Source of the DNA: a virus
IMG/VR virus record: IMGVR_UViG_3300042691_033294
Coordinates: 1-56,799 of that record
DNA: 56,799 bases
Direction: 5' to 3' (one strand)
In this document: positions 1-56,799 of the stretch, piece by piece
Numbering within the stretch: the stretch's first letter is position 1
Layout of the letters: each line of letters begins with the position of its first letter
The notes under the pieces: model-generated
Databases searched by the model: none
What the model was told of the DNA's origin: nothing
Seen by the model: the letters and a program-made list of their open reading frames with translations, nothing else
Position numbers and translations under genes: made by a program

Positions 1-90
1 TTCATATCTAGAAGTAAACGATAAAGGACTGCCCCACGAAAGTTCGCTTATGCAAAAAGCCCGAACTGAATTATTTGATAGATTAGTCAT
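1..90 (-). CDS. Partial unknown protein running off the left edge
   Basis: An ATG 8 nt downstream of the preceding stop opens a frame of 30 codons that stays open to the window edge, so only the N-terminus is visible. It follows the same tight spacing as the genes upstream. No family is recognised. Confidence 0.55.
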   Translation of the reverse strand, partial: MTNLSNNSVRAFCISELSWGSPLSFTSRYE

Positions 91-97
91 TTTCGTT

Positions 98-400
98 TTA
101 TACGCTCTGAATTTTTAAATCTGAAAATTTTTGATTTGGAGTTGCTATATCTCTTAGTATAGAATCTTTCAAAACGGGATATTTCCTAAGTAAAAATTTT
201 AGCACTTCATAACCGATTTCGGGCGATAAATGCATTTCAATATTTGCTCGATACCAAGCGTCATCCTTAACCTCACGATACTCTTCCTTGCTGGCCACCA
301 GTAATTCACATCCAAAAATAGCCATTTCATTTATATCAATAACTTTTTTAGTTGCATCGCATGTAAATTGTACTTTTTCTTGTTGTTTAATTGTTTTCAT
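98..400 (-). CDS. Hypothetical protein, 100 aa
   Basis: Soluble protein without signal peptide or membrane segment. It has a charged N-terminus and a C-terminal half rich in leucine and isoleucine. Position, direction and AT-rich codon use agree with its neighbours. No family recognised. Confidence 0.65.
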   Translation of the reverse strand: MKTIKQQEKVQFTCDATKKVIDINEMAIFGCELLVASKEEYREVKDDAWYRANIEMHLSPEIGYEVLKFLLRKYPVLKDSILRDIATPNQKFSDLKIQSV

Positions 401-458
401 TTGATGTGTTTTTCGTAGCGTATTTTACGCTCTTGTTTTCTGGTGTGGAAATCGCTCA

Positions 459-689
459 TTATTGTTTTTCATCAACGGGAGTTTTTAGACTTATCGGCGG
501 TAGTTTTGTTAAATTGTCTGTAACATGCAAAACTCCTTTGACCGTTTCGGATAGATCGTTTTCACTACATATTAAGGTCGCACTAATGCCAGAACCTAAA
601 AATCCAGAATTATCAGATATAGTTATGGCATACTTAAAATTTTTAATTGGCTCGATTAATAATTTGAGCGTTTGTAGATTATATTTCAT
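459..689 (-). CDS. Hypothetical protein with MKYNLQ N-terminus, 76 aa
   Basis: Its first residues, MKYNLQTLK, match the start of the NADAR protein two genes upstream (MKYNLQWLK), while the rest differs. The 4-bp overlap with the upstream frame suggests translational coupling. The shared start may be a duplicated translation-initiation region rather than a domain. Confidence 0.6.
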   Translation of the reverse strand: MKYNLQTLKLLIEPIKNFKYAITISDNSGFLGSGISATLICSENDLSETVKGVLHVTDNLTKLPPISLKTPVDEKQ

Positions 690-871
690 TTATCATCTAA
701 TTTCCTATTCCACGGGACAAGCCTCCAATGCATTTTACCGTCACAATCTTTTTCTGATTTGCTATTTAACGTCACATCTGAAACAAGCTGCATATCATAA
801 TATATCAATAGTTTGTTTATAGAGTCAATTATCATAAATGCATCGTCATCATAATTAATTGTTAATGTCAT
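686..871 (-). CDS. Hypothetical protein, 61 aa
   Basis: Small soluble frame overlapping both neighbours by a few bases, as expected for coupled phage genes. It contains an acidic patch near the N-terminus and no recognisable motif. Confidence 0.6.
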   Translation of the reverse strand: MTLTINYDDDAFMIIDSINKLLIYYDMQLVSDVTLNSKSEKDCDGKMHWRLVPWNRKLDDK

Positions 872-1403
872 TTTTAATCATATCCCTCACTTCCATTAAA
901 GCAAATCCCAAAAGATTTTCTCCCGTCCAGTTATCGGGATTTTGATTGCGTTGGTCTGTAATTTCAAGCCCGATGCCCCATATTTTATCATATGGACTGG
1001 CTTCCGCAAGCACATTATCGCCCGTAGAGAGCAAAAATTCTTTAAGTTTTGGATGTGCCGAGAATTTAAATAGATTTCCGTTAACAACCACCCTATATTT
1101 TACTTCATTCCATATTCTGTCGTCATATTTTTTGACTGCCCTTCCTAACGTTTTTGCTTGTCTTGGACATTTAGATTTTAAAATTTTATCGAGTATTTCA
1201 CAATCACCAAAGATGCTTGCCTTAAACCACATCATATAGTGTTCTGCCGTAGCAACACCTACAAATGGTGCATCATACCACTGACTTAAACATGATTTAT
1301 TTACAGAACCATCTTGGGGCGGAGTGTGACCGTAAAAGAATAGATATTCTACAGGCTCTCCCGAGGCAATTTTATTTTTTAGCCATTGTAGATTGTATTT
1401 CAT
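855..1403 (-). CDS. NADAR / YbiA-like N-glycosidase
   Basis: Resembles the NADAR (DUF1768, YbiA) family along its 182 aa. Visible blocks are AEHYMM (53-58) followed by the FKASIFGD stretch, a KF motif near 113, TGDNVLAEASP (127-137), IWGIGL (141-146) and NLLGFALMEVR (163-173). Family members cleave N-glycosidic bonds in riboflavin intermediates, and some remove ADP-ribose from guanine in DNA. A role in countering NAD- or ADP-ribose-based host defence is an inference. Length is normal for the family and no block is missing. Confidence 0.85.
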   Translation of the reverse strand: MKYNLQWLKNKIASGEPVEYLFFYGHTPPQDGSVNKSCLSQWYDAPFVGVATAEHYMMWFKASIFGDCEILDKILKSKCPRQAKTLGRAVKKYDDRIWNEVKYRVVVNGNLFKFSAHPKLKEFLLSTGDNVLAEASPYDKIWGIGLEITDQRNQNPDNWTGENLLGFALMEVRDMIKNDINN

Positions 1404-1852
1404 TCATCATCTCCGATTCTAATCCGGGCTTGTTTCCAACAATATGATTCACATTCAAACCTATACCCTTTTAGGTAAGCGATCTCGTCTGGATTTATTA
1501 TACGGCGTAGTGTTTTTTCTATCCAAGCTTCATCACTATAGTTTCTTAACTCAACTTTAAGAGTAACATCATTTTTGGTTGGCTCGCGGTATTTGGTTTC
1601 CTGAACTGCCACCTGCGATAAATCTGGTTGGGGCCGGGTTCGCAAATTTTGTTGTTCTTTTTCAATCTTCTCTACCAAAGGCGTCAAGTATTTTTCGTTG
1701 TACTCTTGCTTTAGTAAAGAGAAAAGATGCTGACGAAGTTTGCCGCTTACGTTTTCGTCGTCGATTAGCAGGCACGACGCTTCACGGGGCGATATCTCTA
1801 CTGTAAAATAGCATGGATTTTCAAAATTTTTATAAAACGCTTGAGCTTTCAC
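1400..1852 (-). CDS. Hypothetical protein, 150 aa
   Basis: Soluble, charged protein with a basic helical stretch around residues 45-65 and a tryptophan- and cysteine-containing C-terminus. It overlaps both neighbours by 4 bp. No family recognised. Confidence 0.65.
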   Translation of the reverse strand: MKAQAFYKNFENPCYFTVEISPREASCLLIDDENVSGKLRQHLFSLLKQEYNEKYLTPLVEKIEKEQQNLRTRPQPDLSQVAVQETKYREPTKNDVTLKVELRNYSDEAWIEKTLRRIINPDEIAYLKGYRFECESYCWKQARIRIGDDE

Positions 1853-2127
1853 TTGGAATCTCCTTTTAGGTGTTTGTTTGCAATGGTAATCATATTTTTT
1901 GGCACATTTATAATAGTAACCGTTTCTCCGCCATCCATAACATTAAGATCTTTTTCAACAACGATTATATCATAGTGGTGATCGCATTCTATATAATTAG
2001 CGATGTCAAAGTCTACTTCCGGTACAGGGTGCGCAATTTTTGTAAAAGTGCGAGGCCCAGTAAAATCGGTTTTTACCGTTTCTACAATAAAATAGCTTTG
2101 GCATTTAAATCTGGCTGTCATTCCCAT
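1849..2127 (-). CDS. Hypothetical protein, 92 aa
   Basis: Probably beta-rich soluble protein without recognisable motifs, coupled to the next gene by a 4-bp overlap. Confidence 0.6.
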   Translation of the reverse strand: MGMTARFKCQSYFIVETVKTDFTGPRTFTKIAHPVPEVDFDIANYIECDHHYDIIVVEKDLNVMDGGETVTIINVPKNMITIANKHLKGDSK

Positions 2128-2215
2128 AGTTGTCTAAAGGCACTCCGTATAAAATTGTTTCTTCCGGTAAAATCTGTTTTTTTGGAAATATTTCTGAGAT
2201 TGGCGGATATTGAAG

Positions 2216-2386
2216 TCATTCATACAAAATTCTTAAAGCTTCTTTTGCAGAAACACAGGACAAGTTCTCAGAGCTTGTACTTTGCTTGCAAATATCGCAA
2301 GTCCTTTCTCCGATTATGCCGATAGTATAACATTCTACTTCCTGATTGTCAATGCATTTGTTGCAAATATAGTAATGTTCTTTCAT
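2216..2386 (-). CDS. Small zinc-ribbon protein, 56 aa
   Basis: Frame starting MKEHYYICNKC whose ATG overlaps the upstream stop (ATGA). Two CxxC pairs (ICNKC and TCDICK) suggest a zinc ribbon. Function unknown. Confidence 0.6.
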   Translation of the reverse strand: MKEHYYICNKCIDNQEVECYTIGIIGERTCDICKQSTSSENLSCVSAKEALRILYE

Positions 2387-2715
2387 TTGTCGTTTTCTTC
2401 TATAAGTTTTAATAATGCCCGAGCCATATTCATGCCCAATTCATCCGGTTCAAACCTAGCCACAACAACGTGTCCATTTCCCAGTAAATGAGGATCTAGC
2501 ATTGTCATTTTTTCAATTTCTTTTTTTCTTCCTTTTACCAACATTAGCTTTTTGCCATTGAACGTAGTACATCCATGATATTTTGCCATAACAATACAAA
2601 AATCAACTAGCGAAGATTCGTAAATATATAGAATAGAAAAATTACATGGATTAGGGTCGGGCGGATTAATCTCTTTACAGCATCGAGGCGAATCGCTAAA
2701 AAGTTTTATTCCCAT
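2383..2715 (-). CDS. Hypothetical protein, 110 aa
   Basis: Soluble frame with a cysteine pair near residue 12 and a long C-terminal helix. Its stop overlaps the start of the zinc-ribbon gene. No family recognised. Confidence 0.65.
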   Translation of the reverse strand: MGIKLFSDSPRCCKEINPPDPNPCNFSILYIYESSLVDFCIVMAKYHGCTTFNGKKLMLVKGRKKEIEKMTMLDPHLLGNGHVVVARFEPDELGMNMARALLKLIEENDK

Positions 2716-2717
2716 TA

Positions 2718-2918
2718 TTACACCAATCTTTCTTCTAAGACTTCCACAGCTAGCCTATGCAAACAATCGGGTTCGTGATTTTCTTGAGTGGATCGTTTGT
2801 CGCATCCACGCTTGAAATAGTTGCCATACTCTGCATGACAGTATCTACAGTGGTCGCGTGAGTAACTATCTTCCGCTAAGAAGCTGTCTGTTGAAAGTTG
2901 CTCTAAAATCGACTCAAT
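2718..2918 (-). CDS. Small His/Cys-rich protein with uncertain start
   Basis: The frame ends in a protein-like stretch with DHCRYCHAEYG and later Cys/His residues, plausibly metal-binding. No ATG, GTG or TTG opens it; the listed start is an ATT just after the upstream stop. It may use a rare start codon or be a decayed gene. Confidence 0.4.
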   Translation of the reverse strand: MESILEQLSTDSFLAEDSYSRDHCRYCHAEYGNYFKRGCDKRSTQENHEPDCLHRLAVEVLEERLV

Positions 2919-2919
2919 T

Positions 2920-3267
2920 TTACTTTGAGTGTTCGTTGTTTTCTATCGCTTTGATTTTGGTTTGTATGTTGTCCAATTTATAATAAATTCTGTACTGCAA
3001 GCTAATAATTGATCCCAGAATGGCTACTAGCAAAAGTGGTATTATAAAATAAGCAAACACATTGCCCGAGGATTCAGCCTCTATTTGTGAGGTTAGTTTA
3101 GATATTTTCTGCGTGGTATCAACTAAATCGTCGTATGTACGATTATACATTTCACGATAACGATCTCGTTCTTCTCGGGCCTTTACGATATATTCATTGT
3201 CTATTCTTAGAATGTCAAGACAATTTTTCATAAATTCCATATTGCTTTGATTGCCATCAGTTTCCAT
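2920..3267 (-). CDS. Membrane protein with coiled coil, 115 aa
   Basis: Residues about 25-65 are a charged coiled-coil candidate, followed by one transmembrane segment at about 71-92 and a short charged tail. Function unknown; such architecture is common among phage membrane-associated accessory proteins. Confidence 0.65.
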   Translation of the reverse strand: METDGNQSNMEFMKNCLDILRIDNEYIVKAREERDRYREMYNRTYDDLVDTTQKISKLTSQIEAESSGNVFAYFIIPLLLVAILGSIISLQYRIYYKLDNIQTKIKAIENNEHSK

Positions 3268-3295
3268 AACTTTTTCTTTCTAAAAAAATAGCTGT

Positions 3296-3568
3296 TTATT
3301 CGTTGTTTCGTAATAGTTCCCAGTGTACAATTGGGTCTTCGCAATAAACTAATGCATATCTGTTAGTAGTTTTGCATACAAACAAATAATTATAATTACT
3401 TTTAGTATGTTTCTCCATAGATTTTAAAGATTCGCACAAATCGCAGATATCGCCGTTATCCAATAAAGGAACCCCGAATTCAATATTTTCAATCTGTTTT
3501 ACTACAACACCCCTATGCGAAAAAATTTCTGACTCTATAAAAATAATTTTTAAATTATTAATTAGCAT
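3296..3568 (-). CDS. Hypothetical protein, 90 aa
   Basis: The start chosen is MLINN, whose ATG overlaps the upstream gene's last codons and follows an AGGA element. The longer in-frame start upstream lacks this site. It has a CDLC pair near the middle. Function unknown. Confidence 0.6.
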   Translation of the reverse strand: MLINNLKIIFIESEIFSHRGVVVKQIENIEFGVPLLDNGDICDLCESLKSMEKHTKSNYNYLFVCKTTNRYALVYCEDPIVHWELLRNNE

Positions 3569-4004
3569 TTTTTGTATTCCTATTAAAATGATTTTTGATA
3601 ATTCTATCTGCTTCTTCATCCCAGCGATCTATAAGCCCTTTGTTGGCTTCAATAAAATCGCGGCATTCTTTTAGTTCTAGCTTTGATAAACAAATATTTT
3701 CACCGAAAGATGCAATTCTATAAAATCCTCTATCGGTAACATTTGGCTTGCCCGTAATATCAGCACACAACATAGCTAAATCATCAATTCTAACTTTGAT
3801 ATGTACAATTTCTATGTCGTAAAGCTCAGGATTGATTAACTTTGATCCCGGACAGTCATAGTATATCGTTCCGAATCGTTCTTCTATTGTTATAGTGCAA
3901 TTGTGGCGAGATTCAATATAATTCTTGACAATTTCCGCAAGTTCCGGTGTATTGCAAACGTGAGGAACAATACTAATACGTTCGGGTGAAGTTAATCTAT
4001 ACAT
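3558..4004 (-). CDS. Hypothetical protein, 148 aa
   Basis: Soluble alpha/beta-looking protein. Unusually, the same frame stays open for about 35 protein-like codons upstream of the ATG without a standard start codon, so the true N-terminus may be longer. No family recognised. Confidence 0.6.
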   Translation of the reverse strand: MYRLTSPERISIVPHVCNTPELAEIVKNYIESRHNCTITIEERFGTIYYDCPGSKLINPELYDIEIVHIKVRIDDLAMLCADITGKPNVTDRGFYRIASFGENICLSKLELKECRDFIEANKGLIDRWDEEADRIIKNHFNRNTKNAN

Positions 4005-4084
4005 ACTTTTATGAAATCCTTCATTAATAAAAATCTTCCACTTTTTAATTTCTTGATCAGAGCCAAGATCAACATAGATCTCTT

Positions 4085-4351
4085 TTAGATTATATCTTTT
4101 TTTAAAAATTTGCTAATCTTTCCCTCGAATAATACATTGAACTTATCATCATACTTATCAATGAAGCTTTCGCTAACCATTATTTTTGTAGTGGGTGTGA
4201 GTCCATAATATTTTTCTGCAATTGCTCTTTGTAAAAACTCTTTTGCTTTTTCTAGAGAGCTTACAAAAAAGATATCTGTAAAATCTTTATCGTTACTGTC
4301 GTTAGACCAGTTATAGTTTTCTTCTATTTCGTAGACAATATAGAATTTCAT
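4085..4351 (-). CDS. Hypothetical protein, 88 aa
   Basis: Begins MKFYIVYEIEEN, has an acidic N-terminal half and a KAKEFLQRAIAE helix. The start overlaps the upstream stop. No family recognised. Confidence 0.65.
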   Translation of the reverse strand: MKFYIVYEIEENYNWSNDSNDKDFTDIFFVSSLEKAKEFLQRAIAEKYYGLTPTTKIMVSESFIDKYDDKFNVLFEGKISKFLKKDII

Positions 4352-4716
4352 TCTGTACCTCCGTCAAGTAAAACAGTTGCTTCGTTGCGGCTGTACTTGC
4401 CCACTGAAACTCTGCGATTGAGAGTGACCGAGCCATCTACAACATATATATAATGTTGTGATGCATCATGAGAGGTAGAAGGCAATAAAACAGAATAGCG
4501 AATTATTTTGCGACCGTCTGATAAAATTCCTACTTCTTCGCCACCCTGAGACAAAGAGTTTATATTGTAATCTTTATGACGTTTCAAGTTTGCTTCATGA
4601 TAAGAAGAAATATCAAGCTGATTACAGCCAATCAAGGAGGATGTTATGGAAAGTCCGGTGATAATAAGGCACCAGCCCAACAACGTCCATATTAACAAAT
4701 TCGCACAATGACGCAT
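4348..4716 (-). CDS. Lipoprotein with lipobox SLIGC
   Basis: The start MRHC is chosen because an AAAGGAG ribosome-binding site precedes it. The N-terminus has a hydrophobic stretch ending in SLIGC, a lipobox expected to be cut before Cys and lipidated in the bacterial envelope. The mature part of about 95 residues is hydrophilic. An envelope role such as superinfection exclusion is inference. Confidence 0.7.
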   Translation of the reverse strand: MRHCANLLIWTLLGWCLIITGLSITSSLIGCNQLDISSYHEANLKRHKDYNINSLSQGGEEVGILSDGRKIIRYSVLLPSTSHDASQHYIYVVDGSVTLNRRVSVGKYSRNEATVLLDGGTE

Positions 4717-4730
4717 TATTTTTCGCTCCT

Positions 4731-5108
4731 TTAGCTTATAAAAACTTTTAATCCATAAAATCCATAACATTTATTGTTGCTACAAGTAATCTTTCCACCA
4801 AAATAACTTGCCAACTCTTTTAGTACAACAACGGGATCTGCACCGTCAATCGGCCACTTTAGTTCGTCTGCGAACTCAAGATATGATTGTGTTTTGTGTT
4901 CATGAAATAAAATTATTGCTGAAAACCTTTTTTTATATACGCGCTTGTCTACTATAAATCTAACTATCTTACCACTCTTTAAATTCCAACTATTGACTAT
5001 ATTAATAATCGTTTGAGTTTCTGGAAGTAGTTGCTTTTGTGCAAAACAAACTTTAGGAGCGAGTAGTGCGGCCCCAATTATTTTAATCGCGTTTCTTCTT
5101 TGTGTCAT
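4731..5108 (-). CDS. Exported protein with twin-arginine-like signal
   Basis: The N-terminus has twin arginines (TQRRNAIKII), a hydrophobic core and a CFA-Q cleavage-like site near residue 24, typical of Tat or Sec export. The mature part has a CSNNKC pair near the C-terminus that could form a disulfide. A consensus-like promoter lies just upstream. Neighbouring lipoprotein gene suggests a small exported-protein operon. Function unknown. Confidence 0.7.
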   Translation of the reverse strand: MTQRRNAIKIIGAALLAPKVCFAQKQLLPETQTIINIVNSWNLKSGKIVRFIVDKRVYKKRFSAIILFHEHKTQSYLEFADELKWPIDGADPVVVLKELASYFGGKITCSNNKCYGFYGLKVFIS

Positions 5109-5129
5109 ACTGTCACTGCTCCTACATCT

Positions 5130-5158
5130 ATTTTATCATGCGGGTTGTAGTTTGTCAA
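5130..5158 (-). promoter_or_regulatory. Sigma70-type promoter
   Basis: TTGACA and TAAAAT separated by 17 bp, 22 bp upstream of the gene starting at 5108. The promoter plus leader and ribosome-binding site is nearly repeated at 6225-6253. Confidence 0.75.
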
Positions 5159-5170
5159 CAATCTTTCTGT

Positions 5171-5407
5171 TCAGGATATTGAAATAATTTTTTGCTTAAT
5201 TATTTGCCCGTCTTTATTTATAACGATTGCATTAGTGCCTCCAGCCAGAGGCCCTATATATATTTCTTCTTCAAGGATTATGTAATCCTCTGGACAATCA
5301 AGTAATTCTTTCTCGGAAAAATATTCGCTTAAATCGTGATCTTTTCCGGTAGAGACAGAATAACTTGCCAAGCCTTGATTTTCTTTAAAAAGTGTATAAA
5401 TATTCAT
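5171..5407 (-). CDS. Hypothetical acidic protein, 78 aa
   Basis: The start MNIYTLF is chosen because its ATG overlaps the upstream stop (TCATGA). Acidic soluble protein, no family recognised. Confidence 0.65.
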   Translation of the reverse strand: MNIYTLFKENQGLASYSVSTGKDHDLSEYFSEKELLDCPEDYIILEEEIYIGPLAGGTNAIVINKDGQIIKQKIISIS

Positions 5408-5739
5408 GAATAAACCCCCGAATTCCAAACGTTGCTTATTTTAAATGCCCCGCAATGTTTGCACGTTGACTCTTGCTGCCACCTTGCGATTTTTTCTTTT
5501 TCTTGTTCCGCTAAAACCCCTAGTTGTTCCGGCTCGTCCAGCAACGCATAAGGCAGTTCAGCATGTCGGATTGCTCCGTTGGTAGTTGGGCCATAAGTAA
5601 ATTTAAATCCGCCTTCTCTTAAATTTACCGAAGAATATAAGGCACTTCCGCGATCTATTAGATAAACAAATTGTCTAGCCAATACGGTACATTGATCTAC
5701 TAAATCACAGGCTGTTTTAATTTTTTCAGATGTGTTCAT
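5404..5739 (-). CDS. Hypothetical protein with CxxC, 111 aa
   Basis: Mostly helical soluble protein with a CKHCG pair near the C-terminus. Overlaps both neighbours by 1-4 bp. Unknown function. Confidence 0.65.
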   Translation of the reverse strand: MNTSEKIKTACDLVDQCTVLARQFVYLIDRGSALYSSVNLREGGFKFTYGPTTNGAIRHAELPYALLDEPEQLGVLAEQEKEKIARWQQESTCKHCGAFKISNVWNSGVYS

Positions 5740-5999
5740 TATTTAATCCTTATTAATTCATCAAATTCTGCTGTCATTCTGTATATCTTACAGCTTTCTA
5801 AAGCCGCCAGCCCCCTTCTTAGAGCATCCACTTCTGGCCCTTGACGATTCGAAAGGAAACACTCAATCGCAAGAATTTTATATAATCCCAACGGCGAAAT
5901 GTATGTTTTCTTAACCGTATTTGCCCAATGAGAACTAAGTGCTGAAATCAACGCAACTTCTTGTTCAGAATATTCACATAAATCTGTTGATAGTGACAT
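5739..5999 (-). CDS. Hypothetical protein, 86 aa
   Basis: Helical soluble protein in a coupled gene chain. No motif recognised. Confidence 0.6.
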   Translation of the reverse strand: MSLSTDLCEYSEQEVALISALSSHWANTVKKTYISPLGLYKILAIECFLSNRQGPEVDALRRGLAALESCKIYRMTAEFDELIRIK

Positions 6000-6203
6000 T
6001 TATAATCCTAGTTTAATATCTAATTTTCTAGCTAAATCAATTACAGCTTCAAGCGATGTGCAATCGCCACCGCTTACACCTTTAACGATCTGTCCATCTT
6101 TAACAACTGAACAAGTTATAACTCCGTCTCCCCAACCCATAGCACCACCCCATTCAACGTGTCCGTATAGGCTTTCAATAATTTTAACTATTCTGTCTTT
6201 CAT
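6000..6203 (-). CDS. Hypothetical protein, 67 aa
   Basis: Glycine-rich central part (WGGAMGWGDG) between two helices. It begins its own transcription unit: a promoter lies in the end of thyA and a GGAGCAG site precedes the ATG. Confidence 0.6.
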   Translation of the reverse strand: MKDRIVKIIESLYGHVEWGGAMGWGDGVITCSVVKDGQIVKGVSGGDCTSLEAVIDLARKLDIKLGL

Positions 6204-7222
6204 ACTGTTACTGCTCCTACGTCTATTTTATCATGCGGGTTATAATTTGTCAACAAAATATCTTTCCATTCCCAATCAAAAATCGAAAATTTTCCGTCTT
6301 TGCCAAGAATTTCAATTTGTGGAAGCTCTTTTTCTTCTCTTTCTATAAGTTGCTTTGCGGCCTCCATATGATTTTCGTAAATATGGCAATCTGCTAGTGT
6401 TCCAACTAGCTCTCCGGGTTTTAAGCCGGATTCTTTACATAAAAGCATCAGTAACAGCCCGTAAGAAGCTATATTTGCACCTACGCCGAGCAGCAGGTCG
6501 CAACTTCTTTGATGCCAAATCAAGTTCAATTTATCGCCGTATACAACAATGTTCCACGCCCAATGACAAGGCGGAAGTGCGGCCATATGCATTTGATTCG
6601 GATTCCATGCTGAACATACCATTCTGCGATCATATGGACTAGATTTAAGTTTATCAACTATAGACTTAAATTGGTCGAATCCATCTTCGATGCCATTAAA
6701 ATCTATTCCTACCTTTTGGTATCTTTCTGTATAATCATAACCACTTCCTTCGTCATACCATTCTCCAAATTTTCGCCATTGATAGCCATAAATAGGGCCG
6801 AGATCATTAGTTTCTAATTGAACACTTTTATATGCTTCTCTAGTTAGAACAACAGATTTGTCATTGTGAATATTTTTGAGTTCTTCTTCTTTTTTTATTG
6901 CAGATTTCTTTACAGCAACCGGATTGGCCCACTCGTTCCAAAAATTACAGCCTCGTTCTTTATACCAAGACTTGTCTGTAACACCTTTGATAAACCCCTC
7001 AAGCTCTACACGAATGCTTCGCCAAGGCATCTTACGAAGCGTAGTTAAAGGAAAGCCCGTACTCATATCGTGGCGAAAGATTTCGCAGAATGTTCCGATA
7101 GTTCCGTTTTCTACGGGTATAATATTGCCTGCGGCATCATATCGAATTGCTTGCTTGGCTACGCCATTATTTACTACATTTTTGATTATTTCTAAATAGT
7201 TCACTTTGTTATTTTCCTTCAT
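6200..7222 (-). CDS. thyA: Thymidylate synthase ThyA
   Basis: Methylates dUMP to dTMP using methylene-tetrahydrofolate in the cytosol. All family blocks are present: LGPIYGYQWR (141-150), DRRMVCSAWNP (198-208), catalytic Cys219 in PPCHW, QRSCDLLLGVGANIASYG (238-254, including the Asn that selects dUMP over dCMP), and the PHDKI...V C-terminus. At 340 aa it is longer than E. coli ThyA, mainly through an insertion around 100-135. With dUTPase, dCMP deaminase and RNR in the window it completes a dTTP supply route. Confidence 0.97.
   Translation of the reverse strand: MKENNKVNYLEIIKNVVNNGVAKQAIRYDAAGNIIPVENGTIGTFCEIFRHDMSTGFPLTTLRKMPWRSIRVELEGFIKGVTDKSWYKERGCNFWNEWANPVAVKKSAIKKEEELKNIHNDKSVVLTREAYKSVQLETNDLGPIYGYQWRKFGEWYDEGSGYDYTERYQKVGIDFNGIEDGFDQFKSIVDKLKSSPYDRRMVCSAWNPNQMHMAALPPCHWAWNIVVYGDKLNLIWHQRSCDLLLGVGANIASYGLLLMLLCKESGLKPGELVGTLADCHIYENHMEAAKQLIEREEKELPQIEILGKDGKFSIFDWEWKDILLTNYNPHDKIDVGAVTV
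6225..6253 (-). promoter_or_regulatory. Sigma70-type promoter, duplicate of 5130-5158
   Basis: TTGACA-17 bp-TAAAAT inside the 3' end of thyA, serving the gene at 6203. Spacer, leader and ribosome-binding site match the copy at 5130-5158 almost base for base. Confidence 0.7.
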
Positions 7223-7640
7223 ATTTTTCTTTTAATTTTCTCAATGCTTCCAATTCTTGTTCTTTTACTCTGGCAGCTTCCTTTTCCTGCTTAGCTTTCT
7301 TTTCTGCAATTTCTTTAGCCCTTTTTTCTTCCTTGATTTTTTCTGTTAAATTAAAAGACTTTTGCATGATTTCATTCATCTTATTTTCATGCTCTTCGTC
7401 TTGTGTCCATTCCCATTCATCCTCGCACCACTCTCTGTAGGATTGAATAACATAAACTTCATATTCACCTTCAGGATATTCTTCTGCGAAAGAAGCAATA
7501 GCCTTAATCAAGCCTTCTTCATCGTCTAAATCAAACTCTTCGTGCGAATGAAACGCATTTTTTCGCCAATGGCAATAACCAGAAGTATCCCAATACCCCT
7601 GTTCTTGACAGTGCATTGTAAGTAGATATTTAGTTTTCAT
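7209..7640 (-). CDS. Hypothetical protein with C-terminal coiled coil
   Basis: 143 aa. The N-terminal half is acidic and aromatic-rich (WCEDEWEW). Residues about 95-140 are a lysine/glutamate-rich coiled coil. Coupled to thyA downstream. Function unknown. Confidence 0.7.
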   Translation of the reverse strand: MKTKYLLTMHCQEQGYWDTSGYCHWRKNAFHSHEEFDLDDEEGLIKAIASFAEEYPEGEYEVYVIQSYREWCEDEWEWTQDEEHENKMNEIMQKSFNLTEKIKEEKRAKEIAEKKAKQEKEAARVKEQELEALRKLKEKYEGK

Positions 7641-8926
7641 TATTCGTTCCTTTCATAGTACCATTTCGGGACATTATCAACAACATAACCAAAGTCTTTT
7701 AGTGTTTGTTTTTGCTGTTCCATAGAAATCTTTTCACAACACTCAATAGTTGACTCCATACAGTAGTTAAACATATTTGGAATCTCTGGTTCGCATCCAT
7801 ATTCATCAACAAAGTCACTGAATTCATCATCGGATAATACCTCTGGCTTTTCCCAATCCCATCCGTCAGGACAATGGCCCTTTTCGTCAAAAAATTTAAT
7901 CGGAGCTAGGCACCAACAATTTTCTTTTTCGCAATCTGGAATGGCATACCAACCTTCACCCCAAATGTAGGGGTGTGTACTGTTAGTAGATTTGTATCGT
8001 TGATAGATTTTAGATTTTAACTTTCTTCTCTTATAAGAATTTTCTATTTCTTTTGTAAAAGGTTTTCCAGACATATAATACTCTGTTCCATACGCAGGAC
8101 ACATTTTATGCATTTCTGGACGTTGACAGCCCGGACATAGATCTTCGCGACGATCCGTTTCACAAATATACTCTACAATCTTATTGTAATCCATGTTGTA
8201 CCATCCAGCACTAGACGCGCTGTTTATTTCGAGTATATATGGTTTTCCATTGCTATAGCAAATATCAAGAGTATAAAACACATCTGGGTATTTTTTGATT
8301 CTAGGGGCTAATTCTAGAAAATCTCTTTCTATATCACGGTTTACAGGTTCGTTGATTTCATATGGACTGTAATCAACTATTGTGTTCTTATGCATAAATA
8401 ATCTGTATTCAGCTTCTATTTTCTTTGCAGAAGAAACAACAACAAGATCATTATCAACTGCACAAAACCCAGGAAGACTTTTGATAATGTCAAGCTCTTT
8501 AGTGAAGTATTTAGATCCTAAAGTAGTTCCAGTAAACAACTTTTCACCACTATTGGGTCGAATGAAAAATCTTTCGGATGAAAACACGAATTTAAGTAGA
8601 TCAAGTGATCTATAAAGCTTGTGCCATGGCAAGACGATATAATCGCTATTGAGCATTTCATCATCAATAGTCTCTGTGTACTTAATATAAGTATAATTTT
8701 CAACGGTCAAGCCGTATAAATCAATGTATTCTCCCCATATCCGATCAAATTTTTGACAAAACTCTGTTGAGCCGCGAACAAAAACGCTTTCGCCACCAAC
8801 AAAGCCTTCTTCGAACCACTGATCTTTAAGAATATGATATTCCACATTGTTTTTCTCTAAAGCGGCAACAAGCCTATCTGTTTCATCGCCAGAAAAATTG
8901 CAATTTTCTTGAATTATAAACTTCAT
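7640..8926 (-). CDS. ATP-grasp domain protein
   Basis: 428 aa. An ATP-grasp core is suggested by FIRPNSGEKLFTG (121-133), EYRLFM (173-178) and D221...PYILEINS (229-236), where acidic residues and Asn would bind Mg-ATP. ATP-grasp enzymes form carboxylate-amine bonds; related phage-encoded members have been proposed to modify proteins or peptides. The C-terminal half adds a Cys cluster (LCPGCQRP, MCPAYG) and acidic segments. The substrate cannot be read from sequence. Confidence 0.75.
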   Translation of the reverse strand: MKFIIQENCNFSGDETDRLVAALEKNNVEYHILKDQWFEEGFVGGESVFVRGSTEFCQKFDRIWGEYIDLYGLTVENYTYIKYTETIDDEMLNSDYIVLPWHKLYRSLDLLKFVFSSERFFIRPNSGEKLFTGTTLGSKYFTKELDIIKSLPGFCAVDNDLVVVSSAKKIEAEYRLFMHKNTIVDYSPYEINEPVNRDIERDFLELAPRIKKYPDVFYTLDICYSNGKPYILEINSASSAGWYNMDYNKIVEYICETDRREDLCPGCQRPEMHKMCPAYGTEYYMSGKPFTKEIENSYKRRKLKSKIYQRYKSTNSTHPYIWGEGWYAIPDCEKENCWCLAPIKFFDEKGHCPDGWDWEKPEVLSDDEFSDFVDEYGCEPEIPNMFNYCMESTIECCEKISMEQQKQTLKDFGYVVDNVPKWYYERNE

Positions 8927-9456
8927 TATTTTTTCTCTTTAGCAAACCCATTTCTTACCATCAACTCTGACACATCTTCTTTCGATCCATTATCGTCCAC
9001 ATCTCTATAGATTCTAGCAAGAATTCTAGATAAAGTCAAGGACTTAGAAAAATTTTCTTGGAATGGTATATCTACCACCACTTCATCGCCGGGATGCACA
9101 AGTGTTTCTAGAAATTCCTTAGATTTTAATCCTTTTGACTTTTCAACTCCGGTAATTTCGGGAGCCCAACAATCCAGAAGTCTAATGTTGGTTTGCACTC
9201 TTAGCTCAACAGTTACCGTGTCGCCATCGTAAATAGAAACAATTCGGGCGGGTGTAGTAAGACGAAAAGGAGCTTGTTCGGGAGTTGAACCAAAAACAAC
9301 CTCTGTGCAATCAGACGACTTTGGCTGAGACACTGATCGGCTCAAATTTAAAAATCTAGCACCAATCAACGCTAAAATAAAAAATACAATAAATACAATT
9401 GCTTCTACCCTATCTTTATCAACAAAAAGATCATCATTTTTTTTAGATGGAAACAT
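8926..9456 (-). CDS. Membrane-anchored SNase-like nuclease
   Basis: One transmembrane segment near residues 19-38 precedes a staphylococcal-nuclease-like OB fold. The catalytic set is visible: D in YDGDTV, R and D/E in NIRLLDCWAPE, and R in SRILARIY. Such enzymes cut DNA or RNA with calcium. The N-in anchor would expose the nuclease outside the cytosol. A role in host DNA degradation or exclusion of incoming DNA is inference. Confidence 0.85.
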   Translation of the reverse strand: MFPSKKNDDLFVDKDRVEAIVFIVFFILALIGARFLNLSRSVSQPKSSDCTEVVFGSTPEQAPFRLTTPARIVSIYDGDTVTVELRVQTNIRLLDCWAPEITGVEKSKGLKSKEFLETLVHPGDEVVVDIPFQENFSKSLTLSRILARIYRDVDDNGSKEDVSELMVRNGFAKEKK

Positions 9457-9664
9457 CTTCGTCTTGCTCCGGTTCTTCGTATTGTTCAGATGGATAAAGC
9501 TTGCTAATTAGCTTGTCTTTTTCTTTGAAAAGTTTGTTTTTAGCTTTATTGATTTTGTTTAGCTCACTAGGAGACATTTCGCCGCTGGTTTTGTCAATCA
9601 ATTCGTTGATTCTTTGTTGAATTTGACGAATACGCTTTTCAATTTTTTCTGGATGATTACTCAT
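9443..9664 (-). CDS. Hypothetical coiled-coil protein, 73 aa
   Basis: The start MSNHPE overlaps the upstream stop (CATGAGTAA). Nearly all helical and lysine/glutamate-rich with an acidic tail. Function unknown. Confidence 0.65.
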   Translation of the reverse strand: MSNHPEKIEKRIRQIQQRINELIDKTSGEMSPSELNKINKAKNKLFKEKDKLISKLYPSEQYEEPEQDEDVSI

Positions 9665-9923
9665 GACCAATTAATACTTCTTCGTTTTTTACCTTAAAAT
9701 ATAGTTGTCCACTGAAAATTCTTTTCAAAATCTTTTCTTGTGCTCGCCACATAGAAAATGTATTGATGGCTTGGTGCAATTCTTCTGTGTTTAGCCCATG
9801 TTCTATGCCCATAATACAAAGTCTTTCCATTTCATCCTCTGAAAAAACCACATATTTTTTATCTATTTCATCCCAGTACAAATCATCAATCGGAATAAAC
9901 TTGTTTATATCAATATTTTGCAT
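9657..9923 (-). CDS. Hypothetical protein, 88 aa
   Basis: The start MQNIDIN is chosen for its GGGAG site inside the end of dUTPase. Acidic helical protein, unknown function. Confidence 0.65.
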   Translation of the reverse strand: MQNIDINKFIPIDDLYWDEIDKKYVVFSEDEMERLCIMGIEHGLNTEELHQAINTFSMWRAQEKILKRIFSGQLYFKVKNEEVLIGHE

Positions 9924-10347
9924 CTGAACTCCCAAAGCCCTTTTCTCCACGTTCGGTACTACTCAATGATTCTACTTCTTGAAAATCAAATGTCAAGTAT
10001 TCTTGGAAAATAATTTGGGCAATTTTTGTACCGGCCTCTAGAAAAATCGCCCGATCTTTGGATGTGTTCAAAAGACAAACCTTTATTTCTCCGGTGTATC
10101 CAGAGTCTATAACCCCGGCTAAAACGTCTATCCCAAACTTTACCGAAAGTCCAGACCTTGGCCAAATAAGACCCACCATATTCTCTCGCGGCATTTCCAG
10201 GGCTATTCCCGTAGAAACAACAAATCTTTCACCCGGACGAATAAACGATTCTTCTAGGCTATACAAGTCATAACCAGCGTCAGATTTATTGGCTTTGGTT
10301 GGAGTTGTGGCCCTTGAATCAAGTTTTTTATATTTTAATACAGACAA
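9910..10347 (-). CDS. dut: dUTPase
   Basis: Hydrolyses dUTP to dUMP and PPi, preventing uracil incorporation and feeding ThyA. All five trimeric dUTPase motifs are present: SDAGYDLYS, WPRSGLSVKFGI, GVIDSGYTGEIKV, GTKIAQIIFQ and the glycine-rich C-terminal STERGEKGFGSSD. Length 145 aa is normal. Overlaps the dCMP deaminase gene. Confidence 0.97.
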   Translation of the reverse strand: MSVLKYKKLDSRATTPTKANKSDAGYDLYSLEESFIRPGERFVVSTGIALEMPRENMVGLIWPRSGLSVKFGIDVLAGVIDSGYTGEIKVCLLNTSKDRAIFLEAGTKIAQIIFQEYLTFDFQEVESLSSTERGEKGFGSSDAKY

Positions 10348-10766
10348 AATTCTACTCCTTTTTCTTTACATAGTTGTTGGGAAAGCTCTATACTTTTCTG
10401 CCATTTTTGAGTATCGCTTTGAACAGAAACTATTCTGGAGACTTTACTTTGAATCAATTGAGCACAGCATCTAGAGCACGGAAACATTGGATATGTGTAA
10501 ACTGTGCAATTCTTAAAGCTTTTTTTATTAGCAAACAAAAGGGCGTTTATTTCTGCGTGAACAACTATATCCAGTTTGGTTTCACGATCATCTAATCGAC
10601 CGTCATCTTTGATACCAGCGGGAAAACCATTGTATCCTACCGACACTACCCTTCTATCTTTGTCTACTATAACGGCCCCTACTTTTGCAGACGGGTCTTT
10701 GCTCCAAGTTGATATGAATTTTGCCAATTCAAGAAACCTGCGATCCCATTTTTCTCGTTTTTTCAT
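10335..10766 (-). CDS. dCMP deaminase
   Basis: Zinc enzyme converting dCMP to dUMP, the ThyA substrate. The catalytic HAE motif and the FPCSRCC zinc ligands are present in a normal-length protein. The start MKKREKW is chosen for the GGGGAG site before it; a longer in-frame start lies inside the upstream gene. Confidence 0.95.
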   Translation of the reverse strand: MKKREKWDRRFLELAKFISTWSKDPSAKVGAVIVDKDRRVVSVGYNGFPAGIKDDGRLDDRETKLDIVVHAEINALLFANKKSFKNCTVYTYPMFPCSRCCAQLIQSKVSRIVSVQSDTQKWQKSIELSQQLCKEKGVEFCLY

Positions 10767-11245
10767 TATCTCCCCTTTGCCCGATTCCCTAGACACGAAT
10801 CACAAATATAAAACTCTCTAACGTGTGCTGGATGGACTTTGGTTGGAGTCTTGCAATATTGACAAATTTGATCTACCTTTTCAAACTTTGGTCTGTCTCT
10901 TTTTGTTGGATTGATTTTTGGCGTAATGTTTTCTTCATCGTTAGCCAGAGTTCCATCGTCTTGGAATTGATTGACCCTTTTTTGAATCTTGAGTGGTTCT
11001 CTCTTCTTTCTAGAAGCCTTAGCGGGTTGCATAACGAACTGATCAACATCAACCTTGTTTACTTCCACAGCTTTTGTTGCCTTGGTTTTCTTTGTTGGTT
11101 TTGCCTTTGGTTGTGCTTCGACGGTCGCCTGTTCCCGCGATTCCGTTATAGACTCCAGTAATTGGTTTGCCATCAATATTAACTCTGGATCGTTTAACTT
11201 CATACCTTTTTTAAGCAGATCTTTAGCTGTTTGAATAATAGTCAT
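10766..11245 (-). CDS. Zinc-ribbon protein with basic linker, 159 aa
   Basis: N-terminal helices, a lysine/proline/alanine-rich linker (about 45-85), and a C-terminal pair QYCKTP and CDSCLG forming a likely zinc ribbon. The basic linker suggests nucleic-acid binding. Lies in the recombination/nucleotide operon; function unknown. Confidence 0.7.
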   Translation of the reverse strand: MTIIQTAKDLLKKGMKLNDPELILMANQLLESITESREQATVEAQPKAKPTKKTKATKAVEVNKVDVDQFVMQPAKASRKKREPLKIQKRVNQFQDDGTLANDEENITPKINPTKRDRPKFEKVDQICQYCKTPTKVHPAHVREFYICDSCLGNRAKGR

Positions 11246-11723
11246 TCTTTTTTCTCCTTGATAATTCGATCATTAGATCGGCCATTTTTTTGATGTGTTC
11301 TGATTTATTTTCCAGTAAACTTAATCTAGCTCGCGCATTATTTTTTAATTGAAGAAGCTTTAAAGCGAGTGGATTTTCTTTTACGGCAGAATTGTATTTG
11401 ACTTCCCACTTGGTATACTGATCGCCATAATTGTTAAAAACAGAAGACAAGATATAATTTATGCTATTGTCAGCATATTCATAAATCATTTTTTCTCTGT
11501 TATAAGCGGCGGCTAGATAATCTGCGTATCCATGTAGAACGTATCCTTTTTTAAGTAGATCCAAAGGATTTTCTTGTTCTAATTCTTCTATAGAATAGTT
11601 GAGAATTTCTTCACATTCTTCATGCTTTACCCTTTTTAAATCTAGCTTATTGTCATTTATCCAACCGTCTATCTTTTTAAAAAAACCAGAAACATAGTCG
11701 CAACCTTGTTCATCTTGACTCAA
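11223..11723 (-). CDS. Hypothetical helical protein next to nuclease and recA
   Basis: 166 aa, almost entirely helical with a basic C-terminus. The location near recA makes a recombination mediator (UvsY-like) role possible, but no signature is visible, so this is only a contextual guess. Confidence 0.65.
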   Translation of the reverse strand: MSQDEQGCDYVSGFFKKIDGWINDNKLDLKRVKHEECEEILNYSIEELEQENPLDLLKKGYVLHGYADYLAAAYNREKMIYEYADNSINYILSSVFNNYGDQYTKWEVKYNSAVKENPLALKLLQLKNNARARLSLLENKSEHIKKMADLMIELSRRKKNDYYSNS

Positions 11724-12123
11724 TTTGTTGTCTCCAAGTATCTATAGAATCTGAATGCTTTAATTCTATTATTGCAATATTGTTTATTTTGCACCATTCT
11801 TTTTTATCCAAATCTCTTCTCTGGGATTTTGCAAATTCAAATTTGTTTTTGAAAAAGAAAGAATTGTACATGTAATGCTGCTCTCCGTGCGCCTCTACAA
11901 CCAAAGATCTATTAGGAAGAAAAAAATCGGCTGTCAATTCTTTTTTGTTGGTAAATCTATTGCTGCCGGGAAGCGTAACCTCTTCCATGATTATGTCAAA
12001 AGGATACACTTCTCGCAGCAGTTGTCTAATTTTTAGATGCAGATTAGACTTGCTTGTATCAGAAAAATCTGCACCTCTGGGTTTCCAGTTGTACTCTTTT
12101 CCACTGAATCCAATGATTAACAT
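11710..12123 (-). CDS. PD-(D/E)XK / Vsr-like nuclease
   Basis: 137 aa with TADFFLPNRSLVVEAHGEQHY (about 64-84) followed by F...Q-RRDLDKKEWC and IAIIELKHSD. This matches phage nucleases of the restriction-endonuclease fold, where the Asp and Glu bind metal. The usual Lys after the Glu appears replaced by His. Adjacent to recA, consistent with recombination or repair. Confidence 0.65.
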   Translation of the reverse strand: MLIIGFSGKEYNWKPRGADFSDTSKSNLHLKIRQLLREVYPFDIIMEEVTLPGSNRFTNKKELTADFFLPNRSLVVEAHGEQHYMYNSFFFKNKFEFAKSQRRDLDKKEWCKINNIAIIELKHSDSIDTWRQQIESR

Positions 12124-13232
12124 AACATCATTTCTATTGCTTCTATAAGAGCTTCATATACATCTTGATTGGATTTAACAAAATTATACAAAGCCTCTCC
12201 ACCTTGAAACTTGCAGGCTTTCAATGCTAATGCTGCATCGTCTGGAGTTTCGTAATTTCCAGAATCATTTATTTTGATATCATTGTTTAATCTCAAAACA
12301 ATCTCTGGTTTTATTAGCAAGAAATTACATGTAAACCAAGCACCGGCCTGTGTGATAAGCCCAGCCTCTTGACCCATCATAACAACTTCTTGAACTTTGT
12401 CAATCCCATTTCCATAGCGAATCCAACTTTGACACTCTGCTCCTGGAGGCCCAATAGAAGAACATAGAACCTTCCAATTTACGGCCTGACCAACTTGTTG
12501 ATCGTCCTGAACCCACGGCGAAATTGATTTGACTTCCATGCGGGTGTCGGCTTGATAACCAATTTTAACACCACCATCGGCCATATAAGCCTTACCATAA
12601 CCACTGGTATTTGTGATCATGTGCGTAATCATCACAACAATACTTTTTTGATTTGGAACAATTTGACCTAGCTTTTTAACAAAATCCCCAAGAATCTTTG
12701 GAAGACCCGGACGACGCTCGCCACTGATTTCTGATTCTAAGTCTCTAGCCGGAATAAGCGAAGAAATAGAGTCGATAATACAAATAGCACCCTCGTTTTC
12801 TTTTGCTGATAAAAGCTTTAGGGTGATATCTAGAAAAACTTCGGCACTAAGCGGTGGGCCTTCACTGGTGATAATTTGCATACCTTGAGGATCAAGACCT
12901 TCTACTTCAAAGTTCATTTCTTTTAATCGACCTTCCGCATTAATATAAATGATTGGCCGACCTTCTTCTTGTCCATTTTTAGCAATTTGCATAGCTAGGG
13001 TGGTTTTTCCAGATTTTGCCGCGCCGCTAAGCATAACCCAAGAACCTTCTTTGATTCCGCCGCCCAGAGCCACATCAATAATTGGACTTACTTTTAGGAT
13101 TTTATAATCCTTTCTTTCTTCTAATAGAGCGTCCCCCTTCTTGATTACATTACCATACTTTTTTGCAATATCATCAAGTAATTTTGATTCACCCGATGTT
13201 TCGGCTTTAGCTATCTTGGTCTTTTTTGTCAT
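12117..13232 (-). CDS. RecA/UvsX-like recombinase
   Basis: 371 aa. Walker A is GAAKSGKTT (70-78) and Walker B AICIIDSISS (about 149-158), with the RecA-type NAEGR and MITHMITNT segments. It forms filaments on single-stranded DNA and drives strand exchange for recombination-dependent replication and repair. The SSB at 29.9 kb and the nuclease next door fit this role. Confidence 0.93.
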   Translation of the reverse strand: MTKKTKIAKAETSGESKLLDDIAKKYGNVIKKGDALLEERKDYKILKVSPIIDVALGGGIKEGSWVMLSGAAKSGKTTLAMQIAKNGQEEGRPIIYINAEGRLKEMNFEVEGLDPQGMQIITSEGPPLSAEVFLDITLKLLSAKENEGAICIIDSISSLIPARDLESEISGERRPGLPKILGDFVKKLGQIVPNQKSIVVMITHMITNTSGYGKAYMADGGVKIGYQADTRMEVKSISPWVQDDQQVGQAVNWKVLCSSIGPPGAECQSWIRYGNGIDKVQEVVMMGQEAGLITQAGAWFTCNFLLIKPEIVLRLNNDIKINDSGNYETPDDAALALKACKFQGGEALYNFVKSNQDVYEALIEAIEMMLC

Positions 13233-13701
13233 TTTTTTGCTCCAATGTTTTTATTCTAGAAAATAAACTATTCTTTTTAGCAAATGGTTTAGCTGGTTCT
13301 TTGCTAGTTATAATAGGCTCAGCAGCAGGAAGTTGCTCGATATTTTGAGCTAGTTTTTCTTGTTGTTTGTCAAAGACGGGCTTGTATCTGTTGATAGCCT
13401 CTACAACAAAATCCAAGGGTTTAAAAAAACCAAAAGAGTATATTTTTTTACCTTGATCAGAATTAACAAAAGAAACAATTAGCTTTTCGCTAAATTGCTT
13501 TATTAATCTTCTAACAGCAACTACTTGCCCTTGGTAAGAATCTTTATGGGCCCTGTTCCAAAATTTATAACCTAATTTACCACTATTATTGATTTCACTT
13601 TTTCTTGTTAGCATTAATTCGGCAACATACTGTGCCGCATCACACGCTTGACCCGTTGAGGGCGACTTGTACGCTTTGCCTATTTTTCTTTGCTGACTCA
13701 T
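13207..13701 (-). CDS. Hypothetical protein, 164 aa
   Basis: Two-part protein: a compact N-terminal region (about 1-110, YKFWNRAHKDSYQGQV) and a basic, proline-rich tail. Overlaps recA by 26 bp. Function unknown. Confidence 0.7.
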   Translation of the reverse strand: MSQQRKIGKAYKSPSTGQACDAAQYVAELMLTRKSEINNSGKLGYKFWNRAHKDSYQGQVVAVRRLIKQFSEKLIVSFVNSDQGKKIYSFGFFKPLDFVVEAINRYKPVFDKQQEKLAQNIEQLPAAEPIITSKEPAKPFAKKNSLFSRIKTLEQKNDKKDQDS

Positions 13702-14155
13702 TTTTAAAAAGCATCAACTTTGCATTGTCTGGTGTCAATAGTCTTGTTTGTTCAAACTGCTCAAATTCATTTTGGGGCCAACAGTATTTTTTAACATCAA
13801 TAACGTCTTCATTTTCTCTTAAAAGCCCAACTGCTAATTGCTTAAATGATGGGCCGGTTTCGCCAGTTCCAATGTTTATGTCTCGACTAGAGCCCCTAAC
13901 AATAAAGAATCCGTCCAAACCATTGGCATCCTCGAATATAATTTGTCTTTCTGCCCCAAACATAATTACTTCTACTTTAGTAACAAATAAATTATTGTCG
14001 GCGCAATAAGCCCTGAGCCTATTCCAAGGGTTATCAAAGTTTGGTCTTTCATAATCTGAATAAACTGTGGTGCCATCATTTAATGTGGCGCACCATAGTA
14101 TATCTAGATTTCTAATTTTATCCTTTACGAATTGATCAATTTTATCGCAAATCAT
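13640..14155 (-). CDS. Hypothetical protein, 171 aa
   Basis: Mixed alpha/beta protein that starts with a DILWCATLNDGTTVYSDY segment. Overlaps the next gene by 62 bp in a different frame, longer than usual here. Unknown function. Confidence 0.7.
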   Translation of the reverse strand: MICDKIDQFVKDKIRNLDILWCATLNDGTTVYSDYERPNFDNPWNRLRAYCADNNLFVTKVEVIMFGAERQIIFEDANGLDGFFIVRGSSRDINIGTGETGPSFKQLAVGLLRENEDVIDVKKYCWPQNEFEQFEQTRLLTPDNAKLMLFKNESAKKNRQSVQVALNGSSV

Positions 14156-14493
14156 TCTGGTTTAATTATATGAATAGAATTTTTATATCTAGAACTAACC
14201 GGACTTCTGCCTTTTTGAGCCCTATTTTTTCTTGACTCGTCAGCAATCATAGATGCGTTTTCGGTCATGATAACGGCCCCATATTTTTTATTTCTAGCCA
14301 TAGCACTAGATGCAAGCGTTTCTGGTGCTGGTTCTTGCTTTTGTGCTTGTTGTTGTTCTAAACTTTCATCTAAAAATCTTTGAATAGATTCGGGATTTCT
14401 TTTTAGTTTTTTAGCCAAATATTCTACGCCCTTTTTTGATTTTAAAATAGCGTCCTTTTCTTCTTGCGAAAGCGGTCCTCTTTTTGTGGTCAT
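14152..14493 (-). CDS. Hypothetical basic protein with HTH-like N-terminus
   Basis: Residues about 8-42 (LSQEEKDAILKS...SIQRFL) look like a small helix-turn-helix; the tail is basic. DNA binding is plausible but not shown. Confidence 0.65.
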   Translation of the reverse strand: MTTKRGPLSQEEKDAILKSKKGVEYLAKKLKRNPESIQRFLDESLEQQQAQKQEPAPETLASSAMARNKKYGAVIMTENASMIADESRKNRAQKGRSPVSSRYKNSIHIIKPE

Positions 14494-14494
14494 T

Positions 14495-14785
14495 TTAACT
14501 CCTTAATGAATTTCTTTTTGCTCTATTTAAGTAGAGTCTATTTTTGGTTTTTAAATACTTGTAGTAGTTTTCAAAGGTGTCTTTGGTTACTTTTGTAAAC
14601 TTAGACATGAATTGCTGGCTTTTCCTTAGAATATCTGGCCCATATGGATCGTACAGGTCGCCCCGCCAAAACCAAATAAAATAATATTCCTTTCCATTTA
14701 CTAGAACGGTCTTGGCCAAAGCCTGAGCTTCGCTTTCTACAGAATTTCCGCCCATACCATAATAAGTCGCATTTTTATCACTCAT
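14495..14785 (-). CDS. Hypothetical protein, 96 aa
   Basis: Central aromatic stretch KEYYFIWFWRGDLYDPYGP and a basic C-terminus. Unknown family. Confidence 0.65.
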   Translation of the reverse strand: MSDKNATYYGMGGNSVESEAQALAKTVLVNGKEYYFIWFWRGDLYDPYGPDILRKSQQFMSKFTKVTKDTFENYYKYLKTKNRLYLNRAKRNSLRS

Positions 14786-15005
14786 ACTTCAAATTTTCTA
14801 GAACCTCTTTTACTTTTTTTATACAGTCTATTTTGTCAATACCAACAACGGTAAACATTGCTTTTTTAGCTATTCCATATTTAAGAAGCTCTTTTTCTGA
14901 CACTTGAGTTGTATCAAGACTTCCATCGGGCAGCATTTTAGAAATTTTTATAGTAAAGTTTATTTCGGCATGGTGGGGGAATTGATAAGTTTCGGGCTCT
15001 GACAT
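14778..15005 (-). CDS. Hypothetical protein, 75 aa
   Basis: The ATG start overlaps the upstream stop (TGATG) behind a GGAGGGG site. Small beta/alpha protein, unknown function. Confidence 0.65.
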   Translation of the reverse strand: MSEPETYQFPHHAEINFTIKISKMLPDGSLDTTQVSEKELLKYGIAKKAMFTVVGIDKIDCIKKVKEVLENLKYE

Positions 15006-15358
15006 CAAGACCCCTCCATGATATACTTATGTTTTTTTTCGGCGGTCATATTGTTTAGCTTTCTTCTTTTAGCCGACACTTCTCTATTTTTTTTGTGAAG
15101 CTCTACATTGTCTTGGCGCATTTTTTCTTCTAGGTGGTATCTACCCATCTTTTTTGTGTTGCGCTCGGCCAATTGACCTATTGTTTTTGCATCATGATAA
15201 CTAACAACAACATTATCTTCCTGGTAATCACGAAAAACCTGCGAAGAACCACACTTTTCACACGATAATTCGCTAATGTTTTTATCGTAAGAACCAATAG
15301 ACCAAAAGCAAGAAAAGTCATGGCGACAATTCTTGCAATTAAAACTATATTCAGGCAT
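15005..15358 (-). CDS. FmdB-like zinc-ribbon protein, 117 aa
   Basis: The start MPEYSFNCKNC overlaps the phoH stop (TAATG). The N-terminal CKNC and CEKCGSSQVFRDY pairs match FmdB-type regulatory zinc ribbons; the rest is a basic helical tail. The role in this phage is unknown. Confidence 0.75.
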   Translation of the reverse strand: MPEYSFNCKNCRHDFSCFWSIGSYDKNISELSCEKCGSSQVFRDYQEDNVVVSYHDAKTIGQLAERNTKKMGRYHLEEKMRQDNVELHKKNREVSAKRRKLNNMTAEKKHKYIMEGS

Positions 15359-16068
15359 TATTTGAGTCTCTCTAGTATTTTTGCAATTAAGTTGTTTCTT
15401 TGTATGTCTGAATTGGTTAGTTGACAAATACCAACGCCCTTCAAATCTTCTAGTCTTTTGATAAAATTATCTAGACCACCCTTGGTATATTCTGGCAAAT
15501 CGCTTTGCTCGGTGTCACCGTTGATTACAGCAATAGAATTTACTCCAAGTCTTGTAACAAACATTTTAATTTGTTCAAAGGTGCAGTTTTGCCCCTCGTC
15601 TAATATCATAAACGTATGATGGAAATTTCGCCCACGCATATATTCTAAAGGACAAATTTCTATGGTATTAGAATTTCTATGGTGCGTTAATAGCTCGTGT
15701 CCTAGATATTTTTTCATTTCATCTAGAATTGGAATCAGATAGGGGTTGATTTTTTCCAACATTGTACCGGGAAGATATCCAAGTCCTTTACCAGATTCTA
15801 TTACGGGCCTAGTGATAATAATTTTTTCTATTTTATTAGAAAGTAAATATTCACATGCCAAACCAACGGCAATGGCTGTTTTACCCGATCCGGCTGGCCC
15901 CTTACAAAATGTAATATCGTTTGTCTTGATAGAGTCTATATAAATACTTTGGTTTTTACTTTTTGGTAAGAGCGATTTTCTTTCGGGAACTTTTCTTGGT
16001 TGTTTTACTTGTGGTGTTTCTTCATTAGAACGTTTTGACTTTCTTGTTGAAGGTGCTCTTTTTCTCAT
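15358..16068 (-). CDS. phoH: PhoH-like ATPase
   Basis: 236 aa. Walker A GPAGSGKT (57-64), the ITRPVIESGKGLGYLPG block and Walker B FMILDEGQN (about 153-161) define PhoH. It is a P-loop NTPase related to RNA helicases, frequent in large phages; its function there is not settled. Basic N-terminal 40 residues are outside the domain. Confidence 0.95.
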   Translation of the reverse strand: MRKRAPSTRKSKRSNEETPQVKQPRKVPERKSLLPKSKNQSIYIDSIKTNDITFCKGPAGSGKTAIAVGLACEYLLSNKIEKIIITRPVIESGKGLGYLPGTMLEKINPYLIPILDEMKKYLGHELLTHHRNSNTIEICPLEYMRGRNFHHTFMILDEGQNCTFEQIKMFVTRLGVNSIAVINGDTEQSDLPEYTKGGLDNFIKRLEDLKGVGICQLTNSDIQRNNLIAKILERLK

Positions 16069-16076
16069 ATTGTTAC

Positions 16077-17291
16077 CTAATAATTTTCGGTAGTTTGTTG
16101 GAACAATGATGGGTTCAATGTTGTTGATCCGGCTTGAAGCTGGGTATATGCAACAAAATCATTGTTAGAATTTTGATACTCCAAGGTATATTCTACGATA
16201 GATCCAGAAGTGTCCCCCCCTGACTCTGAAAGTGATACTAGCCTATTTTTATTGCCTAAGTTAAAAACAAAGAATCTAAAATTATTGTCTTCATAGTTTT
16301 TAATTTTTGCAACCAAACAAATTCTTTCGTCGCCAAAATTTGTGTCTACATTTCTTATATTTGATTGTTGCGACCTAGCGGCTGCCAATGTAAATCTACA
16401 CGATATATTGAGTGGGCACGTTAAGCATGTAAACATATTCAATTCGTCGTAGTTTACTGATTCTTCACCCCTCCACTTTCCAATGTCTACAAATTGTTGA
16501 TAATCAAACCCAATACTAACCTCTATTCCAGTTATACCAAAAGCTTTTGATGCTCCAACTATTTTATTGTAGTTTGTTAAAGCCGAAATGGTTGATGGAA
16601 ATACCGATAAGGTTGTATCAAAATGCTCTCTGCGTAGCACGTTGACATATGTAGAAGTTGTAGAATTTTTATCTCCACCGCGAGTATCAAAGTTATATGC
16701 GGTTGTCTGTTTTCTTTCTAAAACTTTTGATGAAAATTCAATTGTTTCGGTTACTGGGGAATCAACAGAAAAGTTATAAGACAATGATCTCATTAAAGAA
16801 TACGGCAATTCAACCACATCCAAAGCATTTCCAGACAAGCCACTAGAACCAATTACCGAAGTGTCCTCTGGGGCATAGATTAACCTAAGAGTGTATTCTG
16901 GTAGAATTTTTTGCTGTATTGCCGATTTTGTTCCAGAGTCAAATCCTGGAATAGATATTCCGAAATTTTCTGGCTTTAATAGAAAAGAATTTTGATATTG
17001 ATTTGATCCAGTAAAATTATTAGAATCCCATAAATTCTCTGAGCTTTTTTCTAGCCATAGTTTATCTAGATTAGAAAGCACTCTTTCTACTGTGATCTGA
17101 TGTTCAGGTTCGGTACTTAAATTTTTTAATACTTGAGACTTACCAACGTCTTTAATCTGTACCACTGGCATTGATTCGTTCAAGCCAACAGACTGAACAC
17201 CAGGAACAAAGTGATTAACAACATTTGAGATATTCTTGTGAGAATCAACCAATAATCCGCGACAGTAATATTGAAATTTAAAATTAGACAA
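16077..17291 (-). CDS. Putative virion structural protein, 404 aa
   Basis: Ser/Thr/Asn-rich protein with many beta-like stretches and no enzyme motif, typical of tail or tube components. It sits between phoH and RNR. The virion assignment is inferred from composition only. Confidence 0.55.
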   Translation of the reverse strand: MSNFKFQYYCRGLLVDSHKNISNVVNHFVPGVQSVGLNESMPVVQIKDVGKSQVLKNLSTEPEHQITVERVLSNLDKLWLEKSSENLWDSNNFTGSNQYQNSFLLKPENFGISIPGFDSGTKSAIQQKILPEYTLRLIYAPEDTSVIGSSGLSGNALDVVELPYSLMRSLSYNFSVDSPVTETIEFSSKVLERKQTTAYNFDTRGGDKNSTTSTYVNVLRREHFDTTLSVFPSTISALTNYNKIVGASKAFGITGIEVSIGFDYQQFVDIGKWRGEESVNYDELNMFTCLTCPLNISCRFTLAAARSQQSNIRNVDTNFGDERICLVAKIKNYEDNNFRFFVFNLGNKNRLVSLSESGGDTSGSIVEYTLEYQNSNNDFVAYTQLQAGSTTLNPSLFQQTTENY

Positions 17292-17318
17292 CTTTTAATA
17301 TCCTTGAATTATAAGAGA

Positions 17319-19568
17319 TTAAATCTCGCATTTTCCGCCTGCGCAAGCCAATGCTTGTTCTAATTCCGTATTGTCTTCTGACTCTATCAAATTAGTATAG
17401 TCAACATGTTGATACTCTCTTTGAAGCTCTGTCCATAGCTTATAATTATACACATCCTTCATGCAGTATGTTAGCTTTTTAAGATCGTCTTCAAAATACT
17501 TGAAAGCATACTTAGCGCATCTAGCGATCCACTCTATTTGCTTTTGGGAAAGTTTAATTTGTTCACTCGATTGCAAATCTATAGTTATTTCCGGGGTTAG
17601 TTTTAATGCGGCTGAATATCTTAAAGCATCGGAACATGCTGACCAGAGGTTATTGTCCCATGAATTTAGTGCTCCTTCTATCAGACCACTAACAAACATA
17701 GCACCTTCGCCATAGTGCGATAGCATCTCGCTTGGAAGATAAACGGTGGTAAACGGGGCTTGTGGGTAGTCCTTGTCTCCGGTTGCCGGAAGAAGACTGA
17801 TTCCACAAAAGTATTTACGATTTTCATAAATAAAATCTTCTACATAACCCCATTCATCATCTTGCACATTGATAGTATTACTAACGTTATGTACAAGCCA
17901 GGGCTGAGTACAAAGATGTAAATTTGTTCCGGTTATAACCCAGTTTTGTTGTGTTGATTTAACAATTTCTAGCAAGCTACTAGCGCAAACTTGATTTTTT
18001 GTTTTTGAGCCATCTGGTACTTCTACGCAAAAACTAATAACATCATCGGTATTGTTTGCTGACCAAACAGATTGTTCGCAAGCTCTAGGATTGTGCTCTC
18101 TAAAATACGCATAAACATTCTCTAGCTTATTGGCTTGAACCCGTCTAATATATCGTTTAGCGTGATGCGGGTGAATGCCGCTAGCTGTGCCTAGAACGCA
18201 AGAAGAAGAACCCTCTGGTTTTACACAAGTGGTTCTTGCAGCTTGTGGTATTCCTATTATCTTGGCCACTCTAGCGTTTGTTTCTTTTACTATTTCTGCT
18301 CCGCGCTGCTGAACACTTGGATTTAAACATATCTCAGGCGTTTCAAGCCAACCAGTTCCGCTGACTCCAAGCAAAGACTCTCTTGCAAAAATCCTTTCGC
18401 TAACTTCGCCAAGATATGGAAATTTTGTGAACCCGGCTTGCAATGTGCCAATAATAGCGGCGGCTTCACATGCGTCATAGAAATCTTCTTCTTTTGTTAT
18501 CTTCGCACAATTGATTGTAGAAAGGTTGCACCCTTGCCACCCAGACAACCCAGTTTCAACATCCACTGGATACATACCAATTTCTACGCAAGGATTAACA
18601 ATAAGCTCGGTAGAATCAGACCAAACAAATCCAGGCTCTCCAAATTCTTTAACCGACTTCATTAATTTAGAAAATTCTTCGCGAGTTGTTTTATTTCTTA
18701 TTAATAAAGCAGAATTATTTGATCTTCCACGTTGAGGATTGTCGATGAACCAATTGCCGGTTTTAGCTGTTGCCATTTCTTCATCGTCTGGAGAAAATAC
18801 GCAAATAGTAGCACTGCGTCTAACCCCGCCAGAAATTACCGCATCTGCAAAGTGCATAACAATATCATAAGCTTCAATTGGCTTTAGAGACCTACAAGAG
18901 CTAGCATTAAATTCAACTCTAGCAATAGCGTATTCAAGAATTTTTTTAATGTTTTTTAAGGCTTTTTTTAGTGGCTCTGGCCCCGGAGCTTTTCCACCAT
19001 TGGAAAGTGGAGCGCCCTTTAATCTTATTTTACTAAAATCAAAAACTACGTTTTTACCATTGTATTCTGGAAATAATTCCGATTGCTCAAAATAACTAGA
19101 AACAAGTACACCGATGGCATCTGACCACCCTTCGATATTATCTTCGATAACAAATTTTTTATTACCATCTGGAGATATTGAAAGAAGCGGCGGAAGCTTT
19201 GCTATATGGTGCTTTTGTACGCTAAATCCTGCTCCGCAACCGCACAGCAATAGATACATGCACTCTTGAAAAAATCTTAAACGATCAACATAAGAACTAA
19301 CACAATTGTATATTCTAGCATGATGCTTAAAGATTGGGTCGCCACCAAATTGCAAGGCTCTTTGTGACCCAAGCACTTTTTTCTTGTGCATCATATCGTA
19401 AGCCCAATTGATTGATTCGTGTACTTCGGGCTTGTTCTGATACATTTCAAGCATCATATTTCTTACGCGATCATTTGCTTCTTTCCATGTTTCTCTTCTT
19501 TTTTTGTCTGGAAGATATCTAGAATATTTGGCCGTAAAAGTATAATCCATAAGAGCGCGTAAACTCAT
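17319..19568 (-). CDS. Class II (B12-dependent) ribonucleotide reductase
   Basis: 749 aa, monomeric RTPR type. The N-terminal half has RIYNCVSSYVDR and GCGAGFSVQ; the central NPCVEIGMYP and GCNLSTINCAK blocks carry the thiyl-radical and substrate residues; the C-terminus ends with a redox CAGGKC pair. It makes deoxynucleotides from ribonucleotides using adenosylcobalamin and does not need oxygen. No separate small subunit is present, as expected. Complete. Confidence 0.93.
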   Translation of the reverse strand: MSLRALMDYTFTAKYSRYLPDKKRRETWKEANDRVRNMMLEMYQNKPEVHESINWAYDMMHKKKVLGSQRALQFGGDPIFKHHARIYNCVSSYVDRLRFFQECMYLLLCGCGAGFSVQKHHIAKLPPLLSISPDGNKKFVIEDNIEGWSDAIGVLVSSYFEQSELFPEYNGKNVVFDFSKIRLKGAPLSNGGKAPGPEPLKKALKNIKKILEYAIARVEFNASSCRSLKPIEAYDIVMHFADAVISGGVRRSATICVFSPDDEEMATAKTGNWFIDNPQRGRSNNSALLIRNKTTREEFSKLMKSVKEFGEPGFVWSDSTELIVNPCVEIGMYPVDVETGLSGWQGCNLSTINCAKITKEEDFYDACEAAAIIGTLQAGFTKFPYLGEVSERIFARESLLGVSGTGWLETPEICLNPSVQQRGAEIVKETNARVAKIIGIPQAARTTCVKPEGSSSCVLGTASGIHPHHAKRYIRRVQANKLENVYAYFREHNPRACEQSVWSANNTDDVISFCVEVPDGSKTKNQVCASSLLEIVKSTQQNWVITGTNLHLCTQPWLVHNVSNTINVQDDEWGYVEDFIYENRKYFCGISLLPATGDKDYPQAPFTTVYLPSEMLSHYGEGAMFVSGLIEGALNSWDNNLWSACSDALRYSAALKLTPEITIDLQSSEQIKLSQKQIEWIARCAKYAFKYFEDDLKKLTYCMKDVYNYKLWTELQREYQHVDYTNLIESEDNTELEQALACAGGKCEI

Positions 19569-19601
19569 GCTTTTTTCCTCGTTGTGTTAGAAATATAGAA
19601 A

Positions 19602-19642
19602 TAAAAAACCAGACAGCAAACTTAATTACTGTCTGGCGTTTT
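19602..19642 (-). terminator. Rho-independent terminator
   Basis: Minus-strand stem GCCAGACAG/CTGTCTGG with an AT-rich loop, followed by TTTTTT, between the small gene at 19.7 kb and RNR. Confidence 0.8.
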
Positions 19643-19695
19643 ATTAACGCTGGAAATATTAATATGCATCAAGCACACAAATCATTTACCAGTTA

Positions 19696-19869
19696 TTATT
19701 TATTTAAAAGTTTAATTTGAATAATCGTAACGCCGTTTTCTGTCTTGATATCAATATTATCAATAATAGCTTTAACTTTATCAACTTGATCTTGAGTAAT
19801 TCCCAAAGAATTTAAAATCTTTTGAGTTACCGCATCAGAAATAAATCCGCCATAATTATTTTTTTGCAT
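19696..19869 (-). CDS. Hypothetical protein, 57 aa
   Basis: Frame starting MQKNNYGGFISDAV, overlapping the end of the upstream membrane protein gene and ending before the terminator. Residues suggest a small helix-beta fold. Function unknown. Confidence 0.6.
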   Translation of the reverse strand: MQKNNYGGFISDAVTQKILNSLGITQDQVDKVKAIIDNIDIKTENGVTIIQIKLLNK

Positions 19870-20125
19870 CAATTTTCTCGCTTAAATTTTCAACTAGGTT
19901 TGCCACCTTGATCGTACTTACATTAACTTCATCTAGCTTTTTATCAAAAGTTTCGAATTTAGTTTCTAGATTTGTTAAACGCCTATTGATAGAATCGTTT
20001 ACTCTTTCTTCTAAAACGATTATTTTTTTGCTATGATGATTTATGGTGTTTAGTACCCACGCAATAACAGGAATAAATAAAAGACCAATAAATTCTAGTA
20101 CGGTCTTGATATACTCAATGTTCAT
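19856..20125 (-). CDS. Membrane-anchored coiled-coil protein, 89 aa
   Basis: One transmembrane segment at about 10-27 then a coiled coil to the end. This resembles small phage hemolysin/holin-associated proteins, but the assignment is only architectural. Confidence 0.65.
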   Translation of the reverse strand: MNIEYIKTVLEFIGLLFIPVIAWVLNTINHHSKKIIVLEERVNDSINRRLTNLETKFETFDKKLDEVNVSTIKVANLVENLSEKIDAKK

Positions 20126-20141
20126 GTTTAGCCTCCGTAGT

Positions 20142-20168
20142 AAAAATACGGGCGGTTTCCCGCCCGTT
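20142..20168 (-). terminator. Rho-independent terminator
   Basis: Minus-strand GGGCGG-GAAA-CCGCCC hairpin followed by a T-rich run, directly after the structural gene at 20197-20895. Confidence 0.85.
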
Positions 20169-20196
20169 TGTAACCTAGAGTAAAAAACTAATAAAA

Positions 20197-20895
20197 TTAC
20201 ATACCAGTGATTGGTTTGTAGTTAAAGAAGTCTCCACCGCTTGTTACTGATTTTGTAACGAAGTCTACCTTTAGAACAAGTTCGCCAGGAACCGCCCTCG
20301 TTGGAGTAGCAGCACTATCAACAGCCTTGTCTGTAGCATTACCGTCTGTCAAATCCCACATGTTTACTGCCTTCAAAGAAGAAGGAGCAGCGCCACCAGA
20401 GGTATTTCTATTTGACGAATTTAGCCATAGGCGACGAGATTTAATCTTGTTACCATTGTCTAAAAGACCAAGCCAAGAAAATAGATTAGCTCTCCAAGCT
20501 GTCAATAGCTTAGCACCAAAATCATGTTGGAAATCCATAATTGGACGACGAAGCGAACCGCTAGCCATAAACAATAGCTTGGTATTGGCTACACCAGCAA
20601 GACTTGTTGCTATTCTAGCAATAACGAATGTTCTAGCTCTAGCTGAATTGTACGCAAAAGTACCAGAAGATAGAATCTTTGCTGTATTATAAAGCTTTCC
20701 AGAGCCAGTTAATAGTCTTGGTAGAGCGTTATATCCAGCGTATTGGTTTACTGCAACGCCATCAAGCAAAGATAGGTCTTTGGTTAGAATGGTGCTATCG
20801 CCTTCGATACCCATAACAGTACCACCATAGGTCTGCTTAGAAAAGGTGCCGTTTGCAGTTGTTCTTAAGTGTCCTCTTTTACCAGGAACAGCCAT
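20197..20895 (-). CDS. Putative abundant virion protein, 232 aa
   Basis: Gly/Ser/Ala-rich, no enzyme motif, preceded by a long leader and followed immediately by a strong terminator: the layout of a highly expressed virion gene. Head decoration or tail role cannot be told apart. Confidence 0.65.
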   Translation of the reverse strand: MAVPGKRGHLRTTANGTFSKQTYGGTVMGIEGDSTILTKDLSLLDGVAVNQYAGYNALPRLLTGSGKLYNTAKILSSGTFAYNSARARTFVIARIATSLAGVANTKLLFMASGSLRRPIMDFQHDFGAKLLTAWRANLFSWLGLLDNGNKIKSRRLWLNSSNRNTSGGAAPSSLKAVNMWDLTDGNATDKAVDSAATPTRAVPGELVLKVDFVTKSVTSGGDFFNYKPITGM

Positions 20896-20976
20896 AATGT
20901 AAATCTCCAGTATTTAAAACTGTCGTTTCCTAAATATCCTAAAATATATAAATCCTAGTCCGATATTTAATACACA

Positions 20977-21438
20977 TTAAGGTACTAGTAGCTCCTTACA
21001 TTTTGCTCTTATCTTATGTAGCTTGCGCCTTGCTGTTTCTCTACTATAACCATTGGCCCTACCTATTTCCTCTATAGTCATATTGTGCATATAGGACTGA
21101 GTTAGAATATTTTTATCTTCATCATTTAATGAGTTTAAAATATGAAACTCTAAATTGCTACTTTGACACACTTTAGCGTCTTCGGGAATAGCACAAATAA
21201 TTTCTCTTTTCTTCTTTTTAAGATGATTTCTAATTTTATTATTTAATCTATCGTAAAGATAAGAAGTAAACTTGGCGCGCTTTGGGTGATATGGGTCATA
21301 CTTTTGGCAGCATTCCCATAGTGTTTGAAGCTTGATAGATTCAGCATCATCTTCGTCTAAAAATCTTCGATATCGGTAACATACGGCAAACATTATTTTC
21401 TTATTGTCATTGTTATTCAATTGTTCTTCAAAATTCAT
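20977..21438 (-). CDS. Sigma-like transcription factor
   Basis: 153 aa. The N-terminal half resembles sigma region 2 (YDPYHPKRAKFTSYLYDRLN, like a KFSTYAYxxI core), and the C-terminal half is a region-4 helix-turn-helix (MTIEEIGRANGYSRETARRK). Phage sigma factors redirect host RNA polymerase to late promoters; its position among virion genes supports this. The promoter it reads is not identified. Confidence 0.75.
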   Translation of the reverse strand: MNFEEQLNNNDNKKIMFAVCYRYRRFLDEDDAESIKLQTLWECCQKYDPYHPKRAKFTSYLYDRLNNKIRNHLKKKKREIICAIPEDAKVCQSSNLEFHILNSLNDEDKNILTQSYMHNMTIEEIGRANGYSRETARRKLHKIRAKCKELLVP

Positions 21439-21439
21439 C

Positions 21440-22063
21440 TTATTCTCCAGAGTTTAATATCAATCCGCCATTTTTATTTTTCATTTGTTCAAAAAAATCT
21501 AAAGCCGCCAAGTATTCTTCTGTTACATCATCTTCTCCTATCCAAGATATATCACCTGTATTATCAATATAAATAGACCAAAACTTTTTATCGCCTATCT
21601 TTATTTTTGCGTCGTCTATAGCTCTTTTTACATCTTCTCTTTCTAATAGATTTTCATCTTCGTATAGAATATCTTCTATAGCAATTCTAACATCTCTTAT
21701 ATCAAAAAGCTTGCCTATACCAACACAAAATGCATATCTATCCATTATTCTTAGCGAGGATATGCCCTCTATAGCTTCTATTTTTAAAGCAATTTCTTCT
21801 GTGATTGTGAAATTTGTATTTCCGATCCAACAGTCCCATCTATCCGATGGTTTTAGTTTAGACTCTACTGGATAACTACCAAATGGAGTTATTATACTCA
21901 TTGGTCTAGAATCAATAAACGGGATTAGATTATTCCGAGGCTCAACATCTTCATAAGAATCTTCTTCGTATTCATTGTCTTCCTCTTGATCTAGTATCTT
22001 GCTTATTGGATCTTCGGATTCTTTAGAATTCCAATGTTCCCAAACTATATTTTTCGTAGGCAT
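21440..22063 (-). CDS. Hypothetical acidic protein, 207 aa
   Basis: Highly acidic N-terminal 45 residues, then an alpha/beta-looking domain. Directly upstream of the sigma-like gene in the same operon. Function unknown. Confidence 0.7.
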   Translation of the reverse strand: MPTKNIVWEHWNSKESEDPISKILDQEEDNEYEEDSYEDVEPRNNLIPFIDSRPMSIITPFGSYPVESKLKPSDRWDCWIGNTNFTITEEIALKIEAIEGISSLRIMDRYAFCVGIGKLFDIRDVRIAIEDILYEDENLLEREDVKRAIDDAKIKIGDKKFWSIYIDNTGDISWIGEDDVTEEYLAALDFFEQMKNKNGGLILNSGE

Positions 22064-22115
22064 ATCTTTATATCCTCTATAAGTCGAGAAGTGTGTCAGC
22101 TAAATTATACACAAA

Positions 22116-22487
22116 CTACTTGGCTTGCAGTGGGCGTATAACCGGCCCTTGCTGAGCGCTCTCTTGCTCTTTTATTTTTGATATAGTTGTATCCTCTTGT
22201 ATTTTTTGAAATGTTTCTAGAATAGATTGCATATCCGAAGCATAGTCTTCATGACCATTATTTCTGTATGATTCCACGGATGTTTTCATTGCATTTTCTA
22301 GCATTTCTGTATTTTTTATTCCGTGTAATAGGTGAGCAAGGCTAGCCCTATTAGATTCTTCGTTTTCTTTATTGTTCCAAGTAGCTTCAAACATTACTGT
22401 TCCATCTTCTGTTATATAGAAAAAAATAGAACACTTTGTTTTAATGTCGGAAGGTTCCTGATCCAAACTTGAAAAAGAGTTCTCCAT
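22116..22487 (-). CDS. Hypothetical protein, 123 aa
   Basis: The start MENSFSS is chosen for the GGAGGAAT site. Soluble, helical C-terminal half. Overlaps the upstream gene by 47 bp. Unknown function. Confidence 0.65.
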   Translation of the reverse strand: MENSFSSLDQEPSDIKTKCSIFFYITEDGTVMFEATWNNKENEESNRASLAHLLHGIKNTEMLENAMKTSVESYRNNGHEDYASDMQSILETFQKIQEDTTISKIKEQESAQQGPVIRPLQAK

Positions 22488-22839
22488 AATATTCCTCCAA
22501 AAGTATATTTTGATCTTGAATTTCTGCAATATTAAAAAACTCTCCAGACTTATTTATATCTGGAAAATACTCTACTGTAGCCAAGTAAACAACCTCAGCC
22601 TTATTAAAATCTATTTTTCTAAAACCGCAAAGAGTCTTTGACACATATTCATAGTGATATTTAAGATATTTTTCATGTATTGATCTTAAATAATCTGTTT
22701 CACTTTTCCCAAAAAAAGCCTTGATCGTAGAAGATGGAGGCTGTTTATTTTCGTCTAATAATATACTTAGATATCTTGGGTCTGTGATGTTTTTTGATCT
22801 GTCGATTGCGGATACGATATAAGTTATTTTTAATTCCAT
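22441..22839 (-). CDS. Hypothetical protein, 132 aa
   Basis: Soluble protein with YVSAIDRSKNITDPRYLS near the N-terminus. First gene after a terminator, so it likely starts a transcription unit. Unknown function. Confidence 0.65.
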   Translation of the reverse strand: MELKITYIVSAIDRSKNITDPRYLSILLDENKQPPSSTIKAFFGKSETDYLRSIHEKYLKYHYEYVSKTLCGFRKIDFNKAEVVYLATVEYFPDINKSGEFFNIAEIQDQNILLEEYYGELFFKFGSGTFRH

Positions 22840-22850
22840 TTTGTACCTAT

Positions 22851-22879
22851 AAAAAAACCCAACGCTAAGTTGGGTTTCT
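22851..22879 (-). terminator. Rho-independent terminator
   Basis: Minus-strand AACCCAAC/GTTGGGTT hairpin followed by a T-run, after the gene at 22896-23360. Confidence 0.85.
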
Positions 22880-22895
22880 TATACTGAAACAAATT

Positions 22896-23360
22896 TTAGC
22901 TAGATAGGTTAAAGCTTAAAGCTCTGAAAACTTCTGATAAAGATTCTGCTTCTTGTGATGTTAATGAATGCTCTTCGTCTCCAACAACACCCTTCATTAG
23001 ATCTATTAATTTAGATCCAAGTGATTGATATTTCGATGATAACGCTTTGCCATAAACATTTGACGCTGATGCCACATAAATATCCTGCAATTGCTGAGTA
23101 TTTATCACATCTGCATATAAAACAACTCTTTTAGCAAATTCTAAATTAAAGACTGCTAGAGTTGCGCGATCTTCTTTATCTGTGATTAAATCTGAAACAG
23201 GCTTTGTTAAAGCTATAGAATCTTCCGTGGGCATTGGTTCCACGGAAACTACTGCCTCTTTTTTAATCACGCCCTCTATTATACCTTTTAGATTTTTAAT
23301 GTCAAGGAATAGCGTAGAAAAAATTATTATGGCTAATATTGTTTTAATCTTATTAGACAT
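22896..23360 (-). CDS. Signal-anchored protein, 154 aa
   Basis: N-terminal hydrophobic helix (about 6-20) then a soluble helical domain, so probably anchored facing the periplasm. Part of a run of membrane proteins between 22.9 and 24.7 kb that may act in lysis or virion assembly (inference). Confidence 0.65.
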   Translation of the reverse strand: MSNKIKTILAIIIFSTLFLDIKNLKGIIEGVIKKEAVVSVEPMPTEDSIALTKPVSDLITDKEDRATLAVFNLEFAKRVVLYADVINTQQLQDIYVASASNVYGKALSSKYQSLGSKLIDLMKGVVGDEEHSLTSQEAESLSEVFRALSFNLSS

Positions 23361-23658
23361 TTTTTTCCTCTTTGAGAGCTAATAATGGAAAAATTTCATC
23401 TAGTTTTTCAGAAGCTTGCTTTAATCCGGCAGCTTCGCAATATTTCTTTAATTCTTCCCACTTTTGAACCGCACAAAACACAGAATTGTCACAAGCTTTT
23501 TCTACTGGAAAAGAAGGCTTGATAACCGGCTGTAGACTTTCCTCTTTGTCAGTTGCAATCTCTGTCTTTTTACCATCCTGTAAAAGACTTTTAAAATCAA
23601 TAAAATTAGACGCAACTATTATTACCAATAGAATTACGCCCATCAATTGCGTATTCAT
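23353..23658 (-). CDS. Signal-anchored protein with cysteine pair, 101 aa
   Basis: Hydrophobic N-terminus (about 5-20), then a soluble part with CDNSVFC and another Cys, possibly a disulfide. Overlaps the downstream gene by 8 bp. Unknown function. Confidence 0.65.
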   Translation of the reverse strand: MNTQLMGVILLVIIVASNFIDFKSLLQDGKKTEIATDKEESLQPVIKPSFPVEKACDNSVFCAVQKWEELKKYCEAAGLKQASEKLDEIFPLLALKEEKNV

Positions 23659-23661
23659 TTA

Positions 23662-23841
23662 TTATTCTCCAGTTTTTCTGAAAGAATCACCAACAACCCA
23701 GCTTGCTAGCATTGTTACTACGAGAGTTACTTGATCTTCTGTAAGCTTTAATCCAAGCCCCTCGTTCCCTACTACTAGAACAACGCCAGATACAGCAACC
23801 CAAAACCTACGTGACTTCATTAATTCTTGAACTTTAATCAT
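23662..23841 (-). CDS. Small two-helix membrane protein, holin candidate
   Basis: 59 aa starting MIKVQELMKSRRFW, with two hydrophobic segments separated by an LKLTEDQ turn and a charged tail. Size and topology fit a small phage holin. Position in a cluster of membrane proteins supports lysis but proof is absent. Confidence 0.6.
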   Translation of the reverse strand: MIKVQELMKSRRFWVAVSGVVLVVGNEGLGLKLTEDQVTLVVTMLASWVVGDSFRKTGE

Positions 23842-24163
23842 TTAAGATAGCCTCTGATACTAAAAGTGTTATTTCTTCCTCGGAAAACTTTGTTTTAAGC
23901 ATCGCATCCATAAACGATGCCTTATCTAACGATAGATTATTGTCAGAAATAAACTTAGCGACTTTTCTACCTAACAATATTCTGTATATAAAGCTAGGTT
24001 TTAGCATAGTTTCGATTGTCTTATTTCTGTTTTTGCGACATTCATAGATAGCTTTTGCTAGTTGCATAACAAAATTAGCTATCATTAAAATAGTCATTGG
24101 ATCAATAGCATAGCCATTTTTCTTGGCGTATTCTGCCGATATTTTTTCTGCTATTTTATTCAT
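23834..24163 (-). CDS. Hypothetical protein, 109 aa
   Basis: One hydrophobic stretch near residues 23-38 then basic and helical. Overlaps both neighbours by 8 bp. Unknown function. Confidence 0.65.
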   Translation of the reverse strand: MNKIAEKISAEYAKKNGYAIDPMTILMIANFVMQLAKAIYECRKNRNKTIETMLKPSFIYRILLGRKVAKFISDNNLSLDKASFMDAMLKTKFSEEEITLLVSEAILND

Positions 24164-24680
24164 TTATTAATTTTTCAGCCTCTTCTAAAGTTGTAAAGCC
24201 GACCTTGACAGTTTTTTTGTTTCCTTTCACTAACTCAAAAAATGGAACAAGTCCATCGCCATATCCCTCGTCTACTTTCCAACCAGCATTTTCGAATTTT
24301 TGTTTTTGTTCAGCTTTCCACCTATCACAATGTACGCAGTTGGGTCTTGTAAATATTTTAATAAATTTTTCTTGTTGTGTTACTTGAGACTGACTCTTTG
24401 AGCACTTACAACCCGAACTTGTGCCGGTGCAAGGACAAGGCGTTCTGTGTCCATCGCCGTGAACAATAATTTTCGCCCCATTGCATTCACACTGATTAAC
24501 CTTATCGTCGGTCTTTTTAATTATTAATTTTTCAGTATCATCAAACGATGCAGACACTAGATTTATAAAGCCTTCTAGAGCTTCTTTGTCTATTTGTCCA
24601 GATTTATTGTAGATTTTAAAAGTAGATATAGCCAAGCTAGTTGCTAGAACAGAGGCTAAAAAAACATTTCTTTCTTTCAT
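24156..24680 (-). CDS. Exported thioredoxin/glutaredoxin-like protein
   Basis: The start MKERNVF follows a GAGG site. A hydrophobic N-terminal helix is followed by a Cys-rich linker (CECNG, CPCTG, CKCSK) and a C-terminal thioredoxin-like domain with redox motif CVHC in FTRPNCVHCDRW. A role in disulfide formation in the envelope or virion is inference. Confidence 0.7.
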   Translation of the reverse strand: MKERNVFLASVLATSLAISTFKIYNKSGQIDKEALEGFINLVSASFDDTEKLIIKKTDDKVNQCECNGAKIIVHGDGHRTPCPCTGTSSGCKCSKSQSQVTQQEKFIKIFTRPNCVHCDRWKAEQKQKFENAGWKVDEGYGDGLVPFFELVKGNKKTVKVGFTTLEEAEKLINE

Positions 24681-24681
24681 A

Positions 24682-25611
24682 TTAAAATACCTCATCTATA
24701 GACCAAGATATTTTTCTTGGTGGAAAGCCCGAAACATTACTCAAGGCCCACGCCTCGCCACTGGCTATCATACCCGCAGCATCTTGTTCTCTAACCCAAA
24801 AAGATCCATCTGGTTGTTCATAAAATTTTGGGCCGCTATTCCATACGCCCCAACTGTTTTGAATTAAAAATAAGGTTTCATTTAGCCTTTCTTTTGTATC
24901 GTCAACTCCAATCCACGACATAGCGTGCGCCCATTGTCCCTCTCTTCTCGCTACGCCATTTTTATCTCTAGTAGAAGAAAAGCCATACATACTGCAAACA
25001 GCCAAACAATATCCGTTGGCGATAGCATCTTTTGCTTCTTGTACACTCTTGATAAGAGACACTGTTTTGACTTGATTTTGTTTAGCCGCTTCTGCCAATT
25101 CTCTAGGAGTTCCAGTTCTTCCCCACGAATTAGCTAGCTTAGCATTATATTTTGATAGATCGTAATTATCATATTTTTTTCTTAATAGAATTCCACCGTC
25201 CTGATTCAAGAATCGTGCGGCTCGGCTGCAAGTCATTCCTTCGCCGGTATGCCCCCTGACTCCATATATGGCCTCTGTAGCTCCGCTAGCTATGAATCCT
25301 TCGCGTTCTTTCTTGATATCTATCTCAACGGCCCTAGTTGTATCTGAACCATTTCTAAAAGCATGTGATACGCAGTCGCCCGTCTCTTGTCTTTCGTATG
25401 CTCCAAAATTAGGCACAAATTTTAATATTGATTTGTATGGCAATGAAAGCTTTCCGTCGCCCGACCCAAACAATGGCTGAGCAGCACTACCGAATAGTGG
25501 CATAGGCAACTCTGATAAAAGTTTCTCTGTAGCCGCTGGATCTGAAATAGAGCCAACCAAACCATTAGAGTATGCATCTAAAAGACTTTTGGGGGTTTTA
25601 AAAGTAGCCAT
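24682..25611 (-). CDS. Papain-like cysteine protease
   Basis: 309 aa. The catalytic triad of C1-like peptidases is visible: Cys80 in ETGDCVSHAFRNG, His229 in GQWAHAMSWIGV and Asn252 in QNSWG. No prodomain beyond about 75 residues. It lies among virion-type genes and could process virion proteins or the host envelope; the substrate is unknown. Confidence 0.8.
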   Translation of the reverse strand: MATFKTPKSLLDAYSNGLVGSISDPAATEKLLSELPMPLFGSAAQPLFGSGDGKLSLPYKSILKFVPNFGAYERQETGDCVSHAFRNGSDTTRAVEIDIKKEREGFIASGATEAIYGVRGHTGEGMTCSRAARFLNQDGGILLRKKYDNYDLSKYNAKLANSWGRTGTPRELAEAAKQNQVKTVSLIKSVQEAKDAIANGYCLAVCSMYGFSSTRDKNGVARREGQWAHAMSWIGVDDTKERLNETLFLIQNSWGVWNSGPKFYEQPDGSFWVREQDAAGMIASGEAWALSNVSGFPPRKISWSIDEVF

Positions 25612-25623
25612 ACTATTCTCCGT

Positions 25624-26697
25624 TTAGAGCATTAGACTCAACAACTTTTTAGCAGAATTTTCCCATGTAAAAGTTTTACCAGTTTCTATTCCAGCTTCGT
25701 TGAGTTTTAATTTGCCCGACTGTTTTTTGTCGTGAATATCTTTTAGGTGATCTATTATCTGTAGCTTGTGTTTTTCTTCTATTTTGGCCCAATTTCCTTG
25801 ACCATGAAACCAAACATTATCTACAGCAGGCTCAAGACAATCAATATCTATTAATCTACAGTTTTCTTGATTACAAAATTCTGTATGACCAGAATAATTT
25901 GTGGCGATGACATTTTTTCCACAGGCCATTGCTTCTAGCAATTCTAGATTCCATCCTTCGGCTCTAGCTGGAAATATCCCGCAATCTATTTGCCGTAAAA
26001 TATTATACACACTTTGCTGGTTAGGCTGCCTTGGCACCAGTTTGATCTTGTCCGATAACTTTGAGTTCGCATATTTTTCTTCCCATTGCTCACCCTTAGC
26101 AAAGGGAAATGGATTTTGACACATCATCCAAAGCTCAACATCATCACTTGAGCCGAAAGCTCGCTCGAAACATTCTAGCACAACATCATGGCCTTTTCTA
26201 ACTTCCCATTTTCCACAATTAAAAAATATAGTTTTGCTTCTAGATTCAAACGATGGCTTGAAAATTTCAGGATCTATACCAAGTGGAACAACGTTAATAC
26301 CCAAATCAGAATTGATTGGGTTAGACATTAGAATACCTTTGGCCCATTCGGAGCAAACAATAAGATGGTCGCAAGAATTTAAACTACACACTTCAATTGG
26401 AGTAAATTTATCTAACTCAAATATCGGAAAACCAAAGTGTTTTCCAGTTCCAACTCTTTGAAACAATTCGTGCTGATGCCAAATTTTTACTGTTGGGGTA
26501 TTTTTATAAAAATTTTCTTGTTTTTCTTGACTAGAAACAATCCAATTTTTTAAGATGGCTTGCGTGTCTGGCATATTCCTATCAATTTCACCGATACTGA
26601 ATAAAGTAACATCGGTTAGCTTAGCAAGACTTAATAGAAGATTATAACCAGTTATTCCATAGCCGGTATTGCAAATTGGAGCATTAAGATTTATCAT
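25624..26697 (-). CDS. GT4-like glycosyltransferase
   Basis: 357 aa GT-B protein. The C-terminal nucleotide-sugar domain has FFNCGKWEVRKGHDVVLECF and EGWNLELLEAMACGKNVIAT, with the typical glutamates. It may glycosylate virion proteins or host surface sugars. Coupled to the small membrane gene upstream. Confidence 0.88.
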   Translation of the reverse strand: MINLNAPICNTGYGITGYNLLLSLAKLTDVTLFSIGEIDRNMPDTQAILKNWIVSSQEKQENFYKNTPTVKIWHQHELFQRVGTGKHFGFPIFELDKFTPIEVCSLNSCDHLIVCSEWAKGILMSNPINSDLGINVVPLGIDPEIFKPSFESRSKTIFFNCGKWEVRKGHDVVLECFERAFGSSDDVELWMMCQNPFPFAKGEQWEEKYANSKLSDKIKLVPRQPNQQSVYNILRQIDCGIFPARAEGWNLELLEAMACGKNVIATNYSGHTEFCNQENCRLIDIDCLEPAVDNVWFHGQGNWAKIEEKHKLQIIDHLKDIHDKKQSGKLKLNEAGIETGKTFTWENSAKKLLSLML

Positions 26698-26792
26698 TTA
26701 AATATTTTTTTAATTAGATGTTCTATGTATGCCACTGACAATAATAGCATATAAATCATCATCATTATCATATCAACTAGAAATTTAAGCAC
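26694..26792 (-). CDS. Tiny membrane peptide, 32 aa
   Basis: A GTG-start frame fits exactly between two genes: it begins next to the upstream stop and its TGA overlaps the next ATG. Mostly one hydrophobic helix. Could be non-coding filler. Confidence 0.4.
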   Translation of the reverse strand: MLKFLVDMIMMMIYMLLLSVAYIEHLIKKIFK

Positions 26793-26793
26793 G

Positions 26794-27987
26794 TTAATCT
26801 TGAGACTCCATCCAGGTTATATTTCCATAAGCAACTGGATTGTTTCCAATATTTGTAGCAACAATCGTCATTGTGTCGGGCGATATAGCATTTATATCTA
26901 ACCCAAGAACGAGCTTATTCAATAGATCTGGAGTTTGCACTTGGGCACTATTGCCAACACCGGCCCCAACATATCCTGTTCTGATAACAGTTCCGCCAAT
27001 TATACCGGTTGCAGAAGCGTCATACTCAACAGAAGAGCTTGGACTAACATCAGAAAAGCTAGCGCCACTCAATGTGCCATTGTAAACAACTTCATAATAA
27101 ATTGGATTAGTAGTTGCTAGTAGTTCAATACTTTTTGGCTCTATTAAAACCCTATTTTCTATAGAATTAAATGTTGTTTTTGGTCTTATAGAAAGTATTG
27201 GGCGACGATGTGATAGCGTCACGCCGGTTGTATTATTAGAAGCTGAAAAACTCAAACCTCTTTTATCATATCCTCCCTCACTAGAAACGGAACAGCACAC
27301 TTGTTTTAGCGTTGCGGAACCGGTGCCGGAATTTCTTTTGATTTCATACCTTATTGGAAGATTTGCTGTTGTCATATAAACTTTATCAAGTTTATTTGTA
27401 TGTAGAAATTCATGAACATAAATTATTTTTCCATCTACAACAAATCCAACTCTTACCCTTCCGACCCCAAGCCATTCAACATCAATAACGCCAATTTGAG
27501 CTTTTGTAATATCTATATCTCTATAATTTTCTATGTTCCAATTTTCTTGAGCCACTTCGTTATTAACGACAGATCCAGTAGTTTTAGAACGAGCCACCCA
27601 CTTCAAAGAAGTGCCAACATTTTCTAAATAAACACCATTATTTTCATCAAAATACCCAACTCTTTTTTGAACACCCGAATCTGCTGATCCAAGCACAAAT
27701 GTAAATAATATAAGTTGAGATTTTCCGGGCACATATCTAGAGTATTTTTTTGTTTGTCTAATTATTTCATCGTTAGCGTTTGTTACTGTTAGATCTATAG
27801 ATGACTCAGATGGAACATGGGTAGAAGAAGTCCCTCCAGTAATTTTTTCACTCCAAAACAAATCACCTTTTCCATATTGAAACTGGTGATCGTATAACGT
27901 AAACGAATTAGATGTTCTTAGTCTATTAAAAGCATCTACAGACGCGTTATCTCCAAATGTGGACATGTTTCTTTGGGCGTTTGTCAT
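26794..27987 (-). CDS. Virion structural protein (tail/baseplate type)
   Basis: 397 aa. The SVDAFNRLRTSNSFTLYD opening and the later QIGVIDVEWLGVGRVRVGF, VHEFLH and SSEGGYDKRG stretches match a widespread family of tailed-phage structural proteins. Exact place in the virion is not known. Confidence 0.75.
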   Translation of the reverse strand: MTNAQRNMSTFGDNASVDAFNRLRTSNSFTLYDHQFQYGKGDLFWSEKITGGTSSTHVPSESSIDLTVTNANDEIIRQTKKYSRYVPGKSQLILFTFVLGSADSGVQKRVGYFDENNGVYLENVGTSLKWVARSKTTGSVVNNEVAQENWNIENYRDIDITKAQIGVIDVEWLGVGRVRVGFVVDGKIIYVHEFLHTNKLDKVYMTTANLPIRYEIKRNSGTGSATLKQVCCSVSSEGGYDKRGLSFSASNNTTGVTLSHRRPILSIRPKTTFNSIENRVLIEPKSIELLATTNPIYYEVVYNGTLSGASFSDVSPSSSVEYDASATGIIGGTVIRTGYVGAGVGNSAQVQTPDLLNKLVLGLDINAISPDTMTIVATNIGNNPVAYGNITWMESQD

Positions 27988-28036
27988 TTTTTCTATATAC
28001 TATTCCTAATTGTATTTGTTTATTATTTAAATTCTA

Positions 28037-28879
28037 TTACCAGAATTTACAAGACCAGTACCTAGCTTTCCATCTAGGGCCAGGACTTTGGCAGTTGTGT
28101 CTGGCTCTAAATGATTTTCTTCGTTCTGGATCGCTCTTTTTGATCCTCATATTTGGATCGCCAAACCGCACAAGAACAACGCTACCCTTGTCATTTTTTA
28201 CATAAACCCCCCGTTTTTTTGGGCCGCCTGGAGTTAAGAATGGCTTTCCTAACTTAACAGTACGCCCCTGATACTTTGCCGCAAAAGCAGAAAATTCTTC
28301 GGCTGCTTCGGCTTCTGATTTACCTAGATAAAACAGACTTGTTCCGTCCTTAGAGTACGACCCCCGCTTGTCGTATGTATAAACTTCTCCGGTTTTTAAG
28401 TTTTTGTATCTATATCCAGAAAAAGATTCTTGGGCTTTTTTCCATGCTTCTGGATCGGGTCGGTCTTTATCTCCGGGTTTTGCTGGGCGATATTTTTTCC
28501 CAAGCCTTTGTCTTTTTTTTCTAATATTTTCCCAAAGACTAGCAGCAGAAACTTCTTCTTCTTCCTCGTCTTCTTCCTCGTCTTCGTCGTCTTCGCACTC
28601 AGAAGCATCGCAATAAGATTCTGGAATTACAAAGTTATATTCGTCTAATTCTTCTTCCCATCCAAGTTCATATTCTTCAAGATATTTATCGCACGAAAAC
28701 GAAAAATCTACGGCATCTAAAACCGTAGATCCTTTTGTGTTTTTCTTAGGGTCTCTATATGTTGTTAGACACATTGCGACTTTTTGATCGTTTGGACGAT
28801 CTTCGTCTGCTAGGAAGGTCATGCACCTACTCATGTAGGTTGACTCAGGCTCTTTTTTTTTAACACCGGGAAGAGGCAT
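28037..28879 (-). CDS. Phage head-associated protein with RARHNC motif
   Basis: 280 aa in three parts: an N-terminal YMSRCMTFLADEDRPNDQKV segment, a very acidic middle (about 90-112), and a C-terminal SFRARHNCQSPGPRWKARYW motif. Both end motifs recur in phage head or protease-associated proteins. No protease active site is evident here. Cys/His positions suggest metal binding. Confidence 0.65.
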   Translation of the reverse strand: MPLPGVKKKEPESTYMSRCMTFLADEDRPNDQKVAMCLTTYRDPKKNTKGSTVLDAVDFSFSCDKYLEEYELGWEEELDEYNFVIPESYCDASECEDDEDEEEDEEEEEVSAASLWENIRKKRQRLGKKYRPAKPGDKDRPDPEAWKKAQESFSGYRYKNLKTGEVYTYDKRGSYSKDGTSLFYLGKSEAEAAEEFSAFAAKYQGRTVKLGKPFLTPGGPKKRGVYVKNDKGSVVLVRFGDPNMRIKKSDPERRKSFRARHNCQSPGPRWKARYWSCKFW

Positions 28880-28961
28880 ATAAAAACTCCAAATTTAAAA
28901 ACTTACTGACTGTGTACTACTTCCTTTATACACAATCGCAAGATTTGAAGTTTTTAGCACA

Positions 28962-29429
28962 TTATTTTTTCTGATTTTGAATAATCTCTAGAAACATTTC
29001 GCCAACTTCTTTATATTTTTTAGTTGTTCCTAGATGCGTTACAAGGCGCTGAGCTTCATTCTTTTTAAAGCCAACGGCAATCAATGCTTGAATAGTGTCT
29101 CGCATTATTTGCTTGTCGGTTAGAAATACAATAGATGGTTCTACAGGTTTTGCGGCTTGATTACTTTGTTTTATGGGCTCAGAATCAAAAGCGCAAACAT
29201 GCTTCATACACCAATCTCTAGCGTATCTATCTCCAGCGGCAGCCCTTTCGATAGCTGCTCGCTTGATATCGTCTAGGCCCGGCTCTATGGAAAGCGACAC
29301 CGTTTCTTCGGATGCGGGTTGGTAAAAAAACCCAATAATCTTTACCAAGAAACTAATAAAAACCGGAAGTAACATTAGTAAAACTAAGTTAATAACAATG
29401 TCGCTATTCCAAGTACCAGTTCGTTCCAT
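28962..29429 (-). CDS. Membrane protein with UBA/RuvA-C-like tail
   Basis: The start MERTGTW follows a GGAG site. One transmembrane segment (about 15-37) and a soluble part ending in DTIQALIAVGFKKNEA, which resembles a three-helix UBA/RuvA domain III. Function unknown. Confidence 0.6.
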   Translation of the reverse strand: MERTGTWNSDIVINLVLLMLLPVFISFLVKIIGFFYQPASEETVSLSIEPGLDDIKRAAIERAAAGDRYARDWCMKHVCAFDSEPIKQSNQAAKPVEPSIVFLTDKQIMRDTIQALIAVGFKKNEAQRLVTHLGTTKKYKEVGEMFLEIIQNQKK

Positions 29430-29455
29430 TTTTTTCTCCAGCAAGTTAAGTGGTT

Positions 29456-29842
29456 TTAAGCCATTATAACTTCTGTATCGGCATTGTCAAGAGATTTTGT
29501 GAGTTTCATTTGACCGTTTTTAAATTTTGCCACAGAAAAATCTTTCACTTCCGATTCGTGCAATATTAGCATTAGATTATTTGATTTAATCTCAGCATAA
29601 ACAGTTTTTCCCATATAAGAATACTGAACTACGGTTTGTTGAGAAATATCGTTAAATGATCTAACAAAGTTTCCAGGAGAATGACTTGGATTAAACAGTC
29701 TAGTCGATCTACTTATTTCTTTATCAGAAATCTTTGCCGTTTGCCGTTGTAGTCTAGCTGTTTCTTTTTCGTATTTCTTTTGCTGAACCCGCTGTTCTCT
29801 AATTTTTTGTAGTTTTTGCTTTACTCGTTTTTGTCTTTTCAT
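29456..29842 (-). CDS. Basic hypothetical protein, 128 aa
   Basis: The start MKRQKRVKQ follows a GGAG site and a terminator; the longer frame would start inside the SSB gene. Strongly basic first 50 residues, then a beta-rich domain. Nucleic-acid binding is plausible. Confidence 0.65.
   Translation of the reverse strand: MKRQKRVKQKLQKIREQRVQQKKYEKETARLQRQTAKISDKEISRSTRLFNPSHSPGNFVRSFNDISQQTVVQYSYMGKTVYAEIKSNNLMLILHESEVKDFSVAKFKNGQMKLTKSLDNADTEVIMA
29463..29490 (-). promoter_or_regulatory. Sigma70 consensus promoter
   Basis: TTGACA-16 bp-TATAAT inside the end of the upstream gene, serving the membrane protein at 29429. Confidence 0.7.
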
Positions 29843-29853
29843 AATTTTTCTCC

Positions 29854-29884
29854 AAAAAAAAAGGGGACGCAATTGCACCCCCGT
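29854..29884 (-). terminator. Rho-independent terminator after SSB
   Basis: Minus-strand GGGG-GT-GCAATTGC-GT-CCCC hairpin followed by a long T-run. Confidence 0.75.
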
Positions 29885-29900
29885 ATTCACAAAACAGAAG

Positions 29901-30224
29901 TTACATATTGTTTGACATAACTTCACACTTAAACAAGCGATTGGCTAGTACGCAAATAGTAGATCGTTTGTTTTGATTTTTATCTGTCCACGTTCTTTCT
30001 TGAAGCCTTCCGTTGACTGAAACTTTGTCACCCTTGGATAGACTTACACCCTTGCCATACTCCACAAGATATCCGAAACACGTTACATCTATATACAAAG
30101 TTTCTTCTGTGCCATCTCTGCCTCTATGATTTACAGCTATTCTTAAAACCATAAAGTTTTTATCGCCAGATTGAAAAAACTCCGCATCTTTAGTCAGATT
30201 GCCAACCATATGAACTTCATTCAT
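29901..30224 (-). CDS. ssb: Single-stranded DNA-binding protein
   Basis: 107 aa OB fold of the bacterial SSB type: MNEVHMVGNLTKDAEF start, LRIAVNHRGRDGTEETLYID, and VSVNGRLQERTW. The acidic C-terminal tail of host SSB is missing, so interaction with host repair proteins may differ. Supports replication and RecA loading. Confidence 0.92.
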   Translation of the reverse strand: MNEVHMVGNLTKDAEFFQSGDKNFMVLRIAVNHRGRDGTEETLYIDVTCFGYLVEYGKGVSLSKGDKVSVNGRLQERTWTDKNQNKRSTICVLANRLFKCEVMSNNM

Positions 30225-30254
30225 AAAAAATCCCCTAAAACAAAAAACCCTAAA

Positions 30255-30467
30255 TTAAATAGAAAAACCCCTGCGTCGCAATGCTTTGCGTGCTAGCTTT
30301 CTAGCATTGTAAACTCCGTTGTGTCTAAGCAACGATCTTACTTGACCGCCCTTGTCTGTATACTTATAGTTATCGTAATAATTCTCACCAGAAACATGGC
30401 CCTGAGCAAAAGCCTTTAGAAGTTTCTTATCACTATTAACCGATAGCAAAGAATTCCAATTTGTCAT
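30255..30467 (-). CDS. Basic hypothetical protein, 70 aa
   Basis: Small Arg/Lys-rich protein ending KLARKALRRRGFSI. Cotranscribed with SSB; nucleic-acid binding is plausible. Confidence 0.6.
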   Translation of the reverse strand: MTNWNSLLSVNSDKKLLKAFAQGHVSGENYYDNYKYTDKGGQVRSLLRHNGVYNARKLARKALRRRGFSI

Positions 30468-30486
30468 AAATTTTCTCCAAAAAAAA

Positions 30487-30897
30487 TTACCTATCTTTAG
30501 TAGAACGAATAATCTTGTGTGGTGCCCGAATTAAGTTTGGAATTTGCTGTGATATGGTTTTTTCACCCATATATATGTAAGCAAATCCTTTGTTATTTTT
30601 TGAGCAACCGTAACACATCAAACCATTGTCATCAATTGACTTTACAATAAATTTACCGGCATGACCGGCTGGGTCTCTTTCACCGTTTCTGTTATAATAC
30701 GGGCCAGATCCAGAAATCACACGAATGCAATCGCCCTCTTTTAACTCTTTCCAGTCTTGTATTTTTACCCTTATAAACTTTCGTCTTTTAGTAGTCTTTA
30801 CCTGAAAATCGTTGCCACAATTTTTACAAAAATAAGCCCTTGGCCCGTTAGCAACTTGGCACTTTTGGCAAAACTTTCTTCCACGAATTTTATCCAT
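30487..30897 (-). CDS. Zinc-ribbon protein, 136 aa
   Basis: N-terminal FCQKCQ...YFCKNCG zinc ribbon, then a beta-rich part with an SH3-like look (LKEGDCIRVISGSGPYYNRN). Function unknown. Confidence 0.7.
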   Translation of the reverse strand: MDKIRGRKFCQKCQVANGPRAYFCKNCGNDFQVKTTKRRKFIRVKIQDWKELKEGDCIRVISGSGPYYNRNGERDPAGHAGKFIVKSIDDNGLMCYGCSKNNKGFAYIYMGEKTISQQIPNLIRAPHKIIRSTKDR

Positions 30898-30917
30898 TTA
30901 TTTTCTGCCTTACTATA

Positions 30918-31067
30918 CTATTGACATAATCTTCCAGCTAGATCTACAGCTAGATCTACAGTAAGACACTTGATATTTTGAGATTCTAAAAGCTCGACAA
31001 GATTTGAACCTATAAATCCCTCTGATCCAGTTACAATATATGCATCTTGTTTTGCGTTATGACCCAT
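30918..31067 (-). pseudogene. Truncated NAD-dependent epimerase N-terminus
   Basis: A 49-residue frame contains a Rossmann nucleotide-binding start, YIVTGSEGFIGSNLVELLES, then stops after a 12-bp tandem duplication (GTAGATCTAGCT twice). Family proteins are about 300 aa, so this is a remnant. Its ATG overlaps the HNH gene's stop. Confidence 0.6.
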
Positions 31068-31431
31068 AAATAATTCTCGTTTTTAAAGATTTAACAACTT
31101 CATGAAAATCGCCCTGGTAAGAACATCTCCCCAGGTTAAACATTCTAATCACAAGCTTAATATTTTCGTATGTATAGCCCTTAGAATTATCAACTCTTTC
31201 GACACTAATTGCAAGAGGGTGTCGCTTGATATAGTTAAATTCTGGTTTTAACTGCAATTCAGACCAGTAGCATAGCCCATTTTGTTCTTCATATTTTCTA
31301 ATCAAATCTTCTGGAGTCAGAGTGATTTCTGTAATAATCCTATTTTCGCCATTGCTTCTGAGCCAACAATTGCGGCTATTGGAAAATTTGATATTTTGAT
31401 AAATCTTTTTAGCGTCTTTCAATAGCAACAT
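31057..31431 (-). CDS. HNH-type endonuclease
   Basis: 124 aa. The NGLCYWSELQL and SVERVDNSKGYTYENIKLV segments match phage HNH nucleases where the Asp-Asn and neighbouring residues hold metal. Likely a free-standing homing-type nuclease beside a tRNA cluster. Confidence 0.75.
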   Translation of the reverse strand: MLLLKDAKKIYQNIKFSNSRNCWLRSNGENRIITEITLTPEDLIRKYEEQNGLCYWSELQLKPEFNYIKRHPLAISVERVDNSKGYTYENIKLVIRMFNLGRCSYQGDFHEVVKSLKTRIIYGS

Positions 31432-31451
31432 ATATTTCTTTCAAATTAAAG

Positions 31452-31522
31452 TGCCGATAAAAGGAATCGAACCTTAGCGCTATGGCTTATGAAACCATGC
31501 TCCCCAGCCAGGGAGTACCGGC
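31452..31522 (-). tRNA. tRNA-Met/Ile2 (CAT)
   Basis: Acceptor GCCGGTA/TATCGGC, anticodon arm ATGGT-TTCATAA-GCCAT, T-loop TTCGATT. One mismatch in the T-stem. CAT could be Met or a lysidine-modified Ile tRNA. Confidence 0.8.
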
Positions 31523-31525
31523 GTT

Positions 31526-31828
31526 TTATCGGACTTCTTCTTCGTACAAGTATCCTTCGCCATGACAATATCCACATGCCCCTTTTTCGCCAGCTTTTGC
31601 AAAGCCCCACTTGACTACCGGATCATCTGCCGTATAAGTAAAAATACCCTTTTCGCAAACACATTTTACTTTTTTAAGATTACGAACTTTAGGAACTATT
31701 AATTGCTCTGGTTCATTCTTAGAATTTTGTATTTTATTAAAGGTATTGTAAAAAGGAACTACTGTAAATCCGGCAACAAACACCACTACTGCAATGCTTA
31801 TCATAACATAATATAAATCTACTTTCAT
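31526..31828 (-). CDS. Membrane protein with DnaJ-like Cys motif, 100 aa
   Basis: A transmembrane segment (about 5-27), a linker, and a C-terminal CVCEKG...CGYCHGEGYL pair like half of a DnaJ zinc-binding CxxCxGxG module. The CxxCH in it is probably not a heme site. Function unknown. Confidence 0.65.
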   Translation of the reverse strand: MKVDLYYVMISIAVVVFVAGFTVVPFYNTFNKIQNSKNEPEQLIVPKVRNLKKVKCVCEKGIFTYTADDPVVKWGFAKAGEKGACGYCHGEGYLYEEEVR

Positions 31829-31848
31829 TTTATTTTCTCCTAATAGAG

Positions 31849-31921
31849 TGCGTTATGGGAGATTCGAACTCCCTCTGATAGTTTGGAAGACTAGCGTGCT
31901 ACCATTGAACACCAATAACGC
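31849..31921 (-). tRNA. tRNA-Gly (TCC)
   Basis: Acceptor GCGTTAT/ATAACGC, anticodon arm CTAGT-CTTCCAA-ACTAT, T-loop TTCGAAT. Confidence 0.93.
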
Positions 31922-31925
31922 ATGG

Positions 31926-31999
31926 TACTTCCAGCAGGACTCTAACCTGCGACCTATCGTTTAGAAGACGATTGCTCTATACAACTGAGCTATGGAAGC
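31926..31999 (-). tRNA. tRNA-Arg (TCT)
   Basis: Anticodon arm ATCGT-CTTCTAA-ACGAT, complete D and T stems. The T-loop TTAGAGT departs from the usual TTCRA. Confidence 0.9.
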
Positions 32000-32017
32000 A
32001 TTTGTTTTCATGTACCT

Positions 32018-32045
32018 ATTATAGTAGGCAAAAATGAAATGTCAA
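32018..32045 (-). promoter_or_regulatory. Sigma70 consensus promoter for tRNA cluster
   Basis: TTGACA-16 bp-TATAAT ending 18 bp before tRNA-Arg at 31999. Confidence 0.85.
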
Positions 32046-32224
32046 GATTTATCTATAGACTCTGCTACAGAAACAGTCATAAGTCCGAACGCTACAACAT
32101 ACAGGGCGCAAGCTGAATAAAAAGCAACCCCGGCGCCTCTAAACTCTGCTGTTGTTAGCCAACTAATCAAAAAGGGCCAAGCAACAAATGCTGCAACGAT
32201 TTGGAAAGCATTAAATAATTTCAT
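32042..32224 (-). CDS. Small membrane protein, 60 aa
   Basis: The start MKLFNAF follows an AAGGA site. Two hydrophobic segments separated by a short polar turn. Sits between tRNA genes. Confidence 0.65.
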   Translation of the reverse strand: MKLFNAFQIVAAFVAWPFLISWLTTAEFRGAGVAFYSACALYVVAFGLMTVSVAESIDKS

Positions 32225-32254
32225 AAAATAAATCCTTGTGTAAAAATGGTGTTT

Positions 32255-32327
32255 TGCCTCTGGTTGGATTTGAACCAACAAAAACCGCGAAAGCAGTCTG
32301 TTTTTCCTGGATTAAACTACAGTAGGC
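32255..32327 (-). tRNA. tRNA-Glu-like (TTC), imperfect
   Basis: D-stem GTTT/AAAC, T-stem GTTGG/CCAAC and a 7-bp acceptor with one bulged A are clear. The loop CTTTCGC gives anticodon TTC, but the anticodon stem pairs poorly in register; an alternative ACTGC/GCGGT stem has only a 4-nt loop. May be decayed; another tRNA-Glu lies at 52542. Confidence 0.6.
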
Positions 32328-32330
32328 TAG

Positions 32331-32404
32331 CAGACCGAGAGAGATTCGAACTCTCAATAACCTGAGTCAAAGTCAGGTGCTTTAACCAATTAAGCTACCG
32401 GTCT
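32331..32404 (-). tRNA. tRNA-Gln (TTG)
   Basis: Acceptor AGACCGG/TCGGTCT, anticodon arm CCTGA-CTTTGAC-TCAGG, T-stem GAGAG/CTCTC. Confidence 0.95.
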
Positions 32405-32406
32405 AG

Positions 32407-32478
32407 TAGGTCGAACAGGACTCGAACCCGTATCTGTAGTTCCGTAGACTACTGCTCTGTCCTTTGAGCTATCGACCC
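32407..32478 (-). tRNA. tRNA-Arg (ACG)
   Basis: Acceptor GGGTCGA/TCGACCT, anticodon arm GTAGT-CTACGGA-ACTAC. A34 would need deamination to inosine to read the CGN box. Confidence 0.93.
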
Positions 32479-32675
32479 TTCTTTTTTTTGTTTATAATAG
32501 AGTCTGCAACAAACTCGTCGTCTTCATGAAAATTAAATCCTTTTTCGGAAACTTTCCAATCTATCCCCTGAGTTTTAGCATTATATCTTTTTGAAACAGT
32601 CATGCAAGCTTCAATTGGATTTTTTGCTAAAACAATATACTTATTTTCTAGGAAACTGACGTAGTATTTTTGCAT
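32469..32675 (-). CDS. Hypothetical protein, 68 aa
   Basis: Starts MQKYYVSFLENKY and has a basic C-terminus that overlaps the 5' end of tRNA-Arg by 10 bp. Family of small phage proteins; unknown function. Confidence 0.6.
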   Translation of the reverse strand: MQKYYVSFLENKYIVLAKNPIEACMTVSKRYNAKTQGIDWKVSEKGFNFHEDDEFVADSIINKKKKGR

Positions 32676-33235
32676 TTTTTAATGGATCTTTTTATAGCTC
32701 TATTAACTAATGCCTTAATACACCAATCTTGATAAGTGTATTGTCTTTTATCAGCTTCTTCTTTTAACCATTCTACAATAGTGTCTAGATTTTGCAAGCA
32801 CCAATCCGTACCTTTTTCATTCATTTCTATGGCCCGTTGACGACACAAGCAGTTTGGAGTAGATGTTATTCCAATTTTTTTTAAGAAATTAGATAGAATT
32901 GTTCCGGCACCATCTGGATGATTTTCTAGCGTTTTTGGGAAAAATTGCTGTAGAAACGCCTCTGGATCACCATTCATCATAGTGTCTAACTTATGAAACG
33001 CCACTCGCCTAGTAACATCTCCATTTTTTGAGGCCGCAATATAAGCCTCGCCATTAAATAGAGTTATCGCCGTTGGAATACCCTCTATCTTTATTTGATA
33101 GATCTGCTTGTATGGAATGTCAGTAAAGCTAATCTGTAGTGTTTGAAGCACCAGTGGGTTTGGCTTTACTATGTTTCCGTCTTGATCTGTATAAGACGAT
33201 GGCTGTAATCTAATCGGATTTTTTAGTCTTAGCAT
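32648..33235 (-). CDS. Hypothetical protein with CLCRQRA motif, 195 aa
   Basis: N-terminal beta-rich half and a C-terminal helical half with NCLCRQRAIEMNEKGTDWC, a Cys pattern seen in other phage proteins. Possibly virion-associated; unknown function. Confidence 0.65.
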   Translation of the reverse strand: MLRLKNPIRLQPSSYTDQDGNIVKPNPLVLQTLQISFTDIPYKQIYQIKIEGIPTAITLFNGEAYIAASKNGDVTRRVAFHKLDTMMNGDPEAFLQQFFPKTLENHPDGAGTILSNFLKKIGITSTPNCLCRQRAIEMNEKGTDWCLQNLDTIVEWLKEEADKRQYTYQDWCIKALVNRAIKRSIKKCKNTTSVS

Positions 33236-33446
33236 TTCTTTTTAATTTTTTAAACTTTTTAAGAGTCTCATAAACCCTAACCGAGCCGACATTATTTGTA
33301 TCGACCATCTGTTTTAATTCTTTTAGAGGAATTTTTGACAGTTTTACCAATTCATTATGTACAAAAATAAGCGTTTCTGCTTCGGCTGGTATCATTTCTA
33401 CACCCGCTTCTGCCATAAGATTTCTAACAATTTGAGCTTCTGTCAT
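33210..33446 (-). CDS. Hypothetical protein, 78 aa
   Basis: The start MTEAQIV follows an AAGGAG site. Helical, with a very basic tail. Unknown function. Confidence 0.65.
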   Translation of the reverse strand: MTEAQIVRNLMAEAGVEMIPAEAETLIFVHNELVKLSKIPLKELKQMVDTNNVGSVRVYETLKKFKKLKRNAKTKKSD

Positions 33447-33447
33447 T

Positions 33448-33528
33448 TTAACTCCTTGCAACGTATTCACTAACTAAATAAGCGCCAATAATCAATGCGC
33501 ACAATAAAATTTTCTTGTATTTATTCAT
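33448..33528 (-). CDS. Tiny membrane peptide, 26 aa
   Basis: ATG overlaps the UvsE stop (ATGAATAA). Sequence begins MNKYKKILLCALIIGAY: a basic start and one hydrophobic helix. Its end carries the ribosome-binding site of the next gene. Confidence 0.5.
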   Translation of the reverse strand: MNKYKKILLCALIIGAYLVSEYVARS

Positions 33529-34615
33529 CTTTATCGCCTTTTAAAATTTCTTTGAGTTTTGAAAGTGCAGCCGGTGGCATAACTTGAGTGTCATCATCCC
33601 ATACTATGGTATATACATTCTCGCTTTTGCTCTGATCTTTGTCAACGCCATACATCCCTAATTTTTCAGATTCATGGATTAATTCTATTTGTGACAAGGC
33701 TCGTATAGCTGGATCTTTCTGCTTGAGTTCGATATCAAAATCAACCTTTTCTGCGTCTTCACCAAACTCAATGTACGGGGTAGAAGTAGGCATATCTGCG
33801 TGCCTGCGATCATTTGTGATAGACTCGCTATAGTGAAACAATGGAACATAGCCAAGCGATTTCCAAGTTTCTACACATGATGAAAAAGCGGTATCTTCTC
33901 CGGTTTCGTTAACCATATGGGGTGACGGATTGCACTTGTGATGTAGATTATCAAACGTAATGGGAATAGTATACTTTTTCCAAAAATACTCTAGTAGCAT
34001 AAGAACATTCCACATGCCCTTGTCTTCGTTTTCTACTACAAGTCTAGTGCGTACCGATTTGTTGCACTTGGCTAGATTTTCTACAAATCTTCGGGCGATT
34101 TCATCGGGAGTTCCGTCCGAGCAATTAACGTGAATATTTATTGGACTAGAATAGTCTTGCTTGCATCCTAGCAAATCCAAAACGGCCCCATGAAAGTTTA
34201 GCTCTTTGATGGTTTTATGTACAGCGTCTTGATTTTTGCTTGCTAGAACATTGAATTGATCTGGATGGCAAGAAATCCTTATGTTTTTATCGGCAAGATA
34301 GTCTTTGATCTTTGCAAATTCTTGTAGTATTTCTTGGTATTGCGGGACTAGCCTAGAGTCACCAGGAAATTCTGGATGGGTCAATAGTGGCATCAGAGAC
34401 GACGAAACTCTATAGCCCCAGCCGTTGTTTACACAGTGTTCTATAACACGTTTGGTTACTTGGATGTTGTTTAACCATCTCGCCCCAAGTTCTTCTAGAG
34501 CCGATTCTAGGCCATTAGCATCACGCAATTCACAAAACCTAGCCCATGTCATGGTCTTGAACGAAACATTTTCTTTTTTTAATTCTTCACTAATACAACA
34601 CAAATTATACATCAT
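33521..34615 (-). CDS. uvsE: UV damage endonuclease UvsE/UVDE
   Basis: 364 aa TIM-barrel nuclease that nicks 5' of UV photoproducts. Family blocks visible: YRVSSSLMPLLTHPE, IRISCHPDQFNVLAS, VVENEDKGMW, PITFDNLHHKCNP, and VPLFHYSES, which supply the His/Glu/Asp metal ligands. Start MMYNLCC follows a GGAG site. Confidence 0.93.
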   Translation of the reverse strand: MMYNLCCISEELKKENVSFKTMTWARFCELRDANGLESALEELGARWLNNIQVTKRVIEHCVNNGWGYRVSSSLMPLLTHPEFPGDSRLVPQYQEILQEFAKIKDYLADKNIRISCHPDQFNVLASKNQDAVHKTIKELNFHGAVLDLLGCKQDYSSPINIHVNCSDGTPDEIARRFVENLAKCNKSVRTRLVVENEDKGMWNVLMLLEYFWKKYTIPITFDNLHHKCNPSPHMVNETGEDTAFSSCVETWKSLGYVPLFHYSESITNDRRHADMPTSTPYIEFGEDAEKVDFDIELKQKDPAIRALSQIELIHESEKLGMYGVDKDQSKSENVYTIVWDDDTQVMPPAALSKLKEILKGDKDE

Positions 34616-34841
34616 TAAACTCCGATGAAACAACTATACAAACAACGCTACAAATCATTATACTAACAAAAAACCTTTCCTCAAGAGAAAACTCTCGATA
34701 GCCTATAAATTTTTCGTCAGGATATATTTCTTGGTTTTGTTTTATTAAAAAAGAACAGCTATAAGCAAATAAAACGTATGCCAAGTATAAAAAGGACTTA
34801 GATAAAAAATGCCTAGTGATACTTTTTATTGAATCTTTCAC
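34605..34841 (-). CDS. Small membrane protein, 78 aa
   Basis: Two hydrophobic segments (about 16-33 and 57-73) around a charged loop. Overlaps the uvsE start. Unknown function. Confidence 0.6.
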   Translation of the reverse strand: MKDSIKSITRHFLSKSFLYLAYVLFAYSCSFLIKQNQEIYPDEKFIGYREFSLEERFFVSIMICSVVCIVVSSEFNDV

Positions 34842-34862
34842 TATTAAATTCTTTCAGAAAAA

Positions 34863-35231
34863 TTAACAAATATTTCTTTCTACAAAATCTTTTATGTCTA
34901 AAAAACTACAACGAATTGTTGTGTAGTTAGATTCGCGCAATAGCGAAATCATAGTTCTTGCCGCATCATAATTCAAGGAGTGAACAACCACTTGCTTGAC
35001 TATCACGGGCTCGCTAATCATTTCTCGTACAACCTGCATACCAGTATTAAACTCTTGTGAGTCTTGGTACGTTTCGCCGCCAAGGTCATGATCTAGAAAA
35101 ATCCAATCCCACTCTTTAGTACGCAAAAGATCTATACATTCCTGTGCCGTACTAACAGTTGTAGCAGATGGAACCAAAGATCTAAATTTCTTGGTTCTTT
35201 GTGGGCAATCATCCAAAAATAAAATATTCAT
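34863..35231 (-). CDS. cREC-like receiver-domain protein
   Basis: 122 aa receiver-like fold with FLDDCPQR (5-12), WIFLDHDLGG (about 43-52) and VVHSLNYDAARTM. This pattern matches the cyclic-phosphate processing receiver (cREC) family, predicted by comparative genomics to act on RNA ends rather than in two-component signalling. It sits directly downstream of Ro60, which strengthens an RNA-processing reading. Activity is untested. Confidence 0.75.
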   Translation of the reverse strand: MNILFLDDCPQRTKKFRSLVPSATTVSTAQECIDLLRTKEWDWIFLDHDLGGETYQDSQEFNTGMQVVREMISEPVIVKQVVVHSLNYDAARTMISLLRESNYTTIRCSFLDIKDFVERNIC

Positions 35232-35248
35232 ATTTACTCCGTAAATGA

Positions 35249-35273
35249 AAAAATGGGGCCAGTTGACCCCATT
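35249..35273 (-). terminator. Rho-independent terminator after Ro60
   Basis: Minus-strand ATGGGG-TCAACTGG-CCCCAT hairpin followed by TTTTTT, between Ro60 and cREC. Confidence 0.85.
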
Positions 35274-35287
35274 AATTCTAACATTTG

Positions 35288-36868
35288 TTATCTAGTAAAT
35301 CCAGAGATAATCGAAGTAATATCTGGAGAAAATCCAGAAATATCTAATTGTAGTGGGTCTTTTGGATCGGCTACAGAATATGGAACCGATTGTAGTCCAC
35401 AGACAATCATCGAACTTTGTCGCGACATCTTTTGTCTAAATTCTTTTAGGGCCACAGTTGGGTGCGACCCAGTATTAACTTCGCAGTCTGTTATAATAAC
35501 AAAACAATCTGCTGGAATTTTGTTGTCTGTTGCATACTTGATAGCAGCAGCAGCACTCGTAGCTCCGAAATTACGCATTAAACATTTGCTAGATGCCGAG
35601 TTTAATGTGTCTCGCTTGCTAATTTTTAGGTCAACAAAACCACTAGCAAATCCACCAACAAAAGTGTTTGCTTCTGATCTTAGGTGTGCCATTGCTAACA
35701 CAGCCGCAATCTCACAGTATTTTAGTCCAGTTGAAGGCTCTAGCCAACCCATAGAACCAGATACGTCGATTCCGTACAGGTAGTTTTTACCAGTTGGCTC
35801 GATAGCATCAAATGATAAGTAGAAAGCTGTTTCAAGAGCATCTACAATCGAATTGTTTACTTGCCAAGTTCCAGATCCTAGCTTGCTATGACCACTTTCG
35901 TATGTCTTTTTCGCTACTAGAATTGTTAATGGGTGAAGCTTATTTGATTTTAGGAATTCTTTGTCTGTAAGTTTTTCAACTACAAATTTAGAAGCATCAC
36001 TAAAAACGCCTAGCAATCCGCTTTTGGACATATTTCCAAGGTTTCTTAAAAGCGCAGTTCCTCCAAGGTTTGGCAACATAACTTCTTGAACTTCTTTTGT
36101 GTTCAAAAATTTAGTTGGCACATGCTCTCTTTGAAGACCATAAGTAGAAATCATTTCCAGAACTTCTTTTAGAGATTCTGTTTTATGAACTCTAACAAAT
36201 GCATCAATCAAAGCTTCGCCATTGTTGGCCGTATTGAACGCTACATTTTTTCCTGCAACCCAATTGGAAATCCTGTTCTTTGCTTCGCTGTTTGCGAAAC
36301 TTGGGTGAGCAAGTCTAAACACATCTAGGTGCGACCAGCCTTCGCGATTTTGGTATTTTGTTACTTGATTAGCAAAACTAATATCGCTTCTTCCGATGTA
36401 CCAATTGTTAATTGCTGCTCTTACAGACTTACCAAATCCTCTCATAGATTTGATAAAGCTAGCAAACATAAACAAGTGTGTACCGGTTCTAACTACACTA
36501 TTGAAAGCTTTTACGGCTTGTTGCTTAGCGTCGTTTGATCCATGAGCGAATACCAATGCAAGAGCAAAAATAGCATGATCGTTCTTATGAGATAGGTTAT
36601 TTGTAGAAATTCTAACAATTTCCGAAACAACCCTAGTCCCATCTTGCTTGATGCAGCTAATAACGTTTTCGAAGTTATTGTATTGGTGATTATTTTTGGA
36701 AATATAGTAGGTTCCAGAGGTTGCCCCCATGATTAAAAATCTTTCTAGGAATTTAAAATCATCTAGCTTGAATCCGTATCCACCACCAGAGTTTGCTACC
36801 ATTTCAGAAGATCTGCCAACGATTTTTTGTCTAACAGATCCATTTGTCAAAGAATACTTGAAATTCAT
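35288..36868 (-). CDS. Ro60 / TROVE RNA-binding protein
   Basis: 526 aa. The N-terminal two thirds fit the HEAT-like TROVE ring (for example RTGTHLFMFASFIKSMRGFG near 128-147 and WYIGRS near 156). The C-terminal third is a von Willebrand A domain with MIDAS motif DVSGSM (368-373). Ro60 binds misfolded RNAs in its cavity and Y RNAs on its outside, and in bacteria can link to RNA degradation. Two Y-like RNA candidates and tRNA-like RNAs lie immediately upstream in the same transcription unit. Complete, with a normal length. Confidence 0.93.
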   Translation of the reverse strand: MNFKYSLTNGSVRQKIVGRSSEMVANSGGGYGFKLDDFKFLERFLIMGATSGTYYISKNNHQYNNFENVISCIKQDGTRVVSEIVRISTNNLSHKNDHAIFALALVFAHGSNDAKQQAVKAFNSVVRTGTHLFMFASFIKSMRGFGKSVRAAINNWYIGRSDISFANQVTKYQNREGWSHLDVFRLAHPSFANSEAKNRISNWVAGKNVAFNTANNGEALIDAFVRVHKTESLKEVLEMISTYGLQREHVPTKFLNTKEVQEVMLPNLGGTALLRNLGNMSKSGLLGVFSDASKFVVEKLTDKEFLKSNKLHPLTILVAKKTYESGHSKLGSGTWQVNNSIVDALETAFYLSFDAIEPTGKNYLYGIDVSGSMGWLEPSTGLKYCEIAAVLAMAHLRSEANTFVGGFASGFVDLKISKRDTLNSASSKCLMRNFGATSAAAAIKYATDNKIPADCFVIITDCEVNTGSHPTVALKEFRQKMSRQSSMIVCGLQSVPYSVADPKDPLQLDISGFSPDITSIISGFTR

Positions 36869-36907
36869 TCAATCTCTCCTTGTTCGTACAAAAGTAAAAA
36901 AACAAAA

Positions 36908-36968
36908 TGAGTAAAATATTTGAAAAGGTTTTTTTCTACCAAAAGATAACCCTTTTCATTCGTACTCA
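36908..36968 (-). ncRNA. Candidate Y-like RNA C
   Basis: 61 nt, ending 40 nt before the Ro60 start codon. Terminal stem TGAGTA/TACTCA, internal loop CGAAT opposite AAATATTT, then a 7-bp stem GAAAAGG/CCTTTTC and a loop starting GTTATC. It shares core and fold with RNA B (37171-37234), but the terminal stem differs in sequence while keeping pairing, which is covariation. Identification as Y RNA is inference from location and fold. Confidence 0.6.
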
Positions 36969-36970
36969 AA

Positions 36971-37092
36971 GGCCGGGAATAGGATTCGAACCTATAACTT
37001 CGCCATTACAATTGGATAACCTTGAATGAGCGTACACGATTGTCAAAATTTATTCAAGACTTTTACGCGCTCTACCGTTGAGCTATCCCGGC
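36971..37092 (-). tRNA. tRNA-Thr (TGT) split by a 50-nt insert
   Basis: Ends are a normal tRNA: GCCGGGA/TCCCGGC, D-stem GCTC/GAGC, T-arm ATAGG-TTCGAAT-CCTAT. Removing positions 37016-37065 restores a 72-nt tRNA with perfect anticodon stem CGCCA/TGGCG and loop ATTGTAA (anticodon TGT). The insert lies between stem bases 28 and 29. A second tRNA-Thr(TGT) at 51966 is uninterrupted. It may be an unusual intron, or a Ro60-binding arm grafted on a tRNA. Confidence 0.75.
37016..37065 (-). other. Insert in tRNA-Thr related to Y-like RNAs
   Basis: 50 nt with a CTTGAAT/ATTCAAG hairpin (one arm base lies at the edge). Its 3' end aligns without gaps to the 5' strand of RNAs B and C over 21 positions, sharing ACG and the final GGTTAT. 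Too short for a group I or II intron. Confidence 0.65.
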
Positions 37093-37094
37093 AG

Positions 37095-37167
37095 TGGTCA
37101 CAATAGGATTCGAACCTATAACTTCTACTGTGTAAAAGTAGCACTCTAGCCGTTGAGTTATGCGACC
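37095..37167 (-). tRNA. tRNA-Val (TAC)
   Basis: Acceptor GGTCGCA/TGTGACC, anticodon arm CTACT-TTTACAC-AGTAG, T-arm ATAGG-TTCGAAT-CCTAT identical to that of the split tRNA-Thr. Confidence 0.93.
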
Positions 37168-37170
37168 GTA

Positions 37171-37234
37171 AGGGGCAAATATTCGAAAAGGACTTTTCCA
37201 ATTTACAGTTGATAACCCTTCTCAATCGTCCCCT
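37171..37234 (-). ncRNA. Candidate Y-like RNA B
   Basis: 64 nt starting at the predicted transcription start of the consensus promoter 8 nt upstream. Terminal stem AGGGG/CCCCT, internal loop ACGATT opposite GAATATTTG, stem GAGAAGG/CCTTTTC (with one G-U), and a GTTATC loop start. Shares core with RNA C but not the terminal stem. An alternative is a decayed tRNA-Tyr, since CTGTAAA occurs in its loop, but no T-arm exists. Confidence 0.6.
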
Positions 37235-37242
37235 GTGTTTTT

Positions 37243-37271
37243 ATTATACACCACAGTTGATTAAATGTCAA
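37243..37271 (-). promoter_or_regulatory. Sigma70 consensus promoter of the Ro60/RNA unit
   Basis: Perfect TTGACA-17 bp-TATAAT. RNA B begins 8 nt after the -10 box, so RNA B, tRNA-Val, split tRNA-Thr, RNA C and Ro60 can form one transcript. Confidence 0.9.
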
Positions 37272-37307
37272 CCGTGTTTTCAAATTTTTGGTCAAAAACT
37301 TATTTGA

Positions 37308-37496
37308 TTATCGACCGTTATAAAACCCCTGAGTTGGTGTAAAATGTACATTTCTTGCTTCTTTTTGAGAAAGATGAATTTGCAAATTAACCACATCATT
37401 TTTGAGTTCTTCGATCTTACGATTCATTTCAAAATAAACAAATCCACCAAAAACCAAAGATACAACAAAAATAGGAATTACCGAATCATTCTTCAT
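37308..37496 (-). CDS. Small membrane coiled-coil protein, 62 aa
   Basis: The start MKNDSV follows a GAAGGA site at the end of the prepilin gene. One hydrophobic segment then a coiled coil. An internal promoter at 37619 may drive it. Confidence 0.6.
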   Translation of the reverse strand: MKNDSVIPIFVVSLVFGGFVYFEMNRKIEELKNDVVNLQIHLSQKEARNVHFTPTQGFYNGR

Positions 37497-37788
37497 ATAC
37501 ATTTCCTTCTGCATCAATAAAAACCCTTTTGTCAAAATCACCACAATCTAACATGTTATCAATGGTAAATGTCTGAATTTTATCGTCTTTGACAATTACT
37601 ACTGCTGACATGCCATCCATTATACTACGATATCGGCTACTGTCAACTGCTTCTTTAATGTTTTGTTCAAAAATTATTTGGTCGATAGATTTTGAACGAC
37701 GAGTTAAATTCGGCCAAGCAATAGCTAATACTCCAGCCATAACAACAATAACAATCATCAATTCTAGTAAAGAAAAGGCTTTACGCAT
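37486..37788 (-). CDS. Type IV prepilin-like protein
   Basis: The N-terminus MRKAFSLLELMIVIVVMAGV has the prepilin signature: a short basic leader, cut before Phe, Glu at +5 and a hydrophobic helix. The 100-aa protein then has a short pseudopilin-like body. Start chosen because the ATG overlaps the upstream stop; a start five residues earlier is possible. A phage prepilin could interfere with or use host pili or secretion; this is inference. Confidence 0.75.
   Translation of the reverse strand: MRKAFSLLELMIVIVVMAGVLAIAWPNLTRRSKSIDQIIFEQNIKEAVDSSRYRSIMDGMSAVVIVKDDKIQTFTIDNMLDCGDFDKRVFIDAEGNVYEE
37619..37646 (-). promoter_or_regulatory. Sigma70 promoter inside the prepilin gene
   Basis: TTGACA-16 bp-TATAAT, internal to the prepilin frame, likely serving the downstream small membrane gene. 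Confidence 0.55.
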
Positions 37789-38146
37789 GGTATGATATTT
37801 CATTAAAGTAATCTTGATAATCACCTGATAAAACCGTGGTTTTGCTATATGGATATTCTTTCATAAAATAAATCCACGCATCACCATATGGTGTTTTGAT
37901 TAATTTTCTATTGTACCAAACTGGATAACCCTCTAGCGCATCTACGTAATTCATAGTTTCTCTACTAATATCATATACTTCAATTGTTATAGAAGTCTTT
38001 CCTGGAATAAGAACTGGAAATTCTCCACCAGTAATCAACATAGTCCAGTCTGGCTCTGTTTTTGCTGCGCCCATGAATCTAGATTTTTCAATAAGTGAAT
38101 GATTCCAAAAACCTTTTCTTAGTGTTCCATATACCGCAATTAACAT
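37781..38146 (-). CDS. Gamma-glutamylcyclotransferase-like protein
   Basis: 121 aa GGCT/AIG2 fold. The YGTLRKG substrate loop (6-12) and the catalytic Glu in DALEGYP are present. Family enzymes cyclise gamma-glutamyl groups, for example from glutathione; the phage substrate is unknown. Confidence 0.85.
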   Translation of the reverse strand: MLIAVYGTLRKGFWNHSLIEKSRFMGAAKTEPDWTMLITGGEFPVLIPGKTSITIEVYDISRETMNYVDALEGYPVWYNRKLIKTPYGDAWIYFMKEYPYSKTTVLSGDYQDYFNEISYHA

Positions 38147-38171
38147 TGATATTCTCCTTGAGTAAAAGAAA

Positions 38172-38240
38172 CAATCTGGGCGGGATTTGAACCCGCGAAT
38201 CTAGTGTTGTCCATCTGTCTAAGCCTCCGACTTCCAGATC
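38172..38240 (-). tRNA. tRNA-like element without normal anticodon arm
   Basis: Acceptor GATCTGG/CCAGATT and T-arm GCGGG-TTCAAAT-CCCGC are intact and a short D-like GTC/GAC stem exists. The 20 nt between the D and T arms form no 5-bp stem with a 7-nt loop. It may be a decayed tRNA or a tRNA mimic. Lies just after the tmRNA coding piece. Confidence 0.55.
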
Positions 38241-38285
38241 GTCGCTGATTTGAGTGGTAAGGCATCAACAAGCCCCACTCGCAGA

Positions 38286-38312
38286 CTAGGCCGCGAGAAC
38301 GCAGTTTCCTAC
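38286..38312 (-). other. tmRNA tag reading frame VGNCVLAA
   Basis: GTA GGA AAC TGC GTT CTC GCG GCC TAG follows the first pseudoknot and an AAATGAC stretch, the usual spot of the resume codon. The tag ends in LAA like host tags recognised by ClpXP. The exact resume codon is inferred. Confidence 0.75.
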
Positions 38313-38409
38313 GTCATTTAAAAAATTAATCGAGTATTTAAGTGGCCTCTCGATCAACCACTACATGCAGTTATTGATTCAAATTTCGGATCGAATCCAA
38401 TTCACCCCC

Positions 38410-38516
38410 TAATCGCCGTTTTTTATAATGAGAAAACGGTTCGGAATAAAAACTCATACAATTATCGCTTAGTATAAACGATAAAAGACTTCCTACCACT
38501 CATGGTGGCGGAATAG
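38410..38516 (-). other. Intervening spacer of the permuted tmRNA
   Basis: 107 nt between the acceptor 3' end and the coding 5' end, expected to be cut out during maturation. Contains a TTTATCGTTTA stretch also found near the left edge of the window. Confidence 0.6.
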
Positions 38517-38594
38517 TGGAGGTGGGCGGTATCGAGCCGCCGTGTCCGACAATATCATCAATAACGTCTACATGTTTACTCGCTTGCGCGAGAG

Positions 38595-38694
38595 TGAGAA
38601 AGGTTGGATTCGAACCAACATTAGGCTCCGACTCAGGAGCATACCTTCCGATTGGCACTTATTGACTTTCGCCCGTCTTTATCATCTCTTTCCC
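38595..38694 (-). tRNA. tRNA-Leu-like (GAG?) with insertion
   Basis: T-arm GTTGG-TTCGAAT-CCAAC, acceptor GGGAAAG/CTTTCTC, D-stem TGCC/GGTA. About 28 extra nt lie between the acceptor and D arm, and the anticodon hairpin GCTCC/GGAGC leaves a 6-nt loop. Starts right after the stop of the gene upstream. Function doubtful. Confidence 0.45.
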
Positions 38695-38695
38695 A

Positions 38696-38926
38696 TTAAC
38701 GATCATTTGGGTCATACAGATCAGCCAGCTTTAGAGAAACTATTTCTTCTTCTAGATTTGAAACCTCATTGCGCAGATGATCTATGGTATCATTTAGCTT
38801 GTTTATGGTAGACTCAAGAGATTCAATATAATACATCATTCTCCGTGGATCTGATATGCCAAGATCTATTAGTCTAGCCCATTGCGATCTTTCTTTTACA
38901 ATGTCGTCAGTGAATGTATAACTCAT
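38696..38926 (-). CDS. Hypothetical coiled-coil protein, 76 aa
   Basis: N-terminal short domain, then a leucine-rich coiled coil (about 30-66). Ends immediately before the tRNA-Leu-like RNA. Unknown function. Confidence 0.65.
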   Translation of the reverse strand: MSYTFTDDIVKERSQWARLIDLGISDPRRMMYYIESLESTINKLNDTIDHLRNEVSNLEEEIVSLKLADLYDPNDR

Positions 38927-38961
38927 AGTTTATTGTAACTGCTATAATAAAGTTTGAATAT

Positions 38962-39219
38962 TTATTCGTTAAATCCTAGTGGATCTAATCGAATTCTATC
39001 TATTGTCTCTTGTTTACTAAAATAATCGTCGATATTTTTTTGCCAAGATGCGTTTATTTCATCTAGATAATCAGCGATAATTCTAAGATTGTTAGACGTT
39101 AAAAAACCTTTAGTACCATCAGGCCAGTAGCAATAAAACCCATCATCAGCCATGACGATATCATTATACTGTTTTAGCTTACTAATTAAACTTTGCTTTT
39201 CAATCTCGATTTGGTTCAT
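38962..39219 (-). CDS. Hypothetical protein, DDGF family copy 1
   Basis: 85 aa with VMADDGFYCYWPDG and LRIIADYLDEINASWQ. Paralogous to the gene at 39378-39572, which has the same DDGF and IIA-helix pattern. Unknown function. Confidence 0.65.
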   Translation of the reverse strand: MNQIEIEKQSLISKLKQYNDIVMADDGFYCYWPDGTKGFLTSNNLRIIADYLDEINASWQKNIDDYFSKQETIDRIRLDPLGFNE

Positions 39220-39358
39220 TAAAATATCCTAATTCACTAAGTTTGATAAAGGCGTAGCATTCGTGTATAAGTCCAATAAATACTCTTAAATCAAGATTGT
39301 TATAGACAGCATATCTAATGTCTGACATTTTTTTGACATAATATTTATTGTTATTCAT
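39200..39358 (-). CDS. Hypothetical protein, 52 aa
   Basis: Frame starting MNNNKYYVKKMSDIRYAV between the two DDGF paralogs, overlapping the next start by 20 bp. Unknown function. Confidence 0.55.
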   Translation of the reverse strand: MNNNKYYVKKMSDIRYAVYNNLDLRVFIGLIHECYAFIKLSELGYFNEPNRD

Positions 39359-39377
39359 TTTTATTTTCTAAATCTAT

Positions 39378-39572
39378 TTATTCTTTCTGTGTGGTTGCGA
39401 TAGAGTTGGCCCAGGCTTGGTTTCTTCTTGTTAGTTCTTCTGCGATTATAGTTAAATCGTGCGATGTGTACCAAGTGTTTTCTTTTGGGGCGAACATGAA
39501 AAATCCGTCGTCTCCTATTACCATGCTATCTTCACAATTTTTTAAAACAATCTCTTTGTATGCGTCTTTCAT
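39378..39572 (-). CDS. Hypothetical protein, DDGF family copy 2
   Basis: 64 aa with MVIGDDGFFMFAP and LTIIAEELTRRNQAWANSI, paralogous to 38962-39219. Unknown function. Confidence 0.65.
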   Translation of the reverse strand: MKDAYKEIVLKNCEDSMVIGDDGFFMFAPKENTWYTSHDLTIIAEELTRRNQAWANSIATTQKE

Positions 39573-39573
39573 T

Positions 39574-39819
39574 TTAATTAAATTTTTGCCTTGGATCTAG
39601 AGATATAGCCATCAAAAATACAGACAGTAAACACACAAATATTGTACAAACAAAATTTAGTATGTAAAGAGGTAGAAATAGCATTATCCACACAAAATAA
39701 TCTTTGTTTGCCGGGGCCATAACAAACAAGCCCAGTAGCCAGAACCCTACAAACGCAAGAACCGCCCCCATAGCAAATACCATGAATCTTGTGGCTAGCT
39801 CTTCTAAAATTTTATTCAT
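39574..39819 (-). CDS. Two-helix membrane protein, 81 aa
   Basis: The start MNKILEEL overlaps the upstream stop. Two long hydrophobic segments. Unknown function. Confidence 0.65.
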   Translation of the reverse strand: MNKILEELATRFMVFAMGAVLAFVGFWLLGLFVMAPANKDYFVWIMLFLPLYILNFVCTIFVCLLSVFLMAISLDPRQKFN

Positions 39820-40165
39820 GTAACTCTTGCCCTTCCTCACAGTCTATTTCAATTTCGGTTACAGCTTTAAAAGAGTTCAATTTTTTTGCTATTAGTACAG
39901 ATCTAAATGCTTCATCTATTTTTAGAAATGTAGACACGGAGTTATCTTTATGTATAATACAATATGCTTTGGTTTTAATTCTAGGTTTAATTTCAATTAA
40001 ATCCCTTCCATGATAACCCCCGGCTCCATTTTTTGACCAATTGTATGAAACCCATTGCCCCTGATAAAGTATAGCTCCGTGTATAGCCTCGCTGTGCCCA
40101 TCGGTAGCATAAATACGAACTTCTTCTCCATTGCGCGTTTTATATTTTTTATCTTTACTAATCAT
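39812..40165 (-). CDS. Hypothetical protein, KKYKTRNG family copy 1
   Basis: 117 aa beginning with DKKYKTRNGEEVRIYATDG and later IHGAI; paralogous to 48182-48532. Small family of unknown function, common in phages. Confidence 0.7.
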   Translation of the reverse strand: MISKDKKYKTRNGEEVRIYATDGHSEAIHGAILYQGQWVSYNWSKNGAGGYHGRDLIEIKPRIKTKAYCIIHKDNSVSTFLKIDEAFRSVLIAKKLNSFKAVTEIEIDCEEGQELHE

Positions 40166-40341
40166 TTTTTACCTCTATATATCCAACAACCATAAACAAA
40201 GCCATCACAAAGATACCAACCTGCGGATTTGCATTCTATATTCTCAATAGCCTGCTTTTCTGTAAGATTATTATAACAAACATCCCAATGAAAGTCAAAC
40301 CAATTTTCGAAATCTTTTTCAAAGTCATAAGGATTATTCAT
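40162..40341 (-). CDS. Hypothetical aromatic-rich protein, 59 aa
   Basis: Frame starting MNNPYDFEKDFENWF, coupled at both ends by overlapping start and stop codons. Unknown function. Confidence 0.6.
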   Translation of the reverse strand: MNNPYDFEKDFENWFDFHWDVCYNNLTEKQAIENIECKSAGWYLCDGFVYGCWIYRGKK

Positions 40342-40570
40342 CTTGTTCTTTTTGCTTGTTTGGAATAATTGTCAAGTAAAGTAGACGACAAGAAGCTAAG
40401 AAGCAGACTAATACAAGAAAAATATATGTAAAAAATAATGGGATAAATATCAGTACATCAAGTCCTTTTGGGGCTTCTGAGCTAACAATAACTTTAACTT
40501 TAAGTAGATTAACACCAATAAAACTAAAAAGTAAAAACCCGCAAAAGCTAACGAATCTATCTAAAATCAA
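40334..40570 (-). CDS. Two-helix membrane protein, 78 aa
   Basis: Two hydrophobic segments and a short charged tail. Unknown function. Confidence 0.6.
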   Translation of the reverse strand: MILDRFVSFCGFLLFSFIGVNLLKVKVIVSSEAPKGLDVLIFIPLFFTYIFLVLVCFLASCRLLYLTIIPNKQKEQDE

Positions 40571-40574
40571 GATT

Positions 40575-40661
40575 TTATTCCTCGTTTAAATTAACTATCT
40601 CTAGATTCCAGGTGATGTACACACCGTACAAGTTTTCCTGGGATGGGATGATGAGTTTCAT
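40575..40661 (-). CDS. Possible 28-aa peptide
   Basis: Short frame MKLIIPSQENLYGVY... that fits between neighbours but lacks a clear ribosome-binding site. Confidence 0.25.
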   Translation of the reverse strand: MKLIIPSQENLYGVYITWNLEIVNLNEE

Positions 40662-40665
40662 GGTG

Positions 40666-40887
40666 TTAAAATATGTCTAGATCGAGGTCATCAGTGTTTG
40701 AATTCCAATCCAGCATATCTGTTAATCCAAAAGGTTCTCCTAGCATTTCTAAGTCCATTAGCGATTGATTGATTGGATCGGGTCTTGTGCGCATTTGATT
40801 CATCAGTTTTTTTCTGAAAGCGGCTGCTGAGGCAGTAATGTTTTCTTTCGGATGTTGTTTCTTGATTGGTGATGGGCCGTTGCTGCT
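40666..40887 (-). CDS. Hypothetical protein with MSSNGP start, 73 aa
   Basis: The start MSSNGPSPIKK follows an AAGGAA site; the longer frame runs into tRNA-Arg. Shares its first residues with the protein at 43751-43999. Basic start, acidic tail. Unknown function. Confidence 0.6.
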   Translation of the reverse strand, partial: SSNGPSPIKKQHPKENITASAAAFRKKLMNQMRTRPDPINQSLMDLEMLGEPFGLTDMLDWNSNTDDLDLDIF

Positions 40888-40933
40888 CATGAGGGTTTCC
40901 TTAGTAAAGGGTAAGGGGATAATGTAAACAAAA

Positions 40934-41004
40934 AGAACCAGTGTGGAGTCGAACCACAATCTGCACTTTAGAAGGGTGCTGCTCTACCATTGAGCTACTG
41001 ATCT
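40934..41004 (-). tRNA. tRNA-Arg (TCT), second copy
   Basis: D-stem GCTC/GAGC, anticodon loop CTTCTAA, T-arm TGTGG-TTCGACT-CCACA. One mismatch in the acceptor and one in the anticodon stem. Confidence 0.85.
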
Positions 41005-41010
41005 TGAAGG

Positions 41011-41688
41011 TTAGTCAATCGAGCCGTTCAATATCGCGATGGGAGCGATCTTTTGGATGTTAACAGGTTGAGCCGAATTCAAGACCGCGACGTTAAACAA
41101 GTCGATGCCTGTCGAGTCGGTAGCCGTTGCTGATTGCCCGACGTTAAGTCCGTAACCTGTCTTAGAAACAAGATCAAGAACCGAATCCTGCACCGTCCCT
41201 AATGTCGATTGGCTTGCACGAATGACCGCTTTTGTTACCGATGTCGATGTATTCACAAAGCTGCAATTTGCAATCTGAAAATCTGTTCGCTGGCAAAAAA
41301 CTAGGTTGTTTGCATGGCTAGAGAAGTTGGTGTGAGCCATTGACAGTCTCGGTCTAACAGTTGATCCAGTCGCAGGAACCATACCAAGCATACCAGGACT
41401 AGTAAGACCAGCCTGAGTCGTAATCGTAATCGGCTGAGCCGCAGTCCCGTTTAGTTGACACTCACCTCCGCACATGAGCCAATATGTCGTTGTTCTCACC
41501 TCGATGTTTACTCCAGGCTGAAAAACAATTTTTCCACCGGCGTTAACCGTCAACCGAAAATCGACGTAGTAATTACCTGCCGGAATTGTGCGAGTCTGAC
41601 CTGAGTAGACAATGCCTGTCAACCTCGTCTGAGCCTGCGATACACTCGCAAGCATTGCAACCAAAAGCAAAGCAAATAAACGAATCAT
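41011..41688 (-). CDS. Secreted beta-helix-like protein
   Basis: The start MIRLFALLLVAMLASVSQAQ is a clear Sec signal peptide cut after AQA-like residues. The 205-residue body is Ser/Thr/Gly-rich with repeating short beta runs typical of right-handed beta-helices. The gene is visibly richer in G+C than its surroundings, suggesting recent acquisition. Function unknown. Confidence 0.75.
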   Translation of the reverse strand: MIRLFALLLVAMLASVSQAQTRLTGIVYSGQTRTIPAGNYYVDFRLTVNAGGKIVFQPGVNIEVRTTTYWLMCGGECQLNGTAAQPITITTQAGLTSPGMLGMVPATGSTVRPRLSMAHTNFSSHANNLVFCQRTDFQIANCSFVNTSTSVTKAVIRASQSTLGTVQDSVLDLVSKTGYGLNVGQSATATDSTGIDLFNVAVLNSAQPVNIQKIAPIAILNGSID

Positions 41689-41704
41689 AAAAACCTCCAA
41701 TAGA

Positions 41705-41895
41705 GAAATAAAAAGTCTACCATAAAAACATAGCTATTCTTCATTGTTATTGATCGGCCCTAGATTCCAGCCGATCGGTGCGACGTATGTATTTGCACTT
41801 CTATCACGATCACTATCGTAGCCATACACACAAAGATTTCCCGAACTAGAACTAAAAATTAAAACAGAATCTTGATAATTATAAATGTTTATTAA
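41705..41895. other. Gap without confident gene
   Basis: A minus-strand frame stays open through this stretch but has no start codon or ribosome-binding site and continues into the tRNA-like gene. I see no other feature. Confidence 0.4.
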
Positions 41896-41983
41896 AAGAT
41901 CGGGCAGGATTCGCACCTGCTTTGCCGCGATTTTACGCCCTCGCTTGGATGTCCCCGTTAGGGAGGCCCAACGCCGCCGATCT
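41896..41983 (-). tRNA. tRNA-like element, isotype unclear
   Basis: Perfect acceptor AGATCGG/CCGATCT and T-stem GCAGG/CCTGC. T-loop TGCGAAT is unusual. A variable-arm-like hairpin GCGA/TCGC exists, but no standard D arm. Anticodon may lie in the CCCTAACGGG hairpin. Possibly a degenerate class II tRNA. Confidence 0.5.
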
Positions 41984-41990
41984 AAAGCTA

Positions 41991-42092
41991 CGACAAAGGT
42001 GGGATTTGAACCCACAAGACTCAGTGGGGCTTATGAAGCCCGTAAGTAAGGAATTTTTAGTTCCCGCGCTACCAATTACGTCCTACTTTATC
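41991..42092 (-). tRNA. tRNA-Met-like (CAT) with extra segment
   Basis: Acceptor GATAAAG/CTTTGTC and T-arm GTGGG-TTCAAAT-CCCAC are good. Removing about 23 nt (ending just before GGCTTCATAAGCC) gives a GGGGC/GCCCC anticodon stem with loop TTCATAA. Alternatively GGGAA-CTAAAAA-TTCCT is the anticodon arm with a very long variable arm. Confidence 0.5.
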
Positions 42093-42116
42093 GTAGAGTT
42101 ATTATTATCTAGAGCT

Positions 42117-42144
42117 ATTATAGCTTTTTCGTCTTGAATGTCAA
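42117..42144 (-). promoter_or_regulatory. Sigma70 consensus promoter for tRNA pair
   Basis: TTGACA-16 bp-TATAAT ending 25 bp before the RNA starting at 42092. Confidence 0.85.
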
Positions 42145-42150
42145 GGACTC

Positions 42151-42276
42151 TTAAAAGAAAAATCCACCGATTGAAATAATAGCAGCAAATAAGACTATAA
42201 ACCAAAATTCGGATTTAATTTCAGAATAAAATTCGTCGTAATTATCAAATTCATCTGCGTCAAATTCATTGTGCAT
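42151..42276 (-). CDS. Small membrane protein, 41 aa
   Basis: Starts MHNEFDADEFDNYDEF (acidic), then one transmembrane helix at the C-terminus. Its start overlaps the upstream gene. Confidence 0.55.
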   Translation of the reverse strand: MHNEFDADEFDNYDEFYSEIKSEFWFIVLFAAIISIGGFFF

Positions 42277-42448
42277 CGTTTCTAATCCTTGGCCCAATAA
42301 TTAAACAAAAAATAACAGTTATAGCCATGCTAAATAAAAATGCATCTAAAGACATTAAATCACGCTTTATTAGGTGTGAATAAATAAAAGACCCAATCAT
42401 ACTAGCACAAAGGCCAGCGTAAATATCTAGAAAAGTATATCGGTTCAT
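42266..42448 (-). CDS. Two-helix membrane protein, 60 aa
   Basis: Two hydrophobic segments around SHLIKRDLMS. Unknown function. Confidence 0.6.
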   Translation of the reverse strand: MNRYTFLDIYAGLCASMIGSFIYSHLIKRDLMSLDAFLFSMAITVIFCLIIGPRIRNDAQ

Positions 42449-43242
42449 TTAATTGGCCTATAAAAAGTTAAAGTGCTACCAAAATCATCTCTTGCGAAAA
42501 TAAAGAGATCTTCTACCTTCATTCCAATTGTCACGCCTGGTTCGTGAAAATCAAGTGTTCCCGAACTAAAAATTATATCTCTTTTTTGCAGTGTATCATT
42601 CCATTTCAATCTACGGTAATAACTTAGATCAGGCTTGATCTTTTTAATTGGTGACGAATTTACGTTTAGTGCGATTTGTTTGTCTGACTCTACCTCGACT
42701 TTTACGAGTCTACAAGCTCCGTATTCCTCGCTGCTATTCCATTCTTCTTTCATCCAACCGCTTATACAATTGCGAGCAGGATTTATAGCCTCAATCCAAA
42801 ATGCTTGCCTTTTAGGACACCATTGAGTCACTAAACCTTTCGTACCATTCCAAACACTATTGCATTTGATCTCGACCGTATCTCCCACGCAAATTCTCTC
42901 AGGCCCAACCGTTTCTGTCTGCTCGACTGGTTCATGCATTGGTGGATCAAGCCACTCGAAATCGCTTCTGTCACACCATCTCATAAACTTTCCGTCTAGA
43001 GACTCAAAGTAAAATATATCGCCGTGGGGCTTAACCGTACCAAGAGAGCCTATTCTATTGTGATCATGAGATATAAAAACAGCATTGGCTTCTGTTTGGA
43101 CTTGCTCGACAGGTTTGCAGTCTCGCGATACAACCCAAAACGCACCGTTGGTTAGCTCGCTTGTTACTCGTACCGAGTTTCCTTCGATATCAATGATTTT
43201 TGATCGTACCCAAACCCTATCGCCAATTTTAAATTCTTTCAT
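42445..43242 (-). CDS. SH3/KOW-like repeat protein, 265 aa
   Basis: Repeated short beta modules beginning with IGDRVWVRS and VGDTVEIKC, like KOW/SH3-type folds. Possibly nucleic-acid or peptidoglycan binding; unknown. Confidence 0.6.
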   Translation of the reverse strand: MKEFKIGDRVWVRSKIIDIEGNSVRVTSELTNGAFWVVSRDCKPVEQVQTEANAVFISHDHNRIGSLGTVKPHGDIFYFESLDGKFMRWCDRSDFEWLDPPMHEPVEQTETVGPERICVGDTVEIKCNSVWNGTKGLVTQWCPKRQAFWIEAINPARNCISGWMKEEWNSSEEYGACRLVKVEVESDKQIALNVNSSPIKKIKPDLSYYRRLKWNDTLQKRDIIFSSGTLDFHEPGVTIGMKVEDLFIFARDDFGSTLTFYRPIK

Positions 43243-43339
43243 TTTTTCCTCTTAAAAAATCTTTAACGCCAGTAATTTCTACTCCAATTATACTATCGTC
43301 TTCCACAGAAAGCAATTCTAAAATAGATCTTTTTACAGA

Positions 43340-43576
43340 TTAAGGTCTAATTTTCAATCCCCTATGATATCTCATACCATAAGCTGTTTCTGGGGTAACT
43401 TCTCTGCCGTTACGAACAAATACTACGTCTAAATTTCCTTCGTGGGCCATGAGAATAGCAGTGTCTAAAACTTCATCGTCGCCATTGTCCTGGATTTCAC
43501 CATCTAATAAAAGCCTTGCTTGTTCTTCGACTTCGCTCCAATGTTTTGATGATTTTATGTAGATTCTTTTAGTCAT
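43340..43576 (-). CDS. Hypothetical protein, 78 aa
   Basis: Soluble alpha/beta protein. In the same frame, about 36 protein-like codons follow the stop, so a nonsense change or stop readthrough is possible. Unknown function. Confidence 0.6.
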   Translation of the reverse strand: MTKRIYIKSSKHWSEVEEQARLLLDGEIQDNGDDEVLDTAILMAHEGNLDVVFVRNGREVTPETAYGMRYHRGLKIRP

Positions 43577-43749
43577 TTTTTACCTTTTGCGTAATTAAAC
43601 CCAGCTTGAAACGCTTGCCATAAAAACTCAATATCGCTATCGAAATACCTAAATTCATTGCGAGCAAGATTGGTTTGCGCGAACAGCCACTTTTTCGTCA
43701 TGTATCGCTCAAACTCGATGCGGATCTCGTCAATCTTTTGTTCAGTCAT
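43573..43749 (-). CDS. Hypothetical protein, 58 aa
   Basis: The start MTEQKID follows an AAGGAG site. Contains FERYMTKKWL and EFLWQAFQAGF, a pattern of small phage proteins of unknown function. Own promoter at 43896. Confidence 0.65.
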   Translation of the reverse strand: MTEQKIDEIRIEFERYMTKKWLFAQTNLARNEFRYFDSDIEFLWQAFQAGFNYAKGKK

Positions 43750-43750
43750 T

Positions 43751-43999
43751 TTAATCTCCTTGCTGTTCGTTACTATTTTCATCAGGCGATCTAAAGAATC
43801 GACGATAGCTTCTTCTTGAAGCAACGCGGTGTGCGTAACCAATAATCTCCGAATCTGCAAGAAAATTAATCAACGCCTCTTGCTTGACAGTTTTTATTCT
43901 ACTATCCTTCGGGCCGTTTGTCAATGGGGCCGGTGAAGAAATTGGAAGATCGTTTTCGTTTGACGATTTACGTTTTGGTGGCGGCCCGTTTGATCCCAT
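43751..43999 (-). CDS. Hypothetical protein with MGSNGP start, 82 aa
   Basis: Start MGSNGPPPKRK behind an AAGGA site and a promoter. Shares its N-terminus with the protein at 40666. Basic. Another promoter lies inside it. Unknown function. Confidence 0.55.
   Translation of the reverse strand: MGSNGPPPKRKSSNENDLPISSPAPLTNGPKDSRIKTVKQEALINFLADSEIIGYAHRVASRRSYRRFFRSPDENSNEQQGD
43896..43924 (-). promoter_or_regulatory. Sigma70-type promoter
   Basis: TTGACA-17 bp-TAGAAT inside the gene 43751-43999, likely for MTEQKID at 43749. Confidence 0.65.
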
Positions 44000-44016
44000 G
44001 GCTTTTCCTTGATCTA

Positions 44017-44044
44017 ATTATAAACAAGTAAAAAGGATTGTCAA
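44017..44044 (-). promoter_or_regulatory. Sigma70 consensus promoter
   Basis: TTGACA-16 bp-TATAAT, 17 bp upstream of the gene at 43999. Confidence 0.8.
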
Positions 44045-44334
44045 ACCCTTTTTGCTATTGCGGTAAAATTTTCAAGCCATTCTTCAAGAGTATATACGGT
44101 TGGAGGATGGTAATGAACATCATCTTTTTTTGAGTAAAAATCACGTATCATAAAATCAGATAAGTGAAGAGGATCTTTTTCAAAAAAATCTAAATCTTTA
44201 GAATTTCGGTAGGCTTCAATGCAGGCAATTTCAAAATCTAAAAGCAGATCATCTTTAGACGAGTATTCGACTGGGAATAAACATGGTTCGCTACCCCAGT
44301 AGTTCCATAGGTGGTATTGAAATATTAATTTCAT
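44041..44334 (-). CDS. Hypothetical protein, 97 aa
   Basis: Acidic, aromatic-rich soluble protein. Overlaps the next gene upstream by 4 bp. Unknown function. Confidence 0.6.
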   Translation of the reverse strand: MKLIFQYHLWNYWGSEPCLFPVEYSSKDDLLLDFEIACIEAYRNSKDLDFFEKDPLHLSDFMIRDFYSKKDDVHYHPPTVYTLEEWLENFTAIAKRV

Positions 44335-44657
44335 ATAATTATCTCTTGCAAAAGCCCATTGTCGGTTAAAAAATCAGTAAAATATACGAACGTAGTTGCC
44401 CGTCTAATGTTTGTGTTTGAATCGCCGCCCAATAGCCTAAGCCGGTGTGGTTCGTATAGAAATGTGGTATCAGAATCAGAAAATTTAACTTCATACAAAA
44501 CAGAATCGCCGTTTGGCACGACCTGAGATACGGTTCCACGATTAGCGATTCGCGCTTTTGCGCACTTTATGCATCTTCTATCACTACACTGCCCACGAAT
44601 TAATTCTACAGTATCACCCACGAAAAATATATTGTTTAATTTACTCACTTTAATCAC
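44331..44657 (-). CDS. SH3-like protein with Cys cluster, 108 aa
   Basis: VGDTVELIRGQCSDRRCIKC combines a KOW-like strand with three Cys, then GTVSQV and beta runs. Possibly zinc-binding. Unknown function. Confidence 0.6.
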   Translation of the reverse strand: MIKVSKLNNIFFVGDTVELIRGQCSDRRCIKCAKARIANRGTVSQVVPNGDSVLYEVKFSDSDTTFLYEPHRLRLLGGDSNTNIRRATTFVYFTDFLTDNGLLQEIII

Positions 44658-44694
44658 TTTCTACATTTAGTGAACTACTTAAAAAATCCACCAC

Positions 44695-44979
44695 TTAAAT
44701 TAATTTTTCACTACTAAAATAGCCTGACATAAAATAATCTATTTTATCTAGAGTCGAACGCAGCGTATCTTCTGAAACACCGTTCTCATCTTCTATTTGT
44801 ACCGAGAGATACTGCATACTCAGTAGCCCTGGCTCACTTTTGCTTTCGATGTGATATATAGACAGGCTCACTGGATTGTTAGCCCATTGTATTTTTTGAT
44901 TTACTAAATAAATGGCTCGCAGTACCGATTCGGCGGTTGGATTGCCCCGCAGCATTACCATTCCGGTTAATATTTGCAT
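44695..44979 (-). CDS. Hypothetical protein, 94 aa
   Basis: Soluble alpha/beta protein with an internal helix AESVLRAIYLVNQKIQW. It is transcribed from a promoter about 130 bp upstream with a long leader. Unknown function. Confidence 0.6.
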   Translation of the reverse strand: MQILTGMVMLRGNPTAESVLRAIYLVNQKIQWANNPVSLSIYHIESKSEPGLLSMQYLSVQIEDENGVSEDTLRSTLDKIDYFMSGYFSSEKLI

Positions 44980-45381
44980 TGTTTTTTTCTCCTGTTTTCT
45001 AGATTTTTTTTCTAGTGTTTTCTCTTTTTTTACTAGAATCGCCCGTATTCTTTTGTCTATTCGACCTTTTTCTAGCCAAAAAACAGCCCGAATTGCTATA
45101 GTTTTAGTATACCAAAATAGGGGGTAAAGTCAAGCTAAAAATGCCTGAAATAGTATCGTTTTTTAGGTGAGTTTTCTTGAGTCTAAAATCTAAAAAAACA
45201 TCAAAATCCCCAGGGAATATATACATATAAACAAAAACACTATACATAAAATAAAACATATACTATAAACACATATAACATATATACAAAAGACAATAGA
45301 GAAGAAGAGATGTATATTGTATAATAAATATTAATGCGTTTTTGTGCCAACCAGCGCCCCTCGCGACGAGTTGCCTAATTT
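44980..45381. other. Leader and AT-rich intergenic region
   Basis: From 44980 to about 45105 is the leader of the gene at 44979. From 45130 to 45340 the sequence is extremely AT-rich with TATA-type repeats and no credible gene. Confidence 0.5.
45106..45133 (-). promoter_or_regulatory. Sigma70-type promoter
   Basis: TTGACT-16 bp-TATACT upstream of the gene at 44979. Confidence 0.65.
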
Positions 45382-45579
45382 TTAAGCATCTGTGTCAATT
45401 TCTATATGTTTTACCTCAAAAAGCCTGATATTTTTAGCTTGTTTGGATTGTTTTACTTGTTTTGCTTTCTTTATAGCGTCTTCTTTGTTGGTATATGTGT
45501 GTGAATGATTTGTAGGATGATCTGGATGGAATACATATGTATATGTTAATAAGTATGATTTATCGGATGGTAATTTCAT
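45382..45579 (-). CDS. Hypothetical basic protein, 65 aa
   Basis: His/Thr-rich N-terminus and a lysine-rich middle (KKAKQVKQSKQAKN). Preceded by an ATATAGGGGAATACAA leader shared with 46200. Unknown function. Confidence 0.55.
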   Translation of the reverse strand: MKLPSDKSYLLTYTYVFHPDHPTNHSHTYTNKEDAIKKAKQVKQSKQAKNIRLFEVKHIEIDTDA

Positions 45580-45656
45580 TTTTGTATTCCCCTATATGTC
45601 TTTTTTTATATGTTTGTATATATCTCTATATATATGTATATATACAATAGTATATG

Positions 45657-45947
45657 TTAATCGTCTATGTATGATTTAATCATTGCTTTTGCCATTGCAT
45701 CTATATAGTGGCAAACGCCCTCGTATGATTGACTATCTTGAACAATCTTGCCTGAATCGCCGCCCCTATAGTCAATAATCACATAACTACGGGGATTATT
45801 CTTGGGCTCTGCATAAAAAACGCGCACTCTATCGCCCAGTTTGATGGCGGCATACTTGGATAGCCCCACTTCCATCCAAAATGATGTGCCTTTTTTGTTA
45901 ATAAAATCGGGCACGCCCTTTTCATCTGTGAATACGTTGAATGGCAT
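45657..45947 (-). CDS. Hypothetical protein, 96 aa
   Basis: Soluble protein with LGDRVRVFYAEPKNNPRSY and YRGGDSG segments. Unknown function. Confidence 0.6.
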   Translation of the reverse strand: MPFNVFTDEKGVPDFINKKGTSFWMEVGLSKYAAIKLGDRVRVFYAEPKNNPRSYVIIDYRGGDSGKIVQDSQSYEGVCHYIDAMAKAMIKSYIDD

Positions 45948-45981
45948 AGTGTTATTCCTATATATGTATATATGTATATAC

Positions 45982-46200
45982 TTATAGATCTACCTTTTGT
46001 GATTGTATATAGTATAGTTCAAAGTTCTTGCAGGACTTATCATTCTTTTTTTTATTATAAAATTCTCTAGCCAGTGATTCGCTAGTGAAAGCCTTGTATT
46101 GGTTCTCTTTTTCTATACCTGGAGCAAACGAATCAGTATACCAAAAATTTATCCATGATAGAATATAGTATGGCTTGTCGTTATCAAAATCTAAAATCAT
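45982..46200 (-). CDS. Hypothetical protein, 72 aa
   Basis: Aromatic-rich soluble protein starting MILDFDNDKPYY. First gene behind the promoter at 46246. Unknown function. Confidence 0.6.
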   Translation of the reverse strand: MILDFDNDKPYYILSWINFWYTDSFAPGIEKENQYKAFTSESLAREFYNKKKNDKSCKNFELYYIQSQKVDL

Positions 46201-46245
46201 TGTATTCCCCTATATAGAAAAATATATAAATCACACATTCTTTGT

Positions 46246-46273
46246 ATTCTACTATACTAAAACAGTATGTCAA
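46246..46273 (-). promoter_or_regulatory. Sigma70-type promoter
   Basis: TTGACA-16 bp-TAGAAT, 46 bp upstream of the gene at 46200. Confidence 0.75.
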
Positions 46274-46495
46274 GTGCTACCTTTGTAAATGTTGTGTAAA
46301 CGCTGTGTAAAAGTTTGGTAAAATGGTCAAAATAGGTCAACTTTTCTGTGCGAAAAACGCCATTTTTGTACATCATAAACATACAACGTAAGTTTATAAG
46401 ACTTGTTGATTTTATTCTTGTACACTCACCTCTTATCAGTGGAACAGTTAAATGAACGTATTTTCTAGTCTAGTTTTAGTAAGGAAAGAAATATA

Positions 46496-46549
46496 TGTGT
46501 GAGTTGATTAGTTTGCTTAGTTATTTGACTAATTCTACTTTATTTTAGT
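46496..46549 (+). CDS. Possible 17-aa plus-strand peptide
   Basis: ATGTGTGAGTTG follows an AAGGAAAG site and runs for 17 codons. It is the only plus-strand candidate with a ribosome-binding site, upstream of a plus-strand terminator. Speculative. Confidence 0.25.
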
Positions 46550-46680
46550 GTTTCTTCTACTTGAATACCCACTGATTAGTAGGTTTATTGGTAAAATACG
46601 GTCTAAAGTACGTTGTATATTTATTCTAAGTGGGCCAAATACAGACTTTTTTAGCTAAAATAAATAAAAAATATAAAATA

Positions 46681-46707
46681 TAGGGCCAAAACGGCCCTTT
46701 TTTTGTC
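46681..46707 (+). terminator. Rho-independent terminator on plus strand
   Basis: AGGGCC-AAAAC-GGCCCT followed by TTTTTT on the plus strand; on the minus strand the trailing run is weaker. Confidence 0.65.
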
Positions 46708-46825
46708 TAAAAATGGTCGAATCTCACCAAACCTTCTAAAATGCCCCAAAACGCACCGAACGGGTTGGATGACATATGTATCAAAGTTTTTTAAAACGTG
46801 CGTCTAATGCGATCCTAGAAGCTCG

Positions 46826-46857
46826 CTGACTGCTTCCGATGGGTCCAATCAGAATAG
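46826..46857. repeat. CTGACT...AATCAGAATA repeat, copy 1
   Basis: CTGACTGCTTCCGATGGG then AATCAGAATAG. Divergent copy of a five-member family. Confidence 0.6.
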
Positions 46858-46878
46858 TTTGGGTTGTACAAAAGTGGG

Positions 46879-46926
46879 CTGACTACTCTCGCTTGGCTCA
46901 ATCAGAATACTTTGCCTTAGACAAAC
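46879..46926. repeat. CTGACT...AATCAGAATA repeat, copy 2
   Basis: CTGACTACTCTCGCTTGG, AATCAGAATAC, then CTTAGACAAAC. Closely matches copies 4 and 5. Confidence 0.7.
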
Positions 46927-46970
46927 CATACCTTTTCTTCTCTTACTATATAGAAAATTGGCTGACTGTT

Positions 46971-47032
46971 CATACAGAAATGAACTGACTGTTTGCCATT
47001 ATTGCAATCAGAAGACATTAGCTTAGACAAAC
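46971..47032. repeat. CTGACT...AATCAG repeat, copy 3 (compound)
   Basis: Two CTGACTGTT starts followed by one AATCAGAAGAC and TTAGCTTAGACAAAC end. Confidence 0.6.
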
Positions 47033-47034
47033 TG

Positions 47035-47069
47035 GTAGAAAAAAAGGGAAGCCTTACGAGTAGCTCCCT
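47035..47069 (-). terminator. Rho-independent terminator of the tRNA array
   Basis: Minus-strand GGGAGC/GCTTCCC hairpin followed by a run of T residues, about 70 nt after the last tRNA. Confidence 0.8.
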
Positions 47070-47137
47070 GCCCCTTGAACTGAACCCTAGAGATCAAGCC
47101 TCTAAAGTGGGGTATTGCCGGTCGTCACCGACTATAG

Positions 47138-47224
47138 CGGAATGTAGTGGATTTGAACCACTATGACTTTTACATCGCACTGTTTAGCAAACAGGCCCGA
47201 CCAATCCGTATTCGGCTACATTCC
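47138..47224 (-). tRNA. tRNA-Ser (GCT)
   Basis: Acceptor GGAATGT/ACATTCC, loop TTGCTAA, long class II variable arm as usual for Ser. Confidence 0.93.
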
Positions 47225-47231
47225 AATCAAG

Positions 47232-47316
47232 CGGAAGGTGGGGGATTCGAACCCTATCCAACCCCTTTCAGGGCCACTGTTTTCAAGACAGCTTCTTCAC
47301 CGTTCAGATACCTTCC
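47232..47316 (-). tRNA. tRNA-Ser (TGA)
   Basis: Acceptor GGAAGGT/ACCTTCC, loop CTTGAAA, variable arm GGCCCTGAAAGGGGTT. T-stem has only three good pairs. Confidence 0.88.
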
Positions 47317-47320
47317 ATTA

Positions 47321-47389
47321 GGTGGTAGACGGGAATTGAACCCGCCATCGCTTGAGTCACAGTCAAGCATCGCACCTTGCGACTACCAC
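47321..47389 (-). tRNA. tRNA-His (GTG)
   Basis: Acceptor GTGGTAG/CTACCAC, loop CTGTGAC, and a very short D loop (AAGGT) closed by TCGC/GCGA. Confidence 0.9.
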
Positions 47390-47391
47390 AG

Positions 47392-47459
47392 TGGACCGAC
47401 TGGGAATCGAACCCAGCTATCTTGATTGCAAGTCAAGAACCTAACCCATTAGCCAGCCC
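47392..47459 (-). tRNA. tRNA-Ala (TGC)
   Basis: Anticodon arm CTTGA-CTTGCAA-TCAAG. Acceptor GGGCTGG/TCGGTCC includes the G3-U70 alanine identity pair. D loop is only TGGG. Confidence 0.92.
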
Positions 47460-47464
47460 ATAAG

Positions 47465-47536
47465 TAGGAGTAGATGGAATTGAACCAACTTCACAGGTAT
47501 ATAAGACCTGGGCCTTAACCAGTAGACGATACTCCC
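47465..47536 (-). tRNA. tRNA-Ile (TAT)
   Basis: Anticodon arm CAGGT-CTTATAT-ACCTG, acceptor GGGAGTA/TACTCCT. Reads AUA. Confidence 0.9.
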
Positions 47537-47542
47537 ATATCA

Positions 47543-47612
47543 ACACGATTTCGGGAATCGAACCCGCATCAACTGTTTTGCAGACAGCCTGGGAACCATT
47601 CCCCTAATCGTG
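47543..47612 (-). tRNA. tRNA-Cys (GCA)
   Basis: Acceptor CACGATT/AATCGTG, loop CTGCAAA, short D loop ATGGT in GGGA/TCCC. Confidence 0.9.
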
Positions 47613-47617
47613 ATCAG

Positions 47618-47691
47618 TGGTGCGAGAGGGATTCGAACCCACACTGTCTAGTTCCTAAGACTAGCGACTCCTGCCGTTGGTCTACCGCACC
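47618..47691 (-). tRNA. tRNA-Leu (TAG), short variable arm
   Basis: Anticodon arm CTAGT-CTTAGGA-ACTAG, acceptor GGTGCGG/TCGCACC. The variable region is only ACAGT, unlike the long arm of normal bacterial tRNA-Leu. Confidence 0.88.
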
Positions 47692-47698
47692 ATTCAAG

Positions 47699-47771
47699 TG
47701 ACTAAAATTGGAATCGAACCAATCTCTTCTGTTCTTCAGACAGACGCTCTCACCAGATTAGCTATTTAGTC
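47699..47771 (-). tRNA. tRNA-Phe (GAA)
   Basis: Acceptor GACTAAA/TTTAGTC, anticodon arm TCTGT-CTGAAGA-ACAGA, T-arm ATTGG-TTCGATT-CCAAT. Confidence 0.95.
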
Positions 47772-47777
47772 TCCGTG

Positions 47778-47852
47778 TACCCCCGGTGGGATTTGAACCC
47801 ACACTGCCTAAATTTTAAGTCTAGTGACTCCTGCCTGTTGGTCTACGAGGGC
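47778..47852 (-). tRNA. tRNA-Leu (TAA), short variable arm
   Basis: Anticodon arm CTAGA-CTTAAAA-TTTAG, T-arm GTGGG-TTCAAAT-CCCAC. Variable region GCAGT is class I-like, as in the TAG isoacceptor. Confidence 0.88.
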
Positions 47853-47860
47853 ATGTAAGT

Positions 47861-47889
47861 ATTATACACAAATCATTGTTGATTGTCAA
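47861..47889 (-). promoter_or_regulatory. Sigma70 consensus promoter of tRNA array
   Basis: Perfect TTGACA-17 bp-TATAAT, 9 bp before tRNA-Leu(TAA), driving nine tRNAs down to the terminator at 47035. Confidence 0.9.
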
Positions 47890-47898
47890 GTTAGATAA

Positions 47899-48174
47899 TT
47901 AAAAATTACTCTTTTTCCTCCAACCTAAAATAAAATTCCTATACATTTTCTGTTTTTCGGTTAGTTTACTAATAATTTCTTCTGGTACATCTTCTAAATC
48001 CCAAACATATCGCACATAACCATCTGATGGTAAATATGCAGAATCAGAATTTTCCATATCTTCATAACGACCATTACCGCCATCATGGTATGCGACAAAC
48101 ATTAAATTTCCAGTATATGTCTGGCATAAATATACAACATCGGTTTTTAGTTCGCTTTGCTCTAGATATTTCAT
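47899..48174 (-). CDS. Hypothetical protein, 91 aa
   Basis: The start MKYLEQSEL is chosen over a start inside the upstream gene. Contains VYLCQTYTGNLMFVAYHDGG, a small beta domain. Unknown function. Confidence 0.6.
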   Translation of the reverse strand: MKYLEQSELKTDVVYLCQTYTGNLMFVAYHDGGNGRYEDMENSDSAYLPSDGYVRYVWDLEDVPEEIISKLTEKQKMYRNFILGWRKKSNF

Positions 48175-48181
48175 TATTGAT

Positions 48182-48532
48182 TTACAATCCTTCTCCTTCT
48201 TCGCATTCAATTGTGACTTTCACACAAGCAAAACAAAAGTTAGAACTTCTATTCCTATCTGCTTTTTCCCTAGTTTTATGGAGTACCGTAGAGCCATCAT
48301 TATAAACATTAGCCCAAAGTTCAATCTTTTTTCGTTCTTTAACTTCAATCAAATCAAGCGCACTGTCTCCATTAGACCATGTTGCACCATCTTTATACCA
48401 CAAATGTATCCTCCAATTGCCATCACGCTGCTTAATAGCCCCATGAATATGATCACAAGCGTTTCCATCAACCGAATAAATCTTTACTTCTTGTCCATTT
48501 CGCGTTTTGTACTTTTTATCTAAACTAATCAT
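48182..48532 (-). CDS. Hypothetical protein, KKYKTRNG family copy 2
   Basis: 116 aa starting MISLDKKYKTRNGQEVKIY, with HIHGAI and DLIEVK; paralog of 39812-40165. Start overlaps the upstream stop. Confidence 0.7.
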   Translation of the reverse strand: MISLDKKYKTRNGQEVKIYSVDGNACDHIHGAIKQRDGNWRIHLWYKDGATWSNGDSALDLIEVKERKKIELWANVYNDGSTVLHKTREKADRNRSSNFCFACVKVTIECEEGEGL

Positions 48533-48723
48533 TATTCTTTCTCCCAACAAAGATTATAAAGGTCGTCTCCCCACACATCTACAATTGTACCATCTGCTAG
48601 TTCTTCTGTCAAGACTTTACCATCTGGATCTTGTAGTAAAACTACAAAATCGTCTAGATTTTTTGATTTTTCTTTTATCCAAATTGTTTGTCCACTTTGT
48701 AATTTGATTTTATGAATTTTCAT
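48532..48723 (-). CDS. Hypothetical protein, 63 aa
   Basis: Small beta-rich protein ending WGDDLYNLCWEKE. Unknown function. Confidence 0.6.
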   Translation of the reverse strand: MKIHKIKLQSGQTIWIKEKSKNLDDFVVLLQDPDGKVLTEELADGTIVDVWGDDLYNLCWEKE

Positions 48724-48931
48724 TTTTTCTTTCTAGGATTAACATTTGGGCAACTGCCTGTATTTTATTTGCAATTTCAATTGCTTCTTCTGGAGTCAAT
48801 TTAACTCTTACTTGACTAGGCAAATCTGGAAAAGATTCTTCTTCTTTTTCTGTTATCTGAAGCAATACGCGATCGTGATCAACATTCCAACTAACACCCA
48901 CAAAACAATCTTTGTATTTTACGCTTTTCAT
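48710..48931 (-). CDS. Hypothetical protein, 73 aa
   Basis: Small beta/alpha protein with KLTPEEAIEIANKIQAVAQM helix. A CTGACT repeat and a structured RNA lie directly upstream. Unknown function. Confidence 0.6.
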   Translation of the reverse strand: MKSVKYKDCFVGVSWNVDHDRVLLQITEKEEESFPDLPSQVRVKLTPEEAIEIANKIQAVAQMLILERKNENS

Positions 48932-48940
48932 AAAAATTGA

Positions 48941-48990
48941 CTGACTACTCTCGCTTGGCTAAATCAGAATACATTAGGCTTTACATTAAG
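48941..48990. repeat. CTGACT...AATCAGAATA repeat, copy 4
   Basis: CTGACTACTCTCGCTTGG, AATCAGAATAC, ATTAGGC. Ten bp upstream of the gene at 48931. Confidence 0.7.
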
Positions 48991-49000
48991 GAAAAAAATT

Positions 49001-49150
49001 TGGGGTTGTTGGAGAGGTTTTCGTCTCTCGGTCTGTGTCCCGCTAAAGCCCAGACAGGCAGTTGCATCATGTGGCATATCGACAGTGCGCACCGCAATAT
49101 GCTTATGATCTAGGGGATTCTCTGTGCTTTATATTGCACCACAACAACCC
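49001..49150 (-). ncRNA. Structured non-coding RNA, about 150 nt
   Basis: A 9-bp outer stem GGGTTGTTG/CAACAACCC encloses four further helices: GTGC/GCAC, ATCAT/ATGAT with GCATAT/ATATGC, GTCTG/CAGAC and GAGAG/CTCTC. A T-run follows on the minus strand and a promoter lies 190 bp upstream. No known RNA class is recognised. It could be a free small RNA or a leader element for the gene at 48931. Confidence 0.6.
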
Positions 49151-49337
49151 AACGGTATCGACCGCCCCTCGCCCATTACGTTGCTTACACCTTGTAAACA
49201 GCCATATATGACTACTATCAAATATACGGACGAATACAACAACATAACTTAGCAAGGCTATTTTTTCGCTTGTTCACAATCTACACCGGGCATTTTTTCT
49301 CATAACAAGCAAACAAGAAAAAACACGCAGCAGGTAT
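49151..49337 (-). other. Leader between promoter and structured RNA
   Basis: No gene with a ribosome-binding site is seen. Short palindromes such as CTTGTTTGCTTGTT near 49285-49315 occur. Confidence 0.4.
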
Positions 49338-49365
49338 ATTATAGCCCCGCAAGCCCCCCTGCCAA
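49338..49365 (-). promoter_or_regulatory. Promoter upstream of structured RNA
   Basis: TTGGCA-16 bp-TATAAT with an unusually G-rich spacer (GGGGGGCTTGCGGGGC). Confidence 0.65.
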
Positions 49366-49388
49366 AAAACTTGCGAAACTTTGGTGTG

Positions 49389-49628
49389 CTAAATTATTTC
49401 ATGTCTTTTCTCTTCTCTTTGTAGAGAAATAATTTCTTCAAGAAAATCCAGATAATTTTTCTTAAATTTAATCAACGCCCGTTCTTTTGACATACAATAA
49501 ACAGCTAGACGACAGTATGGTTTTTTAGAGATAACACTAAATTGTGCCTTTCCATCAATCACAATTCCAGATGCAATATCATCTCTAAGAAAAAGATATT
49601 CATCAGTGTATAGTATGTCAGAATTCAT
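49389..49628 (-). CDS. Hypothetical protein, 79 aa
   Basis: Soluble protein with a basic helix ERALIKFKKNYLDFLEE. Own promoter at 49650. Unknown function. Confidence 0.6.
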   Translation of the reverse strand: MNSDILYTDEYLFLRDDIASGIVIDGKAQFSVISKKPYCRLAVYCMSKERALIKFKKNYLDFLEEIISLQREEKRHEII

Positions 49629-49649
49629 TCTCTTGCCCCTTGTCCTTTT

Positions 49650-49678
49650 ATCTTACTATACTTATCGTCTTTTGTCAA
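49650..49678 (-). promoter_or_regulatory. Sigma70-type promoter
   Basis: TTGACA-17 bp-TAAGAT, 22 bp before the gene at 49628. Confidence 0.7.
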
Positions 49679-49693
49679 GTCAAACTTGAATAA

Positions 49694-49933
49694 TTAATCC
49701 CAATCAGCATCGGGATAATCCGCGCTTGAACCAATTTTATCATTAAGATTTGGATCAACAAATTCAGAATATACCAATCCAATGGCCTCTTTGACTTCAT
49801 CTAAATTATTTCTTAGATATGCCACCCGTTTTTCCAATGCCTCTAGCAAAACCTCGGCAGACAAATCCTCTGGATCTCCATCGTGATTAATACAAAACAT
49901 AACATCAAAATCAGAATTGAATCTATCTAGCAT
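49694..49933 (-). CDS. Hypothetical acidic protein, 79 aa
   Basis: Acidic, helical middle. Preceded by the CTGACT repeat copy 5 and an AAAGGAAG site. Unknown function. Confidence 0.6.
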   Translation of the reverse strand: MLDRFNSDFDVMFCINHDGDPEDLSAEVLLEALEKRVAYLRNNLDEVKEAIGLVYSEFVDPNLNDKIGSSADYPDADWD

Positions 49934-49957
49934 ATTTCTTCCTTTACTAAAAACTGA

Positions 49958-50005
49958 CTGACTACTCTTGCATGGCCAAATCAGAATAGATTAGCTTAGA
50001 CAAAC
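49958..50005. repeat. CTGACT...AATCAGAATA repeat, copy 5
   Basis: CTGACTACTCTTGCATGG, AATCAGAATAG, ATTAGCTTAGACAAAC, 25 bp upstream of the gene at 49933. Confidence 0.7.
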
Positions 50006-50011
50006 GAGGCG

Positions 50012-50067
50012 AAAAAAAAATCAGAGCCAGCACGCCCCGCAGTTAGGAAACCGTGCTAGCCCTGATT
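50012..50067 (-). terminator. Strong rho-independent terminator
   Basis: Minus-strand 16-bp stem AATCAGGGCTAGCACG with CGTGCTGGCTCTGATT, then a run of nine T residues, after the gene at 50078. Confidence 0.9.
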
Positions 50068-50077
50068 GTGCCTATTG

Positions 50078-50305
50078 CTAGGACTTTACGACCTTTGGCC
50101 GATACATTTTCTTGTAAAGCAAAGTGCGGTATTGTTCACCGGCAACTTCCTCGATTGTCAGATACGGCCCATTAGCACCGCGACCAACAGTACGAACCAC
50201 ACCAACATGGTTCTTCAAAATGTTCTTGCGACCATCAACTGGGTACTGACAAGAAAACAAATCACCAACACGAACACGAGTCTTGCGACAAATAACTTCA
50301 CTCAT
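50078..50305 (-). CDS. Basic SH3/KOW-like protein, 75 aa
   Basis: VRVGDLFSCQY, NHVGVVRTVGRGANGPY and YRTLLYKKMY suggest a small KOW-type beta barrel. It has its own consensus promoter and a very strong terminator, and less AT-rich codons than neighbours, implying high expression. Nucleic-acid binding is plausible. Confidence 0.65.
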   Translation of the reverse strand: MSEVICRKTRVRVGDLFSCQYPVDGRKNILKNHVGVVRTVGRGANGPYLTIEEVAGEQYRTLLYKKMYRPKVVKS

Positions 50306-50357
50306 TCTTCAAACTTCCTTAAACTAGGACAAACAAACCTTTACCACACACACACAC

Positions 50358-50385
50358 ATTATACCAAATCAAAATCAACTGTCAA
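50358..50385 (-). promoter_or_regulatory. Sigma70 consensus promoter
   Basis: TTGACA-16 bp-TATAAT ahead of the gene at 50305. Confidence 0.85.
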
Positions 50386-50386
50386 G

Positions 50387-50509
50387 TCATTCTTTGAAAA
50401 TAATAATCAAGTCTCCAGCATTATCAAACTTGACATTGACTCGATCATAATAGATCCCATCGGATTGATTAAGATCGTAGTATTGTTTATATTTGCCGTG
50501 GTTATCCAT
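50387..50509 (-). CDS. Hypothetical protein, 40 aa
   Basis: Frame starting MDNHGKYKQYYDLNQSDG; its ATG overlaps the upstream gene and its end abuts the next promoter. Unknown function. Confidence 0.5.
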   Translation of the reverse strand: MDNHGKYKQYYDLNQSDGIYYDRVNVKFDNAGDLIIIFKE

Positions 50510-50729
50510 GATAAAGTCCAATAGTTATTTTTAGACCTAAAAGTATAAAACTATATAAAGAGCAATCTTTTTCTTTTGGTTGACTTCTTCCGATGTGAAA
50601 CCATAAGTTATAACGCTCAGAATGTTCATTAGTTATATACCAGTTAGAACGACTCCATTGTATGTCAATAACGGATGGACATAAAGGAATCTTGAGAGAT
50701 AATAATGTTATCGGAGGTTTTTGTTTCAT
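50502..50729 (-). CDS. Hypothetical protein, 75 aa
   Basis: Short protein with a hydrophobic C-terminal stretch (FILLGLKITIGL). Unknown function. Confidence 0.55.
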   Translation of the reverse strand: MKQKPPITLLSLKIPLCPSVIDIQWSRSNWYITNEHSERYNLWFHIGRSQPKEKDCSLYSFILLGLKITIGLYHG

Positions 50730-50734
50730 ATTTT

Positions 50735-50944
50735 TTAAGCACTAAATTTTGTAGCTAGAATAACTTCTTTTTCTTGAAGATCGTCGGTCACATAATCAAT
50801 CCTACCAAGGTGTTTCTTATCATTAGTAGACTTAACACAAACTGTGTTGAGATCATCAATCTTAGTATACCACCAATCGCCACCAAGTCTTTCATCAAAA
50901 GCAAACTGAAAAACCATACCATTAGCTAAATCTTTGAATTTCAT
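50735..50944 (-). CDS. Hypothetical protein, 69 aa
   Basis: The start MKFKDLANG overlaps the upstream stop region. Contains GMVFQFAFDE and WWYTKIDD, a small beta protein. Unknown function. Confidence 0.6.
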   Translation of the reverse strand: MKFKDLANGMVFQFAFDERLGGDWWYTKIDDLNTVCVKSTNDKKHLGRIDYVTDDLQEKEVILATKFSA

Positions 50945-50945
50945 C

Positions 50946-51119
50946 TTACTGTAATGTCCAATTGAGATAAGTTTTACTTTGAACTTTGTTGTTAAGTATA
51001 TAGCACGCACGATTGAGTATCATAGCATAATCCCAAGCTTCATTAAATGAATGGAACTGCTTGATCTCTCGATCGTTTTTATCGTACAGAGAATACGACC
51101 AAGGATGTTGCTTGTTCAT
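50946..51119 (-). CDS. Hypothetical protein, 57 aa
   Basis: The start MNKQHPWSYS overlaps the upstream stop (ATGAAC). Unknown function. Confidence 0.55.
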   Translation of the reverse strand: MNKQHPWSYSLYDKNDREIKQFHSFNEAWDYAMILNRACYILNNKVQSKTYLNWTLQ

Positions 51120-51307
51120 TTTCTTTTCATCTCTCCTTCTAGTTTTTCTTGAAGCGTAAAGGCCGTAAAACAACAGAACTTATAATAGCAGCAAACAATA
51201 TTATCGCAGTAGGCACAATGAACATACCAACCACCACAACTTTCACAAAAGCTAACCATAACTCCGTGATTTGATGCGAACTTGTTTGCTATTTCTGTTT
51301 CTGTCAT
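51116..51307 (-). CDS. Cysteine-rich small protein, 63 aa
   Basis: Eight Cys in FCESCGGWYVHCAYCDN and VCCYYKFCC suggest zinc or disulfide binding. Own promoter. Unknown function. Confidence 0.6.
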   Translation of the reverse strand: MTETEIANKFASNHGVMVSFCESCGGWYVHCAYCDNIVCCYYKFCCFTAFTLQEKLEGEMKRK

Positions 51308-51313
51308 ATCTTT

Positions 51314-51341
51314 ATTCTATAATCTATACAGCGATTGTCAA
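51314..51341 (-). promoter_or_regulatory. Sigma70-type promoter
   Basis: TTGACA-16 bp-TAGAAT directly upstream of the gene at 51307. Confidence 0.8.
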
Positions 51342-51347
51342 GTTCAT

Positions 51348-51644
51348 CTAGAGAATACTCGCAAAATATTCTTCATTAGACAAAAACTCAAAGTTAGAAG
51401 AAATATACGTTACATGAAAACATTCTTGTTCTGCTGATTTCAGGGTATTTATACACTCAAAAAACTTACTTGCCCAAACATAAAGCTTTTCATCTTGCCC
51501 CTTGAAAAACCCGCGAAGAATCCATTTCTCATTATCAATTCTAGCTAGCAACAAACAATTCCCAACAGGTTTTCCGTAGATACCACTTTTCATTTCGCGA
51601 TATCCCATGCTTTTTAGGATTGTAGTCATTTCTGTGTTTGTCAT
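51348..51644 (-). CDS. Hypothetical protein, 98 aa
   Basis: The start MTNTEMTTIL is chosen because a consensus promoter and an AAAGGG site lie before it; the longer frame would cover a terminator. Unknown function. Confidence 0.6.
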   Translation of the reverse strand: MTNTEMTTILKSMGYREMKSGIYGKPVGNCLLLARIDNEKWILRGFFKGQDEKLYVWASKFFECINTLKSAEQECFHVTYISSNFEFLSNEEYFASIL

Positions 51645-51666
51645 TTTTTCCCTTTCTTGTCCTTTT

Positions 51667-51694
51667 ATTATACTCTTTATATCGGCACTGTCAA
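51667..51694 (-). promoter_or_regulatory. Sigma70 consensus promoter
   Basis: TTGACA-16 bp-TATAAT for the gene at 51644, placed just after two terminators. Confidence 0.85.
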
Positions 51695-51717
51695 TCGGAA
51701 CCTTTAAGAAAATGGGC

Positions 51718-51742
51718 ATAAAAAAACCCCCTCTTTTGGGGG
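51718..51742 (-). terminator. Rho-independent terminator
   Basis: Minus-strand CCCCC-AAAAGA-GGGGG hairpin followed by TTTTTTT. Confidence 0.85.
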
Positions 51743-51765
51743 GTGCGGGGCCAGCCCCGTATACG

Positions 51766-51805
51766 AAAAAACCCCTGTAACCCAACGATTGTCGGGCCAG
51801 GGGGA
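51766..51805 (-). terminator. Rho-independent terminator of tRNA array
   Basis: Minus-strand CCCCCTG/CAGGGG stem with internal hairpin, followed by TTTTTT, 7 nt after tRNA-Pro. Confidence 0.75.
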
Positions 51806-51811
51806 ACGAAG

Positions 51812-51884
51812 TCTAGCAGAGAGGACTCGAACCTCCGATCCTCTGGTCCCAAACCAGATGCGTTTGCCGCTACGCTACTGCTAG
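51812..51884 (-). tRNA. tRNA-Pro (TGG)
   Basis: Acceptor CTAGCAG/CTGCTAG, anticodon arm TCTGG-TTTGGGA-CCAGA. Confidence 0.94.
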
Positions 51885-51892
51885 ATAAAAAG

Positions 51893-51964
51893 TGTGGGAG
51901 GCGAGAATCGAACTCGCGCGGATTGGCTTATGAGGCCAATTCGGATACCAGCAACCTCTCCCAA
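51893..51964 (-). tRNA. tRNA-Met/Ile2 (CAT)
   Basis: Anticodon arm TTGGC-CTCATAA-GCCAA, T-arm GCGAG-TTCGATT-CTCGC. First acceptor pair mismatched, as in initiator tRNAs, but other initiator features are not clear. Confidence 0.88.
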
Positions 51965-51965
51965 G

Positions 51966-52050
51966 AGCCGCCTATAGGACTCGAACCTACAGTGAAGTTT
52001 CCTTCGTCTGATTACAAATCAGATCCCTTACCAATTCGGGGCAAAGCGGC
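51966..52050 (-). tRNA. tRNA-Thr (TGT) with long variable arm
   Basis: Acceptor GCCGCTT/AGGCGGC, anticodon arm TCTGA-TTTGTAA-TCAGA. Variable arm GAAG-GAAA-CTTC is class II-like, unusual for Thr. Confidence 0.88.
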
Positions 52051-52296
52051 TTAATAACTCTTATTTTCTCTATACCTTATTTTTCTAGAATGTCTACCAT
52101 TCCCTTTATTTCTATTTTTAAAAGTTGGTAATTGAGAATCACAATTCGGACACACTAATCTTAGGTTTTCCAAATTATTATTTTCTGAATTTCCATCTAT
52201 ATGATCTAATACTAAAACAAGATCATTATTCATCCAATTAGATATGCCACATATTTTACATGAATAATCTTTTTGTTTTAAATATCTTTTTGCCCA
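52051..52296 (-). pseudogene. HNH endonuclease lacking a start, abutting tRNA-Gly
   Basis: Frame contains DYSCKICGISNW, LDHIDGNSENNNLENLRL and CPNCDSQ: a full HNH zinc core. No ATG, GTG or TTG precedes the first CxxC; the frame runs into the tRNA-Gly gene. An internal ATG at 52233 would drop half the zinc site. Likely a decayed homing nuclease or one using a rare start. Confidence 0.65.
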
Positions 52297-52305
52297 TTTT
52301 TGAAA

Positions 52306-52376
52306 TGCGGCTAGTCAGAATCGAACTGACGCATCAACGTTGGCAACGTTATAGGCTACCATTACATCATAGCCGC
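52306..52376 (-). tRNA. tRNA-Gly (GCC)
   Basis: Acceptor GCGGCTA/TAGCCGC, loop TTGCCAA, T-arm GTCAG-TTCGATT-CTGAC. Confidence 0.92.
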
Positions 52377-52382
52377 ATTAAG

Positions 52383-52456
52383 CTCTTGGGGCTGGGATCG
52401 AACCAGCGACCTATCGGTTAACAGCCGATTGCAAACTGCCTCTGTGCTACCCAAGA
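52383..52456 (-). tRNA. tRNA-Asn (GTT)
   Basis: Acceptor TCTTGGG/CCCAAGA, anticodon arm ATCGG-CTGTTAA-CCGAT. Confidence 0.95.
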
Positions 52457-52463
52457 ATAAAAG

Positions 52464-52537
52464 TGGTACATATTGGAATCGAACCAATCACCCTGTCATT
52501 ATCAGTGACATACTCTAACCAACTGAGCTAATGTACC
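52464..52537 (-). tRNA. tRNA-Ile (GAT)
   Basis: Acceptor GGTACAT/ATGTACC, anticodon arm TGTCA-CTGATAA-TGACA. Confidence 0.95.
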
Positions 52538-52541
52538 ATAG

Positions 52542-52613
52542 TGAACTATGCGGGTTTCGATCCCGCCTACCTAGCTTGAAAGGCTAGTGACCTCACCAGA
52601 AGTCGAATAGTCC
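52542..52613 (-). tRNA. tRNA-Glu (TTC)
   Basis: Acceptor GGACTAT/ATAGTTC, anticodon arm CTAGC-CTTTCAA-GCTAG. T-loop ATCGAAA departs from the usual TTCRA. Confidence 0.92.
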
Positions 52614-52617
52614 GTAA

Positions 52618-52689
52618 ATGTTGCTGGCCTGCACGCCTCCGATGGGGAATCACCGCCCCACCAGTCCCGTCATGCTCAGAACGCAACAT
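52618..52689 (-). ncRNA. tRNA-sized structured RNA, not a normal tRNA
   Basis: 72 nt closed by a 7-bp ATGTTGC/GCAACAT stem in the middle of the tRNA array. Inside are TGGGG/CCCCA and CTGG/CCAG pairings but no T-loop. Could be a decayed tRNA or tRNA mimic. Confidence 0.4.
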
Positions 52690-52854
52690 GTTACCAGAAT
52701 TGATTATGTTCTAGCCTAATTACTGTTATTATACAAACTTTCATCTGTATCGAGTGGTTCCAAATCCACTCCTTTTCTATATCGGATGCAAACAGTTATC
52801 AGCCTCATTATATTTCGAGACAGTATGGTAATTACTCCATATAAACATCCCCAG
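52690..52854 (-). other. 165-nt spacer in tRNA array
   Basis: No tRNA recognised. A GAGTGG/CCACTC hairpin at 52752-52771 and a TATAAT-like box are present. Possibly a degenerate RNA. Confidence 0.35.
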
Positions 52855-52928
52855 TGGTGCCGGTGAGACTCGAACTCACAACTCCCAGATTAAAAGTCTG
52901 GTACTCTGACCAATTGAGTTACGACACC
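52855..52928 (-). tRNA. tRNA-Lys (TTT)
   Basis: Acceptor GGTGTCG/CGGCACC, loop CTTTTAA, T-arm TGAG-TTCGAGT-CTCA. Confidence 0.95.
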
Positions 52929-52934
52929 TTCAAG

Positions 52935-53006
52935 CGACCGTGACGAGAATCGAACTCGCCTAATCTGATGGACAGTCAGATAACCTCTCCAGAAGTAGAC
53001 ACGGAC
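52935..53006 (-). tRNA. tRNA-Asp (GTC)
   Basis: Anticodon arm TCTGA-CTGTCCA-TCAGA, T-arm GCGAG-TTCGATT-CTCGT, discriminator G as usual for Asp. Confidence 0.92.
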
Positions 53007-53010
53007 AAAG

Positions 53011-53082
53011 CATACGTCCAGAGAATCGAACTCTGCCAGTCGGATTTGGAGTCCAACTCGCCACCTTGGAACATTGACGCAT
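53011..53082 (-). tRNA. tRNA-Trp (CCA)
   Basis: Acceptor ATGCGTC/GACGTAT, anticodon arm TTGGA-CTCCAAA-TCCGA, T-arm CAGAG-TTCGATT-CTCTG. Confidence 0.92.
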
Positions 53083-53087
53083 GTGAG

Positions 53088-53169
53088 TGGGAAATGTAGG
53101 AATCGAACCAATCGGCGGCCACCTAACATTTGCCAACAGATTTACAGTCTGCCGCTAGGATCATCTCCC
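53088..53169 (-). tRNA. tRNA-Tyr (GTA)
   Basis: Acceptor GGGAGAT/ATTTCCC, loop CTGTAAA, long variable arm as usual for bacterial Tyr. T-stem weak. Confidence 0.9.
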
Positions 53170-53180
53170 CTGTGGATTAT

Positions 53181-53209
53181 ATTATACACCTTTACTGGCT
53201 ACTTGTCAA
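53181..53209 (-). promoter_or_regulatory. Sigma70 consensus promoter of tRNA array
   Basis: Perfect TTGACA-17 bp-TATAAT ending 11 bp before tRNA-Tyr, in the end of the upstream gene. Drives the array from 53169 to 51812. Confidence 0.9.
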
Positions 53210-53459
53210 CAAATCTTGCTTCAAAATTTTGGATTTCTTTTTCGGCTTCGCTATAACTTTTTCTTGCTATTTGTTCAAGCCTCGCTCTAATTAGGTCGTC
53301 GCCTAGCAATCCCGTTATATCAACATCGTTATTAGAATGATAATACTGGGCAACTATCTTAAAGTTACTTAAGTTAACTACCGTAGATAACAATTTAGCA
53401 GCGGTGTCTCTTTCTTTTTTAAGAGATGCGATTTTTTGTTCTAATTGGTTAAGATTCAT
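53199..53459 (-). CDS. Hypothetical helical protein, 86 aa
   Basis: Coiled-coil-like N-terminus (LEQKIASLKKERDTAAK) and helical C-terminus. The tRNA promoter lies in its 3' end. Unknown function. Confidence 0.65.
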   Translation of the reverse strand: MNLNQLEQKIASLKKERDTAAKLLSTVVNLSNFKIVAQYYHSNNDVDITGLLGDDLIRARLEQIARKSYSEAEKEIQNFEARFVDK

Positions 53460-53640
53460 CCTTTTCCTCGCTTTTGATAACGTATACGCTATTAAATTCC
53501 AAGTATTGATCCGGGCATTCTAGGCACATCGGAGTACCATGGTGCTCAAAAAAGGTAACATCAACTTCAACCCTTTTGTTACACTCTGGACAGTCCCAGG
53601 CTGTAATTACTTTCCATGGGTCTAGATATTGAATTGACAT
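53449..53640 (-). CDS. Zinc-ribbon protein, 63 aa
   Basis: The start MSIQYLDPW overlaps the upstream stop (ATAATG). CPECNKR and MCLECPD form a likely zinc ribbon. Unknown function. Confidence 0.65.
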   Translation of the reverse strand: MSIQYLDPWKVITAWDCPECNKRVEVDVTFFEHHGTPMCLECPDQYLEFNSVYVIKSEEKDES

Positions 53641-53852
53641 TATTCTTTTTGTCCCTTCCATTTCAAGGTCACATTACCATCTTTATCAGCAACGTATTCC
53701 GCCGCATTGTTTTGTATTGCTTGTTTTTTTATTTGTAGTCGGCCATTATATATTCCAATATGCAAACATGCAATACTAGAAAATAGCCATATGGCTAAAA
53801 AAATCAAAAACATGATCTCAAGAATCAAACTTTTTTCTGACTCTGCGTTCAT
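53640..53852 (-). CDS. Small membrane protein, 70 aa
   Basis: One transmembrane segment (about 11-32) and a polar C-terminal part. Coupled to both neighbours. Unknown function. Confidence 0.65.
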   Translation of the reverse strand: MNAESEKSLILEIMFLIFLAIWLFSSIACLHIGIYNGRLQIKKQAIQNNAAEYVADKDGNVTLKWKGQKE

Positions 53853-54109
53853 TCGTCGTCCTCGGTTTCTACAAGAATATCCAATGAAGTGTATTCACCA
53901 TCTAGTGCATCGCGTTGAAATGCAATAGCATCTTCTAAAATATACCAAGAGCGTTCGGTTGCGTCAAGTTCTAACCATTCAGAACCAGAAATAATGTTTT
54001 TTCCACCATCAATACAATCTTCGATGTTATCTTCAATAGCAACAAATCTTGCATCTTTTGGATCAATCTTTGCCCAACCACTAAACTCAAGTACAATATA
54101 CTTATCCAT
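53849..54109 (-). CDS. Hypothetical acidic protein, 86 aa
   Basis: Strongly acidic soluble protein, first gene behind the promoter at 54132. Highly acidic small phage proteins are sometimes DNA mimics, but nothing else supports that here. Confidence 0.65.
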   Translation of the reverse strand: MDKYIVLEFSGWAKIDPKDARFVAIEDNIEDCIDGGKNIISGSEWLELDATERSWYILEDAIAFQRDALDGEYTSLDILVETEDDE

Positions 54110-54131
54110 TCGCTTGTCTCCTTGTGCTTTG

Positions 54132-54159
54132 ATTATACATTGTTTATCGTCCTTGTCAA
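54132..54159 (-). promoter_or_regulatory. Sigma70 consensus promoter
   Basis: TTGACA-16 bp-TATAAT ahead of the gene at 54109. Confidence 0.85.
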
Positions 54160-54183
54160 CCCTTTTGCTTTACTAAATTTGCC

Positions 54184-54209
54184 AAAAAAAATCCCCCATT
54201 TCTGGGGGT
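54184..54209 (-). terminator. Rho-independent terminator
   Basis: Minus-strand CCCCC-AGAAAT-GGGGG hairpin followed by a long T-run. Confidence 0.85.
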
Positions 54210-54256
54210 GTGGGGCTGGCCGCGACCCCCTCTTGCGGGGGGATCTTGGCTGTGTC

Positions 54257-54328
54257 TTATTTAATTCTATCTATAATCAAGCCCAAGACAAATAGGGCTA
54301 GTAGTACGAAGAATAGATTAAGCTGCAT
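54257..54328 (-). CDS. Tiny membrane peptide, 23 aa
   Basis: ATG overlaps the HNH gene's end; the peptide MQLNLFFVLLALFVLGLI is one hydrophobic helix plus a basic tail. Confidence 0.45.
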   Translation of the reverse strand: MQLNLFFVLLALFVLGLIIDRIK

Positions 54329-54839
54329 TACTTGCAACCAATCTGCAATAATCAATAAATATATCTTGTTGCATATCCATTTTCATTTTATTTATATCCT
54401 TATGTACAAATTGAATATTGTCAAGAGTATAATTTTTTGTAGAGTCAATTCTATCTATAGAAGCTGTCCACTTTCTTTCCAATAAAAATTCATCAGATGT
54501 TTTTGGTAAAATCAGTTTTAATCCTGTTAGTGCGCATTTGAAGTCTTGCTTTTCAATTAATTCATCAAGATCACTCAAGTTAAAGTATATTTCTAACTTT
54601 CTACTTTTAGCATTCAAAATAAAGGCTGTCCAATACATTTTCATAATGTATTTAGAAACAAACTCTGTTTCATTAATTGCACATCCACAAGACTTTTTTC
54701 TACCAGTATTTATCAGTGTTTTTTTACATCTAATTATATTACCGCATTCACATTTGCATATCACAGCCTTATATTTTTCATCAATAATTCCGTCTTCTTT
54801 TAAAATAGTTAGTTTTGATTTTTTTATAAACCTTGGCAT
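54318..54839 (-). CDS. HNH endonuclease with N-terminal zinc region
   Basis: 173 aa. CKCECGNII...SCGC is an N-terminal metal cluster; ASIDRIDSTKNYTLDNIQFV is the HNH-type core. Free-standing homing-type nuclease of tailed phages. Confidence 0.8.
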   Translation of the reverse strand: MPRFIKKSKLTILKEDGIIDEKYKAVICKCECGNIIRCKKTLINTGRKKSCGCAINETEFVSKYIMKMYWTAFILNAKSRKLEIYFNLSDLDELIEKQDFKCALTGLKLILPKTSDEFLLERKWTASIDRIDSTKNYTLDNIQFVHKDINKMKMDMQQDIFIDYCRLVASNAA

Positions 54840-54890
54840 ATTTGATTCCTTGTAGTTAAAATATTATTTATCCAATAATATATACACCAC

Positions 54891-54920
54891 AAAAAAAATG
54901 AGATTAATATTAATCCCATT
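54891..54920 (-). terminator. Rho-independent terminator
   Basis: Minus-strand GGGATTAA/TTAATCTC hairpin followed by TTTTTTTT, after the DUF932 gene. Confidence 0.75.
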
Positions 54921-54933
54921 AGTTTCAAACAAT

Positions 54934-55884
54934 CTATGCTGCGTTTGCAAACTCTAATGCAAGATTTAGCGCTTCCATATTTTGGTTAAATCCAGGTCCA
55001 AACCATAAAGAATTCATACGGTTATCGTTATTACGACCCTGAACATAATTAAAATAATTATTGACACCATTCATTGCTTGCCACCAAGTTCCTTGAATTG
55101 CTGGAATATTTTGACCATCAGCGGTTTCAATTAGCTCAAAGATCTTATCCATCGTATTGCGAGTACGAGTCTTGATCTCACTGTCTTCAGTATCAGCTAC
55201 ACCAAGAATAATCTTGACATACTTTTTAACATCGGTGTAATTGAAGTTACGTGAAGCCAAGAACCGATACTTATCGGCAGTTGCCTCAAACTCACTGTTA
55301 ACAACATTCATGATGTCGCGAACTTTTTCCATGTTGATCAAACTCGACTGAGTATGACGAATGCGAATCAGTTTGCTAGCCTTGGAATTGTGAGCCATGG
55401 CCAAGGTGTTTGCACACACAATACGAATCGGGGTAAATCCAACGCGAATCGCCGTGGTGCCATCGTGAGAATTCGACAGCATAACAAACTTGGAAATTTC
55501 ATCGCCACGGACAATCTCGCTGTTCTCGCGATTGATCTGGGCCAAGATCCAAATCTTTTGACCTTCTTGCAAAGATCCAGCAGTGTGAAAACTAGCCTCG
55601 CCACTTTCGATGAACGGACTGAACCACTCGAACGCATCCACGTTTTGGGTTGGAACATATCGGGGGCCAACAACACCCAGGATAGATCCGTCAGACTCGC
55701 GCACCGTAGCTCGCGCCGGTACTTCTTGCCCGTCTCGCGTGAATAGATCCCTTAGACCCACATTCCAGTCCAGGCCAGCCTGAACAATCGCCTCGCGAAC
55801 ACCGGGGGGATTATCCAATTTTTGCCCCAGTCCATGCCACGGGGTTTGCCCCACATAAAACATTGTCTCAACATTAGCAACCAT
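54934..55884 (-). CDS. DUF932 protein
   Basis: 316 aa of the DUF932 (phage/plasmid-like) family: TPWHGLGQKLDNPPG near the N-terminus, a VGPRYVPTQNVDAFEWF block, and NSHDGTTAIRVGFTPIRIVC. Abundant in phages and plasmids, function unknown. Richer in G+C than neighbours and flanked by its own promoter and terminator, so probably strongly expressed. Confidence 0.9.
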   Translation of the reverse strand: MVANVETMFYVGQTPWHGLGQKLDNPPGVREAIVQAGLDWNVGLRDLFTRDGQEVPARATVRESDGSILGVVGPRYVPTQNVDAFEWFSPFIESGEASFHTAGSLQEGQKIWILAQINRENSEIVRGDEISKFVMLSNSHDGTTAIRVGFTPIRIVCANTLAMAHNSKASKLIRIRHTQSSLINMEKVRDIMNVVNSEFEATADKYRFLASRNFNYTDVKKYVKIILGVADTEDSEIKTRTRNTMDKIFELIETADGQNIPAIQGTWWQAMNGVNNYFNYVQGRNNDNRMNSLWFGPGFNQNMEALNLALEFANAA

Positions 55885-55925
55885 GGTAAAAACCTTTCTG
55901 AAAAACCTCTGAACTTACTTTTCTT

Positions 55926-55953
55926 ATCTTACTAAACTTTTTTGTTTTGTCAA
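55926..55953 (-). promoter_or_regulatory. Sigma70-type promoter
   Basis: TTGACA-16 bp-TAAGAT, 41 bp upstream of the DUF932 gene. Confidence 0.75.
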
Positions 55954-55958
55954 CTCCA

Positions 55959-56246
55959 CTAGGGAAGTTTCCAGCTATAATTTTCTTCAAGAACTATGCC
56001 ATAATCCCTGAGAAAATACGCTTTAGTACACTCAAAACAACTTCCATGAGTAAACAACTCAAGAGAATTTTGTGAGAAGTGCTGCATCTTGAAGAGATAC
56101 ATTTCAAGATCTAGATCATCTGGATCTTTTCCACGATCTTCAGGTCGATCATCCCACCCCTTGAGCCAATCAAAATTTTCTTGAGAGATTTCTAGATCAA
56201 ACTCTTTTTTGCACGTTTTGCAGGTTAGTTTTGCTTTTTGTTTCAT
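55959..56246 (-). CDS. Zinc-binding hypothetical protein, 95 aa
   Basis: CKTCKKEFD at the N-terminus and CFECTK near residue 75 could bind one zinc; the middle is acidic. Unknown function. Confidence 0.65.
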   Translation of the reverse strand: MKQKAKLTCKTCKKEFDLEISQENFDWLKGWDDRPEDRGKDPDDLDLEMYLFKMQHFSQNSLELFTHGSCFECTKAYFLRDYGIVLEENYSWKLP

Positions 56247-56252
56247 AGTCTT

Positions 56253-56280
56253 ATTCTACAATAGATTATCAACTTGTCAA
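56253..56280 (-). promoter_or_regulatory. Sigma70-type promoter
   Basis: TTGACA-16 bp-TAGAAT directly upstream of the gene at 56246. Confidence 0.8.
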
Positions 56281-56390
56281 GCTTTGCTGCTTAGATTTTT
56301 TAGAAAAAACAATGCCGTTATTTTTGGGGGTGCGGGGTGGCACCCGACACCCTTTGCTTGATGTCTTTTGGGGTATTAATTCTATCTAGA

Positions 56391-56549
56391 CCAAGACCTA
56401 GACCAAGACCCAGACCTAGACCCAGACCAAGACCCAGACCTAGACCCAGACCCAGACCAAGACCCAGACCAAGACCAAGACCCAGACCAAGACCTAGACC
56501 TAGACCAAGACCCAGACCAAGACCCAGACCAAGACCTAGACCTAGACCT
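56391..56549. repeat. Degenerate hexanucleotide array 1
   Basis: About 26 tandem copies of AGACCN where N is A, T or C. On the minus strand it reads as Ser alternating with Arg, Trp or Gly after MRSLKQKYRS; no ribosome-binding site is visible, so coding is doubtful. Confidence 0.9.
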
Positions 56550-56573
56550 ATATTTTTGTTTTAAGCTACGCAT
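56550..56573. repeat. Unit boundary sequence, copy 1
   Basis: ATATTTTTGTTTTAAGCTAC and following GCAT, identical to 56776-56799. Confidence 0.85.
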
Positions 56574-56580
56574 TTTATAT

Positions 56581-56775
56581 CCCAGACCCAGACCAAGACC
56601 CAGACCCAGACCAAGACCCAGACCTAGACCCAGACCCAGACCTAGACCTAGGCCTAGACCCAGACCCAGACCTAGACCCAGACCAAGACCTAGACCCAGA
56701 CCCAGACCAAGACCCAGACCCAGACCAAGACCAAGACCAAGACCCAGACCCAGACCAAGACCAAGACCAAGATCT
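56581..56775. repeat. Degenerate hexanucleotide array 2
   Basis: Second array of about 32 AGACCN units; one unit reads AGGCCT. With the boundary sequence it forms a roughly 226-bp higher-order repeat reaching the window edge. Confidence 0.9.
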
Positions 56776-56799
56776 ATATTTTTGTTTTAAGCTACGCAT
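56776..56799. repeat. Unit boundary sequence, copy 2
   Basis: Exact copy of 56550-56573 at the very end of the window, so a further array may follow. Confidence 0.85.

Follow-up and report, generated by a model that had tools for sequence, protein, structure and literature searches.

A probable natural tRNA-Y RNA chimera, with a permuted Ro60-type stem in its anticodon arm, encoded beside a viral Ro60 gene

When a tRNA-like gene carries 50 additional nucleotides within its anticodon stem and lies close to a gene for Ro60, the question arises as to whether the additional stretch is removed to leave a decoding tRNA, or whether it is itself a functional part of the RNA. This question is posed by a locus in a viral DNA of 56,799 nucleotides (IMG/VR record IMGVR_UViG_3300042691_033294), considered here over its full length and referred to as the window. 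The gene occupies 122 nt on the minus strand (36971..37092), all of which are matched by the Rfam tRNA model RF00005 with 46.8 bits against a gathering score of 29, and it was not called by ARAGORN. An earlier note on this DNA had described it as a tRNA-Thr that is restored by removing 50 nt between bases 28 and 29, and had offered either a new type of intron or a tRNA-Y chimera as the explanation. The restoration is confirmed, as excision of 37016-37065 after base 28 yields a perfect cloverleaf with UGU at the anticodon position, the most stable result among the eight cut positions tried. Regarding the choice between the two explanations, the locus is best understood, with a probability of roughly 0.88 for the reading as a whole, as a natural tRNA-Y chimera that holds a circularly permuted Ro60-type Y stem in its anticodon arm and works as proposed below.

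The gene combines a full tRNA body, in which the RF00005 match and covariation reveal acceptor, D and T arms, with an insert located between tRNA positions 28 and 29 (37016..37065, minus strand) and composed of a strand resembling the Y 3' side, a closing loop and a Y 5' strand. The modules are therefore read in the order acceptor, D arm, Y 3' strand, loop, Y 5' strand, T arm and acceptor. The Ro60 site of Y RNAs consists of a 7-bp helix, a single bulged C and a 3-nt bulge opposite, and a UUAUC motif is characteristic of Y RNAs and sbRNAs (PMC4726728). Counterparts of these features are all found in the minus strand of the insert: an upper 7-bp helix (5' strand CUUGAAU, 37052..37058; 3' strand AUUCAAG, 37021..37027), a single bulged C in a Ro60-type lower stem GUA-C-G (37032..37032), a small bulge opposite and the loop motif in the form GUUAUC (37015..37020). 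Both strands of the upper helix are 100% paired across 7 distinct sequences, with two-sided changes in 3 pairs; the bulged C is invariant across all phage copies, and the loop motif recurs in the two free Y RNAs of the window (RNAs B and C) and in bacterial copies. A mini-hairpin, CCA-AUUGUAA-UGG (37003..37015, minus strand), can be read as an anticodon hairpin with UGU, and its loop is variable in relatives. In the window, the lower Y stem of the chimera is imperfect (G-A and U-C mismatches), and the insert folded alone gives only a moderate score (z -0.66). The two in-house covariance models introduced below, R1 and R2, score the gene at 112.6 and 95.4 bits, respectively, the window copy being part of both training sets. 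With Ro60-site features in a permuted order next to a Ro60 gene, the sequence speaks for the chimera alternative of the earlier note.

The chimera gene belongs to a cassette, entirely on the minus strand, in which a promoter is followed by Y RNA B, a tRNA-Val, the chimera, Y RNA C and the Ro60 gene. The -35 box TTGACA (37266..37271), conserved in the related viral contigs L002, L014, L015 and L018, and the likewise conserved -10 box TATAAT (37243..37248) are separated by a 17-nt spacer, and the promoter terminates immediately before RNA B (37172..37233). This RNA is conserved in L002, has a counterpart in L014, L015 and L018, and folds like a Y RNA with a 5' bulge, a 4-nt bulge on the 3' side (z -1.65) and a small hairpin after UUAUC. 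An ordinary tRNA-Val(UAC) (37094..37167) sits between RNA B and the chimera, which is followed by RNA C (36909..36967; fold z -1.63), also conserved in L002. The Ro60 protein of 526 aa (35288..36868) comprises TROVE and vWA domains (PF05731, 3.6e-32; PF25045, 4.3e-37), with 1yvp (7e-88) and 2nvo (6.9e-78) as relatives in the PDB. Downstream of it lies a gene for a cREC protein (34863..35231; PF20274, 1.7e-16) with a predicted role in cyclic-phosphate processing, and L002 also encodes a short receiver-like ORF at this position. Near the Ro60 and cREC genes, a homologue of the UV-endonuclease UvdE is encoded at 33521-34633 (minus strand). Elsewhere in the window, a permuted two-piece tmRNA gene is found at 38286-38575 (minus strand; RF04321, 66.6 bits against a gathering score of 47), and a second tRNA with anticodon UGU at 51965-52050 (minus strand), whose variable arm GAAG-GAAA-CUUC is unusually long for a tRNA-Thr.

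The resemblance of the insert to the adjoining Y RNAs holds at the level of individual nucleotides, since its 3' end aligns ungapped to RNAs B and C, as had been claimed, with 14 of 23 positions identical to each. Among 20,000 dinucleotide shuffles, this identity was reached in 85 for RNA B, in 398 for RNA C and in 61 for both together, and the resemblance is strengthened by relatives in which the 7-bp insert stem is kept with compensatory changes. A further pairing proposed in the earlier note, between GGCGAAG and UUUUGAC, is not conserved, because the closest relative carries GGCGAUG.

That closest relative, L002, was found by a Ro60 search of IMG/VR viral contigs and encodes a Ro60 88% identical to that of the window, whereas an alignment-based Ro60 search added L014, L015 and L018 (53-55% identical); a further Ro60 contig, L001, is truncated inside this gene. 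The succession of promoter, Y RNA and chimera is the same in L002, L014, L015 and L018, the last three of which each carry a second chimera built on a different tRNA body. The insert is identical to that of L002 at 48 of 50 positions, and is kept structurally in L014, L015 and L018. Within each lineage, the free Y RNAs and the inserts have a loop motif in common, namely GGUUAUC in the window and L002 and GAUUAAC in L014, L015 and L018. In these three contigs the lower stem UUUUAC-UAU-GUA-C-GA closely resembles that of RNA C in the window (GUA-C-GAA/UUUUAC), except that three nucleotides close the end that is open there, and the insert is therefore taken to be a permuted Y stem. In terms of ungapped identity to free Y RNAs, neither the 3'-like strand of the insert nor the T2 inserts reached significance, although the motifs agree. 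A pattern search blind to Ro60 returned 70 stretches, among which a T loop together with the 7-bp stem was present only in Ro60 contigs. The exact pattern GTTATCCAATTGTAATGGCGAAG was absent from the viral contigs, the pattern AGGTTATCCAATTGTAATGG occurred there in the L002 contig only, and matches to a looser pattern in L019 and L020, where no tRNA was found, were judged to be due to chance. Neither megablast of 24 kb nor a blastn search with the chimera gene produced a match in the phage collection, and no convincing chimera was seen in the Ro60 phages known from actinobacteria and Agrobacterium (L165-L170). Between the two chimeras of L015 lie some 190 nt (4664-4858) that are missing from its close relatives L014 and L018.

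For bacteria, one genome search with a Ro60 alignment provided 75 loci. Model R1, built from phage copies only, finds full-length chimeras beside many of them, and the same insert appears in many different tRNA bodies adjoining Ro60. The bacterial consensus reads D arm, 7 nt, CUUGCCC, loop, GGGC-C-GAAG, 7 nt, GGUUAUC, hairpin and T arm, with a core CUUGCCC-loop-GGGCCGAAG-...-GGUUAUC and a self-complementary acceptor stem in the host tRNA. Because R1 alone separates chimeras poorly from ordinary tRNAs, a second model (R2) was made, which gives a chimera of at least 55 bits in 43 of the 75 Ro60 loci, about 35 of these copies having served for training; the anatomy is the same in held-out bacterial copies. 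Among the matches in 12 whole genomes, all full-length ones (>100 nt) of at least 57 bits fall inside a Ro60 locus, and the remaining matches listed are mostly ordinary tRNAs of 71-74 nt. Across 100 genomes of the class of G006, matches of chimera length occur in two only, the same two that encode TROVE and both members of the training set. A broader comparison is offered by 134 genomes of the class of G004, of which 15 have a chimera and 16 have TROVE: 12 have both, always on the same contig and a few kb apart, 3 have only the chimera and 4 only TROVE. When the four training genomes are set aside, the counts are 8 with both, 3 with the chimera only, 4 with TROVE only and 115 with neither (Fisher p 4.6e-8, uncorrected for genome relatedness). 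In G171, G188 and G231 a chimera is present and no TROVE was found, which may reflect missing contigs or other genes. As far as can be judged from sequence, the chimera design is recurrent across bacterial phyla. Other RNAs were seen near bacterial Ro60 genes as well. For instance, Limnoglobus roseus has several chimeras and free Y RNAs packed densely together ahead of its Ro60 gene (L117 3128-3850), some of them carrying GUUCUC instead of GUUAUC; Minicystis rosea, too, has a chimera close to Ro60. In addition, RNAs near Ro60 at L094 3823-3891, L116 3589-3658 and L117 3357-3425 exceed the Rfam gathering score of the nematode sbRNA family ceN72-3_ceN74-2 and are probably free Y RNAs.

Conservation of the structure is borne out by covariation. 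In eight phage copies, 95.2% of the cells are paired and 13 pairs show two-sided changes; pairing is complete in the acceptor stem (6 such pairs), in the T stem (1) and in the 7-bp upper Y stem (3). The covariation score of these copies, which come from few lineages, is 0.505, in comparison with 0.156 +/- 0.029 after shuffling and at most 0.144 when the structure is slid. From an alignment of 40 bacterial copies, and with no structure given, RNAalifold recovers the acceptor, D, T and lower Y stems, 17 of its 20 pairs showing compensatory changes. For the upper stem, an alignment-free comparison showed that pairing is better between the two strands of one copy than between swapped strands, the observed mean being reached in 0 of 2,000 permutations.

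These data bear directly on the other explanations of the locus, of which the most conventional is an intron-containing tRNA-Thr(UGU), whose 50 nt would be removed and whose halves would be joined to give a decoding tRNA. The perfect cloverleaf obtained by deletion is what this explanation predicts, and some phages do carry RNA ligases, to which the nearby cREC gene can be added. Against it, the would-be anticodon loop reads AUUGUAA both in the window and in L002, but AUUGCUAA (8 nt), AUGCUAA and CUGUUAA in the otherwise nearly identical L014, L015 and L018, respectively; with loop sequence and length varying in this way, decoding is not what is conserved. Bacterial copies have many different triplets in this loop, often in the form CUNNUAA, so that the conserved anticodon in a 7-nt loop expected of a decoding tRNA is lacking. 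Free RNA B has a similar hairpin with the loop CUGUAAA, and from this likeness and the variable triplets the mini-hairpin seems to belong to the Y module rather than to serve decoding. Moreover, the insert is conserved at least as well as the tRNA body (2 of 44 columns differ between window and L002, against 8 of 27 in the acceptor and D arm), it recurs in many tRNA bodies beside Ro60, its 50 nt are far below group I size, no Rfam intron family matches in the window, and another tRNA with a UGU anticodon is already available. An intron is thus highly improbable and, as the intron reading fails, "tRNA-Thr" is a poor name for this gene. The presence of that second UGU tRNA, and of adjoining Y RNAs that resemble the insert, would equally suit a functionless pseudogene, that is, a tRNA broken by a copy of its neighbour. 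Such an origin hardly accounts for a chimera kept across phages whose Ro60 proteins are only ~54% identical, for compensatory changes in the acceptor, T and Y stems, for recurrence across bacterial phyla or for the strict co-conservation with Ro60 observed together with the covariation, and it is regarded as extremely improbable.

A more subtle alternative is that the RNA is a YrlA in disguise, with mature ends in the Y loop and acceptor halves that pair between neighbouring copies, so that tandem copies amount to ordinary YrlA. Consistent with this, the YrlA model RF02553 scores weakly over a tandem-chimera junction (G007:C61:9092-9238, 39.1 bits), a match which also suggests that one of the two forms arose from tandem copies of the other. 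The acceptor strands nevertheless pair inside each copy, 7 of 7 in 51 of 70 copies against a mean of 3.6 when swapped, and do so even where the neighbour has a different acceptor (L014 T1, T2). In addition, G148, G167 and G223 have a single model hit each, CCA is encoded after N73 in 8 of 69 copies, and the YrlA gathering score is reached by none of the genomes tested. This alternative is accordingly very unlikely.

According to the preferred reading, that of a tRNA-Y chimera, the original open end of the Y stem would be closed by a short loop, while its original loop end would open into the tRNA. A strong promoter of the sigma70 type would drive transcription of Y-B, tRNA-Val, the chimera and Y-C, and then of Ro60, and the chimera would be freed with tRNA-like ends by RNase P and 3' tRNA processing, with no splicing. 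The tRNA part would then fold and be handled as a tRNA, with the Y stem held by Ro60, a binding suggested by the genomic linkage, i.e., the downstream Ro60 gene and the co-occurrence of both. In analogy to what has been proposed for YrlA, the resulting complex could act as an adaptor, or as a gate or decoy, connecting Ro60 to tRNA-handling or RNA-repair enzymes; an adaptor or decoy joining Ro60 to tRNA-handling enzymes would be the simplest view of function, and for such a role as a whole the chances appear about even. The function of YrlA itself is only partly known. Published work links Ro60 and YrlA both to PNPase and to RNA repair operons, and competition for a nuclease has been suggested as a possible role of the tRNA-like part (PMC7790460; PMC8394870).

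It is tempting, though somewhat speculative, to regard the chimeras as an unnamed and widespread class of Ro60 RNAs: tRNAs with real ends, some of them CCA-encoded, in which a permuted Y stem replaces the decoding arm, bringing Ro60 to the tRNA machinery or shielding by mimicry, and from which YrlA descended through tandem copies whose ends shifted by half a unit. Bacterial Y RNAs are known as tRNA mimics. In the chimera, found in phages as well as in many phyla, the tRNA part is an intact body with predicted ends of its own, which makes the reason for this mimicry testable: it can be asked by which tRNA enzymes the chimera is processed, modified, charged or cleaved, and whether Ro60 rides along. 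The chimera also offers a simple possible route to YrlA, by circular permutation through tandem copies, as well as a warning that tRNA scans miss such genes or list them as odd tRNAs.

When compared with known systems, the chimera has the 7-bp helix, single bulged C, small opposite bulge and UUAUC motif of an ordinary Y RNA (PMC4726728), but its Y strands are permuted and lie inside a tRNA, whereas RNAs B and C of the window have the ordinary form. Like intron-containing tRNAs (group I in bacteria, BHB in archaea) it has an insert in the anticodon arm, which is nevertheless too short for group I, is oddly positioned at 28/29, accompanies an anticodon that is not conserved and is kept as a Ro60-type stem. 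Placing an RNA in the anticodon stem of a tRNA, as in the chimera, is also the principle of the engineered tRNA scaffold. That scaffold is a laboratory construct for RNA expression (PMC3753655), whereas the chimera is natural and widespread. A literature search, outside of which lay the main YrlA papers (Chen 2014; Sim and Wolin 2018; Wang 2018; Sim 2020), returned no mention of the chimera form, and an earlier description is possible.

The closest known relative is YrlA (RF02553), with which the chimera shares a tRNA-like body with D and T arms (RF00005 match, covariation), a Ro60-type Y stem replacing the anticodon stem, a UUAUC-like motif and a gene beside Ro60. The window reaches only 20.7 bits with the YrlA model, over tRNA-Val and chimera, against a gathering score of 69, and 0 of 16 records pass; since these include phages with an apparent YrlA order, the cut-off is strict. 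Such an order is visible in L162, LinStu (L168) and Pumpernickel (L170). The annotation of Rhodococcus phage Trina places a 209-nt "tRNA-OTHER" pseudogene immediately upstream of Ro60 (L169 2598-2806); this stretch contains GAGCCGACUAUGUAUCGGUUAUC and a T arm, and is perhaps a YrlA-like RNA. In the Rfam model, YrlA runs from the T arm through a closed acceptor to the D arm, with the Y strands at its ends; the Y stem is thus terminal and the acceptor closed by a loop, whereas the chimera has its predicted ends in the acceptor stem and its Y stem closed by a loop. The circular permutation proposed in the earlier note is borne out by this reversed order and, judged by the arrangement of its modules, the chimera is a circular permutant of YrlA with what are predicted to be true tRNA ends.

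Follow-up and report, generated by a model that had tools for sequence, protein, structure and literature searches.

A circularly permuted phage tmRNA gene with a core resembling that of one-piece phage tmRNAs

The window analyzed here, a linear virus record of 56.8 kb taken at its full length, holds a circularly permuted tmRNA gene (ssrA) on its minus strand (38575-38244), a call that is confirmed far beyond chance. Very probably this phage-encoded gene gives rise to a two-piece tmRNA that serves trans-translation during infection, and has a core of the one-piece phage type. The window also encodes RecA, PhoH, a class II ribonucleotide reductase, thymidylate synthase, UvdE and a Ro60/TROVE protein, as well as 25 tRNA genes detected by ARAGORN, and the tmRNA locus lies within a tRNA-rich segment. 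Permuted tmRNA has been described from three main bacterial clades.

The Rfam family of permuted tmRNAs (tmRNA_permuted, RF04321) matches positions 38575-38286 of the minus strand at 66.6 bits, above the curated cut-off of 47. The match is full-length (model positions 1-213), with an E-value of 1.1e-10 for the window against all 4227 Rfam families and of 2.3e-12 on 1.2 kb. The acceptor half stands ahead of the coding half, in agreement with the original prediction of a permuted tmRNA with swapped halves, and an unconstrained fold of 370 nt of the precursor recovered the acceptor stem, T arm and P2 in a single structure. Of the computational checks that had been proposed for this prediction, the Rfam model matches and ARAGORN is silent, making no tmRNA call at 38575-38244 in the window; common software of this kind overlooks such permuted genes.

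The gene, all parts of which lie on the minus strand, runs from acceptor piece through spacer to coding piece; its outer ends are approximate, and the part downstream of the RF04321 match is placed by the pairing of PK2. The acceptor piece (38574-38517), supported by the RF04321 match and the fold, carries the 3' strands of P2 (38574-38569 and 38565-38557), a T arm (GGCGG-CTCGATA-CCGCC, 38541-38525) and the acceptor 3' strand CACCTCC (38524-38518), followed by the discriminator A38517. Next comes an intervening sequence (38516-38410) of exactly the predicted 107 nt, which starts with CTA, encodes no CCA, contains a hairpin (38439-38416) and is expected to be removed. The coding piece opens at the expected RNase P site, 38409, with the acceptor 5' strand GGGGGTG (38409-38403). 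The 7-bp acceptor helix anticipated between this strand and CACCTCC is complete (GGGGGUG/CACCUCC in the RNA), and its third pair is G3-U70; a G-U at this place is the tmRNA-specific alanine identity pair and is required (PMC3985003). The tmRNA D-loop motif GGATTCGATC (38398-38389) follows, with the GGATTCGA noticed beforehand at 38398-38391. The 5' strand of P2 (38378-38364) consists of ATCAATAAC (38378-38370), which pairs with GTTATTGAT (38565-38557) in the 9-bp helix that had been described, and TGCATG (38369-38364), which pairs with CATGTA (38574-38569), so that P2 has 9 + 6 pairs; the strands of the 9-bp helix are separated by 178 nt rather than the 180 first given.

A first pseudoknot and a tag frame, both part of the original prediction, are likewise present. 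PK1 (38362-38329), ahead of the tag, is composed of a 5-bp stem S1 (AGTGG/CCACT), a TTG loop and a 6-bp stem S2 (ATCGAG/CTCGAT). Ten of its 11 pairs covary among nine phage tmRNAs of common geometry, namely that of the window, the permuted tmRNAs of contigs L238 and L260 and six standard ones, with 26 double-change cells against 6.3 in shuffles and 98% of cells paired, which indicates that PK1 is under selection. The tag frame (38315-38286) reads GAC GTA GGA AAC TGC GTT CTC GCG GCC TAG and specifies DVGNCVLAA-stop; it thus ends in LAA, and its resume codon is by alignment an atypical GAC instead of GCN. The tag of L238, DVENYALAA, lies in the same frame in a region close to that of the window. 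A hairpin, P5 (CTCGC/GCGAG, 38297-38278), surrounds the stop codon of the tag. A second pseudoknot, PK2 (38280-38244; GTGGGGC/GCCTTAC with GTTGAT/ATCAGC), is probable from the pairing as read by eye and the minimum free energy of its first stem. Similar pairings were found by inspection in L238, L260 and two contigs with standard tmRNA genes, L301 and L005, and the coding piece of two-piece tmRNAs typically has two pseudoknots (PMC3985003), as in the PK1-tag-PK2 layout seen here, which has no others.

The encoded 3' end of the tmRNA, ACT(A), carries the signature of the tRNA genes of the window (31451-53082), 19 of 25 of which have C-T directly past the discriminator base (N73-C-T) and not CCA. 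The same signature is found in 5 of 6 and 8 of 9 tRNA genes in two sets from relatives; on other contigs with permuted tmRNA, CCA is encoded in 126 of 140 tRNA genes. Since its 3' end matches the tRNA signature of the phage, the tmRNA gene looks adapted to the genome of the window. The C-T signature may also mark the tRNA 3' processing of the host.

From the known family we infer that the mature RNA of the window is in two pieces. As in that family, host RNase P would cleave the minus-strand precursor ahead of G38409 and a tRNase cut would trim it after A38517, CCA would be added and the 107-nt spacer lost, and pairing in the acceptor stem and P2 would hold the two pieces together. This RNA would be recognized by host AlaRS at G3-U70 and charged with alanine, and SmpB and EF-Tu of the host would deliver it to stalled ribosomes; no SmpB gene was found in the window or in nine related records, all of them fragments, so that host SmpB would be used. 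The DVGNCVLAA tag would be appended and the tagged protein degraded via its LAA end. Presumably the phage would gain from the release of ribosomes that have stalled in the infected cell on broken mRNAs, a guess also made in PMC9004378 and PMC12656738. Reduced function is possible, given C at T-loop position 54, where U is the usual base, GAC in place of GCN and the unencoded CCA. The gene is dispensable, because a close relative, L006, whose TROVE protein is 88% identical to that of the window, is collinear with the window up to the tRNA-like element beside the tmRNA and then differs, with no tmRNA at this site or elsewhere on its 40-kb contig.

Among the permuted phage tmRNAs that we compared, the window gene is the most divergent. 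Its RF04321 score is the lowest among the full-length phage genes scored (66.6 versus 76-151 bits). Against the beta model (RF01850) it reaches 44.0 bits, below the curated cut-off of 84, compared with 85-152 bits for other phage genes, most of those sampled exceeding the cut-off; against the alpha model (RF01849) it reaches 32.5 bits (curated cut-off 50), over positions 40-193 only. Beta is the best model of the clan at this locus, the cyanobacterial model (RF01851) having been compared as part of that clan. With the RF04321 family, of which these three are sub-models, the window shares an acceptor piece placed first, a spacer, G3-U70 and the layout PK1-tag-PK2, with PK2 probable in the window; it differs in falling below the beta and alpha cut-offs and in its apparently one-piece-type core, its GAC resume codon, CTA for CCA and T-loop C54. 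Methylophilales phage Melnitz and other aquatic phages also encode permuted tmRNA (PMC9004378). The Melnitz two-piece tmRNA groups with that of alphaproteobacterial SAR11 and is under a glutamine riboswitch (PMC9004378); unlike Melnitz, which we compare by its published description, the window has no Rfam riboswitch match at the locus.

The core of the gene was compared by means of a P2/PK1 profile, with acceptor, D and T parts omitted, over 31 standard and 94 permuted phage tmRNAs, every sequence being scored without itself and its near relatives. On this scale, where positive values denote the standard form, the window scores +45.6 bits (+41.9 without L005 and L301), the standard tmRNAs have a median of +25.1, and the 94 other permuted ones have a median of -26.0 and a maximum of +17.6. 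The permuted L238 (+38.7 bits) and L260 (+33.4) also score towards the standard form. Both P2 strands of the window fit the standard profile better than the permuted one (coding strand 31.4 versus 3.1 bits; acceptor strand 26.8 versus 9.4). To judge from these scores, the P2/PK1 core of the window is of the one-piece type, which is unusual among permuted phage tmRNAs.

Comparisons of coding halves give the same neighbours. The nearest to the window alone are L238, then L301, L260, L350, L005, L279 and L340, and all of these except L238 and L260 are standard one-piece genes; a joint search with the coding halves of the window, L238 and L260 retrieved, after themselves, the standard L301 and L005. 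The standard tmRNAs (RF00023) of L301 and L005 resemble that of the window in the PK1 loop UUG with stems of 5 + 6 bp, in a P2 with (G)CAU/AUGUAGA and in a tag ending in LAA, but they are unpermuted one-piece genes of 340-350 nt. These phages share genes with the window: the order is TROVE-UvdE-ORF30490-standard tmRNA in L005 and UvdE-ORF30490-standard tmRNA in L301, so that UvdE and ORF 30490 are common to all three, TROVE also to L005, and the order is conserved. The contigs of L238 and L260 have a glycosyltransferase, the protein at 24685 and other genes in common with the window. That the nearest coding halves, L238 and L260 aside, are those of one-piece genes, above all in gene-sharing phages, suggests that within phages either the permutation arose separately or the core was swapped.

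The first of these origins, in which a one-piece phage tmRNA was circularly permuted independently within a phage lineage, apart from the alpha, beta and cyanobacterial ones, is a possibility that we rate somewhat below an even chance; the window and L238 would then, tentatively, form a further phage-born lineage of permuted tmRNA. It accords with the P2/PK1 profile, in which the window, L238 and L260 side with the standard form, well beyond the maximum of the other permuted genes, and with its negative scores for all other permuted genes that have the 6-nt T loop of L238 and L260. The one-piece character of the two P2 strands, which lie at opposite ends of the gene, and of the nearest coding halves other than L238 and L260, the standard tmRNA that follows UvdE-ORF30490 in the related L005 and L301, and the lack of the beta spacer motif in the window and L238 point the same way. 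Trees from a short alignment also group the window with L301, L005, L340 and L327 (93/64 to 91/87), but in AU tests a common clade with other permuted genes stays acceptable (p 0.17-0.36; 0.174 for a single clade of all permuted genes, 0.332 for joining the main permuted clade). The T arm of the window is moreover nearest to that of the permuted L063, and L260 has a beta-like spacer and scores 97.5 bits against beta_tmRNA.

The other origin, which we hold to be plausible if short of probable, is a beta-like permuted branch that either kept an ancestral core or took over the P2/PK1/tag half of a one-piece phage tmRNA by recombination. L260 couples a spacer of the beta type (ACCAGAAG..TTTCTGAT) and a beta-like T arm with a one-piece-like core, among the clade models beta_tmRNA fits the window best (44 bits), and permuted genes are frequent enough in phage contigs for recombination partners to be at hand. 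Against it, one-piece-like P2 strands at both ends of the gene need two exchanges or a coordinated one, and the spacers of the window and L238 hold no beta motif. If genes with the same core coexist in phages in one-piece and in permuted form, the route of conversion could be studied in relatives, and phages would be candidates for making or spreading the tmRNA rearrangement.

We consider it improbable that the gene is a decaying relic without function. An RF04321 score below those of the other full-length phage genes scored, T-loop C54, the unusual resume codon and the missing gene at the L006 site would be in keeping with decay, but all helices are intact despite the strong divergence, PK1 covaries, the tag frame is open and ends in LAA, and the 3' end follows the tRNA signature of the phage. 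A misassembly that exchanged the two halves of an ordinary one-piece gene, to which the occurrence of the exact gene on a single contig might point, is very improbable: the 107-nt spacer shows no evident PK3 or PK4 sequence of the kind that standard genes have, and the genes of L238 and L260, which come from other samples, are arranged identically around spacers of their own, 37 and 30 nt long.

The original prediction had regarded a phage as a surprising bearer of a permuted tmRNA, and this surprise is not upheld: phage carriage of two-piece tmRNA is already known, from Melnitz and from 53 two-piece structures among phage genomes (PMC9004378). Viral contigs widely carry permuted tmRNA. When IMG/VR was scanned with two patterns for this order of the halves, at least 119 and 98 stretches matched, and at least 169 of these have a proper acceptor and T arm. 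In a sample of 80 IMG/VR loci, ARAGORN found at least 28 permuted and at least 21 standard tmRNAs among the matches listed, so that among these the permuted form is about as common as the standard one in IMG/VR contigs; the loci were picked solely by a 5'-end/D-loop motif, on which the counts depend. The exact window gene is known from one contig only. A search of annotated phage DNA with the window locus returned short tRNA and chance matches only, a genome-collection scan for the window's spacing gave three chance matches, none with tmRNA, and plasmid and phage searches with the alpha-like L132 gave no matches. A narrow pattern for one-piece-like permuted genes with spacers of 80-110 nt retrieved ordinary permuted genes only, and the CATGTA motif is not diagnostic by itself, being present in some other permuted genes as well.

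The permuted tmRNAs of L260 (3350-3561) and L238 (6392-6171), with their 6-nt T loop, are also missed by ARAGORN. Some 20 further permuted phage genes have a T arm of this kind. As a link to other permuted genes, the 6-nt T loop was set aside because these score towards the permuted form.

Other RNA elements were seen nearby and in relatives. L002 (157-224, minus strand), L003 (978-1045, plus strand) and L004 (7510-7577, minus strand) have 68-nt tmRNA-like genes without a tag region, which adjoin phage tRNA genes and comprise a tmRNA acceptor stem, D motif, short hairpin, T arm and encoded CCA (RF00023, 56 bits). CDS-less tmRNA forms are very rare, with nine standard ones listed, and that of phage DS6A inhibits tmRNA in E. 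coli (PMC11915505). Directly past the window tmRNA lies a degenerate tRNA-like element with an odd anticodon arm (38245-38175, minus strand; 29.2 bits to RF00005), conserved in L006 (538-607), and just upstream of the tmRNA is a probable diverged tRNA (38675-38593, minus strand), with a T arm GTTGG..CCAAC, an A-C-T end and no ARAGORN call. Finally, a 122-nt RNA at 37092-36971 (minus strand), conserved in L006 (1724-1846), resembles a tRNA in its acceptor, D arm and T arm, but has some 65 nt of different sequence where the anticodon arm would stand. The Ro60/TROVE gene (35288-36868) lies about 100 nt downstream of it, which makes this RNA a candidate Y RNA that would partner the Ro60 protein of the phage.
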